The notes under the pieces: generated by a model
Told to the model about the DNA's origin: nothing
What the model saw: the letters and a program-made list of their open reading frames with translations, nothing else
Database searches by the model: none
Part shown: in pieces, positions 1 through 64,000 of the stretch
How the letters are laid out: every line of letters starts with the position of its first letter
Numbering within the stretch: position 1 is the stretch's first letter
Made by a program: the position numbers and the translations under genes
Source: a virus
Strand: one strand, 5' to 3'
DNA length: 64,000 nucleotides
Virus record (IMG/VR): IMGVR_UViG_3300032088_002153
Location: 1 to 64,000 of that record

Positions 1-144
1 GAAGATGGATTGAATATGAATGTACCTTTAGAAATTCTAAATGCTTTCTCACGTATCGGTGAGGAAATGGCTGAAACAGGCTCAATGAAAAATCTACTAC
101 CTGTAGATATTCAAGTTATTAAGTATGCACGGAAGGTTTTATAA
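1..144 (+). CDS. C-terminal fragment of an unknown protein (cut by window edge)
   Basis: An open frame enters from the left edge and ends with TAA at 142-144, giving the last 47 residues (EDGLNMNVPLEIL...KYARKVL). It shares its stop with the ATG of the next gene (TAATG), so the two are translationally coupled. I do not recognise the family; the fragment is a plain mix of helical, charged residues with no visible motif. Confidence 0.6.
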   Translation, partial: EDGLNMNVPLEILNAFSRIGEEMAETGSMKNLLPVDIQVIKYARKVL

Positions 145-380
145 TGAATATTGATTACTCACCATCTTTTGAAGATATGCTAATCTCTGATATTAGAGAC
201 TGGGGTATAGATAACATTGAGGATAGCTTCTCTATGTCGTTAACTGATTTAACAGATAAATATTGGGATAACAAAACTTCCGTTTGGGAAGGTAATGAAC
301 TTGACCTTATTTTAGAAGCTGAAGGGTCAGAACCAATCGTTGATTTAGAAACTACATATGGAGAACAACCTTATGAATAA
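144..380 (+). CDS. Unknown acidic small protein, 78 aa
   Basis: A 78-residue acidic protein rich in Asp and Glu, with no signal peptide, membrane segment or motif that I recognise. Its start overlaps the stop of the preceding gene, and its last 8 bases overlap the start of the glycine-zipper gene, so it sits in a tightly packed plus-strand run. Function unknown. Confidence 0.6.
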   Translation: MNIDYSPSFEDMLISDIRDWGIDNIEDSFSMSLTDLTDKYWDNKTSVWEGNELDLILEAEGSEPIVDLETTYGEQPYE

Positions 381-864
381 TAGTTTAAAGAATACTAGTG
401 CGGCAATTGCTTCACTAGTTCTAGTGACCGCACTGGCGGCGCCTACCATATCTATGGCTGAACAACCAAGCAAAGTGCGAGTTGTTGATTACAATAAGAC
501 CATAGTAACATCAGTACCAAGTACACAAGAGGTCTGTGAAAACGTTAAAGTACCTATCTACTCATCTGTGACTACACAAGGTGATGCAGGTGGTGGCGCC
601 TTACTCGGTATGATCCTCGGAGGTATCCTTGGCAAAGGGGTAACCGGAGATGATGGAGGGGCAGCCGCCGGTGCGGTCTTAGGAGGAGTTATTGGCGCGA
701 ATGAAGGTCAAACTCGAACAGAGCAACGCATTGTTGGATATGAAACCGAACGTCAATGTGGAACGCGCACTACATATGTTAACAAAGAACGCGAAGTATA
801 TAGTCATTCTATTATTCACTTCCGATCTGGTGGACAAGAATACGCTCTAAGGTTTCAACGTTAA
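373..864 (+). CDS. Exported glycine-zipper (2TM, 17 kDa surface-antigen-like) protein
   Basis: The likely start is 373 rather than the in-frame ATG at 358, because GGAG at 360-363 is well placed for 373. The 163-residue product begins with a signal peptide (LVLVTALAAPTISMA, cut near AEQ). It has a glycine-rich double hairpin (GGGALLGMILGGILGKG, then GGAAAGAVLGGVIGANEG) typical of glycine-zipper 2TM proteins that sit in the outer envelope. Two Cys (in EVCENV and ERQCG) flank the zipper and could form a disulfide. The family is common in Proteobacteria. In a phage it could alter the envelope or support lysis or exclusion, which is inference. Confidence 0.7.
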   Translation: MNNSLKNTSAAIASLVLVTALAAPTISMAEQPSKVRVVDYNKTIVTSVPSTQEVCENVKVPIYSSVTTQGDAGGGALLGMILGGILGKGVTGDDGGAAAGAVLGGVIGANEGQTRTEQRIVGYETERQCGTRTTYVNKEREVYSHSIIHFRSGGQEYALRFQR

Positions 865-959
865 TGGAAATATTAATCTATAACATTATCTTTTGGACAA
901 TATATATTACAGTAGGATCAATTCCTTACATGATAATACAAAAGGAAATAGACAAATAA
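864..959 (+). CDS. Tiny membrane peptide, 31 aa
   Basis: ATG at 864 overlaps the stop of the glycine-zipper gene (TAATG), and the frame closes at 957-959. The product is one hydrophobic segment (ILIYNIIFWTIYITVGSIPYMII) followed by a short charged tail (QKEIDK). The tight coupling supports a real gene, but its role is unknown. Confidence 0.45.
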   Translation: MEILIYNIIFWTIYITVGSIPYMIIQKEIDK

Positions 960-1127
960 ATGCCATACATATTACTTCGCAACAAGAGTGTGGTTCAGCA
1001 TATTATAATGGTTGGACCAACAAACGATAACTTTAGAGAGTCAAAAGTAGTTGACTTAAAGTTTGAAACATTAGAGGCAGCCAATGAGGTTGCTGAAGTT
1101 TTGAAAGCTAAAGTAAAAGCAGCATAG
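960..1127 (+). CDS. Unknown small protein, 55 aa
   Basis: ATG at 960 follows directly after the previous stop, with AAGGAAATAG upstream as a possible ribosome site. The product (MPYILLRNKS...EVLKAKVKAA) is soluble with a basic C-terminal helix. Its stop TAG ends on the first base of tRNA-Arg, so gene and tRNA share one base. Function unknown. Confidence 0.5.
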   Translation: MPYILLRNKSVVQHIIMVGPTNDNFRESKVVDLKFETLEAANEVAEVLKAKVKAA

Positions 1128-1204
1128 GTTCCTTAGCTCAGCCGGATTAGAGCAAGTGCCTTCTAAGCACTAGGTCGTAGGTTCGAGTCCTACAGGAATC
1201 ACCA
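1127..1204 (+). tRNA. tRNA-Arg (anticodon UCU)
   Basis: The acceptor stem GGTTCCT pairs with AGGAATC (one G-U pair). The anticodon stem AGTGC/GCACT encloses loop CTTCTAA, giving anticodon TCT, which reads AGA. The T arm is GTAGG-TTCGAGT-CCTAC. CCA is encoded at 1202-1204. AGA is a favoured arginine codon in AT-rich phage genes. Confidence 0.93.
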
Positions 1205-1213
1205 AATCAATAA

Positions 1214-1288
1214 TGGAACGTAGCATAATGGTAATGCATCGCTTTTTGGTAGCGCAGAGTATAGGTTCGAGTCCTATCGTTCCAGCCA
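1214..1288 (+). tRNA. tRNA-Gln (anticodon UUG)
   Basis: The acceptor stem TGGAACG pairs with CGTTCCA; a leading U is usual for tRNA-Gln. The anticodon loop TTTTGGT gives TTG (reads CAA), and the first pair of the anticodon stem is mismatched. The T arm is TATAGG-TTCGAGT-CCTATC. CCA is encoded at 1286-1288. Confidence 0.9.
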
Positions 1289-1304
1289 AATAATAGGAAA
1301 CAAA

Positions 1305-1487
1305 ATGTGGGTATTAGTCTTTATATATTTTTATGACTCAACACCATACGTAGAAACATATGACGTATATACTTCAATGACTGAATGCTTTAGAGGTAGA
1401 GAAGCATTGGCTGATGAAGTTGGAAAAGGCGCTGGGTATTTTAAACCCGGACAACAAGCAGTTTGCATAAACCTTCAGTCTACATAG
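1305..1487 (+). CDS. Unknown small protein between tRNAs, 60 aa
   Basis: A 60-residue protein with a short hydrophobic start (MWVLVFIYFY) and two Cys (TECFRG and AVCINL). GGAAAC lies just before the ATG. It is held between tRNA-Gln and tRNA-Leu. Small proteins of this look (a MWVL-type beta-strand start and an MTEC-type motif) recur in marine phages, but I know no function for them. Confidence 0.6.
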   Translation: MWVLVFIYFYDSTPYVETYDVYTSMTECFRGREALADEVGKGAGYFKPGQQAVCINLQST

Positions 1488-1496
1488 AGACTGTTA

Positions 1497-1573
1497 GCCC
1501 GCGTGATGGAATTGGTATACATATTTGACTTAAAATCAAAGTTTTGCCGGTTCGAGTCCGGCCGCGGGTACCA
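1497..1573 (+). tRNA. tRNA-Leu (anticodon UAA) lacking the long variable arm
   Basis: The acceptor stem GCCCGCG pairs with CGCGGGT (terminal G-U), the discriminator is A, and CCA is encoded. The anticodon stem TTTGA/TCAAA encloses CTTAAAA, giving TAA (reads UUA). The D region (ATGGAATTGGTATACA) closely follows bacterial tRNA-Leu(UAA). Only about five bases (GTTTT) separate the anticodon and T stems, where leucine tRNAs normally carry a long extra arm. Its 3' half overlaps, in antisense, the end of the minus-strand hydrolase gene. Confidence 0.88.
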
Positions 1574-2084
1574 ATACAGGAGAACGACGAATGCCAATTA
1601 AATTTGATACTGGGTACTGTTTAATAGAAACGGCGTCGTCTTGATTCCCTCCGAGCACGGAATAATGTGGTTGGCCATTCACAATCTTGGTACTTACATA
1701 GAATCCGACATGCCCTTGCCACCCACTATTCCCACGTGTAAAAATGACTACATCGCCTTGCTGAGGTTTATTAACTGGGTTTCCCCACTCTAAAAACGAA
1801 CGAGCCATTAACGGATATTGGCTTACTTCAGAAGAAGTAGGGTGTCCGTTTTGCTCTAAAATCATATTGACAAACGCTGCACACCACTCAGTTGTTACAG
1901 GATCTACACCAAGTAATTGGTAAATAATATTACGATCTTTTACTTCTTCGAGTTTATGGTATGCAAAGGCTTTGTGAGTTAATGTATGTTTAGTAGGGAT
2001 GTGTACGTGTTGTATAGGAACATTCTCACCTACACATCCTGACAAAAATAATAGTGTCGTAATTATAATAAATACATTTTTCAT
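1536..2084 (-). CDS. Lipoprotein cell-wall hydrolase of the TIGR02594 (NlpC/P60-like) type
   Basis: The 182-residue product begins with a lipoprotein signal (IIITTLLFLSGC, lipid-modified Cys17). It has a cysteine-peptidase-like domain: TEWCAAFVNMILEQNG carries the likely nucleophile Cys, and GHVGFYV carries the likely His. The GDVVIFTRG strand matches TIGR02594 and CHAP-like peptidoglycan hydrolases, which cut peptide cross-links in the periplasm. The natural domain seems to end at GIRRSP. The last residues (VPAAGLEPAKL) are read from the antisense of tRNA-Leu, so the reading frame runs into the tRNA. Likely role: wall opening during lysis or entry. Confidence 0.72.
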   Translation of the reverse strand: MKNVFIIITTLLFLSGCVGENVPIQHVHIPTKHTLTHKAFAYHKLEEVKDRNIIYQLLGVDPVTTEWCAAFVNMILEQNGHPTSSEVSQYPLMARSFLEWGNPVNKPQQGDVVIFTRGNSGWQGHVGFYVSTKIVNGQPHYSVLGGNQDDAVSIKQYPVSNLIGIRRSPVLVPAAGLEPAKL

Positions 2085-2091
2085 ACAAGGT

Positions 2092-2099
2092 TATTTATA
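2092..2099 (-). promoter_or_regulatory. Possible T4-type late promoter (TATAAATA)
   Basis: TATAAATA on the minus strand, 8 bases before the hydrolase start. If used, the message would be almost leaderless, so this match may be chance. Confidence 0.35.
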
Positions 2100-2954
2100 A
2101 TGAAAGTTTTAGTTACAGGCGCAACGGGTTATATCGGATCACATGTTTGTTACAAACTGAAACAAAATGGACACTATGTTGAAGGCTGGGATATTAATTT
2201 CCATGGTGAGTATAACGACGTATCTTTTATTGACTTGTTTGAAAAGGTAGACATTACAAACATAATGTATAATGAACAAAAGTTTGATGCCGTTGTTCAT
2301 CTTGCTGGTAGAAGTATAGTACCACAAAGTCTTAAAGAGCCATCTGAATATTATAGAGTAAATGCAATGGGTACTGACCATTTACTTAAAAAAGTTAAAA
2401 CACCAAACTTTATATTCGCCAGTACTAGCTCGGCATTTGAAATGGCATCGCCATATGCTCGTAGCAAAGTAGCAGCTGAGGATATAATTAAGGAGAAAGC
2501 CAATGGGCACACTATTTTTCGCTTTTATAATGTTTCTGGCACTAATGGGACATTACGGCAGCTCGGTGTTCCAAGTCATCTTATTCGCGTGGCTAGTTTG
2601 GTTGCTCACGGACAATTACCCGATATTAAAATCTTTGGCACAGACTACCCTACTCGTGATGGGACTTGCATACGTGATTATATACATGTTAGTGATCTTT
2701 GTAGCGCTATCGTAAAAGCAGTAGAAACCGGTCCAACAAATACACCATATGAATGCCTTGGTTCTGCGCAAGGGTATTCGGTATTAGATGTAATTGATTC
2801 AATGGAAAGAGTTACTGGTAAAAAACTTAAAAAGGTTTTAACAGATAGAAGAGCAGGTGATGCAACTTCATGTATTGTTGATAATTTATCGGAATTGTGT
2901 GAGCTTACTAAAACACTTGATGATATGTGCCTAGACCAATATAATCTAGCTTAG
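2100..2954 (+). CDS. NAD-dependent sugar epimerase (GalE-like)
   Basis: A short-chain dehydrogenase/reductase of the UDP-glucose 4-epimerase group, 284 residues, somewhat shorter than the usual 330 or so. The NAD-binding GATGYIGS lies at residues 7-14. Further motifs are VVHLAG, the catalytic segment STSSAFEMASPYARSK (Tyr-x-x-x-Lys), and the GalE-type DGTCIRDYIHVSDL. It probably makes a sugar nucleotide for glycan work together with the glycosyltransferases elsewhere in the window. It is alone on the plus strand between two minus-strand genes. Confidence 0.85.
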   Translation: MKVLVTGATGYIGSHVCYKLKQNGHYVEGWDINFHGEYNDVSFIDLFEKVDITNIMYNEQKFDAVVHLAGRSIVPQSLKEPSEYYRVNAMGTDHLLKKVKTPNFIFASTSSAFEMASPYARSKVAAEDIIKEKANGHTIFRFYNVSGTNGTLRQLGVPSHLIRVASLVAHGQLPDIKIFGTDYPTRDGTCIRDYIHVSDLCSAIVKAVETGPTNTPYECLGSAQGYSVLDVIDSMERVTGKKLKKVLTDRRAGDATSCIVDNLSELCELTKTLDDMCLDQYNLA

Positions 2955-2959
2955 TGTAC

Positions 2960-2985
2960 GACTCCCAATGGGAGCCATACTTTTT
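2960..2985 (+). terminator. Weak hairpin with T tract after the epimerase gene
   Basis: CTCCC-AAT-GGGAG hairpin followed, after six bases, by TTTTT. It lies between convergent genes. The stem is short and the gap to the T run is long, so this is a tentative call. Confidence 0.4.
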
Positions 2986-3268
2986 AAACAGCGAAGCTTT
3001 CGCCACAACCACATGATGCAGTTGCGTTAGGGTTTACCACCTTCAAATAAGATCCGCCAAGTTCCTCGATGTAATCAACTGTACATCCAAAAACAAACAT
3101 TTCTGCCATTGGGTCAAGCCATAAGTTATCAACGGTCGCTTCCTTATCGGTAACTCCCCACTCATACTGAAATCCAGAACAGCCACCACCTTTTACATTA
3201 AGTGATACATTTGGCTTACCGACTTTCTTTAAATAGTCTTTTGCTCTATCAGTGACATTTAAAATCAT
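2984..3268 (-). CDS. A-type iron-sulfur carrier (IscA/HesB-like)
   Basis: A 94-residue protein with the HesB/IscA fold signature: GGGCSGFQY near residues 27-35 and the C-terminal ATASCGCGESF. This supplies the three conserved Cys that hold iron or an Fe-S cluster. A-type carriers pass clusters to apo-enzymes; related genes are known in marine myoviruses. This phage encodes two radical SAM enzymes and several iron oxygenases, so a cluster carrier makes sense. Its ATG overlaps the stop of the upstream gene (ATGA). Confidence 0.88.
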   Translation of the reverse strand: MILNVTDRAKDYLKKVGKPNVSLNVKGGGCSGFQYEWGVTDKEATVDNLWLDPMAEMFVFGCTVDYIEELGGSYLKVVNPNATASCGCGESFAV

Positions 3269-3423
3269 TCAGATTTCCACATAGTCCAAGCACCCCAAGC
3301 AATCGCAACGCCTGCTGCAATTTTAGCCAATGGTGCCATAAATAAAATCATAAGACCAAGCGCAATACACACTCCGCCGTCCCATGTGGTTCTTTCTTTT
3401 AGTCTGTTTTTAATCCAGCTCAT
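3265..3423 (-). CDS. Small membrane protein, 52 aa
   Basis: Minus-strand frame from ATG at 3423 to TGA at 3265-3267, joined to its neighbours on both sides by ATGA overlaps. The product starts with a basic helix (MSWIKNRLKERTTWDG) and has one or two hydrophobic stretches (VCIALGLMILFMAPLAKIAA, then GVAIAWGAW). Likely an inner-membrane protein; function unknown. Confidence 0.65.
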   Translation of the reverse strand: MSWIKNRLKERTTWDGGVCIALGLMILFMAPLAKIAAGVAIAWGAWTMWKSE

Positions 3424-3737
3424 TTTTTTGTTCCCTTCTGTCTAATAATCTTAGTATTAGATTTGGTTTCTAAGTGTTTTAGACGCATTTCCATATCGTC
3501 AATCTTTTGAGTGATTTTTGGATACTTTTTACGCCAAGCATTTTCCGGCTGCTCTAACCATGTCCAACCCCAACGTTCAACCAAGAAATCCATTCCTCTA
3601 TCAAATCGAGCGTATAACCATAAAGCCATTCGCGTGGTGCTGAACCATGTCGAAAACGCGAGTCCAATAATAGACCCGCCTATCGCAGTATAGATCCATA
3701 AACGATCTCCTGCCATATTAGATAACATTTCCCACAT
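3420..3737 (-). CDS. Membrane-anchored coiled protein, 105 aa
   Basis: The N-terminal hydrophobic segment (WIYTAIGGSIIGLAFSTWF) is followed by an aromatic, basic middle (ERWGWTWLEQPENAWRKKYP) and a helical tail (ITQKIDDMEMRLKHLETK). Overlapping start and stop codons tie it to the lipase upstream and the 52-residue protein downstream. No known family; likely an inner-membrane protein of the same operon. Confidence 0.6.
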   Translation of the reverse strand: MWEMLSNMAGDRLWIYTAIGGSIIGLAFSTWFSTTRMALWLYARFDRGMDFLVERWGWTWLEQPENAWRKKYPKITQKIDDMEMRLKHLETKSNTKIIRQKGTKK

Positions 3738-4468
3738 TATTCATTTCCCTTTGTATATTTACAATAATGGTTCATACCATGATCGTATGCTCCATCAAAA
3801 GGCATTCCTTTTTTCAGTGCCCTCCAACGACCTCTCCATTGGTCTTTAACTCGTTGCCATTTGGAAGCTTTTCTAATTTTTCCGTAGTAATTGATATAAC
3901 GCGGAGCGGTAGTATGTCTATACCCGAGGAATGCGAACGGTACTTTTGGTACGATATCATTATTGTTGACATGCCGATAGTGAGGAATATGATTAAAGCT
4001 TTTAACAAATTTTCGTGTTCCTGCTCTTGGAGATCCATATGTATATAACGCATCACATACGTCAGGCAGTCGGCTCGCTGCAATAGTAGCCATTGCTCCA
4101 CCAAGTGAATGCCCAGTTATATAAAACATCTTTCCTTCTAATTTCATTTTTGCCATGGCTGTTCTAATTTCATCCCAGATTTTTTCAATTTCTGTTTGGA
4201 AACCATTATGAACATATCCATAGCCATTTGCTGCTTTATCTGGTAAAGCATTTAAGTCTGCTTTAATATCAGAAAACTCAGAAGGCTCAGTACCTCGGAA
4301 ACATAATACTATTTCGCTTTTATTTGAAACGATATGAACTTGAGCTCCATCGTTTTCAATAAATTTGTGCGAAGTGTAACCAACTTTTTTATATGCAGCC
4401 TTGGCTTCTTTTCCATCCATATATGCTATTTGTGCGCATTGCGCCATTAATGAACATTTATTTTCCAT
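3737..4468 (-). CDS. Class 3 lipase (alpha/beta hydrolase)
   Basis: A 243-residue Lipase_3-type protein. The nucleophile elbow GHSLGGA gives the catalytic Ser, NNNDIVPKVPF gives the likely Asp, and DHGMNHY near the C-terminus gives the likely His. CFRGTEP is the usual oxyanion-side strand. There is no signal peptide, so it would act from the cytoplasm on membrane lipids or need the holin to reach the envelope. It lies in a train of membrane and exported genes. A role in membrane breakdown at lysis, or in recycling host lipid, is inference. Confidence 0.85.
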   Translation of the reverse strand: MENKCSLMAQCAQIAYMDGKEAKAAYKKVGYTSHKFIENDGAQVHIVSNKSEIVLCFRGTEPSEFSDIKADLNALPDKAANGYGYVHNGFQTEIEKIWDEIRTAMAKMKLEGKMFYITGHSLGGAMATIAASRLPDVCDALYTYGSPRAGTRKFVKSFNHIPHYRHVNNNDIVPKVPFAFLGYRHTTAPRYINYYGKIRKASKWQRVKDQWRGRWRALKKGMPFDGAYDHGMNHYCKYTKGNE

Positions 4469-4661
4469 TTTGTCTATCCTTTAGAATGTCTTGCATTGTT
4501 TTAGTTGCAGTGTTTATAAACAGACGAGGTGCAATTGCATGTATTAATAATATAGGAACTAATCCTTGTAATTTAATAGCAGCTTTTACCGCGCCTTTTG
4601 CATGTTCTAAACCAGTTTCACCAACATCTTCTAGATGAGCTTTACATTTTTTACTAAACAT
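4458..4661 (-). CDS. DUF6356-like small membrane protein
   Basis: A 67-residue protein matching the pattern of DUF6356 proteins: HLEDVGETGLEHAKGAVK, then a hydrophobic helix LVPILLIHAIAPRLFINTATKT. The family is common in alphaproteobacteria and has no firm function. It overlaps the lipase start by 11 bases and its own start overlaps the stop of the gene before it. Confidence 0.6.
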   Translation of the reverse strand: MFSKKCKAHLEDVGETGLEHAKGAVKAAIKLQGLVPILLIHAIAPRLFINTATKTMQDILKDRQNGK

Positions 4662-4822
4662 TAATCTACCTTATCGTTATTGTAATGAGTTGGGTTTAAG
4701 CGCTCATCCATAATAGGTCCAACGTTTTCCCAGTAATTTTTACTCTTCATTACAGTTTCTTGGTATACATGGCAGACAATAGCTCCCATTACAACTCCTA
4801 GTACTAATAAAAACCATTTCAT
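4661..4822 (-). CDS. Single-pass membrane protein, 53 aa
   Basis: ATG at 4822 to TAA at 4661-4663. The N-terminal hydrophobic segment (WFLLVLGVVMGAIVCHVY) is a signal anchor, followed by a soluble tail (MKSKNYWENVGPIMDERLNP). ATGA and TAATG overlaps on both sides show operon coupling. Function unknown. Confidence 0.6.
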   Translation of the reverse strand: MKWFLLVLGVVMGAIVCHVYQETVMKSKNYWENVGPIMDERLNPTHYNNDKVD

Positions 4823-4971
4823 TTTAAGTATCCATCCCATGATCGTGCGTCTGTTTCTGTTTCTTTACATTTACATTTAGTACAAACATCGTTGTGGCAT
4901 TCATCACAATCTGGTCTATAACAATGACATTTATGTCCGCACGTTTGACATGTTCTTGATGGTCCTTGCAT
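4819..4971 (-). CDS. Cysteine-rich mini-protein, 50 aa
   Basis: ATG at 4971 has a strong site (AGGAGA) upstream. The 50-residue product has nine Cys and several His (CQTCGHKCHCYRPDCDECH, then DVCTKCKCKE), in CxxC pairs that would bind zinc or an Fe-S cluster. I know no matching family. The position among envelope genes suggests a metal-binding accessory. Confidence 0.62.
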   Translation of the reverse strand: MQGPSRTCQTCGHKCHCYRPDCDECHNDVCTKCKCKETETDARSWDGYLK

Positions 4972-4980
4972 ATGTTTCTC

Positions 4981-5655
4981 CTAGTTTGCTAACGGGTTGT
5001 CTAATGCTCTCTGTAATTTATTCATTAATGTTGTTTCGAGTTCAGTCATTTCTCTTTTGATTGATGATCTTAAAGCTTCGTTATCGCGTTCAACCTTACC
5101 TTCCAAATCAGTCATACGACTGTCGTTGGAATCTCTAAGGTTGTTTGCTTTATTGTCGTATTGGTTTTGTAATGCATCACGTTTATTATCAAAACGTTCT
5201 TCAGCATTTTGAATTATTTGTCTTACGTCTGCTTCTAAATCTCGTACTAATTTTTCAACTCTTCTAACTTGCGCGTCCAAATTATTCATTTGGTCTCGAG
5301 TATCAACTTTGCCTTCTCTATTTCGTTTTTCAGCATCATCAATTTGTTTTTGAATTGCAGTTAACTGAATAGTAATTTCTTTATTAACATTTGCTAGTGA
5401 TGCTTCTATTTCTTGATTTCTTGTTTCAATAACATCAACATCAATATTTCGCACAATCTCTTTCATGCCCATGTAATCATCATACACTTGGAAAGCGCCG
5501 TATAGTCCACCTAAAATAGAACTGATTAAAGCGAACAACATACCGATCGTTGTGGGAGTCATAGTAATACCTAAGAATTTCATCTTGGTATTTTTTAAAT
5601 TCTCTACCTCAGCTTCAAAATTCTCAATGCCTTCGCCTAAGTCTTTGTCGGCCAT
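4981..5655 (-). CDS. Membrane-anchored long coiled-coil protein
   Basis: The start is taken at 5655 (MADKDLG), with GGAGAG upstream; the longer frame from 5676 overlaps the previous gene without a good site. The 224-residue product has a transmembrane helix (TTIGMLFALISSILGGLYGAF, residues near 35-55) and a long, highly charged coiled coil to the end. Such proteins in marine phages are of unknown role; a spacer or lysis-linked protein spanning the periplasm is possible. Confidence 0.65.
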   Translation of the reverse strand: MADKDLGEGIENFEAEVENLKNTKMKFLGITMTPTTIGMLFALISSILGGLYGAFQVYDDYMGMKEIVRNIDVDVIETRNQEIEASLANVNKEITIQLTAIQKQIDDAEKRNREGKVDTRDQMNNLDAQVRRVEKLVRDLEADVRQIIQNAEERFDNKRDALQNQYDNKANNLRDSNDSRMTDLEGKVERDNEALRSSIKREMTELETTLMNKLQRALDNPLAN

Positions 5656-5665
5656 GTTGCTCTCC

Positions 5666-6079
5666 TTAGTTTTCAAATCCAGAATTGCCGGACTCGTTTA
5701 ATTTTCTTAGTTGTTCTAATTCTTGTTGTAGTTTTAAAACTTCTAATCTCTTTTTACGCAATTCTAATTGATATAATGAATTGCAATTAATTCTTTCTTT
5801 TGGTTTATCAAGTGGTATAGTAATTCGTGCATATACACCAACATCTTTTGTATCAGTTCCGCTGCCACTAAAGGGGCTTGAATAATTATCAATAACTCCA
5901 GTAACGCCAAACTCAAAATTCGTTGCACCACCAATAGAGTTTTTACAATCTAAATCTCCAGTACTAATACTATCTTGACCATACGTGGCACCCATCCCTG
6001 GGAGCGATAATCCTATAGAACTACTATCAGCATTCGCCATGCATGGCATCAACAATATACATGTTATAATACGTTTCAT
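5666..6079 (-). CDS. Exported protein with C-terminal helical tail
   Basis: A 137-residue protein with a signal peptide (MKRIITCILLMPCMANA, cut before DSS). The middle is beta-rich with two Cys (DLDCKNS and RINCNS), and a Leu/Gln/Glu-rich helix ends it (LEVLKLQQELEQLRKLNE). It overlaps the gene before it by one base. Part of a run of five exported proteins; no known family. Confidence 0.62.
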   Translation of the reverse strand: MKRIITCILLMPCMANADSSSIGLSLPGMGATYGQDSISTGDLDCKNSIGGATNFEFGVTGVIDNYSSPFSGSGTDTKDVGVYARITIPLDKPKERINCNSLYQLELRKKRLEVLKLQQELEQLRKLNESGNSGFEN

Positions 6080-6477
6080 TATTCACCAACCTTTTTCACT
6101 CTAGAACAAATTCTTGAACTTACCGCAGTACGTATCGTATTGTCTTTTTTAAGTTTAGACTGAGAACAAATATATGTTACTATTTTTGCGTCTTGGTCTC
6201 TTATAAAAATATCAAACGAAACAGTACTTAAATAAGGTATCTTCCAAACTTTATATTGCGAAACAAATGGAATAGGTTTCCAATCTTCAGTGAATACACC
6301 TATTTCATAATATTCAACGTCTGCTCTTTTATTAAACATAGTCATGGTAGTCTTCTGCAGCCCGTCTATATAGGAACCACTAATCTTAGGATAAGTTGGA
6401 ACCATTTCGTGAGACGAGGCTGCAGCGGATATTGTAATCAAAACTATACTTATAACGAATATCAATCTTTTTTTCAT
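6079..6477 (-). CDS. Exported small protein, possibly Ig-like
   Basis: The start at 6477 (MKKRLIFV) is preferred over the in-frame GTG at 6489 because AGGTGG is well placed for it. The signal peptide is MKKRLIFVISIVLITISAAASS. The mature part is beta-rich, with two Cys (YICSQS and SRICSR) and a basic end. Its size and strand pattern recall periplasmic chaperone-like or Ig-like domains, but this is a weak resemblance. Confidence 0.6.
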   Translation of the reverse strand: MKKRLIFVISIVLITISAAASSHEMVPTYPKISGSYIDGLQKTTMTMFNKRADVEYYEIGVFTEDWKPIPFVSQYKVWKIPYLSTVSFDIFIRDQDAKIVTYICSQSKLKKDNTIRTAVSSRICSRVKKVGE

Positions 6478-6508
6478 AATCTTTTCCACCTTTATTTAAG
6501 AGCTCCAG

Positions 6509-6574
6509 TTATGGACACCCAGGCCATCTTCTACAACTTGCACCAGATGAACTTGAACTACTGCTCCCACCATT
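6509..6574 (-). other. In-frame extension behind a UGA stop (possible readthrough)
   Basis: Directly behind the UGA (6575-6577) of the exported 171-residue protein, the same frame stays open for 21 codons to TAA at 6509-6511. The first codons encode NGG followed by seven Ser, then GAS, and the tail is CRRWPGCP. A Ser linker leading to a Cys-containing tail looks like real protein rather than noise. Either UGA is read through at times, or the stop is a recent mutation. Confidence 0.45.
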
Positions 6575-7090
6575 TCATTGAGCGATACACTCCGCTACAA
6601 CGATAGCCGTATAATTACCACCAGCGAAGGCTTTGTTACCACCCATAACTGCTGATGATGAAGTCTTAAACCAAGTTGATCCTGTCGCTGTTAGATCGTA
6701 GCGATCCATCATTCCAATTTCAACCTTGTTAGTTTCATAAGCACTCATACCTGTAGAGTCTGACACTGTTTGCACAACTGTATCACCAGTCCATGTTACA
6801 ACATCAGGTAAACTTGGTGCTGATGAAAAACTGCTTGGCGCAGTGATTTGGGCATAGTACGCATCAGCCAATGAAACATCAAAACGAATTACTGCTAATT
6901 CACCACCGTCTGATGGTGTTGTAGTAAGAGTATACGCATTAGGGTTACCATATGTACCTGCAGTATCTGTTTGAATAACACAACGTGATTGTACTGTTCC
7001 GTTAATAGGCGTGTCGTTAGCTAAGACCATTGTTGAGGAAATTGTCATAGCTGCTATCGCACCTAATCCAAAAATCTTTTTACTTAACAT
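6575..7090 (-). CDS. Exported beta-rich protein, fimbrial or coat-U-like
   Basis: A 171-residue protein with signal peptide (GLGAIAAMTISSTMVLA, cut before ND). It has a beta-rich Ser/Thr/Gly body with two Cys, one near the start (QSRCVIQTD) and one at the end (VAECIAQ). This layout, with a Cys near each end and a strand GGNYTAIVVAECIA, resembles pilus subunits and spore-coat-U-type domains. It may be surface-exposed on the cell or virion. The frame continues after the UGA stop, described separately. Confidence 0.6.
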   Translation of the reverse strand: MLSKKIFGLGAIAAMTISSTMVLANDTPINGTVQSRCVIQTDTAGTYGNPNAYTLTTTPSDGGELAVIRFDVSLADAYYAQITAPSSFSSAPSLPDVVTWTGDTVVQTVSDSTGMSAYETNKVEIGMMDRYDLTATGSTWFKTSSSAVMGGNKAFAGGNYTAIVVAECIAQ

Positions 7091-7104
7091 TTTTTGTCTC
7101 CTAA

Positions 7105-8022
7105 TTAATTGTTTAAATTATATTGCATACCAACCATTTGTTGGTGTAATAATTGCTGTGCGAGACCAACCCGTGCGCCGCTATTTGCATCAGGCATTTT
7201 ACCATCGGGTATATTAATAACTTCGTTATATGTACCACCCGGTATAGTTACGTTAAGATAAGATCTATTCAATGCAGCTTGCGCAATGTCATTCATTATA
7301 CTAATTCGTTGATTTTCAGCAAAGTAAGTTGCGGTTTCTCCCGCAGCCATTGCATCTTCCAATCTCATTTTTGATCTCTTATCCTCTTTCATCTCAGCTT
7401 CTTTTCTACTATCAGCATCCTCTAAATCATCAGCGTCTTCTTGGACCTCTGCTTGATCGTTGAGTTCAACATCTCCATCTTTTGTCACGTCGTATATATC
7501 GTCTAAATCATATTCTATTATTTCAGGAACTGGCTTTTTATATCCTGGGCAGTTTGGATCATATTGCGGATCATAACACGGTGTAACTTTATATGTATAA
7601 ACAACACTTGCGCCTTCAACCTTACCTTCTCCAACTACTTCAATACTTCCCATTCCCCATAGTTCTCTTGGTATATTACCTACAGGAACAGCTTTACTAA
7701 TTTCCATACCGGATATAGAACCCGGCTTCCAATCATCTCTTTCTCTAAATATATATCCATTTCCATCTATTCTTTCATTCTGAACATAAACGGTTACCCA
7801 TTCGCCAGTTTCTTTTTGTATCGTATAGCGGTATATTACGTTTTGTATATCAATCCCAGGAACCCCTTGTGGCAAAAGGTCAGGCATAGACCATTGTAAA
7901 GCTTGGTCTGCTACTGCATTTCCAGTATAACCATAATATGGCGCAATGCTCTTAGTCTCCTCAGAGGAAGAGTAAGAAGGCCAGAATGCCAGCGCCAACA
8001 GCAGGAGCAACTTTTTCTGCAT
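7105..8022 (-). CDS. Exported protein with acidic hinge, 305 aa
   Basis: The signal peptide is MQKKLLLLLALAFWPSYSSS. The N-terminal beta-rich domain is followed by a short Cys pair (PCYDPQYDPNCPGYKKP) and a very acidic linker (residues near 170-210, rich in Asp and Glu). A helical region and a C-terminal segment (NVTIPGGTYNEVINIPDG) follow. It overlaps the upstream gene by 62 bases. I know no family; its place among exported proteins suggests a periplasmic or surface role. Confidence 0.62.
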   Translation of the reverse strand: MQKKLLLLLALAFWPSYSSSEETKSIAPYYGYTGNAVADQALQWSMPDLLPQGVPGIDIQNVIYRYTIQKETGEWVTVYVQNERIDGNGYIFRERDDWKPGSISGMEISKAVPVGNIPRELWGMGSIEVVGEGKVEGASVVYTYKVTPCYDPQYDPNCPGYKKPVPEIIEYDLDDIYDVTKDGDVELNDQAEVQEDADDLEDADSRKEAEMKEDKRSKMRLEDAMAAGETATYFAENQRISIMNDIAQAALNRSYLNVTIPGGTYNEVINIPDGKMPDANSGARVGLAQQLLHQQMVGMQYNLNN

Positions 8023-8548
8023 CTATAGGTCCCATTAATTTAAGTTCTTTTTTAGTTTCTGCTACGTGAGTTTCCCAACCAAGTTTGGCAGCCTCACCAA
8101 TTTGTCCATCGTACGGGCAGGGTGTTCCGGCTTGCATCATTGCGTCAAAAACACCAGTATCCTGACACATCACGGATACCGCTGCCACCTTCATTCCCAT
8201 ATCATATAATGTTTTTGCATTCTTTAATCTCTGACAATTTTCTTCAGTGAATGTACCACCACCAGAAATACCTAGGATCTGCGTTTGAACCGCAGCTGAT
8301 ACGCCGATAGTACATAAGTCCGTATTATTGCCTGCTGAAAATTGTGGGGAGATTGCTGTAGGAGGTGGTTGGTTAATTGTAGTTTCCATCGTACCAGTAG
8401 AATTGATATTACTGTCAGTACCTGATTTTGTACATACGTAACCTGTTGGACATTCAACATCTTCTGCTGAAGCTATCGTTCCCATAGTAATGAAAATCGC
8501 GATCAAACATATTGCGTATAACCATACCATTGCTTTTTTAACAAACAT
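7961..8548 (-). CDS. Exported Cys-rich protein with C-terminal membrane anchor
   Basis: A 195-residue protein. The signal peptide (YAICLIAIFITMGTIASA) precedes a mature part with several Cys (VECPTGYVCTKSG, DLCTIG, ENCQRL, VMCQD, TPCPYD) and a C-terminal hydrophobic helix (VGAGILAFLLFL). GGAGAAAG lies before ATG 8548. It heads the minus-strand run, below a late promoter at 8615-8622, so the run is likely late and envelope- or virion-related. Confidence 0.65.
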   Translation of the reverse strand: MFVKKAMVWLYAICLIAIFITMGTIASAEDVECPTGYVCTKSGTDSNINSTGTMETTINQPPPTAISPQFSAGNNTDLCTIGVSAAVQTQILGISGGGTFTEENCQRLKNAKTLYDMGMKVAAVSVMCQDTGVFDAMMQAGTPCPYDGQIGEAAKLGWETHVAETKKELKLMGPIDAEKVAPAVGAGILAFLLFL

Positions 8549-8614
8549 AATCTTTCTCCAAATTAATACATGCGATTAAGGCACAACCGCGCAGCCAAAT
8601 TTTGCTATTCCTTT

Positions 8615-8622
8615 TATTTATA
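8615..8622 (-). promoter_or_regulatory. T4-type late promoter for the minus-strand exported-protein run
   Basis: TATAAATA on the minus strand, about 67 bases before the 8548 start. It overlaps a plus-strand copy at 8619-8626, making a divergent pair. Confidence 0.6.
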
Positions 8623-8626
8623 AATA
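8619..8626 (+). promoter_or_regulatory. T4-type late promoter upstream of the nuclease gene
   Basis: TATAAATA on the plus strand, 54 bases before ATG 8680. It shares bases with the minus-strand copy, so one site may serve both directions. Confidence 0.6.
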
Positions 8627-8679
8627 TTAGCGTATTCAACAGAGAATTTAAATGAAATCGAATTGGGAGTGTAACAATT

Positions 8680-9162
8680 ATGTACGAGTATAGAGCAAAC
8701 ATTAATAGAGTAGTCGACGGCGACACAGTAGACTGTGATATTGAATTGGGCTTCGGCGTGGTTTTAGCTGATGAAAGAGTGCGAATTATGGGTATTGATA
8801 CACCAGAATCGAGAACATCAGATAAAGTCGAAAAGGTTTTTGGTCTAGCAGCCAAAGAACAGTTAAAGAAATTATTAGGTAAACAATGTATTCTTAAAAC
8901 ACAAATTGCGCGTAATGGTGAGGATATGAAAGGTAAATTTGGACGTATCCTTGGCGATTTTATTGCTGAAGATGGTAGAATGATTACCGATATCATGGCA
9001 GAAACTGGACACTGCGTTCCTTATATGGGTGGATCTAAAGAAGATACACAAGCAGGACACGAGGCGAATAGAAAACGTTTATTGAGCGAAGGTGTTGTAT
9101 CAAAAGAAGCATACGACAAAGCAGTAAAAATTATGGAAAAGAAGGCGAAAAAGAATGGATAA
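8680..9162 (+). CDS. Staphylococcal-nuclease-like (SNase/TNase) nuclease
   Basis: A 160-residue SNase-fold protein. Visible signatures are VVDGDTVDCDIELGFG near residues 8-23, RVRIMGIDTPESR near 33-45 (Arg and metal-site Asp of the family), and GRILGDFI. These enzymes are Ca-dependent nucleases that cut DNA and RNA. There is no signal peptide, so it would act in the cytoplasm, perhaps on host nucleic acid. The start has only a weak upstream site. The last 8 bases overlap the next gene. Confidence 0.85.
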   Translation: MYEYRANINRVVDGDTVDCDIELGFGVVLADERVRIMGIDTPESRTSDKVEKVFGLAAKEQLKKLLGKQCILKTQIARNGEDMKGKFGRILGDFIAEDGRMITDIMAETGHCVPYMGGSKEDTQAGHEANRKRLLSEGVVSKEAYDKAVKIMEKKAKKNG

Positions 9163-9472
9163 CTTTACGTTAGCAGAATTACAAGAAATGGTTGACAACT
9201 TAAGTACTGGTACTATTTTAGCGTCAGCAGTTTACGTACATATGAATGCATCAGGCGAAGGCGTATACGATGCAACAGATACTGACGGCGACAATGGACA
9301 CGTTTATATAACCGATCGCGGGGCTTCTGGATTTACAATTAATATAAATTCATTAATTACTGCGGAAGACGTTGTACATACATACCCTACATATGGTGAA
9401 AACGAAGAAGGTGAAATGATTGTAACTGGTGAATCTGGTAAAAACCAAGTTGCTGAAGACGAATATAATTAA
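9155..9472 (+). CDS. Unknown acidic protein, 105 aa
   Basis: The start overlaps the end of the nuclease gene (ATGGATAAC). The product has a helical first part (FTLAELQEMVDNL) and an acidic C-terminal half with DATDTDGDNGHVYI, an Asp-rich loop that could bind calcium but is not a standard EF-hand. Function unknown. Confidence 0.55.
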   Translation: MDNFTLAELQEMVDNLSTGTILASAVYVHMNASGEGVYDATDTDGDNGHVYITDRGASGFTININSLITAEDVVHTYPTYGENEEGEMIVTGESGKNQVAEDEYN

Positions 9473-9491
9473 AATAAACTTAAATTAACTA

Positions 9492-9520
9492 TTGACATTC
9501 CTGTTCTAATATGGTAAATT
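9492..9520 (+). promoter_or_regulatory. Early sigma70-type promoter
   Basis: TTGACA at 9492-9497, 17 bases, TAAATT at 9515-9520. It carries the AACTATTGACATTC leader shared by sites at 9927, 10226, 27607 and, in part, 63349. It drives the 9547 gene. Confidence 0.75.
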
Positions 9521-9546
9521 AGAATCAACAAATAAAGGAATATGTT

Positions 9547-9918
9547 ATGAAAAAGTTTAAACTATATCAAATCCAAATGACAAACGAAATCGTTGATGCG
9601 GTTAATGCTGGTAAAACAGTACCTGCATATTCAGCAAAGATGAAAATGTCAATGGATTTAAGAGGAACTAACATCGGTAACTTAGCCGGTGATGCTTTTG
9701 CTGAAGAGTATTACACACATGTTTCAACTATTACTGCTGAAGACTTTAACCAAGTTTTTGAAATTGGTAACATTGGTCCAGAGTCAAACATCGAAAGATT
9801 TTCACGTATGGCATCCGTATCAATAGGTGATATAATTGTTGACGACGAAGGTACAATGGTTGTTGTTGCTCCAACAGGTTTTGTAGCTTTTGCGTATTTT
9901 CCAAAATTAGCAGCCTAA
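9547..9918 (+). CDS. Unknown early protein, 123 aa
   Basis: A 123-residue soluble protein (MKKFKLYQIQMTNEIVDAVN...) right behind its own early promoter, with AAAGGAATATGTT as ribosome site. The C-terminal half is beta-rich (VSIGDIIVDDEGTMVVVAPTGFVAF). The family is unknown. It is the first of a row of short, separately promoted genes typical of phage early, host-takeover regions. Confidence 0.6.
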   Translation: MKKFKLYQIQMTNEIVDAVNAGKTVPAYSAKMKMSMDLRGTNIGNLAGDAFAEEYYTHVSTITAEDFNQVFEIGNIGPESNIERFSRMASVSIGDIIVDDEGTMVVVAPTGFVAFAYFPKLAA

Positions 9919-9926
9919 TTTAACTA

Positions 9927-9955
9927 TTGACATTCTCTTTAGAATCAGTTATATT
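9927..9955 (+). promoter_or_regulatory. Early sigma70-type promoter
   Basis: TTGACA at 9927-9932, 17 bases, TATATT at 9950-9955. The segment from AACTATTGACATTCTC to AGAATCAGTTATATT is almost the same as at 10226. Confidence 0.8.
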
Positions 9956-9982
9956 AGAATTAAATAAACAAAGGAAAATACT

Positions 9983-10222
9983 ATGACAACTTACAATATC
10001 GAGCTTGACATATCTCACGAACCAACTAACGAAGAGGTTCAGCAATTCGCAAAAGATCACGGGTGTTCGGCAACTCTATTACAAGCTAATGGTCCTGCTG
10101 GTGGTAATCCACTTTACCTATTTCAATCTGATAATTTTGACCATCTTGATGAATTGGCTTCTCAAGTCTTGGGAGTAAATACAGACATTGAATTTATCAA
10201 AACTTCAATATATCAAAATTAA
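9983..10222 (+). CDS. Unknown early protein, 79 aa
   Basis: A 79-residue soluble protein (MTTYNIELDISHEPTNEEVQ...) with AAAGGAAA upstream of the ATG. It alternates strands and helices in a compact ferredoxin-like pattern (YNIELDI, helix, SATLLQA, helix), but no known family is clear. It sits between two copies of the same promoter. Confidence 0.6.
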   Translation: MTTYNIELDISHEPTNEEVQQFAKDHGCSATLLQANGPAGGNPLYLFQSDNFDHLDELASQVLGVNTDIEFIKTSIYQN

Positions 10223-10225
10223 CTA

Positions 10226-10254
10226 TTGACATTCTCCTTAGAATCAGTTATATT
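10226..10254 (+). promoter_or_regulatory. Early sigma70-type promoter
   Basis: TTGACA at 10226-10231, 17 bases, TATATT at 10249-10254. It is a close copy of the site at 9927 and would drive the next two small genes and possibly the RNA region behind them. Confidence 0.8.
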
Positions 10255-10285
10255 GATTATATAAACAAATGGAAAGAGAATCAAA

Positions 10286-10444
10286 ATGCGTATCGTAATT
10301 AAAGACATTATGAAAGTTTGTAAATGCTCAGACAAAGTTGCACTTAACATTGAAGAGCAAATGGAAATTGAAGGTTTTGATTTTTCTCAGGCAACTAAAA
10401 AAGAATTTCGCATTGCTGCTAAATTCGCTATGATGGAAATATAA
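10286..10444 (+). CDS. Unknown small protein, 52 aa
   Basis: ATG at 10286 with GGAAAGAGA upstream, TAA at 10442-10444. The product (MRIVIKDIMKVCKCSDKVALNIEEQMEIEG...) is helical, with a VCKCSDKVALNIEEQM stretch that could form a helix-turn-helix-like pair, but this is only a guess. It is the first gene behind the early promoter at 10226. Confidence 0.5.
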   Translation: MRIVIKDIMKVCKCSDKVALNIEEQMEIEGFDFSQATKKEFRIAAKFAMMEI

Positions 10445-10462
10445 ATAAAGGAACTCTATATT

Positions 10463-10789
10463 ATGAAAACAGTAATTAAAGCAAGTGACGTTGGAAGCAC
10501 ACTAACACATAAGCCAAACAATCGTGCAAAGGCAGTGTTTAAAACACTAGACCAAGGTCAGTATGCTATTGAAGCAAAAAATATTTTGATGGAAAATGTT
10601 AAAACTGGCGAAGTATGGGAACTTGGCTCTTCCACACCAGTATACTCGAAAGAGTTAATTGAATATCAAATGTTAATGCCAAAGGATCGTCTATTAGAAA
10701 CATTTCCTGGGATTGTAGGAAAGTTTTTTGAAAGCCGAGGAACGTGGTCCGACAAAGACGAGTGGAACGTAAAGTACACTCGAGCATAA
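10463..10789 (+). CDS. Unknown small protein, 108 aa
   Basis: A 108-residue soluble basic protein (MKTVIKASDVGSTLTHKPNN...) with AAAGGAACTC before the start. No motif is visible. It ends just before the structured RNA region and could share its transcript. Confidence 0.55.
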   Translation: MKTVIKASDVGSTLTHKPNNRAKAVFKTLDQGQYAIEAKNILMENVKTGEVWELGSSTPVYSKELIEYQMLMPKDRLLETFPGIVGKFFESRGTWSDKDEWNVKYTRA

Positions 10790-10796
10790 TTCAGAG

Positions 10797-11060
10797 GCGG
10801 GTATTAGAGAGTAAAGACTAATATCGGCCAATGAAAAGCCTAACAGCCAATGTACAAGGTTTTGTTAGGTGGGTATAATCGCCGGTACCGAAGGAAACCC
10901 GGACGTTTGCTACTAACGAGATTGTAGATAAGGGGAGAGGCACTGCAGAAAGTCTCTCCCACGAAAACTATATTAACCTGCGTCTTGCAAATGAGGGAAC
11001 CGGACCTAAACTTTGCCAGACAATATCGTCAAAGAACCAAGGCGCAGATTAATATAGTTT
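10797..11060 (+). ncRNA. Structured non-coding RNA candidate upstream of tRNA-Pro
   Basis: About 265 bases without a convincing frame hold several good helices. They are TATTAG 10802-10807 with CTAATA 10818-10823, CCTAACA 10839-10845 with TGTTAGG 10863-10869, and GGGAGAG 10933-10939 with CTCTCCC 10954-10960. The largest is a 12-base-pair stem, 10965-10976 with 11049-11060, continued inward by CTGCGTC 10978-10984 and GGCGCAG 11041-11047. Inside it GCAAA 10987-10991 can pair with TTTGC 11012-11016. It ends two bases before tRNA-Pro. I cannot match it to RNase P RNA, 6S RNA or a group I intron; some large phage RNAs lie next to tRNAs. Confidence 0.6.
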
Positions 11061-11062
11061 AA

Positions 11063-11139
11063 CAGGGTGTAGCTCAGTATGGTAGAGTGTCGCACTTGGA
11101 ATGCGAAGGTCGTTGGTTCAAGTCCAGCTACCCTGACCA
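11063..11139 (+). tRNA. tRNA-Pro (anticodon UGG)
   Basis: The acceptor stem CAGGGTG pairs with TACCCTG (one G-U); a leading C is usual for tRNA-Pro. The anticodon stem TCGCA/TGCGA encloses CTTGGAA, giving TGG (reads CCA). The T arm is GTTGG-TTCAAGT-CCAGC. CCA is encoded at 11137-11139. Confidence 0.93.
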
Positions 11140-11205
11140 ATTGGCAGGATCAGCCTAGGAGAGGTGTAACACACAGCCTAAAGATCACATAGAAGACCCG
11201 AGTAA

Positions 11206-11238
11206 TAGGGAGGTTATTAATTTAGCCTCCCTATTTTT
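11206..11238 (+). terminator. Rho-independent terminator after tRNA-Pro
   Basis: TAGGGAGG 11206-11213 pairs perfectly with CCTCCCTA 11226-11233, followed by TTTTTG. The T run favours the plus strand. The same hairpin also lies just past the end of the minus-strand EF-hand gene, so it may serve both. Confidence 0.85.
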
Positions 11239-11241
11239 GTT

Positions 11242-11571
11242 TTATTTTTTGCCTACTGCATCAGCAGCAAAGAATGCTGAAACCAATACCGCAATTGATG
11301 CAAAGTATGTTGGTGCAATATCAGCAACTAATCCAGCCGCTGTGTCTAAGTTTAACCAAGAAGTTAAAATGATTGCTAATGGATATACTAATAATCCAAT
11401 AAGTGAAAACCAAGCCATTTTACGGATAGCGTCACGCTGAGCGTCTTTATCCTCTAATGCTTTGCGTTTGAATTCTAAATGCATTGCCATTTCTTCAGCT
11501 GAGATATGACCGTCTCCGTTCACGTCAATAGCTGCCGCTGCTTCTGCATCGATAGTTGTCTTGTCTGCCAT
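11242..11571 (-). CDS. Membrane protein with an EF-hand calcium site
   Basis: The start at 11571 (MADKTTID) is chosen because GGAG precedes it; the frame opens four codons earlier. The 109-residue product has a canonical EF-hand loop (DVNGDGHISAEE), a charged helix (EFKRKALEDKDAQRDAIRK) and two transmembrane helices (WFSLIGLLVYPLAIILTSW and YFASIAVLVSAFFAADAV). The topology fits a small inner-membrane protein, perhaps holin-like, with a calcium-sensing cytoplasmic end. Calcium-triggered action is inference. Confidence 0.7.
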   Translation of the reverse strand: MADKTTIDAEAAAAIDVNGDGHISAEEMAMHLEFKRKALEDKDAQRDAIRKMAWFSLIGLLVYPLAIILTSWLNLDTAAGLVADIAPTYFASIAVLVSAFFAADAVGKK

Positions 11572-11627
11572 GTTATTCTCCATTAAATTTATATGCGCAT
11601 TACAAAGACTTCAATACTTTTATTTAT

Positions 11628-11635
11628 TATAAATA
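11628..11635 (+). promoter_or_regulatory. T4-type late promoter
   Basis: TATAAATA 38 bases before ATG 11673, in front of three virion-type genes. Confidence 0.7.
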
Positions 11636-11672
11636 ACTGTAATGCCTAGTCAATTTAGCAAAGGAGATGAAC

Positions 11673-11855
11673 ATGGCCATTAAAGTATCGACGACAACTG
11701 TCATAGATAACGCATTACAAATGCAAAACATCGCAACGATGGATACAGTTACCCAAACCACAATTATTGATTTCATTAAAGCTGTTGACCACAAACTTAT
11801 TATACGTGACTCAGCTGGTAATGAAACTTTTAGAATTTACGGCTTGCCAGCGTAA
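11673..11855 (+). CDS. Small virion-region protein, 60 aa
   Basis: AGGAG at 11662-11666 points to ATG 11673 (MAIKVSTTTVIDNAL); the ATG at 11667 overlaps the ribosome site. The product is a short polar protein ending NETFRIYGLPA. It is coupled to the next gene by TAATG. Proteins of this look (AIKVSTTTVIDN...) accompany fibre or structural genes in marine phages; exact role unknown. Confidence 0.6.
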   Translation: MAIKVSTTTVIDNALQMQNIATMDTVTQTTIIDFIKAVDHKLIIRDSAGNETFRIYGLPA

Positions 11856-12856
11856 TGGCAGGTTGGATATTACAAGGTGATTTAACGGGAGCTGGCGTTG
11901 GCCTTGATATGCCAAACCCAGCCTTTGACCCGTATGAAGGTCAGGTATTACGAAGAATTGCTTATTTGTATTCTTTAAATACCACCGTTAATTTATCGGT
12001 AGTTAATTCTGGTGGAAATTTAGGTACGATAGGTTCTGACACAAGAATGCAGGCTGGTGCAAGTACATCTACAACTGCAGCTCAAGGTGGCTTTGCTACC
12101 TCAGGCAATACACCTGACATATCCACCGTCGCAGGCGGTACATACGCTCGTATTAGCCAATCAGTAAGCGGTTCTCCTCCTGCATTACCTACTGATACAG
12201 ACTTGCATAGGTTTCCATTGCTTATGACTCCAACTGCTGGCGATCTTCAGTCTATGGACTTGGCTGATTGCTACGAATTCTTTATTGCACCAGCAATGGC
12301 AATTATTCAAAACGGAACAGTAGATGCCAACTCGGGTGGCATGTATCATATATCTTCATCAAGCAGTGTTTCCGGTTCAACACTAATATCATCAACACCG
12401 GTATTCATTGATACTAGAGCAAATGCTGCCGCGTACACTGCGGGAGGCATTGGTGAAACTCAGGACCAACCTACGACTGTTAGTAATTATTATTTACATA
12501 AAGTTACTCCGGCAGCCAACACGCCTAGCTTTATGCCAGTATATTGGAGTTACGCAAATAGCGATATAAGAGAAATGTCTTTATCTATGTTTGACGATAT
12601 ATTTGGACCAATGATACAAAACGCTGCAGTGAACGGAACAGGCATAGCGGGTTTTGATTCAGTTTTAAGATATAACTTAAATGGATCTGGTAATACTATG
12701 GGTTCAGTAATGGCTGATACAAGATTAAGTGGTTCATCAGCTTCTGGTTATACACAAAGATTTGTAAGTACGTCTGATTATCGAACACAAGAGTTTCCTA
12801 ATGGTACTCCCACAACAATCAACTCTTATACATTAAAAGCAACATTAACTAACTAA
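11855..12856 (+). CDS. Putative virion structural protein, 333 aa
   Basis: A 333-residue Gly/Ser/Thr-rich, beta-rich protein with low charge (MAGWILQGDLTGAGVGLDMP...) and no signal peptide, typical of fibre or decoration proteins. Segments such as YTAGGIGETQDQPTTVSNYY and PVYWSYANSDIREMSLSMF resemble virion proteins of marine myoviruses. A late promoter lies upstream. It may be a tail fibre or capsid-associated protein; homology is from impression, not search. Confidence 0.6.
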   Translation: MAGWILQGDLTGAGVGLDMPNPAFDPYEGQVLRRIAYLYSLNTTVNLSVVNSGGNLGTIGSDTRMQAGASTSTTAAQGGFATSGNTPDISTVAGGTYARISQSVSGSPPALPTDTDLHRFPLLMTPTAGDLQSMDLADCYEFFIAPAMAIIQNGTVDANSGGMYHISSSSSVSGSTLISSTPVFIDTRANAAAYTAGGIGETQDQPTTVSNYYLHKVTPAANTPSFMPVYWSYANSDIREMSLSMFDDIFGPMIQNAAVNGTGIAGFDSVLRYNLNGSGNTMGSVMADTRLSGSSASGYTQRFVSTSDYRTQEFPNGTPTTINSYTLKATLTN

Positions 12857-12867
12857 GGATTTATATT

Positions 12868-13446
12868 ATGGCAGAATTTAGTGGCGCGGTTGACGCGGCG
12901 TATTACATGGATGAAAACTACAGCTTAATTGAAGTTGTATATACAAATCCTAATAACGAAAAAGTTAATTACATGGTTGAAGTAGGAGACAATGCAGATT
13001 ATAATGCGTTAGTTTCAGAAGGTTGGGATCCAGAAAAGCTTGTTGAAACTACTTCAGAATTTAAAAGAGAAAGCGCTCGTGAATTTGGTGAATTAGTTAA
13101 TGCGCAAGCGCAAGCCTTGGCAGAGGAAATGCTAGGAATGCGTTTCCTTATGGAACGTAAAGAAATTCTCGAAAAGCAAACAGCTGAGCTAGACCAACAG
13201 ACACAAGAAAAAGAAAATCAACTATTAAGCCTTGACCAAGATGTTAAAGTAAAAACAAACAAAGTTGACCACGCAGTGTATGACTTTATTCGCGACAATA
13301 ACGAAAGCAAAGAAGAACTCTTTAAGTTTAAACTTTGGGCATTAGAACAAGACGTGGTTAAAAAATCTGACAAATCAATTAAGTCTTCTATACGTAAGTC
13401 AACTCGTATTACATCAGCAATGGCGATTTACAACGATCTCTTATAA
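12868..13446 (+). CDS. Coiled-coil protein, 192 aa, behind the structural gene
   Basis: A short beta-rich N-terminus (AYYMDENYSLIEVVYTNPNN) is followed by a long coiled coil (residues near 70-150, rich in Glu, Gln and Lys) and a basic C-terminus (KKSDKSIKSSIRKSTRITS). It follows the virion gene by 11 bases and probably shares its late transcript. A fibre chaperone or connector is possible. Its last six bases overlap the end of the minus-strand kinase-like gene. Confidence 0.55.
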   Translation: MAEFSGAVDAAYYMDENYSLIEVVYTNPNNEKVNYMVEVGDNADYNALVSEGWDPEKLVETTSEFKRESAREFGELVNAQAQALAEEMLGMRFLMERKEILEKQTAELDQQTQEKENQLLSLDQDVKVKTNKVDHAVYDFIRDNNESKEELFKFKLWALEQDVVKKSDKSIKSSIRKSTRITSAMAIYNDLL

Positions 13447-14163
13447 AAAACTTGTAGGTCTATTGGTTTGAAAAGGATTAAGACACGCTATGATAAAGTC
13501 TACTTCCTTTTTGCTCAATCCTGTTTCTAAAAGTTTTGTCGTAAATTTTGGTACTATATTTTTGTAAGTTGTTTGATAATTTTTCTTGGCTAACTCTGAA
13601 TTTTTCTCATCATTTAAATATGGTACACTACCTATCATGCAAGTATATATTACACAGGCATACGCAAAGTAATCATCTGTATAGTGTACGTTAGCTAGTA
13701 AACTTTCATATGGTCTACTAAAATGTCTACCTGATCCTAACAAAGGTGTGAGAATTACATCAAAACGCACTGAAGCATCAAAATCAAAATACCTAAACTG
13801 GCCTTCGTTATAAGCTATGTTTTTAAGAGTATAGTCTAATAAAATATAATTACTGCTATGAACAATATCAAATAATTCTTTAGTGTATTTTGTGAATTTT
13901 CTTATAAGTTCTTTAGTTGGTGTGATATGAACACAGTCGAGTGGTTCACCTTCAACCCATTCTTTTATAAGTCTGCCATTGTTATAATCTATTATTTCTG
14001 GCAAAGACTCGTGGTTTATATGTAGGAGTGCTTCGTATTCATAATACGCTTGGTCTTTGTAACAGTAAGTTACATTATCTTTTTTAACGCGATATACGTT
14101 GCGCGTTGATTTTGGTTTAACACGCAAATGCTCGTCGAACATGACTTCATAGCCTGTTAACAT
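13441..14163 (-). CDS. Protein-kinase-fold protein
   Basis: A 240-residue protein with an eyecatching kinase pattern. YRVKKDNVTYCYKDQAYYEYEAL supplies the lysine strand and C-helix Glu. LLDYTLKNIAY fits the catalytic loop (Asp and Asn), FDFDASV stands for the DFG segment, DDYFAYACVIYTCMIGSVPY fits helix F, and NRPTSF fits the late Arg. The glycine-rich loop is not clear. It may phosphorylate a protein or small substrate; it could also be an inactive kinase relative. It is divergent from the radical SAM genes across a pair of late promoters. Confidence 0.68.
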   Translation of the reverse strand: MLTGYEVMFDEHLRVKPKSTRNVYRVKKDNVTYCYKDQAYYEYEALLHINHESLPEIIDYNNGRLIKEWVEGEPLDCVHITPTKELIRKFTKYTKELFDIVHSSNYILLDYTLKNIAYNEGQFRYFDFDASVRFDVILTPLLGSGRHFSRPYESLLANVHYTDDYFAYACVIYTCMIGSVPYLNDEKNSELAKKNYQTTYKNIVPKFTTKLLETGLSKKEVDFIIACLNPFQTNRPTSFL

Positions 14164-14175
14164 TTTTTAATATCC

Positions 14176-14183
14176 TATAAATA
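14176..14183 (+). promoter_or_regulatory. T4-type late promoter, radical SAM side
   Basis: TATAAATA 23 bases before ATG 14206. Confidence 0.6.
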
Positions 14184-14189
14184 CATCTA

Positions 14190-14197
14190 TATTTATA
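14190..14197 (-). promoter_or_regulatory. T4-type late promoter, kinase side
   Basis: TATAAATA on the minus strand, 27 bases before the kinase-like start at 14163. Together with 14176-14183 it forms crossing divergent promoters. Confidence 0.6.
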
Positions 14198-14205
14198 ATG
14201 AAAGT

Positions 14206-15399
14206 ATGACAATGAAATGTATAGTTCCGGAAACCGGGATTACAATTAATCCTATTGGCGAAATGGTTATATGTTGTGCAGGTGACAACGTAGCGCTTTC
14301 GCATATCAAAGATGTGGATAACCTTACCGAGTTTTTTAATGGCGAAGTGTATGATAAACTTCGTTCTGACTTCAAAGAAAAGTCGTTTCCAAAACAATGT
14401 AACGTATGTTGGAGACATTGGGATGCAGGTCGTATTGCTAGGTTTGACTCATACAACCGATTTAGCTTTCCTACATATGAAGAAGATTTAGCGTCTGACG
14501 TTATTCCTATTAGATTTCTTGAGATCACAACAAGTAACATATGCAATCAAATGTGTGTCTCTTGTTCTGGTAAGTATTCTTCTAAGTGGTCGCCATATGA
14601 AAAAATGGCGGTTGAGTCTGGTCTAACATGGCGCAACGAAAACCACAAGTTCCATACCAAAATGTATAAAATGACTAAGGCTGATGTTGATAAGGTATTG
14701 GATATAGTTCCACACCTGCAGCATTTAACTATTAAGGGTGGTGAACCTTTTGCTGATCCTAATAACATAAAGATACTAAAAAAGTTAGCCGAAACTAATC
14801 CCGGCTGCAGGGTAGAGATATGCACAAACATGCAACTCGTAACTAACACAGTTATTGAAATATTGCATCAGATAAACGAAGTACATATTCAAGCAAGCAT
14901 TGACGGCATACATGAAATGTATGATTGGATACGTGGAGGTAACTTTAAGAAGACAGTAAACAACATTAAGAGATACCACGAACACTCTGGACGTAAGGTA
15001 GTTATTGTATCAACAGTATCTGTATATAATTGGATGCACCTTCCAGAACTTATCGACTATTGGAAAACTATTGAGGGCGTGGATAGAATTAGCATGGCTA
15101 ACCTTGTTACATTCCCTAAATATTGTAGTCCATGTTACCTAGACGAACACCACATAGAAGAAGGCAGAAACAAACTATTTGATTACTTAAAAGATTGGGA
15201 TAAAAAGTCAGACACTTATTATACGACAGACAACCTACATTTATCAGGCATGAATAATGTATTGAGTGTGGTACAAGGTGATGATGATATTAAACTAATA
15301 CAAAAACGAATGATACAATGGATCGACTTTTGTTTAGTCGCTCGTGAAAACAATGAAGATATATATGAGTTAGCACCATACTTAGAGGATTACAGATGA
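14206..15399 (+). CDS. Radical SAM enzyme with N-terminal twitch/SPASM-like segment
   Basis: A 397-residue radical SAM protein. The cluster motif ICNQMCVSC (CxxxCxxC) lies near residue 112, followed by TIKGGEPFADP (the GGE motif that contacts SAM) and ICTNMQ. Ahead of the core, residues 4-70 carry extra Cys (MKCIV, MVICCAGD, QCNVCWRH), an arrangement like a SPASM/twitch cluster domain placed at the N-terminus. Such enzymes modify peptides or sugars by radical chemistry. It overlaps the next radical SAM gene by four bases (ATGA). The substrate is unknown. Confidence 0.85.
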   Translation: MTMKCIVPETGITINPIGEMVICCAGDNVALSHIKDVDNLTEFFNGEVYDKLRSDFKEKSFPKQCNVCWRHWDAGRIARFDSYNRFSFPTYEEDLASDVIPIRFLEITTSNICNQMCVSCSGKYSSKWSPYEKMAVESGLTWRNENHKFHTKMYKMTKADVDKVLDIVPHLQHLTIKGGEPFADPNNIKILKKLAETNPGCRVEICTNMQLVTNTVIEILHQINEVHIQASIDGIHEMYDWIRGGNFKKTVNNIKRYHEHSGRKVVIVSTVSVYNWMHLPELIDYWKTIEGVDRISMANLVTFPKYCSPCYLDEHHIEEGRNKLFDYLKDWDKKSDTYYTTDNLHLSGMNNVLSVVQGDDDIKLIQKRMIQWIDFCLVARENNEDIYELAPYLEDYR

Positions 15400-16466
15400 G
15401 TTGGGATTTTTTTCAATCCAATAGAACAATACCATCTCAACATAAGATGGTTTCTTGTTATGCTCCATTTAATCATATGCGAATCCGTAGAAACGGAGAA
15501 ATGCACCCATGCTGTTTTTCAACACAAAAAACACGTTGGAAAAAAGATGAAGTTAGCCTAAAAGATTATTGGTTTGGAGAGTTAAACCAATCATATCAAG
15601 AAGCATTATTAGAAAATACTCTACACGACGGTTGCCAAAAAGTATGCGGTGCTAGAATAAATTCTAAAATAAAGCCGCCTATCAATGAATACGATCATAA
15701 TGTTGGTGACGATAGACTTAAACACGCATTATCATTATCTTATCCTAGAATTTTTGAGTTCGAAATATCAAATCTTTGCAACATGGCTTGTCCAATGTGT
15801 ATGGGTGAGTTAAGTTCAAAGCATATGTTAGGACGCGATAAAAACTTAAAAGTTTATGACCCAAACACATTTGACGATGATGAAAATTTACAATCGTTAC
15901 TAGAAGAATTTAAAGAATTTGTTCCACACCTTGATGAAATAAGATTTGTTGGTGGAGAACCTTTTTCGCACAAAGCGTTATATAAACTATGTAGTATGAT
16001 TGCTAAAATTAATCCTAGTATGCGTATTCAAGTGTGTACTAATGGAAGTGTGTTTAATAAAAAAGTTCTTAAAATATGTAATGAAAATAATTTAAAGTTA
16101 ACCATATCTGTTGATACAGTTGTTCCAAAAGAATATAGCCAGATTAGAATTGGTGGTAATTATGAAGAGACTTATAATAATGTGAAGAGATTTGGCGAAC
16201 GTTGCAAAGTTACAGTAAACGCGACTCTTATGTCTATAAACGCATTGAATATAGACAAGTTATTTGAATATGCTATGGAAAATGAATATGGTGTTTTCAT
16301 AAACACTTATGATAGATCAGGCAGAAGTCATACTGAAGATTGGAGCATAAGTACAATGAAAATGGTTGACAGGCAAGCTTCAGTTGACAGGCTTACTGCT
16401 TTATTGGGTGATGAAAATTATAAGAGACACTATGAAGAAATTAGAAAGATTATTAATTTGTTATGA
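15396..16466 (+). CDS. Second radical SAM enzyme, N-terminal SPASM-like cysteines
   Basis: A 356-residue relative of the preceding enzyme. The radical SAM motif LCNMACPMC lies near residue 128, followed by FVGGEPFSH and VCTNGS. The N-terminus again holds additional Cys (VSCYAPFNHM, MHPCCFST, CQKVCGAR). Both genes share the same layout, so they look like an old duplication that split in function. It is coupled to the glycosyltransferase behind it by ATGA. The IscA-type carrier at 2984 might supply its clusters. Confidence 0.85.
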   Translation: MSWDFFQSNRTIPSQHKMVSCYAPFNHMRIRRNGEMHPCCFSTQKTRWKKDEVSLKDYWFGELNQSYQEALLENTLHDGCQKVCGARINSKIKPPINEYDHNVGDDRLKHALSLSYPRIFEFEISNLCNMACPMCMGELSSKHMLGRDKNLKVYDPNTFDDDENLQSLLEEFKEFVPHLDEIRFVGGEPFSHKALYKLCSMIAKINPSMRIQVCTNGSVFNKKVLKICNENNLKLTISVDTVVPKEYSQIRIGGNYEETYNNVKRFGERCKVTVNATLMSINALNIDKLFEYAMENEYGVFINTYDRSGRSHTEDWSISTMKMVDRQASVDRLTALLGDENYKRHYEEIRKIINLL

Positions 16467-17071
16467 AACCAGATAATATAATATTCGTAAAGCATGGTGA
16501 TAAGTATACTGCCGAACATGTCAATAGATTAAGAGATCAGCTTAGAGAATATTACCCTAAGGCTCAATACCTGTGTTATACAGAAGATCCGTCTGGCGTT
16601 GAAATCGAAAAAATTCCATGTTTTAAAAAACCAACACTCAGATTTTGGTGGAATAAACTTGCAATGTTTAGTGCAGACTTTCCTGTAGAAGGTAAGTGTT
16701 TATTTTTTGATTTAGATATGGATATTAAAGAAGATCCATCGACATTTTTAAAATGGGACGGATTAACAATACTTAAAGATTATTGGAAAGACGATTTGTA
16801 CATGGCCGCGCATGCTTATGATGTTCACATAAATAGTTCTGTGATCACGTGGACTGCTGGAGAACAGACGCACATATGGGATCACTTCTTATCTAACAAA
16901 GATTACTTCATGCGTAAGTATAAAGGTATAGATAGATTTTTAGTCCACGAAGGATTAGAGTTTAATACCTTTGAGCATGGTTTAGTAAACAGTGTCGCTA
17001 ATGAATTTAGGAATGCACCAATTGATATGTATAATGGAATGAAATATGAGCTACCTAGAAACAATCTATAA
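16463..17071 (+). CDS. Glycosyltransferase-like protein, 202 aa
   Basis: A small GT-A-type protein. IIFVKHGDKYTAEHVNRL is the nucleotide-side strand and helix, RFWWNKLAMFSA and CLFFDLDMDIKED (DxD-type acidic motif near residues 80-90) fit metal and sugar-nucleotide binding. It is coupled by overlap to the radical SAM gene before it and overlaps the next gene by 26 bases. It likely transfers a sugar in the same pathway as its neighbours. Specificity cannot be read. Confidence 0.68.
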   Translation: MKPDNIIFVKHGDKYTAEHVNRLRDQLREYYPKAQYLCYTEDPSGVEIEKIPCFKKPTLRFWWNKLAMFSADFPVEGKCLFFDLDMDIKEDPSTFLKWDGLTILKDYWKDDLYMAAHAYDVHINSSVITWTAGEQTHIWDHFLSNKDYFMRKYKGIDRFLVHEGLEFNTFEHGLVNSVANEFRNAPIDMYNGMKYELPRNNL

Positions 17072-17711
17072 AAATGCATTAAACGAATGTGAAAATATTT
17101 ACAGAGAATCACAGTACAATAAAGACGTAGATTTATATAGAAGCTACGACATTATGAACTCTGTCAACGAAACACAGTTGAAAAGCAAGCAATGGCTTGT
17201 TGACACCCTAGTACCTTTTCTTACAGACAAACAATTTAGATGGTGTCCACTGCAAGATATTATTATTCTTGGCGGGTGGTATGGCATGAATGGAATGTTG
17301 CTTCGCCAAAAGATCGACAACGATATTAATATATGGAACGTTGATACAGACCCACTATGTTTAAAATATTCATATGCACTACAGGCTGGCAACGATGATT
17401 ACAAAAACAATCATTCAATTACTGATGATGCTTTAGACTATTTTTTTACTAGGTCCGATGCATATCAACTTATTATTAATACAAGCTGTGAGCATATGGA
17501 ACCAGATGATATACGTTTAATCCTTGGTGCTAAGACACGAGAAACTGTGATTTGTTTTCAAAGCAATAATTACCATTCTATCCAAAGTCATATCAATACA
17601 CACAATAGCCTAGATGAGTTTGTTGAGTCGCTAGACTTAGCTGGTGTTTTGTGGAAGGGTGAAATGCAAGTTAATGAGGAATGCACACGTTATATGGTGA
17701 TAGGCGTATGA
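17046..17711 (+). CDS. SAM-dependent methyltransferase-like protein
   Basis: A 221-residue protein with class I methyltransferase features: IIILGGWYGMNGMLL near residues 76-90 (glycine-rich SAM loop) and IWNVDTDPLCL (acidic residue after strand 2). LIINTSCEHME follows at the expected motif IV position. The helical N-terminus precedes the Rossmann core. It overlaps genes on both sides. Likely it methylates a product of the neighbouring radical SAM or glycosyl transfer steps; substrate unknown. Confidence 0.65.
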   Translation: MSYLETIYKNALNECENIYRESQYNKDVDLYRSYDIMNSVNETQLKSKQWLVDTLVPFLTDKQFRWCPLQDIIILGGWYGMNGMLLRQKIDNDINIWNVDTDPLCLKYSYALQAGNDDYKNNHSITDDALDYFFTRSDAYQLIINTSCEHMEPDDIRLILGAKTRETVICFQSNNYHSIQSHINTHNSLDEFVESLDLAGVLWKGEMQVNEECTRYMVIGV

Positions 17712-19423
17712 AGAGAGTTATTTTCACAACATATGACGATATAAAAAAAGAGAACGACCAGTGGGGAATGAATTATTACGCTACTGAGTCTATTAATGAA
17801 TATTTTGATAGGTTAATCTCAAACAAAGAAGAGTATGCCAACAGTCTAATCAATGTTGAGTTTAAGTTTTATCACAATACGATGAAAGACTTTAATGTTG
17901 ACACTGAACTAGAGTTTACAAAGGCTAATATATACAAACACCATATTATGGCAGAGTTAGCTGAAGAGTTTGACGAAGTTATGTATGTAGATATGGATGT
18001 TGTTTTCAATACGGAAAAGAACGTGTTTGATGAATTGGATTTGAGTAAAGGCATTCACATCCAAGTACAGACACACGAAGTTACAAGCAAGGACATTGAA
18101 GGTGTTATGTTTGAAAATATCGGAAACCGTTCTCCTACATTGAAATACCACATCACAAAAGATTTATTAAATGGTAAAGATAACCACGTAATGAATACTG
18201 GTATTATGATCGCCAAGTCTGAGCATATCAAGAAAATTAAATACATTGAAAGACTTCCTAGCATCATAAAAAGAATACAAGATATGCGAGTTTCTGGAGT
18301 AAGCAATGATGAATACAAATTTCTTAGAATGTATTACTACCCAAACAACGAAAGCATTTTTTCGTATATCATGGAAAGTACAGACATTCCTTATGAGATT
18401 ATGGATGAGAGATGGCACAAGATCATCAAAGATACCCCGCAACCATTGGATTGGGATAACATTGAGATTGCGCATTTCATAGGTAAAAAGTTTAGCACGT
18501 TCTTCCAAGATAAGACAAAGTTAATATATTCTATTTACATTGAAATACCCGATGAACACTTAGATAATCCAAGAGGACCTAAAGACGATCCTGTAAACAA
18601 AAGCAAGCGAACTAAAGAAAGGCTGGCTGCATATAAAGATAAGCTGTACGACAACCATCTTGAATATGCACATGCTCAAAAGGCAACTTATATTCACTTT
18701 GGCAGAGATGATAGATACGAAAAGTTTCGTGCTAGGTTTCCCGATTTGTCAGAATATGATATAATCAATTTATATAAGGTATATCTTTTAGATTACATGA
18801 CGCACTATTATGATTTAGTATTGTACGTGGACTTTGATGTTTGGTTTGATAAATTCGAAGTTAACACCTTTGATTGGTTAATGGGTGAGCATCTGCTTTG
18901 TTGTGATGCAGCTAACGCTGAAAATTCTGGCGTAAAACTTTGGGATGCATTATATCTTAAAAACTATGATAAAGACTTTAGGTCACCAGAAGCCAAGTAT
19001 TGGAACTGCCATGCAATGTTATCTGAAGAAGATGTTGAGCCTGACAATTATGTTTTCAATACAGGTATTATGATGGCAAGTAAAAAGGTTATGGAACAGT
19101 TAGATTACTTTTCTGATATAGATGAAACCCTTGCTATGATGAAAGAACTAAAGGAAGACTCCATATATCCACCACAAGTGCAAGAATCATTTGGGTACGA
19201 CAATGAAACAATCATGGCGTACAAAGTTAAAATGAATAATGTGTTTGTGCAAAGATTATCTCAGACGTGGCATCTTAAACATATGAGCGAAAAAATTCAA
19301 GCGTTTGATAAAAATACAAATGAATATGAAATTAGTAAACAAAAACTAAAAGCAGAAATGGCTGAACACAATACAGTAATGGTTCACATGATTTCTAAGA
19401 ACTTTGGATTACTGGTCGAGTAA
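17708..19423 (+). CDS. Tandem two-domain glycosyltransferase
   Basis: The start at 17708 (MKRVIFTTYDD) is set by the ATGA overlap with the previous stop. The 571-residue product contains two similar halves. The first has MYVDMDVVFNTEKN and MNTGIMIAKS; the second has LYVDFDVWFDKFEV and FNTGIMMASK. Each has a DxD-type motif followed by a downstream NTGIM motif, and each ends with a WHK/WHL plus HFIGK/HMISK segment. This is an internal duplication of a GT-A glycosyltransferase. It may add two sugars in turn. It overlaps the end of a minus-strand oxygenase gene by 29 bases. Confidence 0.72.
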   Translation: MKRVIFTTYDDIKKENDQWGMNYYATESINEYFDRLISNKEEYANSLINVEFKFYHNTMKDFNVDTELEFTKANIYKHHIMAELAEEFDEVMYVDMDVVFNTEKNVFDELDLSKGIHIQVQTHEVTSKDIEGVMFENIGNRSPTLKYHITKDLLNGKDNHVMNTGIMIAKSEHIKKIKYIERLPSIIKRIQDMRVSGVSNDEYKFLRMYYYPNNESIFSYIMESTDIPYEIMDERWHKIIKDTPQPLDWDNIEIAHFIGKKFSTFFQDKTKLIYSIYIEIPDEHLDNPRGPKDDPVNKSKRTKERLAAYKDKLYDNHLEYAHAQKATYIHFGRDDRYEKFRARFPDLSEYDIINLYKVYLLDYMTHYYDLVLYVDFDVWFDKFEVNTFDWLMGEHLLCCDAANAENSGVKLWDALYLKNYDKDFRSPEAKYWNCHAMLSEEDVEPDNYVFNTGIMMASKKVMEQLDYFSDIDETLAMMKELKEDSIYPPQVQESFGYDNETIMAYKVKMNNVFVQRLSQTWHLKHMSEKIQAFDKNTNEYEISKQKLKAEMAEHNTVMVHMISKNFGLLVE

Positions 19424-20267
19424 GTGGACTCCAAGGAGTATAATGTCCTTTTATACTATTCTTATAACTATCATCCTGCTTCATAAGATGTAATGTTAAA
19501 CCAATCTTAGAACCCTCAAATTCGGTTGGCGCATGCAGCACTGATGTATCTTGTACGATTGCATGGCAATGTTCCCACGGAAATATATTTTCAATACTTA
19601 ACCCATCGTATACAGATAAAGGAATATGTTTAGGCATGATTTCTTTCAACTTATGTACGTCTCTATTACCAACATCAATATTATCCACTCCATAATATGA
19701 GTAGTTCATATGCTTAATCACGTTATGGTAATTTGCAAAGGAAGCTATTTCCCTTCCCTTCATAAACATAGTTGCATGTCCACGATACCTTTGATGGAAC
19801 GTTACATAAGTGCCGGGACCATTAATTTCTAGTGGTATAATAATATCTTTGTATGGTCTGTAACCATCTAAGTGCGTAACGGCGTCGGTATGTAAACCAT
19901 ATGGCTTTACAGCTTTAAACATTTGATCGCCAACACTCATAGGATCATCGCCAGCTATATCCGAATAGAATATTGTATCCTCACCAAACTCTTCATATAT
20001 TTTTGGTCTGATAATATCTGATATTTCTTTGATAAGCATTGGATATACTATTCTATAAATATGTTCGTTAATTATTTCGCCATTTGTATTAAAGTGGTAA
20101 TCCCATGCACATAGTAATTGTTCTCTTTCCGTGTCTGTTATGAAATCATGAATTACATAGGAAGGCTCGTTTTGATCTTTGAACATCTTAACGTTTGGGT
20201 TATGTATAATGTCCATAGTTCTGAGTTCATCATCAGAAAAAGGTCTATCAGTTCTGTATATATTCAT
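19395..20267 (-). CDS. Fe(II)/2-oxoglutarate oxygenase-like protein, 290 aa
   Basis: Iron site HTD (YGLHTDAVTHL, near residue 125) and distal His and Arg/Lys region VLHAPTEFEGSKIGLTLHL fit a 2OG-Fe(II) hydroxylase of the double-stranded beta-helix fold. Strands such as DIIIPLEINGPGTYVTF lie between. It is the last gene of a minus-strand run of similar enzymes and ends inside the convergent tandem glycosyltransferase. Substrate may be protein, lipid or sugar. Confidence 0.75.
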   Translation of the reverse strand: MNIYRTDRPFSDDELRTMDIIHNPNVKMFKDQNEPSYVIHDFITDTEREQLLCAWDYHFNTNGEIINEHIYRIVYPMLIKEISDIIRPKIYEEFGEDTIFYSDIAGDDPMSVGDQMFKAVKPYGLHTDAVTHLDGYRPYKDIIIPLEINGPGTYVTFHQRYRGHATMFMKGREIASFANYHNVIKHMNYSYYGVDNIDVGNRDVHKLKEIMPKHIPLSVYDGLSIENIFPWEHCHAIVQDTSVLHAPTEFEGSKIGLTLHLMKQDDSYKNSIKGHYTPWSPLTRPVIQSS

Positions 20268-20727
20268 TAGGTATTGCCTCTATTACTTCTTGCCAAGTTT
20301 CTCTCATTACAAATTTCATCTGCAGCCTTTCATACGGTACTGGGTCAACCCAATGTCTTATATCGCCATTGTTAATTGCCATTGCTTCGTAAGGTACGTT
20401 GCCTACACCTTCAATACCTATAACTGGCGTTTGATCCATTAAGTTTATTTGTATAGATGTAACATGATCTTCATCATAGTGTATAGGTATGTCGTTATTA
20501 GTTTCTAACCAATAAAACCTTGGTCTATTATCAAACTGTTGAATATTCAAAGCCTCTGCTACTTCATTTATATTAGGGTCCTCACCTTGTTGCGGATAAG
20601 TCTGCCACCATTTATCTACTTGGTCAAACTGTTTCCACTGATACCAGCGTCCGGTATTTCGCCATGCCTCTGCTACTTCTCTAAAGCGCGGTTTATCTAT
20701 TTTAAAGTTAAGATGTAGTAAATTCAT
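20248..20727 (-). CDS. Fe(II)/2OG oxygenase-like protein, 159 aa
   Basis: HxD-type site in IPIHYDEDHVTSIQINL and a distal His in NNGDIRHWVDPVPYERLQMKFV (with Arg for 2OG) give a minimal oxygenase core. The length, under 170 residues, fits the small aspartyl/asparaginyl hydroxylase-like group common in marine myoviruses. It overlaps its neighbours by 20 bases on each side. Confidence 0.68.
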   Translation of the reverse strand: MNLLHLNFKIDKPRFREVAEAWRNTGRWYQWKQFDQVDKWWQTYPQQGEDPNINEVAEALNIQQFDNRPRFYWLETNNDIPIHYDEDHVTSIQINLMDQTPVIGIEGVGNVPYEAMAINNGDIRHWVDPVPYERLQMKFVMRETWQEVIEAIPNEYIQN

Positions 20728-21151
20728 ATTCAGATAATTCGTTAAAAATTTCTATTGCTTCATTAATTGGTTCTTGGAATGATATATTGATACTATACCT
20801 AGTATGTTCGTTATTAAATACAGCATGCCTAGATTGAGTATTCAACAACATTACACCACTAAACGTTTCATCCTCAAAAGAGCAGGGTGCATAATGGCCA
20901 GATAGCGGATAGCTTAGTGCAGCGTTTCGTTTACCATCAACATGCCAATCCATAACGTCGTGTGGTTCTAACTTTATGAGTGCAACATTACGATTTGCAA
21001 ATTTTAATCCTGTTTGATAATAATACATTCCCATACGATTACCTGATACTGTGGATTGATATGGTGTCCACTCTTTAACACTTTCAGCCATGTTTAAAAA
21101 ATCGTTGTGACGCTCTTCCGATAAAAACCGTGGCAATTCATAATAATTCAT
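20708..21151 (-). CDS. Fe(II)/2OG oxygenase-like protein, 147 aa
   Basis: MDWHVDGKRNAALSYPL holds the HxD pair and TQSRHAVFNNEHTRYSINISF the distal His and Arg, the order seen in aspartyl beta-hydroxylase-type domains. No signal peptide. Coupled to the next gene upstream by ATGA. Another member of the minus-strand oxygenase run. Confidence 0.72.
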   Translation of the reverse strand: MNYYELPRFLSEERHNDFLNMAESVKEWTPYQSTVSGNRMGMYYYQTGLKFANRNVALIKLEPHDVMDWHVDGKRNAALSYPLSGHYAPCSFEDETFSGVMLLNTQSRHAVFNNEHTRYSINISFQEPINEAIEIFNELSEYEFTTS

Positions 21152-21867
21152 TTGTAAAATCCTTTAAATATTCTAAATATTTCTTGGTGACCTTTTGCAT
21201 TAGGGTGTCTATCTTGTTTGCTAATCATACAATCCCCTTGCATTAATTCTTCAAAACAACAACCGCCATATTGCCAGTGAAAAGGCCAACCAAACATATT
21301 GCCTTTTCTCTTGTGTATCATATTAAAGTAATTAGAGTCTAACATATCATATACATCTTTGTTTTCAACAAGTGGATATATCATTTGAAACACAATAAGT
21401 TCTATATTTTTGTGTGAACATAAATCCATTAATACATATAATTGAAATAGAGTTTCTTCTACAAGGCATTTTTTAGTATTATCATCAAATGGAATAATAT
21501 TAAAATAATCGTCGTGTCTATTTGTCCATTTTTGATGTTTGGCTTTTTGTTCTTCAGACACGTCATTATCCCATACAACATTTTTGTTTGTGTTTGGATT
21601 AAAACGATTGTCACCGGGAGTAGAAAATCTATACCACTGAGATAAGGCTATAATACATCTAGTAGTATTACATGTATATATTTGTTTTATTGCTCTCTTT
21701 ATTATTTCTACATTACCGAGAGCATCTCCATAAACGTTAACAACGTCCCAGTCATAATAATCTTGTAATAACTCATCCCACTTTGGATATGATGTGTCGT
21801 AGCTGGGGTGGATCCTTGGAAAATAATTTCTGTTAGACCAACTGCAGCCAGACAGTATTGTTTTCAT
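21148..21867 (-). CDS. SGNH-hydrolase-like protein
   Basis: A 239-residue protein with an N-terminal ILSGCSWSNRNYF (possible GDS-type block with Ser) and a C-terminal DRHPNAKGHQEIF, which gives Asp and His in the SGNH block V spacing. CIIALSQWYRF fits a middle block. SGNH enzymes remove or add acyl groups on glycans and lipids. It is in the middle of the oxygenase run, coupled by overlaps on both sides. Confidence 0.6.
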   Translation of the reverse strand: MKTILSGCSWSNRNYFPRIHPSYDTSYPKWDELLQDYYDWDVVNVYGDALGNVEIIKRAIKQIYTCNTTRCIIALSQWYRFSTPGDNRFNPNTNKNVVWDNDVSEEQKAKHQKWTNRHDDYFNIIPFDDNTKKCLVEETLFQLYVLMDLCSHKNIELIVFQMIYPLVENKDVYDMLDSNYFNMIHKRKGNMFGWPFHWQYGGCCFEELMQGDCMISKQDRHPNAKGHQEIFRIFKGFYK

Positions 21868-22358
21868 AACATAGTGCCGACGATATGAGTTCGAGATGAT
21901 GTAGAAGCATTAACAAATGTGTGAATGTTTGTTGTGTCTACCTCATAAACACTGCCATCTGCCGGCAGCCTAAAGATTTCATCGTTCATAACAAAGAAGT
22001 TATTATCGTTGGTTTCAATTGGTATATGTATTCTTTTAGTAAAGTCTTTGTGATAAGTATAACATGTTTTACCATTCAATATCATAACCCTACTATATGC
22101 CAGATTGTATTTTCCTAACAAAGAGTTGATATATGGCAATGCAAAATGAAACTCAACCAAGTCTTTGGCTGTTACTTTCGTTTGTCTTTCCCAAGCGTTA
22201 GTTTGGTTTGTTGCAGGTACTATATGTTTAAATACACTATCTTCAACACGTTCACCTTGAAGTGCGTAAGTCGTTTCATGGTGAATAAGAGATAACTCAC
22301 TCTTAATTTTTTCGAGATCAACTGTATCAATTACTCTATAATAAGATTGTCTATCCAT
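21864..22358 (-). CDS. Fe(II)/2OG oxygenase-like protein, 164 aa
   Basis: The pair in YTYHKDFTKRIHIPIETND (His-x-Asp) and the distal site in TNIHTFVNASTSSRTHIVG (His, later Arg) fit the aspartyl/asparaginyl hydroxylase-like group. It overlaps the following gene by four bases and the upstream one by 28. Confidence 0.72.
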   Translation of the reverse strand: MDRQSYYRVIDTVDLEKIKSELSLIHHETTYALQGERVEDSVFKHIVPATNQTNAWERQTKVTAKDLVEFHFALPYINSLLGKYNLAYSRVMILNGKTCYTYHKDFTKRIHIPIETNDNNFFVMNDEIFRLPADGSVYEVDTTNIHTFVNASTSSRTHIVGTML

Positions 22359-22795
22359 GCTTGTTCGCTCACTGTAAAATCATTTGGATGGTTAATTGTT
22401 ATAGCGGTTTGTGTACCCGTAATTCCAGAAACGGAATTTTTAACGTGCGAGTCAATAAGATACCATTCTCCTGCTACCGCTGTAATAGAAGACGTAACAT
22501 TATCGTCAGCATCGTGAGCATGTAATATTGTGCCTACAGGATCAATAATATATAATATTCTCCAACGCGACTCCGTTGTAAAAATTCTACTATTTTTAGT
22601 CGAGTCTGACTCCTGATAACGAGTGTGTGAGTTATTTAAAATCTCTTCTAATATTTGTTCGTCTACTAAAGTTGATGTTGCGTCTGCAAGAGTCCAAGCA
22701 GTGTAATTGATAATTGAACTATCGTATTCAATTTCTAGTGCGTTGTGGATTGGCGAAGGCATTGTCAACTGTGGTAAGTTTAGTTTTTTAATCAT
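22331..22795 (-). CDS. Unknown protein in the oxygenase run, perhaps cupin-like
   Basis: A 154-residue protein. ILHAHDADDNVTSSI could carry a His/Asp metal site, followed by beta strands GEWYLIDSHVKNSVSGI. A clear distal His-Arg pair is missing, so I do not assign it to the oxygenases. It is coupled to neighbours by overlaps and probably belongs to the same pathway. Confidence 0.5.
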   Translation of the reverse strand: MIKKLNLPQLTMPSPIHNALEIEYDSSIINYTAWTLADATSTLVDEQILEEILNNSHTRYQESDSTKNSRIFTTESRWRILYIIDPVGTILHAHDADDNVTSSITAVAGEWYLIDSHVKNSVSGITGTQTAITINHPNDFTVSEQAWIDNLIIE

Positions 22796-23301
22796 TTTAG
22801 TTCTCCGAATGGAATGTCGTGTATCCCCATATGAAAGACGATACGTTCCTTTGTTGGCGATTTTACACCATGTGGTTTTTTTGTATTAAGTACAGTCATA
22901 GTGTCATATACTATGGAGTCTCTTGTATTCCCATCATCAACATATAATTCGCCAGTATTTTCAGTTACAGGTATCAGTACTGAGCAATGGCTCTTAACAT
23001 CAACATGAACTGGCAACTCTCCACCTTCTAATACTCTAAAAAAGTTGCAGCGGAATTCTTGTGGTCTTATTTCAAATGTATTCCATATTTTTTTAATCAA
23101 CCTAAGAAGTGGTCTATTAAAATTGTGTATCTCTTGGACAAAGAACTTATTCATTTCTTTACCACCTGTTGCATCACTAACATATTCTGAATATAGTTTA
23201 TTACTATCAGTCCATTCGCCAGTTATATAATTTTCCCAAAAAATTGGGTCAACCTTATAATCAGTTTTTATAAACGAATCATTTATCCATGTTTTATCCA
23301 T
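22792..23301 (-). CDS. Fe(II)/2OG oxygenase-like protein, about 169 aa
   Basis: The start at 23301 (MDKTWINDSF) lies just inside the end of the previous gene; an upstream in-frame start at 23319 is possible. HVDVKSHCSVLIPVTENTG gives HxD and a strand, and KKPHGVKSPTKERIVFHMGI gives the distal His and Arg. Typical of the marine phage hydroxylases in this run. Confidence 0.7.
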   Translation of the reverse strand: MDKTWINDSFIKTDYKVDPIFWENYITGEWTDSNKLYSEYVSDATGGKEMNKFFVQEIHNFNRPLLRLIKKIWNTFEIRPQEFRCNFFRVLEGGELPVHVDVKSHCSVLIPVTENTGELYVDDGNTRDSIVYDTMTVLNTKKPHGVKSPTKERIVFHMGIHDIPFGELK

Positions 23302-24097
23302 GTAAATCTTCCTGACCATTAACTGATATAATAATATGTGACCGTGTAGTCGTACCTTTGTTCCAAGCCGAATGCCTCATGCCTTGATTTAAAAACCATA
23401 GTGATCCCGGTTCCATAGTCTGATTTATTTTGCTCCCATCTTTATCTATACAATAAAATCCACAATCATCATTTGTTGTAATCGGAATATGAAACCGAAT
23501 AGAATAATCGGTATTGTAGTCGATATGCTCGGCAACGTAAGCACCCGGCTCCATAATAGCAATTCTTGCTCGTGTAACTTCGCCTTTAAATGTTTTAAGT
23601 ATTTCTTCTAGGTAAGTACCCTTTACCCAGTCTTTCATTAAGTTATAGTGTCTTTCGTCAAGTCTGCTTTTAGGTATTTTCTTTTCATAGATCCGATCTT
23701 CTTCATCTGGGTTATATTTAGTCAAAGCAATTTGTTTATATGGCGATCCATTAACTTCAAATTTGCCCTTGCCATCTTCTACAATATAATCTTCAAATGG
23801 CTTTACATAGTTTCTAAAATCCCAAGCCATACGCTTGCCGCCTAAACCATTACGGAACTCAGACTCTTTTACATCGTTATCTTGTAAGAATTGATAAGCA
23901 TCTTCAATCGTATCAAATTTTAAACCAAAAGCTTTTTGTAACTTTGCAGTTTTTCCACCAACCAAATCTCCATAGCCATCTTTTTCTTTTAGATCGTCAT
24001 TTTCTGGTGGCATATTACGAACAACTTCAATGATTTTGTTTACATCAAAATGTGCGTCAAGTTTTTGAAACGGTGGCAGCTCATATCTGGTTTTCAT
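23294..24097 (-). CDS. Aspartyl/asparaginyl beta-hydroxylase-like protein
   Basis: The longest of the hydroxylase-domain set besides the 290-residue one, at 267 residues. AEHIDYNTDYSIRFHIPITT contains HxD plus the IRFHIPI strand typical of the aspartyl beta-hydroxylase family. FLNQGMRHSAWNKGTTTRSH contains distal His and Arg. A charged N-terminal region of about 150 residues precedes the domain. Overlaps bind it to both neighbours. Confidence 0.78.
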   Translation of the reverse strand: MKTRYELPPFQKLDAHFDVNKIIEVVRNMPPENDDLKEKDGYGDLVGGKTAKLQKAFGLKFDTIEDAYQFLQDNDVKESEFRNGLGGKRMAWDFRNYVKPFEDYIVEDGKGKFEVNGSPYKQIALTKYNPDEEDRIYEKKIPKSRLDERHYNLMKDWVKGTYLEEILKTFKGEVTRARIAIMEPGAYVAEHIDYNTDYSIRFHIPITTNDDCGFYCIDKDGSKINQTMEPGSLWFLNQGMRHSAWNKGTTTRSHIIISVNGQEDLHG

Positions 24098-24594
24098 AAT
24101 TTTGTATATCCTTTATATTGTAAACATCCATGACCGTCACAAACCGGTACTTTTTTGTCATGCATATTCCATATTGTATCTGTTGCCATTGCCACTTTAT
24201 TTATAAACTCTCGCAGCATTCTGGGGTTCTTTTCTCTACTTATAAATGCTGAGGTATATCCGAGTTCTTTTGCAAACTTCAATTGGTCTTTGACGGTAGA
24301 TATAATATGGCTTCTTGCTAATTCTCTACCGATACGACGCAATTCTTGGTTTTCCCAATAACGATTTAATATTCTAACCTCACCCTTTTCATAATATTCA
24401 GGTCTATGCCATATAGAACTAAATCCTACTATGTCGTCACCATTTTGTAATATAGAAACACAATCAAACTGAAACCAGTCTAAACCATCATAATTAACGT
24501 GGTCATAAACTGTTTCTGATAATTGCTTTATAATGTCTGGCCTATCCTCTGGAAAAAAGCTAGTGACACTACATTCTGAGTTCAGCAATGTCAT
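24094..24594 (-). CDS. GNAT-like acetyltransferase candidate
   Basis: The likely start is 24594 (MTLLNSECSV); the frame opens earlier inside the previous gene. The product has a GNAT-like order: CVSILQNGDDIVGFSSIWHR strands, then RRIGRELARSHIISTVKDQLKFAKELGYTSAFIS, where RRIGRELA resembles the acetyl-CoA loop followed by its helix. Related genes of marine myoviruses are labelled acetyltransferases. It sits between two hydroxylase genes. Confidence 0.55.
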   Translation of the reverse strand: MTLLNSECSVTSFFPEDRPDIIKQLSETVYDHVNYDGLDWFQFDCVSILQNGDDIVGFSSIWHRPEYYEKGEVRILNRYWENQELRRIGRELARSHIISTVKDQLKFAKELGYTSAFISREKNPRMLREFINKVAMATDTIWNMHDKKVPVCDGHGCLQYKGYTKL

Positions 24595-25138
24595 TCCAAA
24601 ACTCTTTCTTTTTCTTACCATGAATTAATAAATGTAATCTGTCTTCGTCAGAATTATTTTCAACCATATGTGGGTAGTGAATGTTTAAAACAAACGATGA
24701 ACCGGGATGATATGGTATTTCCTCGCCGTCCATAACAAACTTACTTCCCTTTGGATATGTAATAGATATATTAAGAGGATCCAGCCAGTTATGTTCTGGC
24801 ACATCGATATGTTCAGCAATATAACCACCAGATTTTATAACAAGATATCTGACATCATCTATTCGAGCATATGGTAATGAATTAACAAAATCCATAGTTG
24901 CAGGACATTGCTTTCCAATTTCAGTAATATCCTTTTTAACTTTACGTCCATATTCCCAATGACTATTTGTATTATCAGAAGCAGTGCCGTATAATGTCAT
25001 AGCAAACCAATCCTTATGACCATCCTCTGGTCTATGGATAACTAATGAGTCTTTGACTAATTTATATTCTTTTTCTATATCAGAGCAAGGAACATTAAAG
25101 TTCATCTTTACCCAATGTGCGTCGCTACTTCTTTGCAT
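24569..25138 (-). CDS. Fe(II)/2OG oxygenase-like protein, 189 aa
   Basis: The start at 25138 (MQRSSDAHW) lies within the end of the desaturase gene. IAEHIDVPEHNWLDPLNISI gives HxD, and NIHYPHMVENNSDEDRLHLLIHG gives distal His and Arg. PGSSFVLN matches the turn before the distal His in related hydroxylases. It is the second gene of the minus-strand run. Confidence 0.72.
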   Translation of the reverse strand: MQRSSDAHWVKMNFNVPCSDIEKEYKLVKDSLVIHRPEDGHKDWFAMTLYGTASDNTNSHWEYGRKVKKDITEIGKQCPATMDFVNSLPYARIDDVRYLVIKSGGYIAEHIDVPEHNWLDPLNISITYPKGSKFVMDGEEIPYHPGSSFVLNIHYPHMVENNSDEDRLHLLIHGKKKKEFWNDIAELRM

Positions 25139-25679
25139 GATGATCACTGTGGTTTCCTTCAAGTGGAGCAAAAAGATTTATCCACCATTTATTAGCAGCG
25201 CCGTCGTCGTCATGGGCTACCAAATTAAGTAATCCGTAAAACATAAATGATGTTGGTAATAATAACAATAAATGCGCAAGAAATATTGGATTTATATAAA
25301 ATGCTACAATATAAGTTATAACGAAAACATATAATTTGTTCTTGTGGAAAAACATAACTCTTGGATTATTATAAAGGTCCTTTACAAACTTTCTTGGTAT
25401 ATGCTTTACTTTATAAGCCGAAAACAATACTTCATACCATTTTTTATATTTTGGACTATGTGGGTCTAACTCAGTATCAGCATATGCGTGATGCATACGA
25501 TGAACGCCTGCCCAACTTAATGGCGAACATGCGCTAGCCATAGTACCTAAGTAAATTATTATTGTTTCTAATATTGGGTGCAGTTTTATTTGCTTATGTG
25601 ATATGCATCTATGATACCCTATCGTCAACCCGACAGCAGCTACTACCCAATAAAATATATAAAAGTGGACTAAAAACAT
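25125..25679 (-). CDS. Membrane fatty-acid desaturase (acyl-CoA delta-9 type)
   Basis: The start at 25679 has GAGGA upstream. All three histidine boxes are seen: HRCISH (near residue 24), HRMHHA (near 63) and GNHSDHH near the C-terminus. Hydrophobic helices (LETIIIYLGTMASA, YVFVITYIVAFYI, FLAHLLLLLPTSFMFYGLLNL) separate them. The protein, 184 residues, is shorter than typical desaturases (about 250-300). Desaturation would make the host membrane more fluid. It starts the minus-strand oxygenase operon, and like those enzymes it needs iron and oxygen. Confidence 0.82.
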   Translation of the reverse strand: MFLVHFYIFYWVVAAVGLTIGYHRCISHKQIKLHPILETIIIYLGTMASACSPLSWAGVHRMHHAYADTELDPHSPKYKKWYEVLFSAYKVKHIPRKFVKDLYNNPRVMFFHKNKLYVFVITYIVAFYINPIFLAHLLLLLPTSFMFYGLLNLVAHDDDGAANKWWINLFAPLEGNHSDHHAKK

Positions 25680-25706
25680 AATTATCCTCAAAAACCTTCA
25701 TGTAGT

Positions 25707-25714
25707 TATTTATA
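25707..25714 (-). promoter_or_regulatory. T4-type late promoter for the desaturase-oxygenase operon
   Basis: TATAAATA on the minus strand, 28 bases before the desaturase start. Confidence 0.65.
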
Positions 25715-25718
25715 TCTA

Positions 25719-25746
25719 TTGACATTGTTTGAAAACCGTATATAAT
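25719..25746 (+). promoter_or_regulatory. Sigma70-type promoter, first of two before tmRNA
   Basis: TTGACA at 25719-25724, 16 bases, TATAAT at 25741-25746. Confidence 0.75.
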
Positions 25747-25830
25747 AGATTTATCTACTAAACAATAATAATAGTTGTTATAATGGCTGTAACAAAATAG
25801 TAACAGTATTTTTATTAAAATGGAAATCTA

Positions 25831-25859
25831 TTGACATTTTAGCTCTACTGTATTATATA
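25831..25859 (+). promoter_or_regulatory. Sigma70-type promoter directly before tmRNA
   Basis: TTGACA at 25831-25836, 17 bases, TATATA at 25854-25859. The tmRNA acceptor half begins a few bases further on. Confidence 0.8.
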
Positions 25860-25861
25860 TA

Positions 25862-26146
25862 ACTAGTGAACGTTGAAATGACGTGAATACGGATCGGACC
25901 TCGGGGCAGTACCGAGCATCTCCACCAAATTTACTCTGTAGGGTAAAAACTGATAATTTACTTTGTAGAGTAAATTTGATGGGGATGAACAAGGATCGAC
26001 GGACGGAATAGCTTAATGGAGTTCATCGGGTGATCGCGTATAGATCAATTAAACTAAATGCAAATGAAAATTTCGCACCATCTGGATTTGCTCTAGCAGC
26101 ATAATCACAGGGGGGTTGTCCACTTACCTAGCAACAGAAAAGTGGT
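25862..26146 (+). ncRNA. ssrA: Permuted (two-piece) tmRNA, alphaproteobacterial type
   Basis: The 3' acceptor half comes first: T-arm CTCGG-GGCAGTA-CCGAG, acceptor strand CATCTCC at 25917-25923, then A and CCA at 25925-25927. The 5' half follows at 25981 with GGGGATG, which pairs with CATCTCC (one G-U), and GGATCGACGG, the tmRNA D-loop signature. A tag frame starts with GCA at 26060 and reads ANENFAPSGFALAA with TAA at 26102-26104; ALAA is a ClpXP-type degron. Behind it GTTG/CAAC and CCACTT/AAGTGG form an H-type pseudoknot. The 53 bases between halves would be cut out. The outer limits are approximate. Function: rescue of stalled ribosomes. Confidence 0.9.
25927..25977 (+). repeat. Inverted and direct repeats in the tmRNA intervening segment
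   Basis: AAATTTACTCT at 25927-25937 pairs with AGAGTAAATTT at 25967-25977. The segment also holds two near copies of a small palindrome, TTTACTYTGTAGRGTAAA. The hairpin would bring the two halves together before the segment is removed. Confidence 0.7.
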
Positions 26147-26179
26147 ACTTAATAAAACTATTACAAGGAAAAAGGTAAC

Positions 26180-26968
26180 ATGGGTAAATTCTTATTAACA
26201 ACGGCACTAACTTTGGTAGCCGGTGCAGCGATTGCACAGGAAGTAACCGAAGCACCAGTAGGATTAACTGGTAAAATTGAAACAGTAATTGCTGAAGGTG
26301 CTGGTGGAGATTGGGGTGCAACGTCATCTTTTGATCTTGGCGTATCTGCAGGATCTGGCTTAGCATCAGGTTCTATGTCTTTCGTCGTTGACTCAAATAA
26401 CGATTTGGCTTTAGACGAATATTCAATCGGTACATCAATCGGTGGAACTGAATTGTCATTTGGAGACCAAGGCAATATTTGGATTGACACAGAAAACGGT
26501 TCTTCTATTGAAGAAGCAAAGATTGCTGATGAAAGCATTCAAGCAACTATCGCAGGTGTATCAGTAGCAGCCGGCTTAAACATGGATGATTTAACTGACA
26601 TTCAAAACGTACAAGCTGGTTACGGTATTCCATTAGGAATTGCTAACATCAACGCAGTAGGTGACTATAACCTAAACAGTGAATCATGGATTGTAGCAGG
26701 TCGCGCAGACACAGACGGTATGTTGGAAAATGTACGTATCGGTGGTGCAGTATCATACGGTTCAATTTCAGAAAAACTTGGCTTTGAAGCTGACGCTACA
26801 GTAGGACCATTAACTGGTTATATTGGCGGTGACCAAGATGATCTAATGAAAGATGCAGGCGTTAATGGTGAAGTTGCTGTTGCAGGTATCGATGTAGAAA
26901 CTAAATTGAACTATAACTTTGACAGTGAAGAATTAACACCATCAGTTGGTTTAAGTTTCAACTTCTAA
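26180..26968 (+). CDS. Phage-encoded porin-like outer-membrane protein
   Basis: A 262-residue protein with signal peptide (LLTTALTLVAGAAIA, cut before QEV) and alternating beta-strand pattern throughout. It ends in the aromatic-terminal strand LTPSVGLSFNF, whose C-terminal Phe is the sorting signal of outer-membrane barrels. Low sequence complexity with many Gly, Ala and Asp fits marine alphaproteobacterial porins. AAGGAAAAAGG precedes the ATG. It follows the tmRNA and is closed by a strong terminator. Possible roles are nutrient uptake or blocking a receptor porin. Confidence 0.72.
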   Translation: MGKFLLTTALTLVAGAAIAQEVTEAPVGLTGKIETVIAEGAGGDWGATSSFDLGVSAGSGLASGSMSFVVDSNNDLALDEYSIGTSIGGTELSFGDQGNIWIDTENGSSIEEAKIADESIQATIAGVSVAAGLNMDDLTDIQNVQAGYGIPLGIANINAVGDYNLNSESWIVAGRADTDGMLENVRIGGAVSYGSISEKLGFEADATVGPLTGYIGGDQDDLMKDAGVNGEVAVAGIDVETKLNYNFDSEELTPSVGLSFNF

Positions 26969-26990
26969 GTTTATAAAAAATCAATACTTT

Positions 26991-27014
26991 AGAGGGGCTT
27001 CGGCTCCTCTTTTA
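26991..27014 (+). terminator. Rho-independent terminator after the porin gene
   Basis: AGAGGGGC-TTCG-GCTCCTCT forms an 8-base-pair stem with a stable TTCG loop, then TTTT. Confidence 0.93.
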
Positions 27015-27019
27015 GTTTG

Positions 27020-27027
27020 TATAAATA
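27020..27027 (+). promoter_or_regulatory. T4-type late promoter before heme oxygenase
   Basis: TATAAATA just past the porin terminator and 34 bases before ATG 27061. Confidence 0.65.
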
Positions 27028-27060
27028 AAAGGTACACCATAAAATAGAGGGCATTATATT

Positions 27061-27603
27061 ATGACTAATAAATTGAAGCAACTCACATGGGCACATCACC
27101 AAGCAGCTGAACGTAGAAAATTTGCTAAGCAACTAATTAGTGGTGGCATAGACCCATTCGTATATTATAAGTTTTTAAATTGTCAGTACTTAGTATACAG
27201 ACTATTAGAAGACATTGTAATTATTCCACCAAACCTTACTGCAATTTATAGAGCTCCGCGTATTCTTCAGGATATGGATGAGTTATCAGAAATTTATGGA
27301 TTTGACGATATTGATAGTTATCCAGAATCAGTTGGCAGATGTATGACACACATGCAAGGATTGGCTGATGCAGACGATAACGATAGTCTATTAGCACATA
27401 TGTATGTAAGGCATTTTGGTGAACTTCATGGTGGACAAATCATTAAAGCTAAGACACCCGGAAAAGGGATTATGTATGAATTTGAAGGTGACACAAAAGT
27501 ACTTATCGAAGAATTTAGAAAACTATTGCACGATGGTATGGAAGTAGAAGCTAAGAAATGCTTTGATTTCGCATCAGAATTATTTGACGAATTATCCAAA
27601 TAA
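27061..27603 (+). CDS. ho: Heme oxygenase
   Basis: A 180-residue heme oxygenase that opens heme to biliverdin, CO and iron, using reducing power and oxygen. The proximal histidine segment is TWAHHQAAERRKF (HxxAE; likely His14). The distal helix carries YVRHFGELHGGQIIK, the GxxxGG-type motif over the heme. The length matches short bacterial forms. It stands between a late promoter and, at its end, an early promoter for the bilin reductase operon, so the two genes may be expressed at different times. Released iron could serve the iron enzymes of this phage. Confidence 0.9.
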   Translation: MTNKLKQLTWAHHQAAERRKFAKQLISGGIDPFVYYKFLNCQYLVYRLLEDIVIIPPNLTAIYRAPRILQDMDELSEIYGFDDIDSYPESVGRCMTHMQGLADADDNDSLLAHMYVRHFGELHGGQIIKAKTPGKGIMYEFEGDTKVLIEEFRKLLHDGMEVEAKKCFDFASELFDELSK

Positions 27604-27606
27604 CTA

Positions 27607-27635
27607 TTGACATTCTTAGCTATTTGTTATAAAAT
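27607..27635 (+). promoter_or_regulatory. Early sigma70-type promoter for the bilin reductase operon
   Basis: TTGACA at 27607-27612, 17 bases, TAAAAT at 27630-27635, with the AACTATTGACATTC leader of this promoter family. Confidence 0.75.
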
Positions 27636-27669
27636 ACTAATATAAATCAAAACATATAAGGAGAGTAAA

Positions 27670-27837
27670 ATGCAAGATGACGCATTAGATACAGTTAACC
27701 TTAAACCAAAACCGCGCGCTGAACGAATGCTTAAAAGTAACAGCGCACGTCGGCGGCGAAGTGTACTCAAATCAATTAGAGAAACACGTTTGTTAAATGA
27801 ATTCGCAAAACTCCGAAGATTAAGAAAAAGCAAATGA
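27670..27837 (+). CDS. Small basic protein, 55 aa
   Basis: ATG at 27670 with AAGGAGAGT upstream (strong site), TGA at 27835-27837. The product is strikingly basic (KPKPRAERMLK, SARRRRSVLK, KLRRLRKSK), so it may bind RNA or DNA. Its stop overlaps the bilin reductase start (ATGA). Function unknown. Confidence 0.65.
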   Translation: MQDDALDTVNLKPKPRAERMLKSNSARRRRSVLKSIRETRLLNEFAKLRRLRKSK

Positions 27838-28520
27838 CTCCATTATGGGATAAATTGAATGATTACGCTGCGCATATTCGTGGCAAGTTTCAAGACAACT
27901 TTACTGAATATGAAGAGCCTGCTATGAACGATCTTTATTTTAAAGATTGGGATGATAGGTTTTGGCATTCACCCATTGTTAATAAAGCACATTTAAAGAC
28001 TATCGTACCAGCAGATGGTAAAGGTCTTTGGTTGATGCACGTTAATGTTTTCCCTAAGGCTGGTTTAGAATTGCCAATCTTAGGGTTTGACATCGTTGCT
28101 GGACCAAAGAAAATTACTGGTTCGTTTATGGATTTCTCTCCGCTGCATGGCTTTGAGCATCCATATAGTGATTACATGGCTAATAAGGTTAAAGACTTAG
28201 AATGGAATAAACCAAGAGAACTACCAGATTGGGCAAAAGAAATATTTTCAAAATCAATGATTGCAGTTGGAAATATTAATACTGATAAAGAATTAGACCA
28301 ATTCATTGCTGTAACATCAGATCTAGTTAATTATTATTTAGATAATTTAAAAGATATGACTTATGTATCAAATCGCGATACATCACCTTTATTAAACAAA
28401 TATTGTGTTAACCAAAAGAAAAATCCGCACCTTCATCGGTCAATACTTGCTATGGGTATTACTGAAGAAGACAAAGACGATTATGTAAATAATGTTCTTT
28501 TTGCGGAGATTAACGGTTGA
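27834..28520 (+). CDS. pcyX: Ferredoxin-dependent bilin reductase (PcyX/PebS-like)
   Basis: A 228-residue FDBR-family protein. The core runs LMHVNVFPKAGLELPILGFD then KKITGSFMDFSPL, matching the family strands. His69 and Asp100 fall at the positions of the catalytic His and Asp of PcyA. The family reduces biliverdin with electrons from ferredoxin. Beside a heme oxygenase and in a phage of an alphaproteobacterium, it best fits the PcyX group described from marine viruses, which makes phycoerythrobilin. Assignment to PcyX over PebS or PcyA needs a tree. No ferredoxin gene is seen in this window. Confidence 0.82.
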   Translation: MTPLWDKLNDYAAHIRGKFQDNFTEYEEPAMNDLYFKDWDDRFWHSPIVNKAHLKTIVPADGKGLWLMHVNVFPKAGLELPILGFDIVAGPKKITGSFMDFSPLHGFEHPYSDYMANKVKDLEWNKPRELPDWAKEIFSKSMIAVGNINTDKELDQFIAVTSDLVNYYLDNLKDMTYVSNRDTSPLLNKYCVNQKKNPHLHRSILAMGITEEDKDDYVNNVLFAEING

Positions 28521-28864
28521 CACTTTACGGTTGTTGTGATACAGTAGATATAAATCAAGGTTATGAGTATATAGAAATTGGCGGTTATCATTTTAAGGTA
28601 ACTGTCACGTACTGCTCTAACTGTGGGTCAATGAAATCAACTTCAAATATTAAGGAAAGTAAAATGGCAGGCGACACTATTATTATGGAAAAAGCAGGTA
28701 AAACACTTAAGGCTGAATACTTCAGTACAACTGATGGCAGCGGATGCCGGTTTTTTATTAATGAAGAATTTATTCAAGAAGAACTATATGAAGGTAAGTC
28801 AATTCATTGGGCAGAAAGCGCGGCTGAAAACTGGCTTAGTGGGGTTAAATCATTGAATGGATAA
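28517..28864 (+). CDS. Unknown protein with CxxC pair, 115 aa
   Basis: The frame begins with TTG at 28517 overlapping the previous stop, with GGAG at a good distance. The N-terminal part has GCCDT and YCSNCGS, a possible zinc site. An internal ATG at 28664 has a better site (AAGGAAAGTAAA) and would give a 66-residue product from MAGDTIIM. Both may be made. The C-terminal part is acidic (EEFIQEELYEGKSIHWAES). Function unknown. Confidence 0.55.
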   Translation: MTLYGCCDTVDINQGYEYIEIGGYHFKVTVTYCSNCGSMKSTSNIKESKMAGDTIIMEKAGKTLKAEYFSTTDGSGCRFFINEEFIQEELYEGKSIHWAESAAENWLSGVKSLNG

Positions 28865-29120
28865 AGGCAATTCCCAAGAAAAAGTTATTAACCCTCGTAC
28901 GCCTGAAAAGGTACATCACGAGATTTCAAGCATGTTATCAAATGGAGTTAATTATATTGATGCGTTAGTTGAATACGCGCGACAAAATGGATTGGAAATA
29001 GAGGCAGTAGCCGATATAGTCAAAAAGTCTTCTATCCTAAAAGAAAAAGTTAGGACTGAAGCAGTGAAAATGAAAATGGTGATAAAAGATGATCAAGACA
29101 TCACAGAGCTTTGCGAATGA
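28857..29120 (+). CDS. 33: Late-transcription coactivator, gp33-like
   Basis: An 87-residue protein with the pattern of marine-phage gp33: INPRTPEKVHHEISSML, then YIDALVEYARQNGLEIEAVADIVKKS and a charged end. T4 gp33 links the sliding clamp to the polymerase for late transcription. Its position just before gp59 and gp32 follows the T4 order. TATAAATA late promoters in this window are the expected targets of a gp55/gp33/clamp system. Confidence 0.72.
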   Translation: MDKGNSQEKVINPRTPEKVHHEISSMLSNGVNYIDALVEYARQNGLEIEAVADIVKKSSILKEKVRTEAVKMKMVIKDDQDITELCE

Positions 29121-29691
29121 GGAATCATTTAACTGTTACGTAAAATACCTTGCAATGAAAAAGCATTTTACTACAGATGGATATGATTATCATAAGTACA
29201 GAGGAAAAATTAGAGCATCGTTTGAGACATACCGTACTCGGAACGATGTTTTCTTTTTTCACAAACTCGCTCAAAAGGAAGACCCTGAAAAATTGTTAAT
29301 GGCTAACATGATAGTCAAACCAAACATATGGATTAGGGAAATCGTTGAGCAAGACGGAGAAGATCGTTATGTGGAATGGACCAAGAAACGGGATTCATTA
29401 TCACGCGTCGTTAAAGACGATCTTAATAAACTTAGAGACGAATACCAAGATAACTTTGTGTCTGTTCAAGGACAGCATCCAGCTATTATGACTCTCTATA
29501 TTCAACGGCAAATAACACTTGAGACGTTTACTATTTTAACCCATTGCGCAAATATTTTTTCGTATTGGGACCAAAAAGTAGTTGACAAAATCGTAGCAAG
29601 TGATATAATTAGATTATCTAAGAAGTACTATCCTTTCTTAGAAATCGAACAGAAAAAGTTTAAAAATATTATACGTGAACACTTTTTCTAA
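29089..29691 (+). CDS. 59: Helicase loader, gp59-like
   Basis: A 200-residue all-helical protein with the gp59 opening FNCYVKYLAMKKHFTTDGYDYHKYRGKI and RNDVFFFHKLAQKE. gp59 brings the gp41 helicase onto gp32-covered forks and recombination intermediates. It overlaps the gp33-like gene by 32 bases. Gene order 33-59-32 as in T4 supports the call. Confidence 0.85.
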   Translation: MIKTSQSFANEESFNCYVKYLAMKKHFTTDGYDYHKYRGKIRASFETYRTRNDVFFFHKLAQKEDPEKLLMANMIVKPNIWIREIVEQDGEDRYVEWTKKRDSLSRVVKDDLNKLRDEYQDNFVSVQGQHPAIMTLYIQRQITLETFTILTHCANIFSYWDQKVVDKIVASDIIRLSKKYYPFLEIEQKKFKNIIREHFF

Positions 29692-29699
29692 TATAAATA
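29692..29699 (+). promoter_or_regulatory. T4-type late promoter before gp32
   Basis: TATAAATA directly behind the gp59 stop, 74 bases before ATG 29773. Confidence 0.6.
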
Positions 29700-29772
29700 G
29701 ATGGTCGGCTTAACGACAAATACATCGCAATATAAACAAACGCTATACACAGCAAAATTAGGAGATATAACC

Positions 29773-30711
29773 ATGTCAATGGATTTCAACGCACTTAAGA
29801 AGAATCGTTCAGCTTCTCTAAACAAATTGAACTCACAGCTCGAGAAAATTCAAACTAAGAGCTATTCAGATCCCAACGAAGGTAAAATGTGGAAACCAAC
29901 GCGCGATAAAGCGGGTAACGGTTTTGCTATTATTCGATTCTTGCCAGCCGCGCAAGGTGAAGAAATGCCATTCGTTCGCATCTGGGACCACGGTTTTCAA
30001 GGACCAACAGGATTATGGTATATTGAAAACTCACTTACGACCGTTAACCAAGACGATCCAGTATCCGAGTACAACTCAAAGTTGTGGAACTCTGGTCTCG
30101 AGTCTGATAAAGAGTTAGCTCGTAAACAAAAGCGTCGACTAAAGTACGTGGCAAATATCCTCGTCGTAAAAGACGGTGCAAACCCTGAAAATGATGGTAA
30201 AGTCTTTATGTACCAATTTGGTAAAAAGATTTTTGACAAACTAAACGATCTGATGAACCCAACGTTCGAAGACGAGAGACCAGTCAATCCATTTGATTTC
30301 TGGGAAGGCGCTAACTTCCGTTTGAAAATTCGTAAGTTTGAAGGATATCCTAACTATGACAAATCTGAGTTTGACTCACCATCGGCTATTGCTGATGACG
30401 ACTCAGTAATCGAAGGTATTTGGAACCAACAGCACAAGTTGCAAGAGTTGGTAGATCCAAAGAACTTCAAATCATACGCAGAGTTGAAAACAAAACTTTA
30501 TCGTGTACTTGCTTTAGGTGAAGAAGCTGCAGTGCCAGCCACCGCTGAGGAAAATGATGATTTGGATTTGAGCAGCTTTGGTAATACTAGCAAGTCAGCT
30601 CCAGAACCAACCTTGAAAGAAGCAATGCCTGAGGCAAGCACTTCGCAAGGAATGTCAATGGACGATGACGACGATGATCTATCTATTTTTAAGGAACTAG
30701 CAAATGGCTAA
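29773..30711 (+). CDS. 32: Single-stranded DNA-binding protein, gp32-like
   Basis: The start at 29773 has AGGAGATATAACC before it; the longer frame from 29701 would begin inside the leader. The 312-residue product follows T4 gp32: the basic N-terminus MSMDFNALKKNRSASLNKLN, core motifs FRLKIRKFEGYPNYDKSEFD and KYVANILVVKDGANPENDGKVF, and an acidic tail (SMDDDDDDLSIFKELANG). No Cys is present, so the zinc site of T4 gp32 is missing. It coats DNA single strands and recruits gp59 and UvsX. Confidence 0.9.
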   Translation: MSMDFNALKKNRSASLNKLNSQLEKIQTKSYSDPNEGKMWKPTRDKAGNGFAIIRFLPAAQGEEMPFVRIWDHGFQGPTGLWYIENSLTTVNQDDPVSEYNSKLWNSGLESDKELARKQKRRLKYVANILVVKDGANPENDGKVFMYQFGKKIFDKLNDLMNPTFEDERPVNPFDFWEGANFRLKIRKFEGYPNYDKSEFDSPSAIADDDSVIEGIWNQQHKLQELVDPKNFKSYAELKTKLYRVLALGEEAAVPATAEENDDLDLSSFGNTSKSAPEPTLKEAMPEASTSQGMSMDDDDDDLSIFKELANG

Positions 30712-31030
30712 TAAAGTCTACGAAGAAGTTCTAGACTTTGACTTTGGTTTCAGCTTTATTGATGAAGAGCTTCAAGAAAAAGAAGCTGAAGCCAAGGACG
30801 CCATTCAAAAAGTCAGCAGCGAGAAGCAAACACTTGAGGATCAACTCACTGATGCTAAACTTGCGGCTGACGACCTTGAATATCGTTTAGAACTATTATT
30901 TAAATCGGTAACACCGTTCTTGGATAACTTATGTAAGAATTCTGAGAAATCAACAATTTATTGGCCTGATCGCGTAAGTAAGATTGAGGCTTATAAGAGT
31001 AAACTTAAATCAATAGTAGAAGGTAGTTAA
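30704..31030 (+). CDS. Coiled-coil protein between gp32 and UvsX, 108 aa
   Basis: The central coiled coil (LQEKEAEAKDAIQKVSSEKQTLEDQLTDAK in part) is followed by a helical end (YWPDRVSKIEAYKSKLK). It overlaps gp32 by 8 bases. Similar small proteins lie at this place in other marine T4-like phages; the role is unknown, perhaps an accessory of recombination. Confidence 0.65.
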   Translation: MANKVYEEVLDFDFGFSFIDEELQEKEAEAKDAIQKVSSEKQTLEDQLTDAKLAADDLEYRLELLFKSVTPFLDNLCKNSEKSTIYWPDRVSKIEAYKSKLKSIVEGS

Positions 31031-31031
31031 T

Positions 31032-32114
31032 ATGAGTCTTTTAGACAAGTTAGTGAAAAACAGTACAATTAAAATGACAGCGCCATTAATGGAATCAAAG
31101 GTTTTTGGTAAAAAGGATATGGCGCCGACAGATGTTCCAATGGTAAACGTTGCTTTATCAGGAAGAATTGACGGTGGTTTATCACCGGGACTATTGGTAT
31201 TAGCAGGACCATCAAAACACTTTAAATCGGCATTTGCTCTGTTAATGGCAGGTGCTTATATGAAGCGTAATAAAGATGCTATCTTATTGTTTTATGATGC
31301 AGAGTTTGGTACGCCACAAGCGTACTTTGAAAGCTTTGGTATTGATATGGATAGAGTTGTACATACACCAATCACAGATGTTGAGCAACTTAAATTTGAT
31401 ATTTCCCAACAGCTTGATAAAATTGAAAAGAAAGATAATGTAGTTATTGTTATTGACTCAGTCGGTAACTTGGCATCAAAGAAAGAAACACAGGATGCAC
31501 TTGACGGTAAATCAGTTGCTGATATGTCAAGGGCAAAAGCCTTGAAATCTCTATTCCGTATTGTAACACCGCATCTTAATCTTAAAGATATTCCACTGAT
31601 TGCGGTTAACCATACTTACCAAGAGATTGGTTTGTTTCCAAAGGCTATCGTATCTGGCGGTACAGGGATTTATTACTCTGCTGATGCCATTTGGATTATC
31701 GGTCGACGCCAAGAAAAGGTTGGTACTGAAATTACAGGTTATCATTTCGTTATCAATATTGAGAAATCTCGACATGTTAAAGAGAAATCAAAAATTCCAA
31801 TCTCAGTATCTTGGGATGGCGGTATTGTTAAATGGTCAGGTTTAATGGAAGTTGCTGAAAAAGGTGGTTACCTCAACAAACCAAAAGTTGGTTGGTATGA
31901 AGCAATCAATCCAGAAACAGGCGAAGTTATTTCTGATAAGTTAATGAGAGCTAAAGAAGTAAACGATAATAAAGAGTTTTGGCTAAAAATGTTTGAAGAA
32001 ACAAACTTTGGTCAATATATCAAAGATGCGTTTACTGTCGGAGGATCAGGTGCTATCATGCGTGATGATGATATCGCCGCGATTGACGAAGCGATTGCTG
32101 ACGCAACGGAGTAA
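31032..32114 (+). CDS. uvsX: Recombinase, UvsX-like
   Basis: A 360-residue RecA-family protein. The Walker A loop is GPSKHFKS (near residues 56-63), Walker B is VVIVIDSVGNL, and AVNHTYQEIGLFPKAIVSGGTG fits the L2/Gln region. UvsX forms filaments on DNA for strand exchange and recombination-driven replication, with gp32 and UvsY. No UvsY is seen here. Confidence 0.93.
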   Translation: MSLLDKLVKNSTIKMTAPLMESKVFGKKDMAPTDVPMVNVALSGRIDGGLSPGLLVLAGPSKHFKSAFALLMAGAYMKRNKDAILLFYDAEFGTPQAYFESFGIDMDRVVHTPITDVEQLKFDISQQLDKIEKKDNVVIVIDSVGNLASKKETQDALDGKSVADMSRAKALKSLFRIVTPHLNLKDIPLIAVNHTYQEIGLFPKAIVSGGTGIYYSADAIWIIGRRQEKVGTEITGYHFVINIEKSRHVKEKSKIPISVSWDGGIVKWSGLMEVAEKGGYLNKPKVGWYEAINPETGEVISDKLMRAKEVNDNKEFWLKMFEETNFGQYIKDAFTVGGSGAIMRDDDIAAIDEAIADATE

Positions 32115-32121
32115 TTTTTAG

Positions 32122-32150
32122 TTGACATTTGTAACAAAATGTATTATTAT
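32122..32150 (+). promoter_or_regulatory. Early sigma70-type promoter for the helicase gene
   Basis: TTGACA at 32122-32127, 17 bases, TATTAT at 32145-32150. Confidence 0.8.
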
Positions 32151-32156
32151 AAAAGT

Positions 32157-32183
32157 ATGGCGGTTCAATTACAGAGCCGCCAT
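32157..32183 (+). promoter_or_regulatory. Hairpin at the very 5' end of the helicase mRNA
   Basis: ATGGCGGTT at 32157-32165 pairs with AGCCGCCAT at 32175-32183 (one G-U). It starts at the expected transcription start, so the message would begin with a stable hairpin that could protect it from decay. Confidence 0.6.
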
Positions 32184-32209
32184 ATTCAACTCAGCCACTG
32201 GAATTAACA

Positions 32210-33640
32210 ATGATAGAGAACACCGTATTATCTAACCTCGTATTTAACGAGGATTATTTTCGTAAAGTATATCCGTACATAAAAACAGATTACTTTGAAG
32301 ATAATAACCACAAGAAAATATTTGAAACGTATTCAAGTTACGTTGAAGAATATAGAGATCCTCCTTCAGTTGAGGTACTCAAACTAACACTTGACAAACG
32401 TAAAGATATGAATGAAGAGTCTTACAAAAGTGTAATGGCTTCAGTTGATACTCTTAAGCGCGATGAAGATACGGACCAAGAATGGTTGGTCAAAGAAACT
32501 GAAAAGTTTTGTCAAGATCGCGATTTATATAACGCAATTCGTAAAGCAATCCTCGTAGTTGATGGATCAGAAGCCGAACTCGGTAAAGATGGACTGCCTG
32601 CCTTATTACAAGACTCACTCAGTATTAGTTTTGATAGTTCGGTTGGTCATGATTACCTTGAAGATTATGAATCACGTTATGATTTTTACCACAAGAAAGA
32701 AGAGCGTATTCCTTTTGATATTGAATTGCTCAACAAGATTACCAAAGGTGGATTACCACGTAAATCCATGACAGTCTTATTGGCTACAACCGGTGGTGGT
32801 AAATCATTAGTCAAATGTCATGCGGCTGCTTCGGCTTTACTTCAAGGTAAAAACGTATTATATATTACAATGGAAATGGCAGAGGAACGTATCTCTGAAC
32901 GTATTGATGCTAATATGATGGGTGTTACTATTGATGAAGTATCGGAAATGCCACGTGATGTATATAATAAAAGAATGGAACGTATCAAAGGTAAAACCAC
33001 GGGTAAACTAGTTGTTAAAGAATATCCGACAGGTTCTGCTCATACTGGTCACTTCCGACATTTATTAACAGAGTTGCGAATGAAACGTAACTTCAAACCA
33101 GATGTTATTATGATTGACTATTTGAACATTTGCGCATCATCTCGAGTTAAAGGTGCCGCGGCTGCTAATTCATATACATTAGTTAAATCAATCGCTGAAG
33201 AAATCCGTGGTCTTGCTATGGAATATAATTGTGCCGTGATTACATCATCCCAGTTCAATAGAGATGGTTATGGTAATACTGATGTTGATTTGACAAATAC
33301 GTCTGAGTCAATGGGTATTACTCACACAGCTGATTGTATCCTTGGTTTGATTACATCTGAAGAACTTGATGGTCTTGGACAATTAATGATTAAGCAACTT
33401 AAAAATCGTTGGGGTGACTTGAGCCATTATCGTCGGTTTGTTGTTGGTGTTGATAGAGCAAAGATGCAGATATATGATTTAGAAGATAGTGCTCAAAAAG
33501 GTATCACGCAAGGACAAGCAGTTGCTAACTCTATGCCTAAACCTTCAGTATCATTTAGTGATGATAGTCCTGTATTTGATAAAGGTAATATTGGTAAAGT
33601 CAAAAAGAAAGATTTGTTTAGTGCTGGCGAATTGATGTAG
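32210..33640 (+). CDS. 41: Replicative helicase, gp41-like (DnaB family)
   Basis: A 476-residue DnaB-type helicase. The N-terminal helical domain is followed by the motor: TTGGGKSLVKCHAA (Walker A, near residue 200), NVLYITMEMAEERISERID, DVIMIDYLNICASS (Walker B), then SSQFNRDGYG with sensor Gln/Arg. It unwinds DNA ahead of the fork with the primase at 52255 and is loaded by gp59. The promoter and 5' hairpin in front give it separate control from the gp32-UvsX set. Confidence 0.93.
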   Translation: MIENTVLSNLVFNEDYFRKVYPYIKTDYFEDNNHKKIFETYSSYVEEYRDPPSVEVLKLTLDKRKDMNEESYKSVMASVDTLKRDEDTDQEWLVKETEKFCQDRDLYNAIRKAILVVDGSEAELGKDGLPALLQDSLSISFDSSVGHDYLEDYESRYDFYHKKEERIPFDIELLNKITKGGLPRKSMTVLLATTGGGKSLVKCHAAASALLQGKNVLYITMEMAEERISERIDANMMGVTIDEVSEMPRDVYNKRMERIKGKTTGKLVVKEYPTGSAHTGHFRHLLTELRMKRNFKPDVIMIDYLNICASSRVKGAAAANSYTLVKSIAEEIRGLAMEYNCAVITSSQFNRDGYGNTDVDLTNTSESMGITHTADCILGLITSEELDGLGQLMIKQLKNRWGDLSHYRRFVVGVDRAKMQIYDLEDSAQKGITQGQAVANSMPKPSVSFSDDSPVFDKGNIGKVKKKDLFSAGELM

Positions 33641-33648
33641 TTAGATAT

Positions 33649-33656
33649 TATAAATA
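33649..33656 (+). promoter_or_regulatory. T4-type late promoter for head-targeted proteins
   Basis: TATAAATA 30 bases before ATG 33686. Confidence 0.7.
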
Positions 33657-33685
33657 ACTCTAAACGAAGCACTACGGAGTTAACT

Positions 33686-34924
33686 ATGAAGCGTTTTCAG
33701 GAATTTGTCACAGAAGCGAAACGCGGTGGCGCAAAGAAAAACCAAGTAAGTGCCACTGATATGGAAGCGGTTATCGTTGTTGCTTTCAACGGTGGTTGGG
33801 ACAAAGCCAAAGATACATACGGTTTAAAACAAAATACATATGAAATTGGCGCTCCAATTGCAGAAAAAATTGCTGATGATATTAGAAAAACAACCAAGGC
33901 TTCTGCGAACTCACTAATACATTTTGGTTCTGGCGCAGGTCAGTTAAATCCAAAATGGTTAGGTTCCAATGGTACTCCTAAAACTGATTTATATTCAACA
34001 GACGGTATAAACATATCACTTAAACAAAAAGGTGGTTCTCAAGTTATGTCTGGATATAAAGAAGAAACAATTTCTACATTCTATGCAGCGATGGATAGTA
34101 TGGGAGATAAAGCTCCTAAAGAAATTAATAAATTAGTAGCACAATTGGATCCTGTTCTCAAAAAGATTACTGTACCCGGAAATGTTAATACAATTATTAA
34201 CTCAATCAAAGGTAAATCAATGCCTAAAGGTGTTAAAGCACAAGTAGGTAATAGTAAACGTGTAATGGACATTAAGTTTGATAAAAGAGAATATGCTGCC
34301 AAGCAAGCAGAAATTGTCGACTGGAAAAACTCAATGAAGGAACTCAACCCAGTGTTTAGAGAATTCTTTGAGGACAACCAAGAGTTTAGACGATACTTTG
34401 TATATGAAGCAGCTACTGGTGATTTTAAATTTGCCCCGGATAAATATGCTAACTCAAATTGGATGGTAGAGTTTGACCCTGCGTCTGGTACTAATAATAA
34501 CATTGTCCAACTATCATTAGGCAATAACATACCGGCACCTTTTATTGATAAGCTAGCTAAAAAAGTTCAAGTTAGAATATCTCCAAAAACACCAACAGGT
34601 TCAAAAGTATCTGCGCAAGGTACATCATCAACTGTTGGATCGTTTAGATTAACAGTGGCTGAAAACAAAGGCGGGTTTGATACATTTGAAACAATGATGA
34701 TAAGAGAACAAGCAAAGTTTACTGAGTCATTATTAACTGAAGATGTGTTAACTGAAGCAGGATTGTTTAGTAAACTTAAAACATGGTTATCTAAATTATA
34801 TTACAAAGTAATTAAAAAGATTAAACAAATTGCTAAACTAGGATACGAAGCGTTATTATCGTTTTTCCAATTTGAAGTAAGCAAAGTTGATACAAAAGGC
34901 CTACAACAGTTTGGATTTAAATAA
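33686..34924 (+). CDS. Large head-internal protein candidate with capsid-targeting N-terminus
   Basis: The 412-residue product begins MKRFQEFVTEAK, almost the T4 capsid-targeting peptide (MKTYQEFIAEA), with the protease-type site VTE before Ala. The body is basic and mixed (LIHFGSGAGQLNPKWL, DGINISLKQKGGSQVMSG). The C-terminus has LTEDVLTEAGLFSKLK and a basic helical tail (YYKVIKKIKQIAKL). The segment DGINISLKQKGGSQ recalls restriction-enzyme-like nuclease cores seen in other phages, but I am not sure. Late promoter upstream. Likely packaged in the head; function unknown. Confidence 0.68.
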   Translation: MKRFQEFVTEAKRGGAKKNQVSATDMEAVIVVAFNGGWDKAKDTYGLKQNTYEIGAPIAEKIADDIRKTTKASANSLIHFGSGAGQLNPKWLGSNGTPKTDLYSTDGINISLKQKGGSQVMSGYKEETISTFYAAMDSMGDKAPKEINKLVAQLDPVLKKITVPGNVNTIINSIKGKSMPKGVKAQVGNSKRVMDIKFDKREYAAKQAEIVDWKNSMKELNPVFREFFEDNQEFRRYFVYEAATGDFKFAPDKYANSNWMVEFDPASGTNNNIVQLSLGNNIPAPFIDKLAKKVQVRISPKTPTGSKVSAQGTSSTVGSFRLTVAENKGGFDTFETMMIREQAKFTESLLTEDVLTEAGLFSKLKTWLSKLYYKVIKKIKQIAKLGYEALLSFFQFEVSKVDTKGLQQFGFK

Positions 34925-36154
34925 ATGTTAAGTTTTAAAAATTACCTCGCTGAGGAAAAGAATGTTCATATGGAGCATCTTGAAGACTCGATTTTAAACC
35001 TTGGTGTTGATGGTACACGTTCTGCTATTAATTTCCTTAGAGCATTAAGAGATATGCTACAAGGTAGTTCAAAATCTAAAGTTAACGTATCAGTTAAATG
35101 GGACGGAGCACCTGCTATATTTGCGGGCGTTGATCCAAGCGACAAAAAATTCTTTGTTGCTAAAAAGGGTATTTTTAATAAGAACCCTAAAGTATATAAA
35201 ACCGCCGCTGATGTCGATGCAGACACCAAAGGCGATTTAGCAGTGAAATTAAAACTAGCCTTGGAAGAGTTTCCTAAACTTGGTATCAAAGGTGTAGTAC
35301 AAGGTGACTTTCTATATGATAAAAAAGATCTCAAGATATTGGACATTAAGGGTGAACCGCATGTTACTTTCCATCCTAATACGATCGTATACGCGGTACC
35401 TTCGGCATCAGACCTCGGTAAACAAATACTCAAATCCAAAATCGGAGTGGTCTGGCATACGGTATACAGAGGACGTAGCTTTGAAGAAATGTCTGCAAGT
35501 TTTGGAGAGGAGATTGCATCAAGCCTCAAAACAACGAAAACGTGCTGGTCGGTAGACGCGGTATATAGAGACGTTTCAGGCACGGCAACGATGACGGCTG
35601 CAGAGACTGAAAAGGTTAATAAAATATTATCGGCTGCAGGAACTTTATTTCAAAAAATAAAACCAGCAACTCTAAACGGCGTAGCAAACAATCCTGACAC
35701 GCTAATGCGGACAAAAACATTTGTTAATACTAAAATTAGAGCTGGTGAAAAGATACGTAACACTCGTATGTTTGTAAAAGATTTAGAAAAGTATATTGAT
35801 GATATATACGAAAAAGAAGCTGGCAAACGAAAAACCGATAAAGGTAAAAGAGCACAACGAGTTAAAAAAGATGCTACATTAGAATACTTTAAGAAAACAT
35901 CAACAAAAGAATTAGTTGCTATGTTTGATTTGTATAACTTGCTCATAGATGCCAAACTTTTAATCATAAAGAAACTCGACAAAGCTGGTGGTTTAACAAC
36001 GTTCCTTAAAACAGCTGACGGGCTTCAAGTAACAGGGCAAGAAGGCTTTGTTGCTATTGACCACATGGGTAAAACCGCAGTTAAGCTTGTTGACAGACTT
36101 GACTTTAGTAATGCTAATTTTAACGACAAGTATATTAAAGGGTGGGACAAATAA
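34925..36154 (+). CDS. Nucleotidyltransferase/ligase-fold protein with capsid-targeting N-terminus
   Basis: Starts MLSFKNYLAEEK, a capsid-targeting-like peptide with LAE. The 409-residue body shows the covalent nucleotidyltransferase pattern: VKWDGAPAIFAG (KxDG; Lys58), FFVAKKGIFNKNPKV and KGVVQGDFLY, where KxDG would be the adenylylated Lys of DNA/RNA ligases. It resembles the DUF6267-type proteins of marine phages. Catalytic ability is not proven; later motifs are unclear. It follows the previous gene without a gap. Confidence 0.65.
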   Translation: MLSFKNYLAEEKNVHMEHLEDSILNLGVDGTRSAINFLRALRDMLQGSSKSKVNVSVKWDGAPAIFAGVDPSDKKFFVAKKGIFNKNPKVYKTAADVDADTKGDLAVKLKLALEEFPKLGIKGVVQGDFLYDKKDLKILDIKGEPHVTFHPNTIVYAVPSASDLGKQILKSKIGVVWHTVYRGRSFEEMSASFGEEIASSLKTTKTCWSVDAVYRDVSGTATMTAAETEKVNKILSAAGTLFQKIKPATLNGVANNPDTLMRTKTFVNTKIRAGEKIRNTRMFVKDLEKYIDDIYEKEAGKRKTDKGKRAQRVKKDATLEYFKKTSTKELVAMFDLYNLLIDAKLLIIKKLDKAGGLTTFLKTADGLQVTGQEGFVAIDHMGKTAVKLVDRLDFSNANFNDKYIKGWDK

Positions 36155-36489
36155 TGGCATGGGTTGACGTACCAGGATCACCAACAGTTTTAGTGGGTGG
36201 AACACCTACTGCGATTTGGCAATATGATAATGCTCCTGTTTTAGGCACATTGGTAAACGCGAATGCAAAGGTCCAAGACGATCCTAATGTTGGCCCTACT
36301 GACCAATATTACCGCGCTAACGGAACCGTAACTGCAGGGATTAGATCCTTTACACCAACAGGTGGTCCTATACAAGAAACATATGTAAAATGTAAAAAGG
36401 TTCAACCAACTGGAAAAATTTATACTGATTCCAACACAAACGGTCCTTGGTCTGAATTAAACAAAAACTATTATGACGGAAAAATTTAA
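36154..36489 (+). CDS. Virion-associated protein candidate, 111 aa
   Basis: The start at 36154 (MAWVDVPGSP) overlaps the previous stop (TAATG). The product is beta-rich with many Gly, Pro, Thr and Asn (TVLVGGTPTAIWQYDNAPVL), like small decoration or neck proteins of marine myoviruses. Exact role unknown. Confidence 0.6.
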   Translation: MAWVDVPGSPTVLVGGTPTAIWQYDNAPVLGTLVNANAKVQDDPNVGPTDQYYRANGTVTAGIRSFTPTGGPIQETYVKCKKVQPTGKIYTDSNTNGPWSELNKNYYDGKI

Positions 36490-36505
36490 GAGGTAGGCAA
36501 GAGCA

Positions 36506-37291
36506 ATGGCTATTTGGAACAAATTAACTCAAGCATATTTACAAGGTAATAAAACTTTATTTGAAGCGTTTATGCTGGCAGATAAAGATGGTAATATCAT
36601 CAATACATTTGGTTCGGCGTCTAATATTCCAATTGCTGCAGGGCAAGTAGAAGGCTATTCACATATTAATAAGTTCGGTCATACAGGTGCCGATATTAAT
36701 GGTACGACTACTATTTGGGATGGTTCAAATGGTGTATATACTTGGCCAACCGCAGCGGGCGTAGTTACAGTTGCTTCTTCATCTCAATCTGGTGAAACAG
36801 TTGTGGTTGAAGGTCTTGATGTAAATTATAATATCATATCAGAAGAAACAACAATTGGTGGAACAACTACCGCAGAGTTTTATCGTATCTATCGTGCATA
36901 TATGACAGGCGACCAAAATGAGAATGATGTTACCTTCTCAATTGGTGGAACATCATACGCTATTATCCTAGCAGATAACGGTCAAACTTTGATGACGACC
37001 TATACAGTTCCTGCTGGTAAAACGGCTTACCTAATGCAATTAACTTGCACAATGGATAAAGCAAATGCTCCAACATACTTTAGATTAATGTCACGCCCAG
37101 TTGATAATGGAACTTCGTTTAATATCAAATCACAGCTTGGATCACAAGGTGGTAATCCAGTAAACTTTGAATATGCTGTACCCCTTAGGTTTCCAGAAAA
37201 AACTGACATTAAAGTTGATGTTATTACTCAAGGTGCAGTTGGTGTTGGTGCAACTTACGATCTTATATTAGTGGATAATCCTACTCCATAA
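36506..37291 (+). CDS. Virion structural protein candidate, 261 aa
   Basis: AGGTAGG precedes the ATG. The protein is beta-rich and low in charge, with GYSHINKFGHTGADINGTTT and TIWDGSNGVYTWPTAAGV, a pattern I associate with marine phage virion proteins that open with an INKFG segment. A jelly-roll-like C-terminal half (TYTVPAGKTAYLMQLTCTM) could sit on the capsid or on a fibre. Late region. Confidence 0.65.
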   Translation: MAIWNKLTQAYLQGNKTLFEAFMLADKDGNIINTFGSASNIPIAAGQVEGYSHINKFGHTGADINGTTTIWDGSNGVYTWPTAAGVVTVASSSQSGETVVVEGLDVNYNIISEETTIGGTTTAEFYRIYRAYMTGDQNENDVTFSIGGTSYAIILADNGQTLMTTYTVPAGKTAYLMQLTCTMDKANAPTYFRLMSRPVDNGTSFNIKSQLGSQGGNPVNFEYAVPLRFPEKTDIKVDVITQGAVGVGATYDLILVDNPTP

Positions 37292-37420
37292 CACCTGACA
37301 TAATGTCACATTTGCATATAGTGAATACCGGCTAGTAAAAACTAGCAAGCCTAATTTTACCTTTTTACTAATAAATAAATTTGTTAAAACAAAGAAACAT
37401 TTATTAGAAAAGGATTAATT
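37292..37420. other. Intergenic stretch with two small hairpins
   Basis: Holds GACATAATGTC and GCTAGT-AAAA-ACTAGC (37331-37346), perhaps a weak terminator, and an AATAAATA late-promoter-like variant before the DUF1127 gene. No open frame is convincing. Confidence 0.4.
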
Positions 37421-37696
37421 ATGGCACACACGATTAATAGTAATTCATCTATTGCTTCAGTATTTGCATACAAAGTAGTAACATTCTTCGAAAGAATTGG
37501 CACGGCGATGGCTAAACGAGCAGAGCGTCGCGAAACATTCAAAACACTCCATAGATTAACAGATAGAGAATTAAACGACATTGGCATTAGCCGTGGCGAT
37601 ATTCGTTCTATTGCTAATGACACTTGGGAAGATACTCGTAAACGCGATTCATTACCATATGTATCAGTTAACCCAAATTTAAGAGGATCAGTATAA
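37421..37696 (+). CDS. DUF1127 protein
   Basis: A 91-residue basic protein with the DUF1127 core FKTLHRLTDRELNDIGISRGDIRSIA in its middle (residues near 45-70). The family is typical of alphaproteobacteria, where small DUF1127 proteins such as CcaF1 bind RNA and affect RNA turnover and stress response. The extra C-terminal tail (WEDTRKRDSLPYVSVNPNLRG) is not part of the core. GAAAAGGATTAATT is the ribosome site. A phage copy could shift host RNA decay. Confidence 0.8.
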   Translation: MAHTINSNSSIASVFAYKVVTFFERIGTAMAKRAERRETFKTLHRLTDRELNDIGISRGDIRSIANDTWEDTRKRDSLPYVSVNPNLRGSV

Positions 37697-37884
37697 TGGA
37701 AATCACAGGTGAACAACCAGTAAGAATGCCAAAAATATTTAAACTATTAGCAAAAGGCTTAGTTGCTGTAGGAATGTTCTTATGGGCATTTGGCGAGTCA
37801 GCAGGCAGAGCAAGAGCAGCGAGTGAATTGTTTCGTCAAGGATATGTAGAAGAAGCAAGAAGATTAATGTTGGAGAGTAAATAA
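37696..37884 (+). CDS. Small membrane protein, 62 aa
   Basis: One transmembrane helix ([20 protein letters not shown]) is followed by a cytoplasmic helix ([20 protein letters not shown]). It is coupled to the DUF1127 gene and to the c-subunit gene by one-base overlaps. Possibly it helps place the c subunit in the membrane, but this is only from context. Confidence 0.6.
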
Positions 37885-38111
37885 TGACTGGTGATATAGC
37901 AACAATGGGCGCATTAATTGGCGCAGGATTGGCAACTTTAGGAATGGGTGGAGCGGCTATTGCCGTAGGAATTATAGTCGGAAGTGTGTTAAAAGTAATG
38001 CCTAAAAAGGGTGAAGGCGATCAGGGAACAATGTTTGTAGGTATCGCATTTGCAGAAGCGTTGGGTATCTTTGCATTCTTGGTAGCGTTGCTACTAATGT
38101 TTGCTGTATAA
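37884..38111 (+). CDS. atpE: F-type ATP synthase subunit c
   Basis: A 75-residue two-helix proteolipid. Helix 1 is [25 protein letters not shown], with the tight glycine pattern of c subunits. Helix 2 is [25 protein letters not shown], with the proton-carrying Glu58 in AFAEALGIF. Both helices look like alphaproteobacterial AtpE. The polar loop between them ([14 protein letters not shown]) lacks the usual Arg-Asn/Gln-Pro contact motif to the central stalk and seems about three residues short, judged from memory of Rhodobacter c. It could join host c-rings and change coupling. Coupled by one-base overlaps to both neighbours. Confidence 0.88.
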
Positions 38112-38332
38112 TGGTTGGTGATCAGCATATAGAAATATCAGCACAGGTAGTGCAGAAGTTAGGTTTTTATATGTTCGTCGTTATGACTTCATTAATATTA
38201 ATATGTATAGCGTTTGGATTTTACGCCGTGATTGACAAATACAAACAACCAAATTGGAAAGAAGTATGTATCGCAAAAGGCGGTGTACCAGTACAGTTAG
38301 AGAAATCATTCTTTGACTGCAAAAAGATGTAA
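38111..38332 (+). CDS. Single-pass membrane protein, 73 aa
   Basis: The N-terminus is polar, followed by a transmembrane helix (MFVVMTSLILICIAFGFYAVI) and a tail with two Cys (EVCIAKGGVPVQLEKSFFDC). Its ATG overlaps the c-subunit stop (TAATG). The tail may lie in the periplasm with a disulfide. Function unknown; likely acts with the c subunit. Confidence 0.6.
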   Translation: MVGDQHIEISAQVVQKLGFYMFVVMTSLILICIAFGFYAVIDKYKQPNWKEVCIAKGGVPVQLEKSFFDCKKM

Positions 38333-38347
38333 GAAAGAGGAAACGGA

Positions 38348-38482
38348 ATGTTTAGACGATTTATGAAACTAATGGAATATAGAAGTTACTGCATGAGTAT
38401 TAAGCAGTTGAGAGAGATGGGCATGTATGACAAAGCTAACGAAATCTCAGAGTTCAAACACAACATGTATAAAACAAGTTAG
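38348..38482 (+). CDS. Small helical protein, 44 aa
   Basis: ATG at 38348 with AGAGGAAACGG upstream, TAG at 38480-38482. The product (MFRRFMKLMEYRSYCMSIKQLREMGMYDKA...) is a pair of helices, basic at the start; the second helix resembles the last helix of the 62-residue protein at 37696 ([11 protein letters not shown] versus QLREMGMYDKA). Function unknown. Confidence 0.55.
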   Translation: MFRRFMKLMEYRSYCMSIKQLREMGMYDKANEISEFKHNMYKTS

Positions 38483-38490
38483 GATATAAT

Positions 38491-38913
38491 ATGAAAACAC
38501 TTTATTTTTATTTGGCACTATTCGCTGCAATTTTTACAGTGTCAGCAGCATCAGCAGACGTAACAATCGAAATGTTAAATAAGCGCGACGATGGCGCTAA
38601 GATGGTCTACTCACAAGATATTACACGTATCGAAGTAGGTGAGATTATCACATGGGTACCAACATCAAAAGGTCATAACGTAGAATTTATTGCAGGGCCA
38701 GACGGTTGGAAGAAACCAAAGAAATCAAAATTAAATAAAGTAGTTGAAATCCAGTTTAACACACCGGGTGTATATCTATATCAATGTTCACCACATAAGA
38801 GCATGGGTATGATTGCTATTGTAGTTGTAGGTGATGGAGATAATGATATTTCAAAAGCCAAAGTAAAGGGCAAATCAAAGAAAAAGCTTAAGGCTTTGTT
38901 AGGAGAACTATGA
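38491..38913 (+). CDS. Pseudoazurin-like blue copper protein
   Basis: A 140-residue exported cupredoxin: signal peptide (LALFAAIFTVSAASA), then the copper fold. The four ligands of type 1 copper are present: His62 (SKGHNVEF), Cys99, His102 and Met107 (YQCSPHKSMGMIAIVVVG), in the exact pseudoazurin spacing. Pseudoazurin carries electrons in the periplasm, for example to nitrite or nitrous oxide reductases or oxidases. The lysine-rich end (KVKGKSKKKLKALLGEL) fits docking. It is coupled by ATGA to a tiny downstream gene. Confidence 0.88.
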   Translation: MKTLYFYLALFAAIFTVSAASADVTIEMLNKRDDGAKMVYSQDITRIEVGEIITWVPTSKGHNVEFIAGPDGWKKPKKSKLNKVVEIQFNTPGVYLYQCSPHKSMGMIAIVVVGDGDNDISKAKVKGKSKKKLKALLGEL

Positions 38914-38972
38914 TAGATCCAGATCACACATTCATCAAACCTAAAGGTGAAAAGAAAAAAGGCGGCAAGTAA
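38910..38972 (+). CDS. Tiny basic peptide, 20 aa
   Basis: ATG at 38910 overlaps the pseudoazurin stop, with AGGAG upstream, and ends at 38970-38972 (MIDPDHTFIKPKGEKKKGGK). The strong ribosome site and double overlap suggest it is made. Role unknown. Confidence 0.4.
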   Translation: MIDPDHTFIKPKGEKKKGGK

Positions 38973-39079
38973 TGCACGGTGATAGAGGTAACATTAAAAT
39001 TGTTTGGTTAATGTTATTCTTGTGCGTATTCTTACACGTTGGATTAATACCAGTTTGGATGTGGTATTTAGGTTTATAA
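38972..39079 (+). CDS. Tiny membrane protein, 35 aa
   Basis: ATG at 38972 overlaps the previous stop (TAATG). The product is one hydrophobic helix (IVWLMLFLCVFLHVGLIPVWMWYLGL) after a charged start. It closes the small-membrane-protein island around the c subunit and pseudoazurin. Confidence 0.5.
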   Translation: MHGDRGNIKIVWLMLFLCVFLHVGLIPVWMWYLGL

Positions 39080-39095
39080 TAACTTCAAAAAAACT

Positions 39096-39103
39096 TATAA
39101 ATA
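39096..39103 (+). promoter_or_regulatory. T4-type late promoter
   Basis: TATAAATA 51 bases before ATG 39154. Confidence 0.65.
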
Positions 39104-39153
39104 AAGGGTAGGCATTAAGTTGTCTACCTTTTTTGATTCAACGGAGATATACT

Positions 39154-39717
39154 ATGGGAAGAATACGTGATAGAGGTAATGACGGCGGAAACGTCTATAG
39201 GTGGCAAACATTAGCCAACTTTGTTAACACTAATGGCTGGACAAAAGGCGCAGAGCTTGGTATCCACGATGGTGTTAATTTTAAATTTCTAATTAACAAT
39301 TGTCCAAAACTACACATGATTGGTGTGGATTTGTATGAAGCGCAGCCAGATAATAATGGACCAGAAAAATGGACACCCGGAGAACATGGGCACGCTTGGG
39401 ATCATAATAGATACTATAACGATTTAAGAGAGTTTGAAGAATATAATCCAGACAGAGTTGATATTATAAAAGACTATACTACTGAAGCTGCTAAAACAGT
39501 TGACGATAAAAGTTTAGATTTTGTTTTTGTTGATGCTGACCACGGATACGAAGGTTGCCTAAGAGATATTAAAGCTTGGGATAGTAAAGTAAGAGATGGT
39601 GGTATTATGTTTGGACATGATATACATTTCCCTACTGTCAAACAGGCAGTAACAGAGTTTTATGGAGAGAACTCTTGGCACGTAGAAGACGATTTTATTT
39701 GGTGGGTACAGAAGTGA
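39154..39717 (+). CDS. SAM-dependent methyltransferase (class I)
   Basis: The start at 39154 (MGRIRDRG) has GGAG upstream. The 187-residue product has GAELGIHDGVNF (SAM loop), MIGVDLYEAQ (end of strand 2), and LDFVFVDADHGYEGCLRDIKAW with GGIMFGHDIH, a pattern of Methyltransf_24-type enzymes that act on sugars or small molecules. GTGA overlap leads to a glycosyltransferase, so it likely modifies a glycan. Confidence 0.78.
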   Translation: MGRIRDRGNDGGNVYRWQTLANFVNTNGWTKGAELGIHDGVNFKFLINNCPKLHMIGVDLYEAQPDNNGPEKWTPGEHGHAWDHNRYYNDLREFEEYNPDRVDIIKDYTTEAAKTVDDKSLDFVFVDADHGYEGCLRDIKAWDSKVRDGGIMFGHDIHFPTVKQAVTEFYGENSWHVEDDFIWWVQK

Positions 39718-40364
39718 ACATTCCAAAAAGACTAAGCCAAATATGGGTTGGACCACGCCCTGCTCCACTCCAATGGCTTCACACTTGGAGAGACAAACAT
39801 CCTGAGTGGGAATACTCTATATTTACTGATGAAATGTTACGATCGCGTAAATGGCATAATAGTCATTTGATTGAACACTATTATAACACAGGTAAATTCC
39901 CAGGAGTATCCGATCTTATCCGATACGAACTGCTATACGAACATGGTGGATTTTGGCCTGAGGCTGATATGACTTGTTTAGAAAATACTGATGAGTTATT
40001 TACATCACCAGAGAATTACGCTTATTCTTGTTACGAAAATGAAAAACTACCAACACCAAACATTCAACCTATTATGGCATGTAATCCTGAGAATGTATTC
40101 GTCAAACATGTTATTAATACACTCCATAAATTAAAACCAACTGATTTAAGCCCAGAGCCATTTAGATCCACGGGTAATCTATTTCTATCTAAACACCACC
40201 CAAATTTTAAACATATGATAACTATATGGCCAAGTCATTATTTTATTCCGTTGTTTTATATTGGTGGCGCAAAAAGATATAATGGACCAGATAAAGTTTA
40301 TGCAGACCATAAATGGGGATCTACTGGACATGCAAATAGTATAACATATGATAAGGGTATATAA
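39714..40364 (+). CDS. DXD-type glycosyltransferase (Gly_transf_sug/OCH1-like)
   Basis: The likely start is the GTG at 39714, which overlaps the previous stop (GTGA), giving MNIPKRLSQIWVGPRPAP. The 216-residue enzyme has SDLIRYELLYEHGGFWPEADM, the RY-L-GG-x-D core of sugar transferases with a DXD site, and ends with a catalytic-type His region (HKWGSTGHANS). It transfers a sugar from a nucleotide donor in the cluster with a methyltransferase and sulfotransferase. Confidence 0.78.
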   Translation: MNIPKRLSQIWVGPRPAPLQWLHTWRDKHPEWEYSIFTDEMLRSRKWHNSHLIEHYYNTGKFPGVSDLIRYELLYEHGGFWPEADMTCLENTDELFTSPENYAYSCYENEKLPTPNIQPIMACNPENVFVKHVINTLHKLKPTDLSPEPFRSTGNLFLSKHHPNFKHMITIWPSHYFIPLFYIGGAKRYNGPDKVYADHKWGSTGHANSITYDKGI

Positions 40365-41035
40365 TGTACATATCTCACAAATATAAATTAATATTTTTAC
40401 GAACACCAAAAACTGCGAGCAGCAGCTTATCTGAGTTCTTTATTAAAAACATTCCTGATCCTAACGCAATTTATACACCGGTTGAAGATTCTAATATACC
40501 AGCCACGTTAAGCCAAGATATAATTAATAAGTATAAATTAAACTTTAAATATTATCATTTTACATTACAGGATTTAGTTGAAAATCGTATTATAACTCCA
40601 ATGGCTGCTATTGAATATAAATCTATTGCGGTCGTAAGAGATCCTGTTGATAGACAAAAAAGCTTTTACTATTTCTATAAGAGGTGGACTAATAATCATA
40701 TACCGCCGTCAATAGAAGAATATAATTCTTGGACACCAAAAGGTCCTTTTATTGGCGAACCAAACTCTGGTATATTACAATCCGATATATTAAAATATAA
40801 TAACGAAATACACGGTGAGTATTGGCTATACGAAAACATAAGCAACGACTTAAGTGCTCTTATGCGCGAATTAAATATACAAGTAAAGCATATGTTACCT
40901 AACCATAAAAACGATTTTAGAAAAAACCGAAATAACGAAATAACTTTTGATAATAGAGCGATGGATGTTATGTTAGAATACTTTGCAAACGATATAACTT
41001 TATATAACGAACTTGCTGAGGAAACATACGTATGA
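40364..41035 (+). CDS. Sulfotransferase-like protein
   Basis: A 223-residue protein with the PAPS 5'-phosphate loop FLRTPKTASSSL near residues 11-22 and the 3'-phosphate segment AVVRDPVDRQKSFYYF near residues 88-103. These fit carbohydrate sulfotransferases. The rest is helical and charged. It overlaps the genes on both sides. Sulfated glycans could change the cell or virion surface. Confidence 0.75.
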   Translation: MYISHKYKLIFLRTPKTASSSLSEFFIKNIPDPNAIYTPVEDSNIPATLSQDIINKYKLNFKYYHFTLQDLVENRIITPMAAIEYKSIAVVRDPVDRQKSFYYFYKRWTNNHIPPSIEEYNSWTPKGPFIGEPNSGILQSDILKYNNEIHGEYWLYENISNDLSALMRELNIQVKHMLPNHKNDFRKNRNNEITFDNRAMDVMLEYFANDITLYNELAEETYV

Positions 41036-41721
41036 AGGCGTATATTTTAAAAATTGATAATAAGTTATCGCACGATTATGCAAAAGTTGCTGCTGACTCT
41101 TGTGATAAGATTGGTTTACCTTGGACATATCATTTAGGATATAGTAATCAGTCAGGTAAAGCAGCATTTAAAGATTTAGGTATACCTAGATTACCAACTG
41201 AAAATTATGAATATATTGCGGAACCAACTAATGGTCAAAAAGCAATGTGTTGTACCGCTGGTCATTTTGCTATATGGAAAAGGATTGCTGAAGGTACTGA
41301 CAATATAGGGATTGTACTTGAACACGATGCAATAATGCTCCAACGCCCTTGCAAATTTATAACTATACCAGAAAATACTATTGTTGTGTTAGGATATAAA
41401 ATATCAGATCCAGAAAATTATAAACATGAAGAGGCTGGTCCACCAACTGATTTGATACCAATTATTGGTCATGAAGGAGCTCATGCATACGCTATGACTA
41501 GACGAACTGCACAGTTTTTAATTAACGAAATATCCCAAAAAGGTATAAGAAGCGCAGTTGATAATGATTACTTTATTCGTGGTCAGCGTAGAACAGCCAT
41601 GCCATTACACATAGCCTCGCCAACTCCTGCACTTGGATGGATTAGGGAGTCGACTATTTGGGCAAAATCGGCTTCTAATAACTATGAATTCATACCCTCT
41701 TTTCAAAAATATTATAAATAG
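41032..41721 (+). CDS. Glycosyltransferase family 25-like protein
   Basis: A 229-residue protein with the GT25 (LPS galactosyltransferase-like) layout: AYILKID, GQKAMCCTAGHFAIWKRIAE, GIVLEHDAIML (acidic motif), GHEGAHAYAMTRRTAQFLI and DNDYF. It is the last of four sugar-acting genes under the late promoter at 39096. Its end covers the late promoter of the next gene. Confidence 0.78.
   Translation: MKAYILKIDNKLSHDYAKVAADSCDKIGLPWTYHLGYSNQSGKAAFKDLGIPRLPTENYEYIAEPTNGQKAMCCTAGHFAIWKRIAEGTDNIGIVLEHDAIMLQRPCKFITIPENTIVVLGYKISDPENYKHEEAGPPTDLIPIIGHEGAHAYAMTRRTAQFLINEISQKGIRSAVDNDYFIRGQRRTAMPLHIASPTPALGWIRESTIWAKSASNNYEFIPSFQKYYK
41713..41720 (+). promoter_or_regulatory. T4-type late promoter
   Basis: TATAAATA inside the end of the GT25-like gene, 33 bases before ATG 41753. 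Confidence 0.65.
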
Positions 41722-41752
41722 AATTAAATCTAATATACTAGGATCTACAATT

Positions 41753-44104
41753 ATGGTTGACGAACCGCAAGACATTAATGACCCGAAGAATAACGATGAA
41801 GACGAAGTCAAACCTAAGCCAAAGGCGAAGGATAAAGATGGCAAGCGAAAACTTCAAAGCTTTAAAGGATTTGATGCAAACAAATATGTTGATGTTGAAC
41901 CAACATTAGCTGAGGCAGCTGGCGACGATAAACCAGCAGTCGTAACATTTGGCAGAATGAATCCAATTACAGTAGGTCATGAAAAATTAGCAGCCGCTGT
42001 TATTTCAAACGCGAAGCAACGTGGTGGTACCCCTTATATTTACCTTTCGCAATCACAAGATAAAAACAAAAATCCATTAAGTTATAATGATAAAATCAAA
42101 TACGCGCAAAAGGCGTTTGGGCCAGCAGTCATTAAATCAAAAGCTCGTACTATCATTGAAGTGATGGTTGAGTTAAGTGGCAAACATAAAGATGTTATAG
42201 TAGTTGTTGGTTCTGACAGGGTAAAAGAATTTGATAGACTATTAAACAAATATAATAAATCCTCTGCTGGCTATGTATTCAATAATATAAAAGTTGTATC
42301 AGCAGGCCAACGCGATCCTGATGCCGAAGGCGTTAAAGGAATGTCTGGAACTAAAATGCGTGGCTACGCCGCGGATAACGATGTTAAGAAATTCGCAACC
42401 GGATTACCAAGTAAACTAAAAACAAGCGCAGCCGCGATATTAGCCGACGTGCGAAAGGGAATGAACATGTCAGAAGATAACGATAACGAATTTGAAAACA
42501 TTGAGGAAATTGTAGAAGATACACAAGATCTCGATGAAGTATTAGACCGTATGCAGCGCCGAGCTATTGGTATTAGAATGCGTAAAAACAGACATAAAAT
42601 GAAACGTGGTAGAGAAAAAGCGGCTCGACGAACTGCAACTATGGAAGTACTTAAGAAACGTGCTCGCAAACAGGCAATCATAAATCTTAAAAACCGTTTT
42701 GCAAAAAATAAACGATATGCTGATATGTCGTCTGGTGAAAAGATTGTAATTGATAAGCGTGTTGCTAAATTCTCTAAACAAAGATTAGATGCAATGGCGC
42801 GTAAGTTATTACCAAAAGTTAAAATTAAAGAACGCGATCGTAAAAGAGCTAAGAATAAAAATGAAAATTTGGATATGAATACGCAGTTCCAAAACTTTAT
42901 GACAGAAAAAACTGGACCATATTATAAAGGTGTAGCTCAGGATAAAAAAGACGATCGTGAAGATCACTTTGAGCGTAATGCCAAAAAGGCTGATAACGAT
43001 GCCTCTGCATATAAGCCGGCTCCCGGAGATAAAGAAGCAAAGACTAAAGAGTCAAAGCATACTAAAAAAGCTCGTGCAATGGGTTATACTGAAGAGTTGG
43101 AAGAAAGCCATATCTGGGGACAACGTCAAGGTAAACGCCCTCATATGCTTTTAGACAAAAATGGCAAGACAAAGTTTGATAAGCGTTTCAAAATGTATAA
43201 GCCAAAACTTCAAGAAAACGTTGATGAGTTTAACATTGAAGATATTACAGATTTAATGGAATCAACAGAGTCATATATTAAAGAAGATGCTGCTGATAAA
43301 TCTTTGGCTAAAAAAGCTGACAAATCTGGTATGCCACAAGGTGTTTTAAAACAAGTATATAACCGTGGTGTAGCTGCGTGGAAAACTGGTCATAGACCGG
43401 GAACTACACCAGAACAATGGGGACATGCTCGAGTAAACTCTTTTATTACTAAATCTTCTGGTACATGGGGCAAAGCTGATAAAGACTTGGCTGCTAAAGT
43501 ACGTAAAGAAGAAGTAGAACTTGAAGAAACATATAAGATTACTAAAGTATATAATCCAACTACGAAAAAATCTCGTGCAGCTGGAAAAAGTACAGCAACG
43601 TTTGCGGTACATACACATGATCGTAAATACTTTAAAGAGTTTCCAAATCAAAAAGATGCTGAAAACCATATGAAATCTCTCGGTAAAAAAGAAGAAACCA
43701 ACCTCGACGAAATGGATTTTTCTATTAAATCAGTAAAGAAATCTGGTTTAGCCAATGTTAAAAAGGCAAATAACTTTGATAAATTAAAAGCTGATATTGC
43801 TAAAATGAGAAAAAATCTCAATAAAGGTAAACCACTTCAAGCTGAAGCAGAAATTAATGAGTTAGATAAAGATACGCTTGCTAACTATGCCAATAAGGCT
43901 ATTAAAGATAAAGAGCAAGCTCAATATAACAAAAGCCGTGCTCAAAATTCTAGAGCAGCTAATGTTGTTCGTGGTAACTCAGACGGCATCAAAAAAGATG
44001 TTAAAGATATTGACAAAGCTGATGCGAGAATTAAACGTCGCGAACGTGGCGCAGCAAACTTCACTCGTAAAATATTAAAGGGTGATAAGGAAAACGAAGA
44101 ATGA
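41753..44104 (+). CDS. Multidomain head-protein candidate with nucleotidyltransferase domain
   Basis: The start at 41753 (MVDEPQDIND) lies behind the late promoter; the frame opens earlier within the previous gene. The 783-residue product has a HIGH-type nucleotidyltransferase domain at residues 60-220 (TFGRMNPITVGH and GMSGTKMRGY). A very basic segment rich in Arg and Lys follows. An internal capsid-targeting-like stretch is MNTQFQNFMTEK (codon at 42875). A DUF5824-like block follows (GMPQGVLKQVYNRGVAAWKT). Several xxE sites (TLAEA, QAEAE) suit a prohead protease. It could be a head polyprotein. Confidence 0.7.
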   Translation: MVDEPQDINDPKNNDEDEVKPKPKAKDKDGKRKLQSFKGFDANKYVDVEPTLAEAAGDDKPAVVTFGRMNPITVGHEKLAAAVISNAKQRGGTPYIYLSQSQDKNKNPLSYNDKIKYAQKAFGPAVIKSKARTIIEVMVELSGKHKDVIVVVGSDRVKEFDRLLNKYNKSSAGYVFNNIKVVSAGQRDPDAEGVKGMSGTKMRGYAADNDVKKFATGLPSKLKTSAAAILADVRKGMNMSEDNDNEFENIEEIVEDTQDLDEVLDRMQRRAIGIRMRKNRHKMKRGREKAARRTATMEVLKKRARKQAIINLKNRFAKNKRYADMSSGEKIVIDKRVAKFSKQRLDAMARKLLPKVKIKERDRKRAKNKNENLDMNTQFQNFMTEKTGPYYKGVAQDKKDDREDHFERNAKKADNDASAYKPAPGDKEAKTKESKHTKKARAMGYTEELEESHIWGQRQGKRPHMLLDKNGKTKFDKRFKMYKPKLQENVDEFNIEDITDLMESTESYIKEDAADKSLAKKADKSGMPQGVLKQVYNRGVAAWKTGHRPGTTPEQWGHARVNSFITKSSGTWGKADKDLAAKVRKEEVELEETYKITKVYNPTTKKSRAAGKSTATFAVHTHDRKYFKEFPNQKDAENHMKSLGKKEETNLDEMDFSIKSVKKSGLANVKKANNFDKLKADIAKMRKNLNKGKPLQAEAEINELDKDTLANYANKAIKDKEQAQYNKSRAQNSRAANVVRGNSDGIKKDVKDIDKADARIKRRERGAANFTRKILKGDKENEE

Positions 44105-44676
44105 AAAAATTTAAACAACACGTTCAATCAAAAGCTGGTGCCGGTGATATTGGTACTGATGAATTAGTCAAAACTCTTAAGTCTGATACTCCAATGGAAG
44201 AAGCTTGTTGGAGTACTCACAAACAAGTTGGTATGAAGAAAAAAGGGGACAAGATGGTTCCTAACTGTGTACCTAAAAATGAAGATGCTGAATACGATAA
44301 CGAAGGTGGCATGTCAAAAAATCAATTAAAGACTATGATTGATGCTGCACAAGAGTTACATAGTATGCTTGACGACGACGAGAATATGCCTGAGTGGGTA
44401 CAATCAAAAATTACAAAAGCAACTGATTACATTGATACTGTTAGAGATTATATGAAATCAAACGATGTAAGTGAAGGTTCTGAAACTTGGGAAGCTGGTT
44501 ATAAACGTCGTGTAGTTAAAACAACTAGTCCTGAACATAAAGAGGCTGGTCACAAATGGCGCATCAAAGGTAAAGATAAAGCAAACCTTTCTATTAAATT
44601 ATATAAAGAAAAACCATCTCAACAAGAGTTTAATAAGCAAATGAAAAGAGTTGCTGGCCACGAGTTTGGCGGTTAA
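44101..44676 (+). CDS. Head-internal protein candidate, 191 aa
   Basis: Starts MKKFKQHVQSKA, a variant of the capsid-targeting peptide, and overlaps the previous stop (ATGA). It holds EACWSTHKQVGMKKKGDKMV (a conserved piece in marine phage head proteins) and MSKNQLKTMIDAAQELHSML, also recurring in such phages. The C-terminal half is basic. Likely packaged; function unknown. Confidence 0.62.
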   Translation: MKKFKQHVQSKAGAGDIGTDELVKTLKSDTPMEEACWSTHKQVGMKKKGDKMVPNCVPKNEDAEYDNEGGMSKNQLKTMIDAAQELHSMLDDDENMPEWVQSKITKATDYIDTVRDYMKSNDVSEGSETWEAGYKRRVVKTTSPEHKEAGHKWRIKGKDKANLSIKLYKEKPSQQEFNKQMKRVAGHEFGG

Positions 44677-44677
44677 T

Positions 44678-45124
44678 GTGTTACGGTTTAAACAATATAT
44701 GACTGAATATACTGTTAAGTCAATGGCAAAATACCATGAAATAACAGGCACAGAATTTATTAAGCCTAAGGTTAAATTATTAAAGTTACCAACAAAAAAC
44801 GTAACTGATAATGATTTAATATATGCTCATTTAATGTATGGTCACCTAGAAAGCTATCAGTATGCGGAACTTGCATTTCCGGGTTCTACCAGAAAGACTA
44901 ATGCGTGGTTTAGTAAATATTCTAAAATGGCTAAAGTATATGGCGAAGAAAACGACGCAGGCGACCATTTATCTGTTATGAGAAAAGCTGCTGAAATGAC
45001 TAGTGAACGTAGTAAAAACTTTAAATTAAATGGTAGAGAATGGAAATCTAGTAAACAAGGTAAAGCTTGGAATGCATGGGAAACTGAGCAAAGAAAAATT
45101 TATCCGGAGCAATGGAATGATTAG
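44678..45124 (+). CDS. Head-internal protein candidate starting with GTG, 148 aa
   Basis: The start is a GTG at 44678, just behind the previous stop; it gives MLRFKQYMTEYT, matching the capsid-targeting pattern, whereas the upstream ATG would put an unrelated leader inside the previous gene. The body has IYAHLMYGHLESYQYAELAF and a basic end. It overlaps the next start by 8 bases. Function unknown. Confidence 0.6.
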   Translation: MLRFKQYMTEYTVKSMAKYHEITGTEFIKPKVKLLKLPTKNVTDNDLIYAHLMYGHLESYQYAELAFPGSTRKTNAWFSKYSKMAKVYGEENDAGDHLSVMRKAAEMTSERSKNFKLNGREWKSSKQGKAWNAWETEQRKIYPEQWND

Positions 45125-45881
45125 GTTTAAACGTTATATAACAGAAAGTGCTAACTCTTCGCACGATCACCATCATACAAGTTCTAGTAAAATTGATACT
45201 GATAAGCACAATGCAGGTAAGGGTAAAAACCCAGAGCATCCTATGTGGTTATCTCATAATGCTCACCAAGCTGCGGGTTGGCATAAAAATCATGAACAAG
45301 AAAATGGTTCAGCGCATACCTATAAGGTAAAAGTAAAGAACGTTGCTCATCATACAGACCCAAAGGTTAAAGCCTTATTTAAAAAGCATGGTCATAGTAT
45401 GAAAGATTATCACTCTGAGCTTGTTAGCAATCCAAGCCATAAAGAAGTACATAACCACCCAGCAACAAAAATGCTCAAGAAGGCTGGTTATCATGGGCAT
45501 ACTCACTCAGATTATCATTCACATGACTTTTCTAAGGACCATGACTCAACTGTAGTATTTCACAGAAAACATGCGACAATGCACGACGCAAATAAAGAAC
45601 CAGCTCATAAGCATGCTGATACTAAACACACCGTTGGAAATCATAGTGTTACACATAAAACTCATCAGGAATATATGGACGGAAGTCACCGACCACTAGA
45701 CCATGGTGGTACAGAGTCTAGGCTATCAACATCACACGATCATGCCAAAACTCTTAAAGCAAAACTTAAAGGTACTGGTAATAAAATTAATATAACTAAA
45801 AATAAATCTGGATCTAGGATAAAGGTTACGCATTCTGATAGTGCTGCTCGAGACACGTTCCATAAACACTTAAAAGGGTGA
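45117..45881 (+). CDS. Histidine-rich head-internal protein candidate, 254 aa
   Basis: The start is 45117 (MIRFKRYITESA, capsid-targeting-like with ITE), overlapping the previous stop by 8 bases. The protein is unusually His-rich throughout (SSHDHHHTSSS, AGYHGHTHSDYHSHDF, TSHDHAKT), with many His-x-His pairs that could bind zinc, copper or nickel. Lys-rich ends suit DNA contact. Possibly a packaged metal-loaded protein; function unknown. Confidence 0.65.
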   Translation: MIRFKRYITESANSSHDHHHTSSSKIDTDKHNAGKGKNPEHPMWLSHNAHQAAGWHKNHEQENGSAHTYKVKVKNVAHHTDPKVKALFKKHGHSMKDYHSELVSNPSHKEVHNHPATKMLKKAGYHGHTHSDYHSHDFSKDHDSTVVFHRKHATMHDANKEPAHKHADTKHTVGNHSVTHKTHQEYMDGSHRPLDHGGTESRLSTSHDHAKTLKAKLKGTGNKINITKNKSGSRIKVTHSDSAARDTFHKHLKG

Positions 45882-45885
45882 AAGT

Positions 45886-46242
45886 ATGAAAAGTTTTAAG
45901 GTGCATTTAAACGAGGCGGTAGATAGACCACCTAGATGGAAAAAAGATACTTCTATGGGAGAGGGCGGCGCTCAAACTATTGAATTTCCAAAGACTAAGG
46001 GTAAGTACAGAGTTTCAAAGTTCCTTGATCATAATGAACGCCATAAAGGTGAATGGAATTTAGAAGTTTGGGACCCTCGGCGTAGAGAGTTCGTATGGTC
46101 TGAGACTCTTGCTCCAAAGGCTTGGGTAAAAGAACTTTGCATATACAGAGGTCAGTTCAAACACGATGCGCGTGGGGATTTTGATAAAAAACAACAAGTA
46201 GCAGATTATAGTAAAACATTTAAATTTGACGGGCATTACTAA
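45886..46242 (+). CDS. Head-internal protein candidate, 118 aa
   Basis: Starts MKSFKVHLNEAV (capsid-targeting-like with LNE). The body is compact and beta-rich (KYRVSKFLDHNERHKGEWNLEVWDPRRREF), basic, with Trp-rich strands. Coupled to the next gene by TAATG. Family unknown. Confidence 0.6.
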   Translation: MKSFKVHLNEAVDRPPRWKKDTSMGEGGAQTIEFPKTKGKYRVSKFLDHNERHKGEWNLEVWDPRRREFVWSETLAPKAWVKELCIYRGQFKHDARGDFDKKQQVADYSKTFKFDGHY

Positions 46243-46799
46243 TGAAAAGATTTAAAGAATTCACATCACACGATCTTAATGAAAGCGCCCTAACGGCACT
46301 TAGGGTCGCGACAAAGGCCCATTCTGGTCAAACACGTAAAAGCGGCGGTCAATATATTGAACATCCAAAAGAAGTTGCGCGATTTGTAAAAAAGTTTAAA
46401 AAATCTAATAACCTTTCTGCATTAGTACAAGCGGCGTACTTGCACGATACTATTGAAGATACTGATACTACATATGCAGATTTAGTTAAACAGTTTGGTG
46501 CTCTCGTGGCTGACATGGTTAAAGAATTAACTACTGACAAAGCTGCATCTGATGCTATCGGTAAAGGCGAGTACATTGCTAATAAAATGGCTAAGATGTC
46601 AAGTTGGTCTTTAGTTATTAAACTTGCTGATAGATTAGCAAACGTACAGGATATTGATACACGACCAGCAGCTTTCCAGAAAAAATATGCTGCAGACACT
46701 ACATTAGCAATAAAACGTTTAAGATCTGATAGATATTTAAGTAAGACTCACAATAAAATCATTTCAGCTATCGAAAAGAAAATTAAGGAATACGTATAA
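46242..46799 (+). CDS. HD-domain (p)ppGpp hydrolase-like enzyme with capsid-targeting-like start
   Basis: The first residues (MKRFKEFTSHDLNESA) fit the capsid-targeting pattern. Then comes a complete SpoT/MESH1-type HD domain: AHSGQTRKSGGQYIEHP (His41), AAYLHDTIEDT (His68, Asp69, Glu72, Asp73) and VIKLADRLANV (Asp130). The spacing matches the metal ligands of MESH1. Such enzymes hydrolyse (p)ppGpp. No synthetase domain is present, so it can only remove the alarmone. If packed in the head, it could lower ppGpp at the start of infection (inference). Confidence 0.85.
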   Translation: MKRFKEFTSHDLNESALTALRVATKAHSGQTRKSGGQYIEHPKEVARFVKKFKKSNNLSALVQAAYLHDTIEDTDTTYADLVKQFGALVADMVKELTTDKAASDAIGKGEYIANKMAKMSSWSLVIKLADRLANVQDIDTRPAAFQKKYAADTTLAIKRLRSDRYLSKTHNKIISAIEKKIKEYV

Positions 46800-47443
46800 T
46801 GAAAAGTTTTAAAACACATATTAGTGAATTATATACTATCGGACATACGAGATCCTATGATGCTGTCGCCAATCGAGCAAAGCAAAATGTAAAACATGGT
46901 TCAACTGATCCAAAGGATAAAAGATTTGGTACTAAACTTGGTGGTCAAAAAGGTGAGCATGGAGGTGCAGCGTATAAAACTCCGGAAGATGCTACAAAAG
47001 GTGCTAAGGCGTTAAAGAAAGAGTTTCCGGGCAGAAAATACAGTGTATATAAAATGAAAGGTGATTTTGATAAAGACACTTATCATAGCAATAAAACTGG
47101 TATGAACCATGTAAAAAAAGATACTGAAATTACTCATAAAGTAGCTCATAATGTATCAGAAGAAAAAGATCCACGTTTAGCTCGAGCTGGCGTAAAAGGT
47201 TTTAACAAAGCCAAAGGTACTCCCTCGCATCCTACTAAAAGTCATATTGTTGTTGCTAAAGACGGCGACAAAATAAAGACTATTCGTTTTGGTGAGCAAG
47301 GTGCTTCGACTGCAGGCGATCCTAAAAAGGGTGAGTCTGATAAAATGAAAGCGAAACGTAAATCATTTAAGGCACGCCACGGTAAAAACATTGCTAAAGG
47401 CAAAATGTCAGCTGCATACTGGGCTGACAAGGTCAAATGGTAA
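46799..47443 (+). CDS. Head-internal protein candidate with DUF6321-like domain, 214 aa
   Basis: Starts MKSFKTHISELY (capsid-targeting-like with ISE). The C-terminal half (DPRLARAGVKGFNKAKGTPSHPTKSH and KMSAAYWADKVKW) is a Lys-rich module seen in many marine phage proteins (DUF6321-like). The N-terminal half is also basic. A DNA-binding packaged protein is plausible. Confidence 0.68.
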   Translation: MKSFKTHISELYTIGHTRSYDAVANRAKQNVKHGSTDPKDKRFGTKLGGQKGEHGGAAYKTPEDATKGAKALKKEFPGRKYSVYKMKGDFDKDTYHSNKTGMNHVKKDTEITHKVAHNVSEEKDPRLARAGVKGFNKAKGTPSHPTKSHIVVAKDGDKIKTIRFGEQGASTAGDPKKGESDKMKAKRKSFKARHGKNIAKGKMSAAYWADKVKW

Positions 47444-47449
47444 TTATTT

Positions 47450-47457
47450 TATAAATA
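47450..47457 (+). promoter_or_regulatory. T4-type late promoter
   Basis: TATAAATA 29 bases before ATG 47486. Confidence 0.65.
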
Positions 47458-47485
47458 GACAGTAATATATCTAAAGGAAATCACA

Positions 47486-48145
47486 ATGAAACGGTTTAAG
47501 ACACATTTTAACGAAGCTAAAGACACACATTGTTCAGACAAGTGTTGTGGCGCTGATGTAAAAGCAGAAGATTGTGATTGCCCTGCTGATTGCGCTCACT
47601 GTAATTGTAATGCCAAGAATGAAGCGTTTGACCCTAAACATCCAAAGGTTGTAGCTGCTCGTAAAGCTGTTAAAAACGGTACTTATAATGGTAATATGGA
47701 TACGAATGGTAATGCTATTGTACACATTGATGGTAAACCTCATACAGTAACTAAAGGCGATCCTGCTGCAAAGAATGAAGCAACTAACGAAGACATTATT
47801 GCTATTATTAACGAACATAATATTACTCTAGAACAATTAGAGAATATGACCGAAGAAGAACTTAACGAATTACTAGGAAAAGCAATTGGTGGCGTGGCTA
47901 AGGTTATTGGTGGGGTTGCCAAAGGCGCCGGAAGATTGGCGGGCGCAGGTATTAAACGAGCAGTAATGACAAAGCAAGGTAGTATTCGTGGTACTAAGGC
48001 TGCAAAACAAGATAAAGCAGGCGATAGAGCAGAAAAAATGGCTAGAGAAAGAGAAAAAGAATTCAAGCGCAAAAAGCGGATTTCTGACATGAAGCAAAGA
48101 GCTAGTGACTTGGATCAAAAAATCTCTGACTTAAATAATAAATAA
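47486..48145 (+). CDS. Cys-rich head-internal protein candidate with glycine zipper, 219 aa
   Basis: Starts MKRFKTHFNEAK (capsid-targeting-like with FNE). A Cys-rich patch follows at residues 15-45 (HCSDKCCGADVKAEDCDCPA and DCAHCNCN), likely metal-binding. The middle has repeated xxE sites and ITLEQLENMTEEEL. A glycine-zipper segment (LLGKAIGGVAKVIGGVAKGAG) could enter membranes, and the end is a basic coiled coil. Its own late promoter lies upstream. A pore-forming or DNA-guiding role at ejection is possible. Confidence 0.65.
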   Translation: MKRFKTHFNEAKDTHCSDKCCGADVKAEDCDCPADCAHCNCNAKNEAFDPKHPKVVAARKAVKNGTYNGNMDTNGNAIVHIDGKPHTVTKGDPAAKNEATNEDIIAIINEHNITLEQLENMTEEELNELLGKAIGGVAKVIGGVAKGAGRLAGAGIKRAVMTKQGSIRGTKAAKQDKAGDRAEKMAREREKEFKRKKRISDMKQRASDLDQKISDLNNK

Positions 48146-48182
48146 ATACAACTATAACTAAACCTCATTAAGGAGAACTACA

Positions 48183-48491
48183 ATGGGATCATGGGCAAAA
48201 TTGGATAACGCAGCATCGGCACCGAAATGGCTTTCTGCTGACGCTAATAATCCAAATAAATCAAACGATAAAGATAACGCAATCTTTGTTTCTGATGAAG
48301 AAGCAGCTGTTGCATCAAACCGTGCCAAAGGTATTACAGGACCGGGTTGGTGGTTGTATCATACAGATGGTGGAAGACACCACGCTGAATGCTTAGTGCC
48401 AATGAAAGGCGGAACAGTGGATCAAGCTACTGTCGGCGATGATGGTGTTACTGGTACAGGCGACGATACAATCGTAGCAGATCCTGCATAA
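48183..48491 (+). CDS. Small virion-associated protein candidate, 102 aa
   Basis: AAGGAGAAC precedes the ATG. The product opens MGSWAKLDNAASAPKWL and contains GITGPGWWLYHTDGGRHHAE, a pattern I know from marine phage structural regions (a WAKLDNA start and a PGWWLY motif). The acidic tail is Gly/Asp-rich. Likely a capsid decoration or accessory protein. Confidence 0.62.
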   Translation: MGSWAKLDNAASAPKWLSADANNPNKSNDKDNAIFVSDEEAAVASNRAKGITGPGWWLYHTDGGRHHAECLVPMKGGTVDQATVGDDGVTGTGDDTIVADPA

Positions 48492-48509
48492 TAGAATAGA
48501 AGATAAATT

Positions 48510-48884
48510 ATGAAATTGACAGAATCAACCTTTCTGTTGTTTGCTTCGAAATATTACGACAATCCTAATTGTACTGATATAGTCGAATTTGATGAGGACT
48601 TGAAAAGATTTCAGTATTTACGCAAACTATTTGGTAGATACAAACAAGATAATGATTTGAAAGAAAGGTTGATCCTGAACCACTTGATCGTTATATACAA
48701 TATCTTTGGGCCTGAAGCAACTAACATGCTTTTTATGAAACTCCATGAATACCATGGGTTTTTAAAACCATTCGTGGAATATTTAAATTTCATGCCACAG
48801 GTCGTTATGTACGACGAATTTGTAATACATAGAGATAGTATAGAATCAGATAAATACATTAGCGATAAGCTAAAAGGAATATAA
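48510..48884 (+). CDS. DUF7207-like conserved protein, 124 aa
   Basis: A helical 124-residue protein (STFLLFASKYYDNPNCTDIV, LKERLILNHLIVIYNIFGPEATNML) that matches the DUF7207-type proteins kept in marine T4-like phages, usually near structural genes. No function is known. It lies between virion genes. Confidence 0.65.
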   Translation: MKLTESTFLLFASKYYDNPNCTDIVEFDEDLKRFQYLRKLFGRYKQDNDLKERLILNHLIVIYNIFGPEATNMLFMKLHEYHGFLKPFVEYLNFMPQVVMYDEFVIHRDSIESDKYISDKLKGI

Positions 48885-48886
48885 AC

Positions 48887-49606
48887 ATGGTAGTAGATCT
48901 ATTTTTAGTATACCAATTTATCCGTCGTCTAGCAACTCCATTTGAAAAATGGGATGCATACAAAGAAGGCATTATTGATAAAAATGGTAAGGTACTAATT
49001 AAATCAAAGAATTTTACAACGAAAAAGCAACGTGCTGCTTGGCGTATTTTTGATCGTATGATTGCTAACCTGAAAAAATTATTGGCTAAAGTACCGGGTG
49101 GTAGTTCAAAACTAGCATCATATGCGGCTGCCTTATTTTTAATTAAAGAATATAAAGCGTTTACCGACGAGTCAATGTTAAATGAAGATATCACTGATGA
49201 AAAACTAGATGAATCAATACAATTATTTTCTAGTAGATATAATCATTATACCACACTTGCAGAAAATGTCAATAGAAAAAATGAAGCGTTTGGCAGAGCA
49301 AGGTTTAGACAACAATTGGCAAAACGTGGAATGGACGTTGATAAACTCCATACTCAAAATGTTAAAGACGCTGATGCTGCAAAGAAAAGACAGCAAGCCG
49401 CGTCAGCTGATTTAAAATCGTTTAGAAAAAAATATAAAATCAATACAAAACCAGAGATCCAAGAAGAACCTACAAATAGCGTTAGTAGTGGAAACATTGC
49501 TGGCATGGATGGCGGTCATATGTCTAAAGAAGGACAAAAGAAATGGACGTCAAGTAATAAAAGTTCAAAGAAAAAGAGACTAAGAGACATAATGGGAGAC
49601 AAATAA
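48887..49606 (+). CDS. Conserved structural-region protein, 239 aa
   Basis: The N-terminus LVYQFIRRLATPFEKWDAYKEGIID and NLKKLLAKVPGGSSKLASYAAALFLIKE are recognisable in many marine myoviruses. The C-terminal half is Lys/Gln-rich and disordered-looking (KKRQQAASADLKSF). LTE-like and LDE sites may be cut by the prohead protease. Likely virion or scaffold-linked; function unknown. Confidence 0.62.
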   Translation: MVVDLFLVYQFIRRLATPFEKWDAYKEGIIDKNGKVLIKSKNFTTKKQRAAWRIFDRMIANLKKLLAKVPGGSSKLASYAAALFLIKEYKAFTDESMLNEDITDEKLDESIQLFSSRYNHYTTLAENVNRKNEAFGRARFRQQLAKRGMDVDKLHTQNVKDADAAKKRQQAASADLKSFRKKYKINTKPEIQEEPTNSVSSGNIAGMDGGHMSKEGQKKWTSSNKSSKKKRLRDIMGDK

Positions 49607-50455
49607 GTGATTACTTTAGAACAATTTAGTGCAATGATTCCTTCAAATAAAGATCCCGAGGCTTGGTACGAAGCAGCGGTTCCGATGTTTGAAAAATATG
49701 AAATCAATACAAATAATCGTATCGCTGGCTTTATGGCACAATGTGCACATGAGTCATTAGACTTTACCCGCTTAGTAGAAAATCTTAATTATTCAGAAAA
49801 AGCATTGAACTCAGTGTTTGGTCGTTATTTTGGAAAAGGAAAACGTGATGCAAAGGAATATGCAAGAGACCAAGAAAAAATCGCAAACTATGTCTACCAA
49901 GATGAGTTTAGATCCAAACGAGGAGCCTTGGGAAACGTTAATCCCGGCGATGGCTGGCTCTTTAGGGGTAGAGGTATCAAGCAGCTTACAGGAAGAAATA
50001 ATTACGCACAATTTGGAAGTTCAATCGACATAAGTGCTGAGGAAGCTGCTGAATATGTATCAACACCAAAAGGCGCTCTCGAGTCTGCTTGTTGGTTTTG
50101 GTCTACTAATAAATTAGAAAAGTGGGCTGACAAAGGTGACAATAAAGGTTTAACCAAAAAGATTAATGGTGGTACAATTGGATTAGAAGATCGTAATCGC
50201 CGTTGGGACGAAGCGTTAGCAATCCTTGGTGGTAAAGTACCAGCTCCTAAGAAAACAACAAAAGGCGCAGTACGTACTCTACGTAAAGGTATGCAAGGCG
50301 ATGACGTTAAGAAAATGCAAAAAGCAATTGGCGTAGCAGCTGACGGCGATTTTGGATTTGGAACTCTTACCGCCGTAAAGAAATGGCAAAATGTAAATGG
50401 ATTAGTTGCTGATGGCATTGTAGGTCCTGCTACCCAGACTAAAATGTTTAAATAG
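49607..50455 (+). CDS. Endolysin: GH19 lysozyme/chitinase-like with peptidoglycan-binding domain
   Basis: The start is GTG at 49607, with GGGAG at a good distance. The 282-residue enzyme has a GH19 core: FMAQCAHESLDFTRLVENLNY (catalytic Glu in AHES) and FRGRGIKQLTGRNNY. The C-terminal 70 residues are a PG_binding_1 domain (LRKGMQGDDVKKMQKAIGV, ADGIVGPATQTKMF). It has no signal peptide and needs a holin to reach the wall. It opens a lysis cassette with nested spanins. Confidence 0.9.
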   Translation: MITLEQFSAMIPSNKDPEAWYEAAVPMFEKYEINTNNRIAGFMAQCAHESLDFTRLVENLNYSEKALNSVFGRYFGKGKRDAKEYARDQEKIANYVYQDEFRSKRGALGNVNPGDGWLFRGRGIKQLTGRNNYAQFGSSIDISAEEAAEYVSTPKGALESACWFWSTNKLEKWADKGDNKGLTKKINGGTIGLEDRNRRWDEALAILGGKVPAPKKTTKGAVRTLRKGMQGDDVKKMQKAIGVAADGDFGFGTLTAVKKWQNVNGLVADGIVGPATQTKMFK

Positions 50456-50493
50456 ATAAATAGAATATAGAAATCAACCAAAAGGAGATAGAA

Positions 50494-50862
50494 ATGTCTT
50501 TAGAAAAAATTATCAAAGAAGCGTTGGATAAAAATCCATTGGAAATGAAAGACGCATTCGCAGAAGAAATGGCAACACGTATTGCCGCTGCTTTAGAAGA
50601 AAAATATAAATCAGCTTTAAAAGAAGATTTAGAAGAAGCAAAAGACGACGATGATGAAGACGAAGATGATGATGATGACGATGACGACGACGACGATTCT
50701 GACGACGACGATGACTCGGACGACGACGCTAAAATCGGCGCTGACATGAAAAAATTAAATGCATCTTGCACAAAAACAGAAATGTATGGTAAGATGAAAG
50801 AAAAGTATGGCTGTTCAAAAGGAAAATTTGAAGGTCTATACGCATCATATTGCTCAAAGTAA
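50494..50862 (+). CDS. Prohead-core-like acidic protein with poly-Asp tract
   Basis: A 122-residue protein starting MSLEKIIKEALDKNPLEMKDA, a pattern shared with prohead core proteins of marine T4-like phages (compare the acidic T4 gp67). A run of about 30 Asp/Glu/Ser residues (codons 50-78) follows, then a C-terminal Cys-containing helical piece (ASCTKTEMYGKMKEKYGCSK). The tract comes from GAC/GAT repeats, so its length may vary. AAAGGAGAT is the ribosome site. Confidence 0.68.
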   Translation: MSLEKIIKEALDKNPLEMKDAFAEEMATRIAAALEEKYKSALKEDLEEAKDDDDEDEDDDDDDDDDDDSDDDDDSDDDAKIGADMKKLNASCTKTEMYGKMKEKYGCSKGKFEGLYASYCSK

Positions 50863-50874
50863 TAAGGTGTCAGG

Positions 50875-51318
50875 ATGGCTAAACTATATCTATTAATTAT
50901 TGTCTGTGGTTTATTTGCAGGTGTAGGATATGGTGCCAAACAGTATTACGATTGGTCTGAGGAAACGATAAGCGTTCTTCGGACCAATAACGTTAAACTA
51001 GTAGCGGCTACTGAAACATTACAAAATACTGTGGACACAATGGTTGCCGATGCCCAGAGAAACGAAAAATTAAACCAAAATCTTACAAAACAATTAGCAG
51101 AGTCGCGTGAGTATTTAAATACATTGCGTAACAAATTTGCTCGCATTGATTTAGACATGGAAGCGTTAACTGACCCTGTTGATCTAGAAGAAAGAGTACA
51201 GAATGCAGTTAACAAACTTATTGACGAAATCGCCGAAGATACTACTCCTCCTTCCGATGTTGATGATACTGACGGGGTGTCTGAGCCAACCGGAACCAGT
51301 AGTGGTAACTCAGACTGA
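50875..51318 (+). CDS. Inner-membrane spanin (Rz-like)
   Basis: A 147-residue type II membrane protein: N-terminal helix (LYLLIIVCGLFAGVGYGA), then a long periplasmic coiled coil (VAATETLQNTVDTMVADAQR, LTKQLAESREYLNTLRNKF) and a disordered Ser/Thr/Asp end. It overlaps the outer-membrane lipoprotein gene in another frame, the classic Rz/Rz1 layout. Spanins fuse the two membranes in the last step of lysis. Confidence 0.82.
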   Translation: MAKLYLLIIVCGLFAGVGYGAKQYYDWSEETISVLRTNNVKLVAATETLQNTVDTMVADAQRNEKLNQNLTKQLAESREYLNTLRNKFARIDLDMEALTDPVDLEERVQNAVNKLIDEIAEDTTPPSDVDDTDGVSEPTGTSSGNSD

Positions 51319-51577
51319 ATATCAAAAACAAAATATCCCAATACAAGAGAGACCGCCTTTAGTTGACTTCCCTCCTATGGAGTGGATGGTTATTACTGAG
51401 GATAACCTTGACGAAAAAGTAAATGAGCTCAAAGGTAAAAATGGAAATTTTGTAGTATTTGCTATTAGCTCAAAAGGTTATGAAAACCTTGCTATTGGTA
51501 TTGGAGAATTGCGAAGATATATAAACGAACAAAAAGCAATAATTGTCTATTATGAAGAGGCGTTGCGTGATAAATAG
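51203..51577 (+). CDS. Outer-membrane spanin lipoprotein (Rz1-like)
   Basis: A 124-residue lipoprotein with signal LLLLPMLMILTGC (lipid-modified Cys near residue 26), then Pro-rich LSQPEPVVV and ERPPLVDFPPMEW. The start lies in a different frame 116 bases inside the inner spanin gene. Size is larger than lambda Rz1, as in many other phages. It pairs with the inner spanin across the periplasm. Confidence 0.82.
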   Translation: MQLTNLLTKSPKILLLLPMLMILTGCLSQPEPVVVTQTEYQKQNIPIQERPPLVDFPPMEWMVITEDNLDEKVNELKGKNGNFVVFAISSKGYENLAIGIGELRRYINEQKAIIVYYEEALRDK

Positions 51578-51671
51578 TAGCGTATACAAATTATATTATT
51601 TTAAGTGATTAAGTTAATCATGGAGTTCGCCACTAGCCTCCGTTATCAAAAGGCATTAAAGGAATAATATT

Positions 51672-52163
51672 TTGGCTACAGAAAAAAATTGGGAAACCGA
51701 TATACGGTTAATCCAAAGTGATATTAAACAAATTCAAAAGTTCTTTAACAAGGTTGAAACATCAATGGATGTTATGGTTGACCTTAGCAAGAACGTAGCT
51801 GTTCAATCAGAAGTAATTGCTTTTACTAAAGAAAAGCTTGAAGAAATTGAAAGAACAGTAGACGAAACGCGAAAAACTGAAGATTTACGTTTGCAAGTAT
51901 TGAGCGATAGGCTCGAAGAATATAGGCGATCGTCACGTGGTGACCATGAAAAACTTGCTCAGCACAACGCTGAAAAACGAGCTATGAGTAATAAAGAAAT
52001 ACTCGAAAAGCTTGAAATCATGGAGCGTGGTTTGCATTCTCGTATTAACGATCAAACAAAAAAGATTTCAACATTGGAAAACTGGCGTTACTATATCATG
52101 GGTGTAAGTGCTGTTATTATGTTTTTCTTTGCTAAATGGTCTTGGCCTGATCTATTTGGTTGA
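51672..52163 (+). CDS. Coiled-coil protein with C-terminal membrane anchor, 163 aa
   Basis: Starts with TTG at 51672 (AAAGGAATAATA upstream). The product is a long charged coiled coil (residues 15-125) ended by one transmembrane helix (YYIMGVSAVIMFFFAKW). It follows the spanins, so it could be the holin or a holin regulator, though a single C-terminal anchor is unusual for that. Another possibility is a structural role. Confidence 0.6.
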   Translation: MATEKNWETDIRLIQSDIKQIQKFFNKVETSMDVMVDLSKNVAVQSEVIAFTKEKLEEIERTVDETRKTEDLRLQVLSDRLEEYRRSSRGDHEKLAQHNAEKRAMSNKEILEKLEIMERGLHSRINDQTKKISTLENWRYYIMGVSAVIMFFFAKWSWPDLFG

Positions 52164-52188
52164 CATACAATTAAATCTGTGATATACT
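52160..52188 (+). promoter_or_regulatory. Early sigma70-type promoter, first of two before primase
   Basis: TTGACA at 52160-52165, 17 bases, TATACT at 52183-52188. It overlaps the end of the preceding gene. Confidence 0.75.
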
Positions 52189-52198
52189 AAATTAACGG

Positions 52199-52227
52199 TT
52201 GACATTATAGCGCTCTATTGTTATAAT
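52199..52227 (+). promoter_or_regulatory. Early sigma70-type promoter, second before primase
   Basis: TTGACA at 52199-52204, 17 bases, TATAAT at 52222-52227. This is a perfect consensus. Confidence 0.88.
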
Positions 52228-52254
52228 GTTTATATTCAATATGGAAAGTATATA

Positions 52255-53274
52255 ATGGTAGATTTTGTCGACATTCAGTATGCTCAGATGTTATCTGGCA
52301 GACTTGATAACTTTAAAATACGTAACACAAATCCCTATAAAATTAACTTCCGCTGCCCTATTTGTGGTGACTCTCAAAAGTCCCGCTCAAAGGCACGTGG
52401 TTGGTTATTGGAGCGGGATAATAAGTTCTCTTTTTACTGTCACAACTGTGGTACATCTCAGGGCTTCTCGTACTTCCTTAAAGGACAAGACCAGCAACTA
52501 TATAATGACTATGTGGCTGATAAGTTTGTAGGTAAAGCCAATAATACTATCAAGGATACTAAAGATAAAGAAGTTGACGATAGTAAGTTTAAAACAAAAG
52601 CACCTACGTTTAAAAAACAAAATCCCCTTTCTAAAATCAAAAAAGTTAGTCAATTAAAACATGACCACCCAGTCAAGTATTATATTGAACAACGCAAAAT
52701 CCCTACAAGTCACCATTATCGTTTATACTATGCTCCTAAGTTTAAGACATGGATCAATAGTATTATACCAAATAAATTTCCAAATTTTAAAAAAGACGAA
52801 CCGCGTTTAATCATACCATTTCTTGATGAACGTGGCAATTGCTTTGGTGTATCCGCTCGTGGTTTTGATCCAGACGGAATTAGATATATAACTATATTGT
52901 TTGAAGAAAGACCAAAGATTTTTGGTTTGGACAAAGTCGATTTCAGCCAACCTTATTATATTGTTGAAGGCGCCATAGACAGTATGTTCCTCGAGAATGC
53001 TATCTCTATGAATGGCGCAGAAGGCAATGGCAACTCTGCAAGTGATAATGCGATATATGTATTTGATGCTGAGCCACGTAATAAGGAAATTTGCGATCGT
53101 ATGGAAAAAGTAATCAAAGCTGGATATAAAGTATGTATTTGGCCTGAGAACGTTCCCGCGAAAGACATAAACGATATCTATATGAAAGGGTATGATCCTG
53201 AAAAAATGATAGAAGAAAATATCTACCAAGGTTTGGTAGCTGAATTAAAATTTGCTAATTGGAGGAAATCTTGA
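52255..53274 (+). CDS. 61: DNA primase, gp61-like (DnaG type)
   Basis: A 339-residue primase: the N-terminal zinc ribbon FRCPICGDSQKSRSKARGW and FYCHNCGTSQGF, then a Toprim-type core with PYYIVEGAIDSMFLENA (Glu), IYVFDAEPRN (Asp) and KDINDIYMKG. It makes RNA primers with the gp41-like helicase. Two tandem strong promoters lie upstream. Confidence 0.9.
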   Translation: MVDFVDIQYAQMLSGRLDNFKIRNTNPYKINFRCPICGDSQKSRSKARGWLLERDNKFSFYCHNCGTSQGFSYFLKGQDQQLYNDYVADKFVGKANNTIKDTKDKEVDDSKFKTKAPTFKKQNPLSKIKKVSQLKHDHPVKYYIEQRKIPTSHHYRLYYAPKFKTWINSIIPNKFPNFKKDEPRLIIPFLDERGNCFGVSARGFDPDGIRYITILFEERPKIFGLDKVDFSQPYYIVEGAIDSMFLENAISMNGAEGNGNSASDNAIYVFDAEPRNKEICDRMEKVIKAGYKVCIWPENVPAKDINDIYMKGYDPEKMIEENIYQGLVAELKFANWRKS

Positions 53275-53426
53275 ACTTACTTAATTTAAAACCAGAATTA
53301 ATAGAAACTATAATTAAAACACTTGAACCATCAAAAGATAAAGAGTGGCTTGAGCTGCAATTTAAAGAACAACAAAATGGCGGCGCATGGAAGGCCCGCA
53401 TCCGCGAACAAGGATACGTAATATGA
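53271..53426 (+). CDS. Small protein, 51 aa, between primase and ThyX
   Basis: TTG start at 53271 with perfect GGAGG upstream, overlapping the primase stop (TTGA). TGA at 53424-53426 overlaps the ThyX start (ATGA). The product (MNLLNLKPELIETIIKTLEPSKD...) is helical and charged. Two-sided coupling supports it. Function unknown. Confidence 0.62.
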   Translation: MNLLNLKPELIETIIKTLEPSKDKEWLELQFKEQQNGGAWKARIREQGYVI

Positions 53427-54091
53427 AAGCTAGACTAATTGCATACTCACAACCAGTTAAAGATGAAATCATTGGCTTAGATGATGTACAAGATTTGATT
53501 GCATATTGTGCTAGAGTATCAAATCCATCCAATCAGTTAAACCAAGAGACTGCGCCTAAACTGCTCAACTATCTATCAAAACATTCTCATTGGTCTCCAT
53601 TTGAAATGGCTAATGCAACATTGGAAATTGAAACAACTCGTGATATCGCTCGCCAAATGTTACGCCACCGTTCATTTGCATTCCAAGAGTTTAGTCAACG
53701 CTATGCCGATATTCGTGACTTAGATAGTAAAATGGTTGTTCGTAAGGCTCGATTGCAAGATCCAAAGAACCGTCAAAATAGTGTTATGACTGATGATGTT
53801 TCTCTGCATATGGCTTGGGAAGTTCATCAACGAAAGGTTTGGAACGAAGCTATGAAATCATATGCTTGGGCTATTGAAAACGGTATCGCAAAAGAACAAG
53901 CTCGTGCCCTTTTACCTGAAGGTAATACACCAAGCCGTTTATATATGCAAGGTTCTATTCGTTCATGGATCCATTATGTTGAACTGCGTTCGTCTAATGG
54001 AACACAACAAGAACATATGGAAATTGCTATAGCTTGTGCCGAAGCGATTACAAAAATCTTCCCGTCAATGGATAAGTTTATTGAAAAATAA
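53423..54091 (+). CDS. thyX: Flavin-dependent thymidylate synthase
   Basis: The start at 53423 (MKARLIAYSQP) is set by overlap with the previous stop. The 222-residue enzyme has the ThyX motif RHRSFAFQEFSQRYAD (RHRxxxxxxxS) near residue 77 and NTPSRLYMQGSIRSWIHYVELR downstream. It makes dTMP from dUMP with FAD and methylene-tetrahydrofolate. It stands directly before the ribonucleotide reductase operon. Confidence 0.93.
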   Translation: MKARLIAYSQPVKDEIIGLDDVQDLIAYCARVSNPSNQLNQETAPKLLNYLSKHSHWSPFEMANATLEIETTRDIARQMLRHRSFAFQEFSQRYADIRDLDSKMVVRKARLQDPKNRQNSVMTDDVSLHMAWEVHQRKVWNEAMKSYAWAIENGIAKEQARALLPEGNTPSRLYMQGSIRSWIHYVELRSSNGTQQEHMEIAIACAEAITKIFPSMDKFIEK

Positions 54092-54116
54092 TGTTTCCAA
54101 AATAAATTTATTTTTA

Positions 54117-54145
54117 TTGACATTTAGGGATATATGTAGTATAGT
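54117..54145 (+). promoter_or_regulatory. Early sigma70-type promoter for the nrd-hemA operon
   Basis: TTGACA at 54117-54122, 17 bases, TATAGT at 54140-54145. Confidence 0.78.
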
Positions 54146-54149
54146 AACT

Positions 54150-54157
54150 TATAAATA
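54150..54157 (+). promoter_or_regulatory. TATAAATA late-type match next to the early promoter
   Basis: TATAAATA five bases behind the early -10. If active, the nrd-hemA operon would be on both early and late. Confidence 0.4.
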
Positions 54158-54167
54158 TAGCTACCAG

Positions 54168-54239
54168 TTGACTGTAGAAGTCAATGAATATCCAATTAGA
54201 ATAAACAATATAGTGCCTTATGGGTGCCGTGTTGTTTAT
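54168..54239 (+). promoter_or_regulatory. Structured leader of the nrd-hemA operon
   Basis: TTGACT-GTAGA-AGTCAA hairpin at 54168-54184, and ATAAACAA 54201-54208 paired with TTGTTTAT 54232-54239. The region before the start codon at 54268 holds no frame. The structure could affect stability or translation; no known riboswitch is recognised. Confidence 0.45.
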
Positions 54240-54267
54240 ACACATTAACATATAAGAGGCGCCAAGG

Positions 54268-55560
54268 ATGTTAGAAAACACTCAATCAATTTCAAATGTA
54301 ATAGAATTACCTAGACTAGTTAATTATGTAACTAAACGTGACGGGACCACTAAGGACTTCGATAAAAATAAGATTACATATGCAGTAGAAAAGGCAATGA
54401 AAGGAATTGGTATTCGAAGTAAAAACTTATCAAGTGAAATTACTTCAGAGGTGGTTGAAACCATCAACAACGAATCAACTGACGTTATTGTGAGTGTTGA
54501 TACTATTCACAAAACAGTTGAAAACGTTATTATGGATATGGGATTACACGACTTGGCGAGAGAGTATATCCTATTCCGTTTTAACAATAAGCCTGACATC
54601 TTTCGTAAACGTACGAGTCTTAAACCATACGAATATCCTCAGCTGGTAGAATTTACTGATGCTATTCGCCATTCATATTGGGTACATACAGAGTTTAATT
54701 ACTCGTCAGATATCCAAGATATGAAAGTTAAAATGACAGAGCCAGAAGTTGAAATCGTAAAGAAAGCTATGTTGGCTATCTCTCAGATTGAAGTTGCGGT
54801 TAAAACATTTTGGGCTAAGATTGGCGACCGTTTCCCTAAACCAGAAGTAGCAGCGGTAGGCATTACGTTTGGCGAATCAGAAGTACGTCATGCTGATGCG
54901 TATTCAAATCTAATTGAAATCATGGGTCTTAACGAAGAGTTTGAAAAGGTAGTCGAAGTACCGGCTATGAAAAAGCGTATCGCTTACCTTGAGCAATCAA
55001 TCGGTGCCCCCGCAGATGATAAAGACTATTTCCACAAAATTATTCTATTCTCTATGTTTGTGGAAAACGTTTCATTGTTTAGTCAATTCCTTATTATGAT
55101 GGCTTTCAATAAACATAAGAATGTTCTCAAAGGTATTTCAAATGCTGTTGAAGCAACATCAAAAGAAGAAGATATTCACGCTCGTTTTGGTTTTGAACTA
55201 GTGAATATTATTAGAGAAGAAAACCCAGATTGGTTCGACAAAGATAGTAACAATGAAGTTAATCGTCTTTGCCGTGACGCATTCAAAGCAGAGTCTGCTA
55301 TCGTTGATTGGATTTATGCCGACCACGATTTAGACTTTTTACCTAAAGCAACAGTGAAAGAATTCTTAAAGCATCGTTTCAATCAATCATTGAAAGCAAT
55401 TGATATGAAGCCTTTATATGAGGTAGACGAAGAGGCAGTCGCAAGTACTGACTGGTTTGTAGAAGAAATCCTAAGTACTAAAAATGTTGACTTTTTCGTC
55501 AAGCGTTCAACCGCTTATTCAAAGAAAACAAAAGCCTTCACCGAAGACGACCTCTTTTAG
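54268..55560 (+). CDS. nrdB: Ribonucleotide reductase class I small subunit with N-terminal ATP-cone
   Basis: A 430-residue NrdB. Residues near 18-105 form an ATP-cone (VTKRDGTTKDFDKNKITYAV, DTIHKTVENVIMDMGLHDLA), normally found on the large subunit. The ferritin-like core follows: ESEVRH (Glu205, His208) with Tyr212 at the radical position, Glu266, and EDIH (Glu301, His304). An ATP-cone on NrdB is known from a few bacteria, where it switches the enzyme off with dATP by changing the small-subunit assembly. Coupled with NrdA downstream. Confidence 0.9.
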   Translation: MLENTQSISNVIELPRLVNYVTKRDGTTKDFDKNKITYAVEKAMKGIGIRSKNLSSEITSEVVETINNESTDVIVSVDTIHKTVENVIMDMGLHDLAREYILFRFNNKPDIFRKRTSLKPYEYPQLVEFTDAIRHSYWVHTEFNYSSDIQDMKVKMTEPEVEIVKKAMLAISQIEVAVKTFWAKIGDRFPKPEVAAVGITFGESEVRHADAYSNLIEIMGLNEEFEKVVEVPAMKKRIAYLEQSIGAPADDKDYFHKIILFSMFVENVSLFSQFLIMMAFNKHKNVLKGISNAVEATSKEEDIHARFGFELVNIIREENPDWFDKDSNNEVNRLCRDAFKAESAIVDWIYADHDLDFLPKATVKEFLKHRFNQSLKAIDMKPLYEVDEEAVASTDWFVEEILSTKNVDFFVKRSTAYSKKTKAFTEDDLF

Positions 55561-55571
55561 AAAGATATATT

Positions 55572-57269
55572 ATGAGAAAATACAAGAAATTTTATTGGCT
55601 AAACGATGATGCGCGTACATTTTTGTCGCGCGGTTATCTAGAAGAAAAAGAAAAGCCACAAGACCGCATCCGTGTCATTGCTGATAAAGCTGAATGGTAC
55701 CTAAAGGATATGGCAAAAACAAAAGCAAGTAAAGCCAAATACGATGGCTTTGCTGATAAATTTTATGACTATATGAGTCGTGGATTTTATTCATTAGCAT
55801 CACCTATATGGGCTAACTATGGTAAAGAACGAGGTTTACCAGTATCATGTTTTGGCTCATTCATTGATGATAGTATGCAAGCTATTTTATTTGGTCATGC
55901 CGAGAATGGTATGTTAATGAAAAACGGTGGTGGTACATCGGGTTACTTTGGTGCAATTCGTCATCGTGGTGCTCCTATTAGAGACTCAGGTGAATCTTCA
56001 GGTTCAGTACACTTTATGCAAATGTATGATACGTTGGCGTCAGTTGTATCGCAGGGTTCAGTACGTCGAGGCTTCTTCGCTGCCTACCAAGATATTGAAC
56101 ACCCAGATGCTGATGAGTTTTTAGATATTGGTACAGAAGGTAATCCTATCCAAGGCTTAACGACTGGTATTAATGTTAGTAACAAATTCATTGACGAAAT
56201 GAAAGCTGGCGATCCAGAAAAACGTCGTCTATGGGCAAAGGTATTACAACGTCGTTCTGAAATTGGTTTCCCTTATATTCTATTCTCAGATAACGTAAAC
56301 GATGGTAGACCACAAGTATATAAAGATAAAGATATGCGAGTACATGCTTCAAATATGTGTGCTGAAATCGCATTGCCATCTTCGCACGAAGAAACGTTTA
56401 CATGCGTATTATCATCTCTTAATGTTTTACATTGGGATGAAATTAAAGAAACAGACGCGATTGAAACATTGACTATGTTCCTTGATACAGTATGCGAAGA
56501 GTTTGTTCGTAAGACTGCTGGTCAAATATATATGAAACGTGCTCGTGATTTTGCTATGAAACACCGTGCCCTTGGTGCTGGTATTTTAGGTTGGCATTCG
56601 CATTTACAATCTAAAATGATTTCTTTTGAGTCAAAAGAAGCAGCTCAGTTAAACCTCGAGATTGCCAAAACGATGCAGGAAAAATCATATGAAGCTTCTC
56701 GTCAAATGGCAAAAACATTAGGTGAACCAGAGTTGCTTGAAGGTTATGGAATGCGTAATACCACAACAATGGCTATTGCTCCAACAAAATCATCAAGCTT
56801 TATTCTTGGTCAAGTATCACAGTCTATTGAGCCAGAATTCTCTAACGCGTATGTTAAAGATTTGGCGAAAATGAAAGTTACTATTCGTAATCCATACCTA
56901 AAAGAATTATTAATTGAAAAAGAACAAGATACACCAGATGTATGGGAATCAATTAAAAATCGCGACGGTTCAGTTCAGCACCTTGAGTTTTTAACTGAAG
57001 ACGAACGCGCAGTATTTAAAACATTCTCAGAAATTAGTCCAAATACTATTATTGACCAAGCTGCTATTCGTCAAGAATACATTGACCAATCTCAAAGTTT
57101 AAATCTTATGCTTGATCCAGATATGACAGTTAAAGATATTAACGCGTTATATCTATATGCAAATGAAATGGGTGTGAAAAGTTTATATTACGCTTACTCA
57201 ATGTCAGCGGCTCAATCATTAACAAGAAAACGCGTTATGAGCGCAGATTGTGCGGCATGTGAAGCATAG
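55572..57269 (+). CDS. nrdA: Ribonucleotide reductase class I large subunit lacking an ATP-cone
   Basis: A short 565-residue NrdA that begins directly with the catalytic barrel region. Key residues are LPVSCFGSF (redox Cys), SNMCAEIAL (thiyl-radical Cys with Asn and Glu), FTCVLSSLN (second redox Cys) and APTKSSSF. The C-terminal DCAACEA is the mobile Cys pair. There is no ATP-cone at its N-terminus, so overall activity control must come from NrdB. It follows NrdB by 11 bases and precedes hemA by three. Confidence 0.93.
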   Translation: MRKYKKFYWLNDDARTFLSRGYLEEKEKPQDRIRVIADKAEWYLKDMAKTKASKAKYDGFADKFYDYMSRGFYSLASPIWANYGKERGLPVSCFGSFIDDSMQAILFGHAENGMLMKNGGGTSGYFGAIRHRGAPIRDSGESSGSVHFMQMYDTLASVVSQGSVRRGFFAAYQDIEHPDADEFLDIGTEGNPIQGLTTGINVSNKFIDEMKAGDPEKRRLWAKVLQRRSEIGFPYILFSDNVNDGRPQVYKDKDMRVHASNMCAEIALPSSHEETFTCVLSSLNVLHWDEIKETDAIETLTMFLDTVCEEFVRKTAGQIYMKRARDFAMKHRALGAGILGWHSHLQSKMISFESKEAAQLNLEIAKTMQEKSYEASRQMAKTLGEPELLEGYGMRNTTTMAIAPTKSSSFILGQVSQSIEPEFSNAYVKDLAKMKVTIRNPYLKELLIEKEQDTPDVWESIKNRDGSVQHLEFLTEDERAVFKTFSEISPNTIIDQAAIRQEYIDQSQSLNLMLDPDMTVKDINALYLYANEMGVKSLYYAYSMSAAQSLTRKRVMSADCAACEA

Positions 57270-57272
57270 ATT

Positions 57273-58469
57273 ATGAACTATCTGAAATACTTTGAAAAAA
57301 CAGTTAAAGAATTTAAAGCCGATGGCAGATATAGAGTCTTTAACGATATACTTAGAGAGCGAGGGTCTTTCCCTCGTTCAATATGGTATGGTAAGTATGC
57401 TCCAAAAAATATAGTGAACTGGTGTTCTAATGATTATTTAGGTATGGGTCAAAATCCATATGTTATTGATTCAATGCATACAGCTTTGGATCAGACAGGT
57501 GCTGGATCAGGCGGTACTCGTAATATAGGTGGAACATCACATTACCATGTTACATTAGAGCGAGAGATAGCATCTTTACATAAAACTCAATCGGCATTAA
57601 TATTTACAAGCGCATATGTTGCTAATGAATGGTCACTTATAGCCTTATCTAAAATTATACCAAATATATGTTTTGTTTCTGATAGCAAAAACCATGCTTC
57701 AATTATTATGGGTATGGTAAATAGTAGAGCAGAAAAACTAATATTTGAACATAACGATATGTCTGATTTGGAAACAAAACTCAAACTGGCGCTTAAACGT
57801 AAACTAAACCCCGTAATTGTATTTGAGTCAATATACTCGATGGACGGAGATGTATCACCTATAAAATCAATAGTTGATCTGGCATATAAATATAAGGCAA
57901 TGACTTATATAGACGAGGTCCATGCAGTAGGTCTTTATGGTAAAACAGGCGCTGGGTATTGTGAAGAGCTAAACTTATATTCTGATAGTATCGACATTGT
58001 GAACGGTACATTGGGAAAAGCTTACGGCGTCCAAGGAGGTTACATTGCAGGTAATCAAACTATTATTGACGCTATTAGGTCGACGGCAAGTGGTTTCATA
58101 TTCACTACCAGTATGTCACCAGTTATATGCGCTGGGGCACTCGCCAGTATAAATTATCTAAAGGATCACAACTCCCTTAGAGAAAAACATCAAGAACGTG
58201 TTGCCAAACTCAAAGGCATGCTTATTGATGCAGGAATAAATATCCATCCAAACGCTTGTACTCACATTATACCAGTGATGGTCAATGATGCGTTTAAATG
58301 TAAAGAAGCTTCGGATAGATTAATAAACGAATTCGGTATATACATACAACCAATTAATTCTCCAACAGTGGAACAAGGGACCGAGCGATTACGTATCGCA
58401 CCTACTCCATACCATACCGATATAATGATGGTAGAATTAGTTGAAGCGCTGAAAGAAGTATTGAAATGA
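57273..58469 (+). CDS. hemA: 5-Aminolevulinate synthase (C4 pathway)
   Basis: A 398-residue PLP enzyme of the alpha-oxoamine synthase family. Motifs are [30 protein letters not shown] and [16 protein letters not shown] (Schiff-base Lys), plus [10 protein letters not shown] near the end. ALA synthase joins glycine and succinyl-CoA to make ALA, the first step of tetrapyrrole synthesis in alphaproteobacteria. The motif set fits ALA synthase rather than the related KBL or BioF. No heme-regulatory Cys-Pro motif is seen. It shares an operon with the reductase, so ALA supply is tied to DNA-precursor supply. A similar viral gene has been reported from aquatic phages. Confidence 0.92.
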
Positions 58470-58510
58470 ATCAATTAGAAAATGCATTCTTCAGTAAAAA
58501 GGAAAATAAC

Positions 58511-58930
58511 ATGACTAGAATTAAAAAAGCTTTTTGGTTTACACTTGGAATTCTATTAGTCGGCGTAGCTTACCTCGGTGTAATACTACCCGGACTACCT
58601 TGGAGTACACCAATCTTAGGCGCAACATTTTGTTTTGCAAAGTCAAGTGATAGGCTACACGGTTGGATTATGAATCATCCAAAGTTTGGTCCGTTTGTTA
58701 AAAACTGGTCAACATACAGAGTTTATCCAACCTTAGCAAAATGGGCAATGGTTGGCGTTATGTCAACATCATTAGCATTTATGTACTTTGGTACAGGTAA
58801 TGAAAAAGCAACATTATATATGTTTATTACTTTTGCACTTATAGTTTTTTGGGCATGGCGTTACCCAGGATCGCAAGCTGAAGCTGAACGTCGTATTGAA
58901 GCCGGTGAAAAAATCGGTTGGTTGAAATAA
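58511..58930 (+). CDS. DUF454 (YbaN-like) inner-membrane protein
   Basis: AAGGAAA favours the start at 58511 (MTRIKKAFW); an earlier in-frame ATG at 58466 overlaps the hemA stop. The product has the YbaN pattern: LGVILPGLPWSTPILGATFCFAKSSDRLHGW and WIMNHPKFGPFVKNW, with three hydrophobic helices. In bacteria DUF454 genes are often near heme or iron genes, which suits its place after hemA. Function is not established. Confidence 0.85.
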   Translation: MTRIKKAFWFTLGILLVGVAYLGVILPGLPWSTPILGATFCFAKSSDRLHGWIMNHPKFGPFVKNWSTYRVYPTLAKWAMVGVMSTSLAFMYFGTGNEKATLYMFITFALIVFWAWRYPGSQAEAERRIEAGEKIGWLK

Positions 58931-58941
58931 AGGATTAAGAT

Positions 58942-59886
58942 ATGAAAACACTTACAAGTACTATTATTGCATCACTTATGGCATCAGGTGCCATAGCTGG
59001 TGGACATGACCATGCAGAAGCAAAGGATGGTCCTTTCATTAATGGTACATTTGAAATCTATATTGATGATACGAATACTGAAGGTCATGTAGACACTCGA
59101 TTTGAAGCAGTGGGAGGTTATGAAACAGAACTTGACCATCCATTAGCAAATTGGGCAGGATTTTCAGCCAAGTTTGATACAAATTATGCGTTAGATCGTA
59201 ACCTTGATAATACCATTACTGAAAAGCAAATGGGTTTAGGTGTCGGTAATAACGCAAGAATTTGGTTTGGTGAAACTGACATTCAGCGTTTAGGATTTGC
59301 CAAGACATCAAAAATTGGTGCACCAGTGATTATCACAAAACAAAATTCGCGTATTGACCACCAAGAAAAGATTGCGCTTACATTTGGTGGATGGGGATAT
59401 AATGATGAGTTTGCATTTAATAACTATCGTTTACAAAGAGATATGCCATATGCTGGTGTAGTCGCTTGGGATCCGGAAACAAAAGCAATGTATTACGGCG
59501 TAACTGCTCGTGCAAAAATTGTTGATGTATCATATATGCAAATTGATACAGATGGTGAAACACAAACAGGTTATTCAGTAGGTACCTCGTTGCATCGTAT
59601 GGGTATACCAATTGGTATAGGATATGAACAATGGGAAGATGCCGAAAATACTCGTAAAGATATTGGTGTAATGTATAACTATAGCAAAGAATTAATGTTT
59701 ACTGCGCACAACGTAACGGACGATGATTTAGGATTTACATATAATTACCTAGCAGCCATCCATACAAAAGGTCCAGTAGAGTTAGGTCTATATTACCATA
59801 ATGATAAGGTACAAGTTAGTCCATGGACAGGCCAAACATCAAACATTGATGATAGTGTGAAGGCAACAATCAAATATAAATTCTGA
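58942..59886 (+). CDS. Second outer-membrane beta-barrel (porin-like) protein
   Basis: A 314-residue protein with signal peptide (TIIASLMASGAIA) and His-rich mature start (GGHDHAEAKDG). It has alternating strands and the terminal VKATIKYKF ending in Phe, as in outer-membrane barrels. It has the pattern of alphaproteobacterial porins. It follows hemA and DUF454, so it could import a metal or other nutrient, or exclude other phages. It is separate in sequence from the porin at 26180. Confidence 0.7.
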   Translation: MKTLTSTIIASLMASGAIAGGHDHAEAKDGPFINGTFEIYIDDTNTEGHVDTRFEAVGGYETELDHPLANWAGFSAKFDTNYALDRNLDNTITEKQMGLGVGNNARIWFGETDIQRLGFAKTSKIGAPVIITKQNSRIDHQEKIALTFGGWGYNDEFAFNNYRLQRDMPYAGVVAWDPETKAMYYGVTARAKIVDVSYMQIDTDGETQTGYSVGTSLHRMGIPIGIGYEQWEDAENTRKDIGVMYNYSKELMFTAHNVTDDDLGFTYNYLAAIHTKGPVELGLYYHNDKVQVSPWTGQTSNIDDSVKATIKYKF

Positions 59887-59887
59887 T

Positions 59888-59895
59888 TATAAATA
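59888..59895 (+). promoter_or_regulatory. T4-type late promoter
   Basis: TATAAATA directly after the porin stop, before the sugar-nucleotide gene at 59969. Confidence 0.55.
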
Positions 59896-59906
59896 CAATT
59901 AATATG

Positions 59907-59940
59907 ACAACCACCTCTGATTATCACGTGGTTGTTCTTT
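59907..59940 (+). terminator. Hairpin with short T run after the porin gene
   Basis: ACAACCAC 59907-59914 pairs with GTGGTTGT 59928-59935, then TCTTT. It ends the hemA-porin unit but lies behind the late promoter at 59888, where it would be a leader hairpin. Confidence 0.6.
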
Positions 59941-59968
59941 ACACTATGATTTTGATGAAGGAGATATT

Positions 59969-60994
59969 ATGTCAAAAAGAATTCTGATTACCGGCGGTGG
60001 TGGTTTTATCGCACACCATTTAATTAACCGAGTACTTAAACAAACTGACTGGGAAATTATTACAGTCGATCGTTTAGACTATAGCGGTAATTTAAACAGA
60101 TTACATGATCTCTTACAAGAACGTACTGCAGAAGAACGCAAACGTCTTCGTACAATTTTCCACGATTTAAAAGCTGAATTTAATCCAATGCTTATTGCTG
60201 ACATTGGACCAATTGATATTGTAGCACACTTGGCTGCAGGTTCACACGTAGATCGTTCTATTGATTTTCCAATGGAATTTGTTATGGATAATGTTGTCGG
60301 TACATGTAACATTTTAGAGTTTGCACGTAAACAAGAAAACCTTGAGCGTTTCCTATATTTCTCAACTGATGAAGTATTTGGACCAGCGCCAGAAGGTGTT
60401 AATTATGATGAATATGATCGTTACAATTCAACTAATCCGTACTCGGCTTCAAAGGCTGGTGCTGAAGAGCTTTGTGTAGCATATCAGAATTCTTATAACA
60501 TGCCAATTTATATTACACATACTATGAATGTATTTGGCGAAAGACAACATCCCGAGAAATTTATTCCTATGACTATTCGTAATGTACGAGATGGTGGTAA
60601 GGTAACAATTCATAGTGATGCGTCAAAAACAATCCCAGGATCTCGTCATTATATCCATGCTGAAGATGTGGCAGATGCAACTCTGTTTTTATTAGAACAT
60701 GAGGGTACTCTTAATATTACTAATAACTCTGGCGTCAAATGTCCAAAGTTTAATATCTGTGGTGCAACTGAATTGAATAATTTAGAATTGGCTCAAATGA
60801 TTGCTGACGCTCAAGGTAAGCCACTCAATTATGAGTTTATGGATTTCCATAGTTCTCGACCTGGGCATGATTTGCGTTATGCATTAAGTGGTAATAGAAT
60901 GAAAGAAATGGGATGGGAACCAAAGCCAGTACAAGAACGTATTGCTGAGGTAGTTAACTGGACATTAAACAATACAAGGTGGTTAGACATATGA
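59969..60994 (+). CDS. NAD-dependent sugar-nucleotide dehydratase/epimerase (RmlB-like)
   Basis: A 341-residue extended SDR enzyme. Motifs are LITGGGGFIAHHL (NAD loop), STDEVFGPAPEGV (the DE signature of dTDP-glucose 4,6-dehydratases), NPYSASKAGAE (Tyr-x-x-x-Lys) and GSRHYIHAEDVADA. AAGGAG precedes the start. It probably makes a 6-deoxy-sugar precursor for the glycosyltransferases following. Confidence 0.85.
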   Translation: MSKRILITGGGGFIAHHLINRVLKQTDWEIITVDRLDYSGNLNRLHDLLQERTAEERKRLRTIFHDLKAEFNPMLIADIGPIDIVAHLAAGSHVDRSIDFPMEFVMDNVVGTCNILEFARKQENLERFLYFSTDEVFGPAPEGVNYDEYDRYNSTNPYSASKAGAEELCVAYQNSYNMPIYITHTMNVFGERQHPEKFIPMTIRNVRDGGKVTIHSDASKTIPGSRHYIHAEDVADATLFLLEHEGTLNITNNSGVKCPKFNICGATELNNLELAQMIADAQGKPLNYEFMDFHSSRPGHDLRYALSGNRMKEMGWEPKPVQERIAEVVNWTLNNTRWLDI

Positions 60995-61569
60995 GTTTCG
61001 TACAATTTATAGAAGGCGAATATAATAACGCCAAGAATACATTTTCTGATATTAATGAGCATCTCGAGCTGCTATTTAATTTAGGAATGGAATGTGAACA
61101 TATTACAGAAATGGGAGTGCGTGATGGTCAAAGTACTAAAGCATTCCTTAATACAAATGCAGCTTTAAGATCATACGATATTGAATTGAACTGGGAAGTA
61201 AGCGAGTTATTTAAACGAGCTAAAACCGTAGGTAAAGATGTTGTATACGAAAAAGCAAACGTATTGAATATTGATATAGAACAAACTGATTTACTCTTTA
61301 TTGATACATGGCATTCTGGTTCCCAACTAAAACGTGAGCTAGCAATGCATGGTAATAAAGCAAATAAGTATTTGGTTTTCCACGATACTCAAACATATGG
61401 CTGCAGAGACGAAAAAGAAAACTGGAGAGATTTCGCTGATAAACGACCAATGCCTAATGAAGGTTTAATTGGACCAATCGTTAACTTTGTTATCAACAAT
61501 CCTGAGTGGAAATTTAAAGAATTCCGAACTAACAATAACGGACTTACTGTACTTGAAAGGACTAAGTAA
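60991..61569 (+). CDS. SAM-dependent methyltransferase-like protein
   Basis: The start at 60991 (MSFVQFIEGEY) is set by the ATGA overlap. The 192-residue product has CEHITEMGVRDGQSTKAFL (SAM loop) and DLLFIDTWHSGSQLKRELA then YLVFHDTQTYG, a pattern of sugar O-methyltransferase or cephalosporin-hydroxylase-like enzymes. It is placed between a sugar-nucleotide enzyme and a glycosyltransferase, so a sugar substrate is likely. Confidence 0.72.
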   Translation: MSFVQFIEGEYNNAKNTFSDINEHLELLFNLGMECEHITEMGVRDGQSTKAFLNTNAALRSYDIELNWEVSELFKRAKTVGKDVVYEKANVLNIDIEQTDLLFIDTWHSGSQLKRELAMHGNKANKYLVFHDTQTYGCRDEKENWRDFADKRPMPNEGLIGPIVNFVINNPEWKFKEFRTNNNGLTVLERTK

Positions 61570-63107
61570 TGATTGTTGATTGCTTTCCATTTTTTGCTCC
61601 TACTGGAGTTGAACTCTTAAAACTTAGAGTTAATCTTTTAAAAGATGTAGTGGATAAGTTTATTATTGTTGAGTCTAATAAAACACACAGCGGTAAACCA
61701 GTTGAACGTAAATTTTTAGAGATTGCACGCCAGCAAGGTTTACCAATGGAAAAAATCCATTATGTTGAACACGATATTGCTGAACAAGAAGACTTAGTAA
61801 TTGAAAAGGTTGATAGGATTAATGCTGGTGCAAATAGAGACAGTGAAAACTCTTTATATGCTAGGGTACGTGAGCGTTTACAAAAAGACGCTGTTATGCA
61901 AGCCATGGATAACTTTAATGACAACGACGTATTCATATATGGTGATGCAGATGAAATCATTAAACCAGAAAATGTTAAATGGGTTGCTCAGATGTGCAGG
62001 AATAATCCAGAAATTATTCTTAAAATACCATTAGCATATTTGCAAGGTCGCGCAGATTTACGAGCATTTAATACTGATGGCAGCCACGTAGTTTGGTGGA
62101 AAGCCATGTTCTTTGCAACTAAGTTTCAGATTATGAAAACGTCTGTAAACAGAATACGTTGTGGGTCAATGCATTATCCTGTTCGTTGGCCTACTCATCA
62201 AAACAAAATCATTCAAGATATGGGTTGGCATTTCGCATGGATGGGTGGAGCTGAAACGCGAAAAGTTAAAGCCGACTCTTTTGCTCATGCCTTTGACTCT
62301 TTTAAATGGATGGAAGATATTAGAGGTTATAGTGAATACTCTAAACTTGACGAGAGTCTAATGGAAGAAGGTCCTGCGCCAGATGGTAATAACACACATA
62401 TCTTAAAAAGATTTCCAATTGATAAATTACCAGCATTGGCACTTGAAGATCCTGAGATTAGAGAATTCTTATTGCCTACAACCAAATTAGACAAAGACTT
62501 TCAATTTAATAAATGTAATTGTTTTTGGTGTCAAAAGCTTAAGTTCCCATTAATGTATAACCTTGATGGTAAACGAAATTGGTTTGAAATACCAAGAAGC
62601 TGCAGTGTAACAGTTAAAGAAACATTCCCAGATCGTAAACAGGTATTTAGAGATACTGATGAATACGATGATGCACGAGGCAGACCTCTTGTTGTATATT
62701 CAGATCCTGTTGAAAGGTTCGTTTCATGTATTAATGCATATGTTACTGAAAAGCAAAGATATTATCATTATGGTGAAGATATATTTTCTACCTTTGGAGT
62801 TGAACTAAGTAAATGTACTAAACAGGAAAAGATTGACTACTTCTTTGCTAATTTACATAAAATTGGTTCAGCACATCAATTACATCATTTCCACCCACAG
62901 GCATGGTTTATTGATATTGATAAATTCGTTGGATTTACGGTAATTAAAAAGCATGACGTTTGCAGCCACTTTGGAATAACACAGAAGCTAAATCAAACTA
63001 AAAAAGAAATCACTGCTGATGATTTTAGTGAAGAGCAAATCGCGTTTATTAAAAAGGTTTACCAAATAGACTACGATTTTTACGAGAAATACGGTAATGA
63101 AAGTTAA
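61569..63107 (+). CDS. GT17-like glycosyltransferase fused to a sulfotransferase-like domain
   Basis: A 512-residue two-part protein. Residues 1-280 match GT17 (beta-1,4-GlcNAc transferase-like): MIVDCFPFFAPTGVELLKLRVNLL, FIIVESNKTHSGKPV, VFIYGDADEIIKPENV and DMGWHFAWMGGAE. A Cys-containing linker (KCNCFWCQKLKF) leads to a second domain with WFEIPRSCSVTVKE and PLVVYSDPVERFVSCINAYV. The latter resembles the PAPS 3'-phosphate segment of sulfotransferases, and VTV takes the place of a P-loop. The fusion suggests a linked glycosyl and sulfate transfer. Confidence 0.7.
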   Translation: MIVDCFPFFAPTGVELLKLRVNLLKDVVDKFIIVESNKTHSGKPVERKFLEIARQQGLPMEKIHYVEHDIAEQEDLVIEKVDRINAGANRDSENSLYARVRERLQKDAVMQAMDNFNDNDVFIYGDADEIIKPENVKWVAQMCRNNPEIILKIPLAYLQGRADLRAFNTDGSHVVWWKAMFFATKFQIMKTSVNRIRCGSMHYPVRWPTHQNKIIQDMGWHFAWMGGAETRKVKADSFAHAFDSFKWMEDIRGYSEYSKLDESLMEEGPAPDGNNTHILKRFPIDKLPALALEDPEIREFLLPTTKLDKDFQFNKCNCFWCQKLKFPLMYNLDGKRNWFEIPRSCSVTVKETFPDRKQVFRDTDEYDDARGRPLVVYSDPVERFVSCINAYVTEKQRYYHYGEDIFSTFGVELSKCTKQEKIDYFFANLHKIGSAHQLHHFHPQAWFIDIDKFVGFTVIKKHDVCSHFGITQKLNQTKKEITADDFSEEQIAFIKKVYQIDYDFYEKYGNES

Positions 63108-63345
63108 GGCAGGCAGTGCTAGTATAGACATATTAAGACTTGAAATTAAAGATTTAAATAGAGAAATTAATGAGTTATACAAAGAACATGATATAATAAA
63201 GAATCAAAATATGATGTTACTTGAAGTACTATCGGATCTGACTGGCGACGAGAGTTATTGGTCAGATGAAGCCAAAAAGTCAGGCTTGATATTTAAACTA
63301 ACAAACGTTTTAACTCAAATAAAAAGTAACTTTGGACACAATTAA
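63097..63345 (+). CDS. Coiled-coil protein, 82 aa
   Basis: The start overlaps the previous gene by 11 bases. Residues 10-50 form a coiled coil (DILRLEIKDLNREINELYKE), followed by LSDLTGDESYWSDEAKKSG. No known family. It ends shortly before the early promoter of the SleB-type gene. Confidence 0.55.
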   Translation: MKVKAGSASIDILRLEIKDLNREINELYKEHDIIKNQNMMLLEVLSDLTGDESYWSDEAKKSGLIFKLTNVLTQIKSNFGHN

Positions 63346-63348
63346 CTA

Positions 63349-63377
63349 TTGACATAGCGTATAGAATCAGTTATATT
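63349..63377 (+). promoter_or_regulatory. Early sigma70-type promoter for the SleB-type hydrolase
   Basis: TTGACA at 63349-63354, 17 bases, TATATT at 63372-63377. Shares AACTATTGACAT and AGAATCAGTTATATTAGAAT with the sites at 9927 and 10226. Confidence 0.8.
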
Positions 63378-63411
63378 AGAATCAACAAATATAAAAACTG
63401 AGGCAAAAACT

Positions 63412-63927
63412 ATGAAACTTAAAACAGCAATTTGTGCACTTCTTATTAATACCACTGCGTTTGCAGGATTTATTCAATTGGGCTCCGAATTAAAGGCTCA
63501 GGAGGTTGATGCAGCATTAGCTGAGTTCCACGCAGATGAACTTGAGTGTATGGCTCTAAACATCTATTATGAGACCAGAGCGTCTTCACTTATTGACGCA
63601 GTATCAGTATCTGATGTGGTATTAAACCGTGTTGAAAGTTCACGTTATCCAAATACAGTTTGTGGTGTAGTACAAGACGGTTATAAACCTAATCGTGTGA
63701 CATGCCAGTTTTCTTGGTACTGTGATGGTAAGTCAGATGTACCACAGGATGATGAGTCTTGGGAAAAGTCACGTAAACATGCTCGTGATATGTATGTACA
63801 CCAAACACATCGTGGCATTACAGAAAGCGCAACACACTACCACGCTACATACGTATCGCCATACTGGGCACCTTCTATGCATAGAGTAGCACGTATGGGT
63901 TCACATATTTTTTATAGAGAAGACTAA
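63412..63927 (+). CDS. Exported SleB/CwlJ-type cell-wall hydrolase
   Basis: A 171-residue protein with signal peptide (AICALLINTTAFA). The Hydrolase_2 core follows: ELECMALNIYYETRASSLID (catalytic-type Glu), VSDVVLNRVESSRYPNTVCGVV, and TCQFSWYCDGKSD. In alphaproteobacteria such lytic transglycosylase-like enzymes act on peptidoglycan in the periplasm. Here it stands under an early promoter, unlike the endolysin, which lies in a late region. It may loosen the wall early or remodel it during infection. Confidence 0.85.
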   Translation: MKLKTAICALLINTTAFAGFIQLGSELKAQEVDAALAEFHADELECMALNIYYETRASSLIDAVSVSDVVLNRVESSRYPNTVCGVVQDGYKPNRVTCQFSWYCDGKSDVPQDDESWEKSRKHARDMYVHQTHRGITESATHYHATYVSPYWAPSMHRVARMGSHIFYRED

Positions 63928-63928
63928 T

Positions 63929-64000
63929 ATGGTACAAATTAAAGCATATTATGGGAATGTAAAAGTTAATAAATACTTCGCGTGCCAAATTGACGCGCAA
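63929..64000 (+). CDS. N-terminal fragment of an unknown protein (cut by window edge)
   Basis: ATG at 63929 just behind the SleB-type stop. The 24 visible residues (MVQIKAYYGNVKVNKYFACQ...) are beta-rich and stay open to the right edge. No family can be given. Confidence 0.5.
   Translation, partial: MVQIKAYYGNVKVNKYFACQIDAQ

Follow-up and report, generated by a model that had tools for sequence, protein, structure and literature searches.

A structured non-coding RNA family of marine phages with self-complementary loops and a predicted capacity for self-assembly

Background

To our knowledge, only a few families of natural RNAs assemble without protein, and we know of no established role in phages for two RNAs that are of particular relevance here, ROOL and GOLLD. 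The packaging RNA (pRNA) of phage phi29 forms a ring that is held together by loop–loop pairing, which involves two different, complementary, non-palindromic loops; we are not aware of any use of pRNA by T4-type phages.

ROOL is a homo-octameric cage of D4 symmetry that is built with kissing loops, one of which is self-paired, GOLLD contains two self-interacting kissing loops, one of these with a GC/CG dinucleotide switch, and OLE is a homodimer formed via a palindromic loop that switches between GGCC, GAUC and AGCU (PMC12286853). For OLE and GOLLD, Kretsch et al. used an argument from the covariation of adjacent bases, and the respective contacts are seen by cryo-EM (PMC12286853). Structured RNAs of marine T4-like phages have been described as well, namely manA (RF01745) and wcaG (RF01761) (PMC2864571).

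Here, we analyze an RNA locus in a 64 000-nt stretch of viral DNA (positions 1 to 64 000 of the IMG/VR record IMGVR_UViG_3300032088_002153; hereinafter, the window) and its relatives (designated by L numbers). The RNA has a conserved structure, is non-coding, phage-borne and present in a single copy, and its palindromic loops are kept through sequence change. Judging from the sequences, this is probably a stand-alone, phage-encoded non-coding RNA of an undescribed family that is often co-transcribed with tRNAs and would homo-oligomerize through self-complementary kissing loops.

The locus and its transcription unit

The original prediction described, within positions 10790–11236 of the window, a helix-rich stretch of about 265 bases without a convincing gene, and this is borne out by shuffling, inverted repeats and an ORF check. 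The fold energy of the region is −151.9 kcal/mol, compared with −116.4 kcal/mol for dinucleotide shuffles (z = −7.3), none of the 100 shuffles being as good, and the part upstream of the tRNA, when folded alone, yields a z of −5.5, with none of the 200 shuffles as good. No ORF of at least 50 amino acids overlaps the RNA core, and no conserved ORF was found in the window and the relatives. At least four good helices were predicted, and such helices are found at 10790–10835, 10839–10869 (P1), 10933–10960 (P4), 10965–11060 and 11204–11235 (the terminator); the helix described as 12 perfect pairs plus 7 in fact consists of 12 pairs, one mismatch and about 10 more pairs, and is slightly better than claimed. 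Beyond what was predicted, the conserved unit also takes in the segment 11140–11203, the tRNA is an optional element, and the core includes two probable pseudoknots.

The unit lies on the plus strand. A likely promoter, TTGACA-N17-TATATT with an inner dyad (10226–10254), is of the same type as a promoter in L004 and is separated from the RNA by two small ORFs (10286–10444 and 10463–10789). The 5′ hairpin (10790–10835), an inverted repeat with 78% complementarity, starts just after the stop codon of the second of these ORFs; it is kept in L004, and is absent or different in the other relatives. The core and a long hairpin, module B, follow (see below), and the stretch then runs, as predicted, into a tRNA-Pro, which we located at 11063–11139 (anticodon UGG) and which is an optional part of the unit. 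The 3′ domain (GGCAGGAUCAGCCUAGGAGAG...; 11140–11203) is co-conserved with the RNA; its identity in both L004 and L006 is 98%, and the sequence that flanks it there diverges more than the domain itself. The strong terminator anticipated at the end of the stretch is an intrinsic terminator of 13 pairs (11204–11235), after which the next gene (11242–11583) is on the opposite strand.

The promoter type TTGACATTCT-N5-GAATnnGTTATATT with the inner dyad is repeated in the window, at 9927–9955, 10226–10254 and 63349–63377, and it looks as if one repressor or activator controlled several units. The window also encodes a tmRNA of the alphaproteobacterial, permuted type (25835–26195; tag ANENFAPSGFALAA), and similar tmRNAs are present in the related contigs L011, L020 and L124.

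Relatives and distribution

Homologs were collected by a protein-synteny search and, subsequently, by DNA-pattern scans of IMG/VR and GTDB genomes; the covariance model R1 scores the collected loci at 56–150 bits (E ≤1e-12). The core of ∼140 nt, which consists of P1, P2, the H-type pseudoknot P3 and P4, was found in about 90 virus contigs from marine phages. Two loci were reached via protein synteny: L004, which shows 91% identity upstream of the tRNA and has 125 extra nucleotides just before it, and L006, with about 80% identity, which lacks the tRNA and in which the RNA directly abuts the 3′ part. The RNA is present in one copy per viral record in all 19 records tested. The T4-type capsid gene gp23 was detected in 7 of these 19, including all five that are longer than 130 kb, and because the shorter records are fragments, its absence from them means little; the replication genes of the phage in the window include gp32-like and UvsX-like ones.

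The presence of the RNA is sporadic, none being found in the related phages L007–L032. When the tRNA-free region and three relatives were compared by blastn with cultured phages, only short chance matches were obtained, and the matches to the full region correspond to the tRNA. In L005 (5250–5380), the same genomic place is occupied by a different, GC-rich and probably structured stretch with a terminator, which replaces the RNA and the tRNA. Four copies of the RNA are located on separate contigs of the metagenome-assembled genome (MAG) G022 (Rhodobacteraceae bacterium Water_Bin34); the two that were checked carry T4-type phage genes, and the copies were rejected as bacterial host copies, being phage sequence mis-binned into the MAG. 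The 384 other genomes of the class to which G022 belongs yielded no match under strict filters. In G003:C1:110962-112079, the gp23 gene is in several pieces with stops in between, perhaps because of an intron, an insertion or assembly errors.

With Rfam 15 at the gathering score, only tRNA and tmRNA were detected in the window and 12 relatives, and permissive thresholds, applied to the region and seven relatives, added only tRNA-like or chance matches; altogether, neither the window nor any of 19 related loci gave a family match for the RNA. A group I intron, RNase P and a second tmRNA piece were considered by eye, without support from Rfam. The family is new to Rfam, and we did not find it in the literature searched. 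The original prediction of an undescribed structured RNA is thus supported by the lack of an Rfam family, the non-coding character of the region and the strong covariation of the homologs, the last two being the points on which it could have failed.

Conserved structure

Covariation among homologs was one of the checks that the prediction proposed, and it is strong both in the core and in module B. Across 64 distinct core sequences, 94.4% of the pair cells are formed, compared with 84.2% after shuffling, and double-sided changes occur at 22 of the 30 pairs; the covariation score is 0.361 against a mean of 0.161 for shuffled and at most 0.112 for slid alignments. Although the model to which the core alignment was fitted contains P1, P2, P3b and P4 and so favors these helices, the conclusion is safe in view of the slid controls and of how large the effect is.

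In the P1 hairpin (10839–10869; CCUAACAG...UUGUUAGG), double-sided changes in the relatives affect 5 of the 7 pairs. The P2 hairpin (CCGG...CCGG; 10882–10902) is 100% paired, with double-sided changes at 2 of 4 pairs, and its loop takes part in a proposed pseudoknot, PK1 (10872–10889), in which GGUA (10872–10875) pairs with UACC (10886–10889). PK1 is paired in 100% of the cells and yet is nearly invariant, and the motif GGTACC was included in several search patterns, so that covariation does not bear on this putative pairing. P3 is an H-type pseudoknot (10904–10927) that combines CGUU (10904–10907) with AACG (10915–10918) and CUAC (10910–10913) with GUAG (10924–10927). Its second stem is 100% paired, and 4 of 4 pairs are double-changed, whereas the first stem retains its two outer pairs, which are double-changed on one occasion, and its two inner pairs hold in one subclass only. 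The P4 hairpin (10933–10960), with 9 bp and a 10-nt loop, ACUGCAGAAA, is 99.6% paired, and all 7 of the counted pairs are double-changed.

Module B (10965–11060) is a long hairpin with 23-nt arms (10965–10987 and 11038–11060) that are 91% complementary, and with a conserved inner part, GAGGGAACCGGACC; in nine distinct versions, 149 of the 153 cells are paired, and 11 of the 17 pairs show double-sided changes. By eye, palindromes are not a consistent feature of its loops, and we do not claim kissing for this module. The surroundings of the core vary: L038 has another enclosing helix, and L035 and L050 have tandem B modules. In L035, L044, L050 and L054, where the B modules are tandem or enlarged, there is a conserved inner part, AGAGCGGCAACGUCAAUAAGGCCGUGCG, that resembles another structured domain. 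Another conserved element, module D (AGGC...GGGGAAAGCCU...GUACCC), is probably also a pseudoknot; it lies ahead of the core, 91–100 nt upstream of GGTACC, in 18 distinct sequences (L035, L038, L070, L078, L101, L128, L133, L153, L195 and others).

Palindromic loops

The ∼10-nt loop of P4 contains a self-complementary hexamer, proposed kissing loop 2 (CUGCAG in the window, 10943–10948), and the hexamer is palindromic in all 70 members, namely CUGCAG in 61, CCUAGG in five and CUCGAG in four. CUGCAG was required by two of the scan patterns, and its high share is partly due to this selection; all nine members with other hexamers came from scans that were free of any constraint on the loop sequence, and each of these hexamers is palindromic. 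About six changes of the P4 hexamer are reconstructed on a tree for which both loops were masked and which, with few columns, has many weak forks; at least three of the changes are forced by supported branches, and the hexamer is palindromic after every change. As a background, of 243 further strong hairpins in the loci retrieved, 21 contain a palindromic hexamer. When L162 is compared with L041, the 37 nt around the P4 loop are identical except for the central GC, which is changed to CG in L162. Because adjacent bases cannot pair with each other, this GC/CG covariation points to a second molecule as the partner, and the sequences strongly suggest homotypic kissing at P4.

The apical region of P1 carries proposed kissing loop 1, the self-complementary UGUACA (10851–10856), which is replaced by other palindromes in the relatives; there are about a dozen types, with ∼21 changes on the loop-masked tree. 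These palindromes are partly hairpin stem, and in some classes comprise only 4 nt (GGCC, GCGC). The shuffle P-values for single P1 loops are mostly not significant, under a null model that ignores hairpin stems, and for these reasons we grade P1 below P4: homotypic kissing at P1, and hence the formation of dimers, rings or filaments, is suggested. The P1 hexamer differs from the P4 hexamer in 69 of the 70 members, the exception being L153, with CUCGAG in both loops, and CUGCAG is found in P1 only where P4 has CCUAGG (5 of 5). The choice of the hexamers thus looks as if cross-pairing between P1 and P4 were avoided.

Genomic context and possible functions

A tRNA is located within 700 nt of the RNA in 41 of the 85 loci, in some cases at less than 20 nt, and the neighboring tRNAs are on the same strand as the RNA in 65 cases and on the opposite strand in none. 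In L004, a promoter of the type repeated in this phage (4766–4794) is directly upstream of the RNA, giving the order promoter–RNA–tRNA–terminator; there is no ORF between the promoter and the terminator, so at this locus we are dealing with a pure RNA gene. The proximity of tRNAs in 41 of the loci, on the same strand, speaks for a scaffold that would aid the processing or protection of adjoining phage tRNAs. This explanation is nevertheless rather improbable, considering that about half of the 85 loci have no nearby tRNA in the available sequence (some of the contigs end close by), that L006 has lost the tRNA but kept the RNA, and that a scaffold role alone does not explain the palindromic loops. 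At a distance of 11–40 nt past P4, many relatives have the start of a same-strand ORF that is equipped with a ribosome-binding site, one small gene family provides the first ORF in 20 loci, and U runs follow some of the P4 hairpins, features that would fit a leader acting in cis on downstream genes or tRNAs, be it as a riboswitch, an attenuator or an antiterminator, similar to the cyanophage manA and wcaG or to the put/EAR antiterminators. However, the RNA ends the unit and is followed by a convergent gene in the window and in L004, L006, L139, L154 and L195, so that nothing is left to control and a role as a 5′ leader is ruled out at these six loci; a downstream gene that could be controlled is present in many other members, but the first downstream genes are many and unrelated, there is one copy of the RNA per record, and the conserved loop palindromes get no role. 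Overall, a leader function appears unlikely. Least plausible, we believe, is an RNA with a protein partner, be it pRNA-like packaging or a decoy or inhibitor in host defense, in which the loops would bind a dimeric protein. The multimerization of phi29 pRNA by loop–loop pairing offers a phage precedent, and single copy along with sporadic presence fit an accessory function, but the two pRNA loops are complements of one another and not palindromes, the carriers are T4-type phages, and a single protein site would hardly account for three different palindromes at the same position.

Under the preferred reading of a homo-oligomerizing RNA, the RNA would be transcribed, often along with tRNAs, and would fold into a compact core (P1, the pseudoknotted P2/P3 and P4) with optional modules around it. 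The P4 loop, and probably the P1 loop too, would then kiss its counterpart in a second copy, producing homo-oligomers; with two two-fold contacts each, the monomers could assemble into a dimer (C2), a filament or a closed structure, either ring or cage, with dihedral symmetry. The assembly might, for instance, serve to enclose or present RNA, including tRNAs, in line with proposals for GOLLD and ROOL. We infer the intermolecular pairing and the multi-copy assembly, as well as any role. More tentatively, the RNA might represent a third family of self-assembling phage RNAs, much smaller than the other two and unrelated to them, in which orthogonal P1–P1 and P4–P4 kissing would generate rings, cages or filaments, with modules and tRNAs as cargo. 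The ∼140-nt building block could assemble while T4-type phages infect marine bacteria, a scenario that we put forward with the same reserve.

Comparison with known RNAs

A further possibility raised in the original prediction was that the large, ornate phage RNAs have a shortened relative here. As far as homology is concerned, this is not supported. The GOLLD model (RF02032), in a search without a positive control, gave no hit above the cut-off in 22 records and none at the RNA, the best scores being at chance level and elsewhere in these records, and permissive cmscan found no GOLLD match in the region or seven relatives. The ROOL model (RF03087), likewise without a positive control, had no match at E-values up to 1 in 21 records, nor did cmscan of the window and relatives. 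What stands is the analogy, which is based on the tRNA neighborhood, the optional tRNA inside the unit and the self-complementary, putative kissing loops.

Among the other RNAs compared, manA and wcaG share the marine T4-like phage setting and a structured RNA, but are candidate riboswitches in the 5′ UTRs of metabolic genes, and cmscan gave no match to them here; phi29 pRNA belongs to another phage group and was not matched by the RNA in Rfam. OLE has a palindromic loop that changes its sequence, as in P4, but is bacterial and much larger, and again there is no Rfam match. GOLLD is a phage or prophage RNA encoded near tRNA islands, sometimes with tRNAs within the unit, and has self-complementary loops, to which corresponds, at the sequence level, the P4 hexamer, palindromic in 70 of 70 members through about six changes; it differs in its size, >800 nt compared with the ∼140 nt of the core described here, and in its structure. 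ROOL, too, is a phage RNA near tRNA islands with kissing loops, which are predicted here, although its model is ∼570 nt long and no helices are recognized in common. As with both of these RNAs, same-strand phage tRNAs are found nearby (41 of 85 loci, 65 versus 0). Hence, by analogy, the RNA may work like ROOL and GOLLD, with no detectable homology to either. If so, it would be a third family with the hallmarks of these RNAs and a core about one-fourth to one-sixth of their size, RNA self-assembly would have arisen repeatedly in the tRNA regions of phages, and the RNA would offer a small, tractable test object, the assembly of which could be probed through its loop palindromes.
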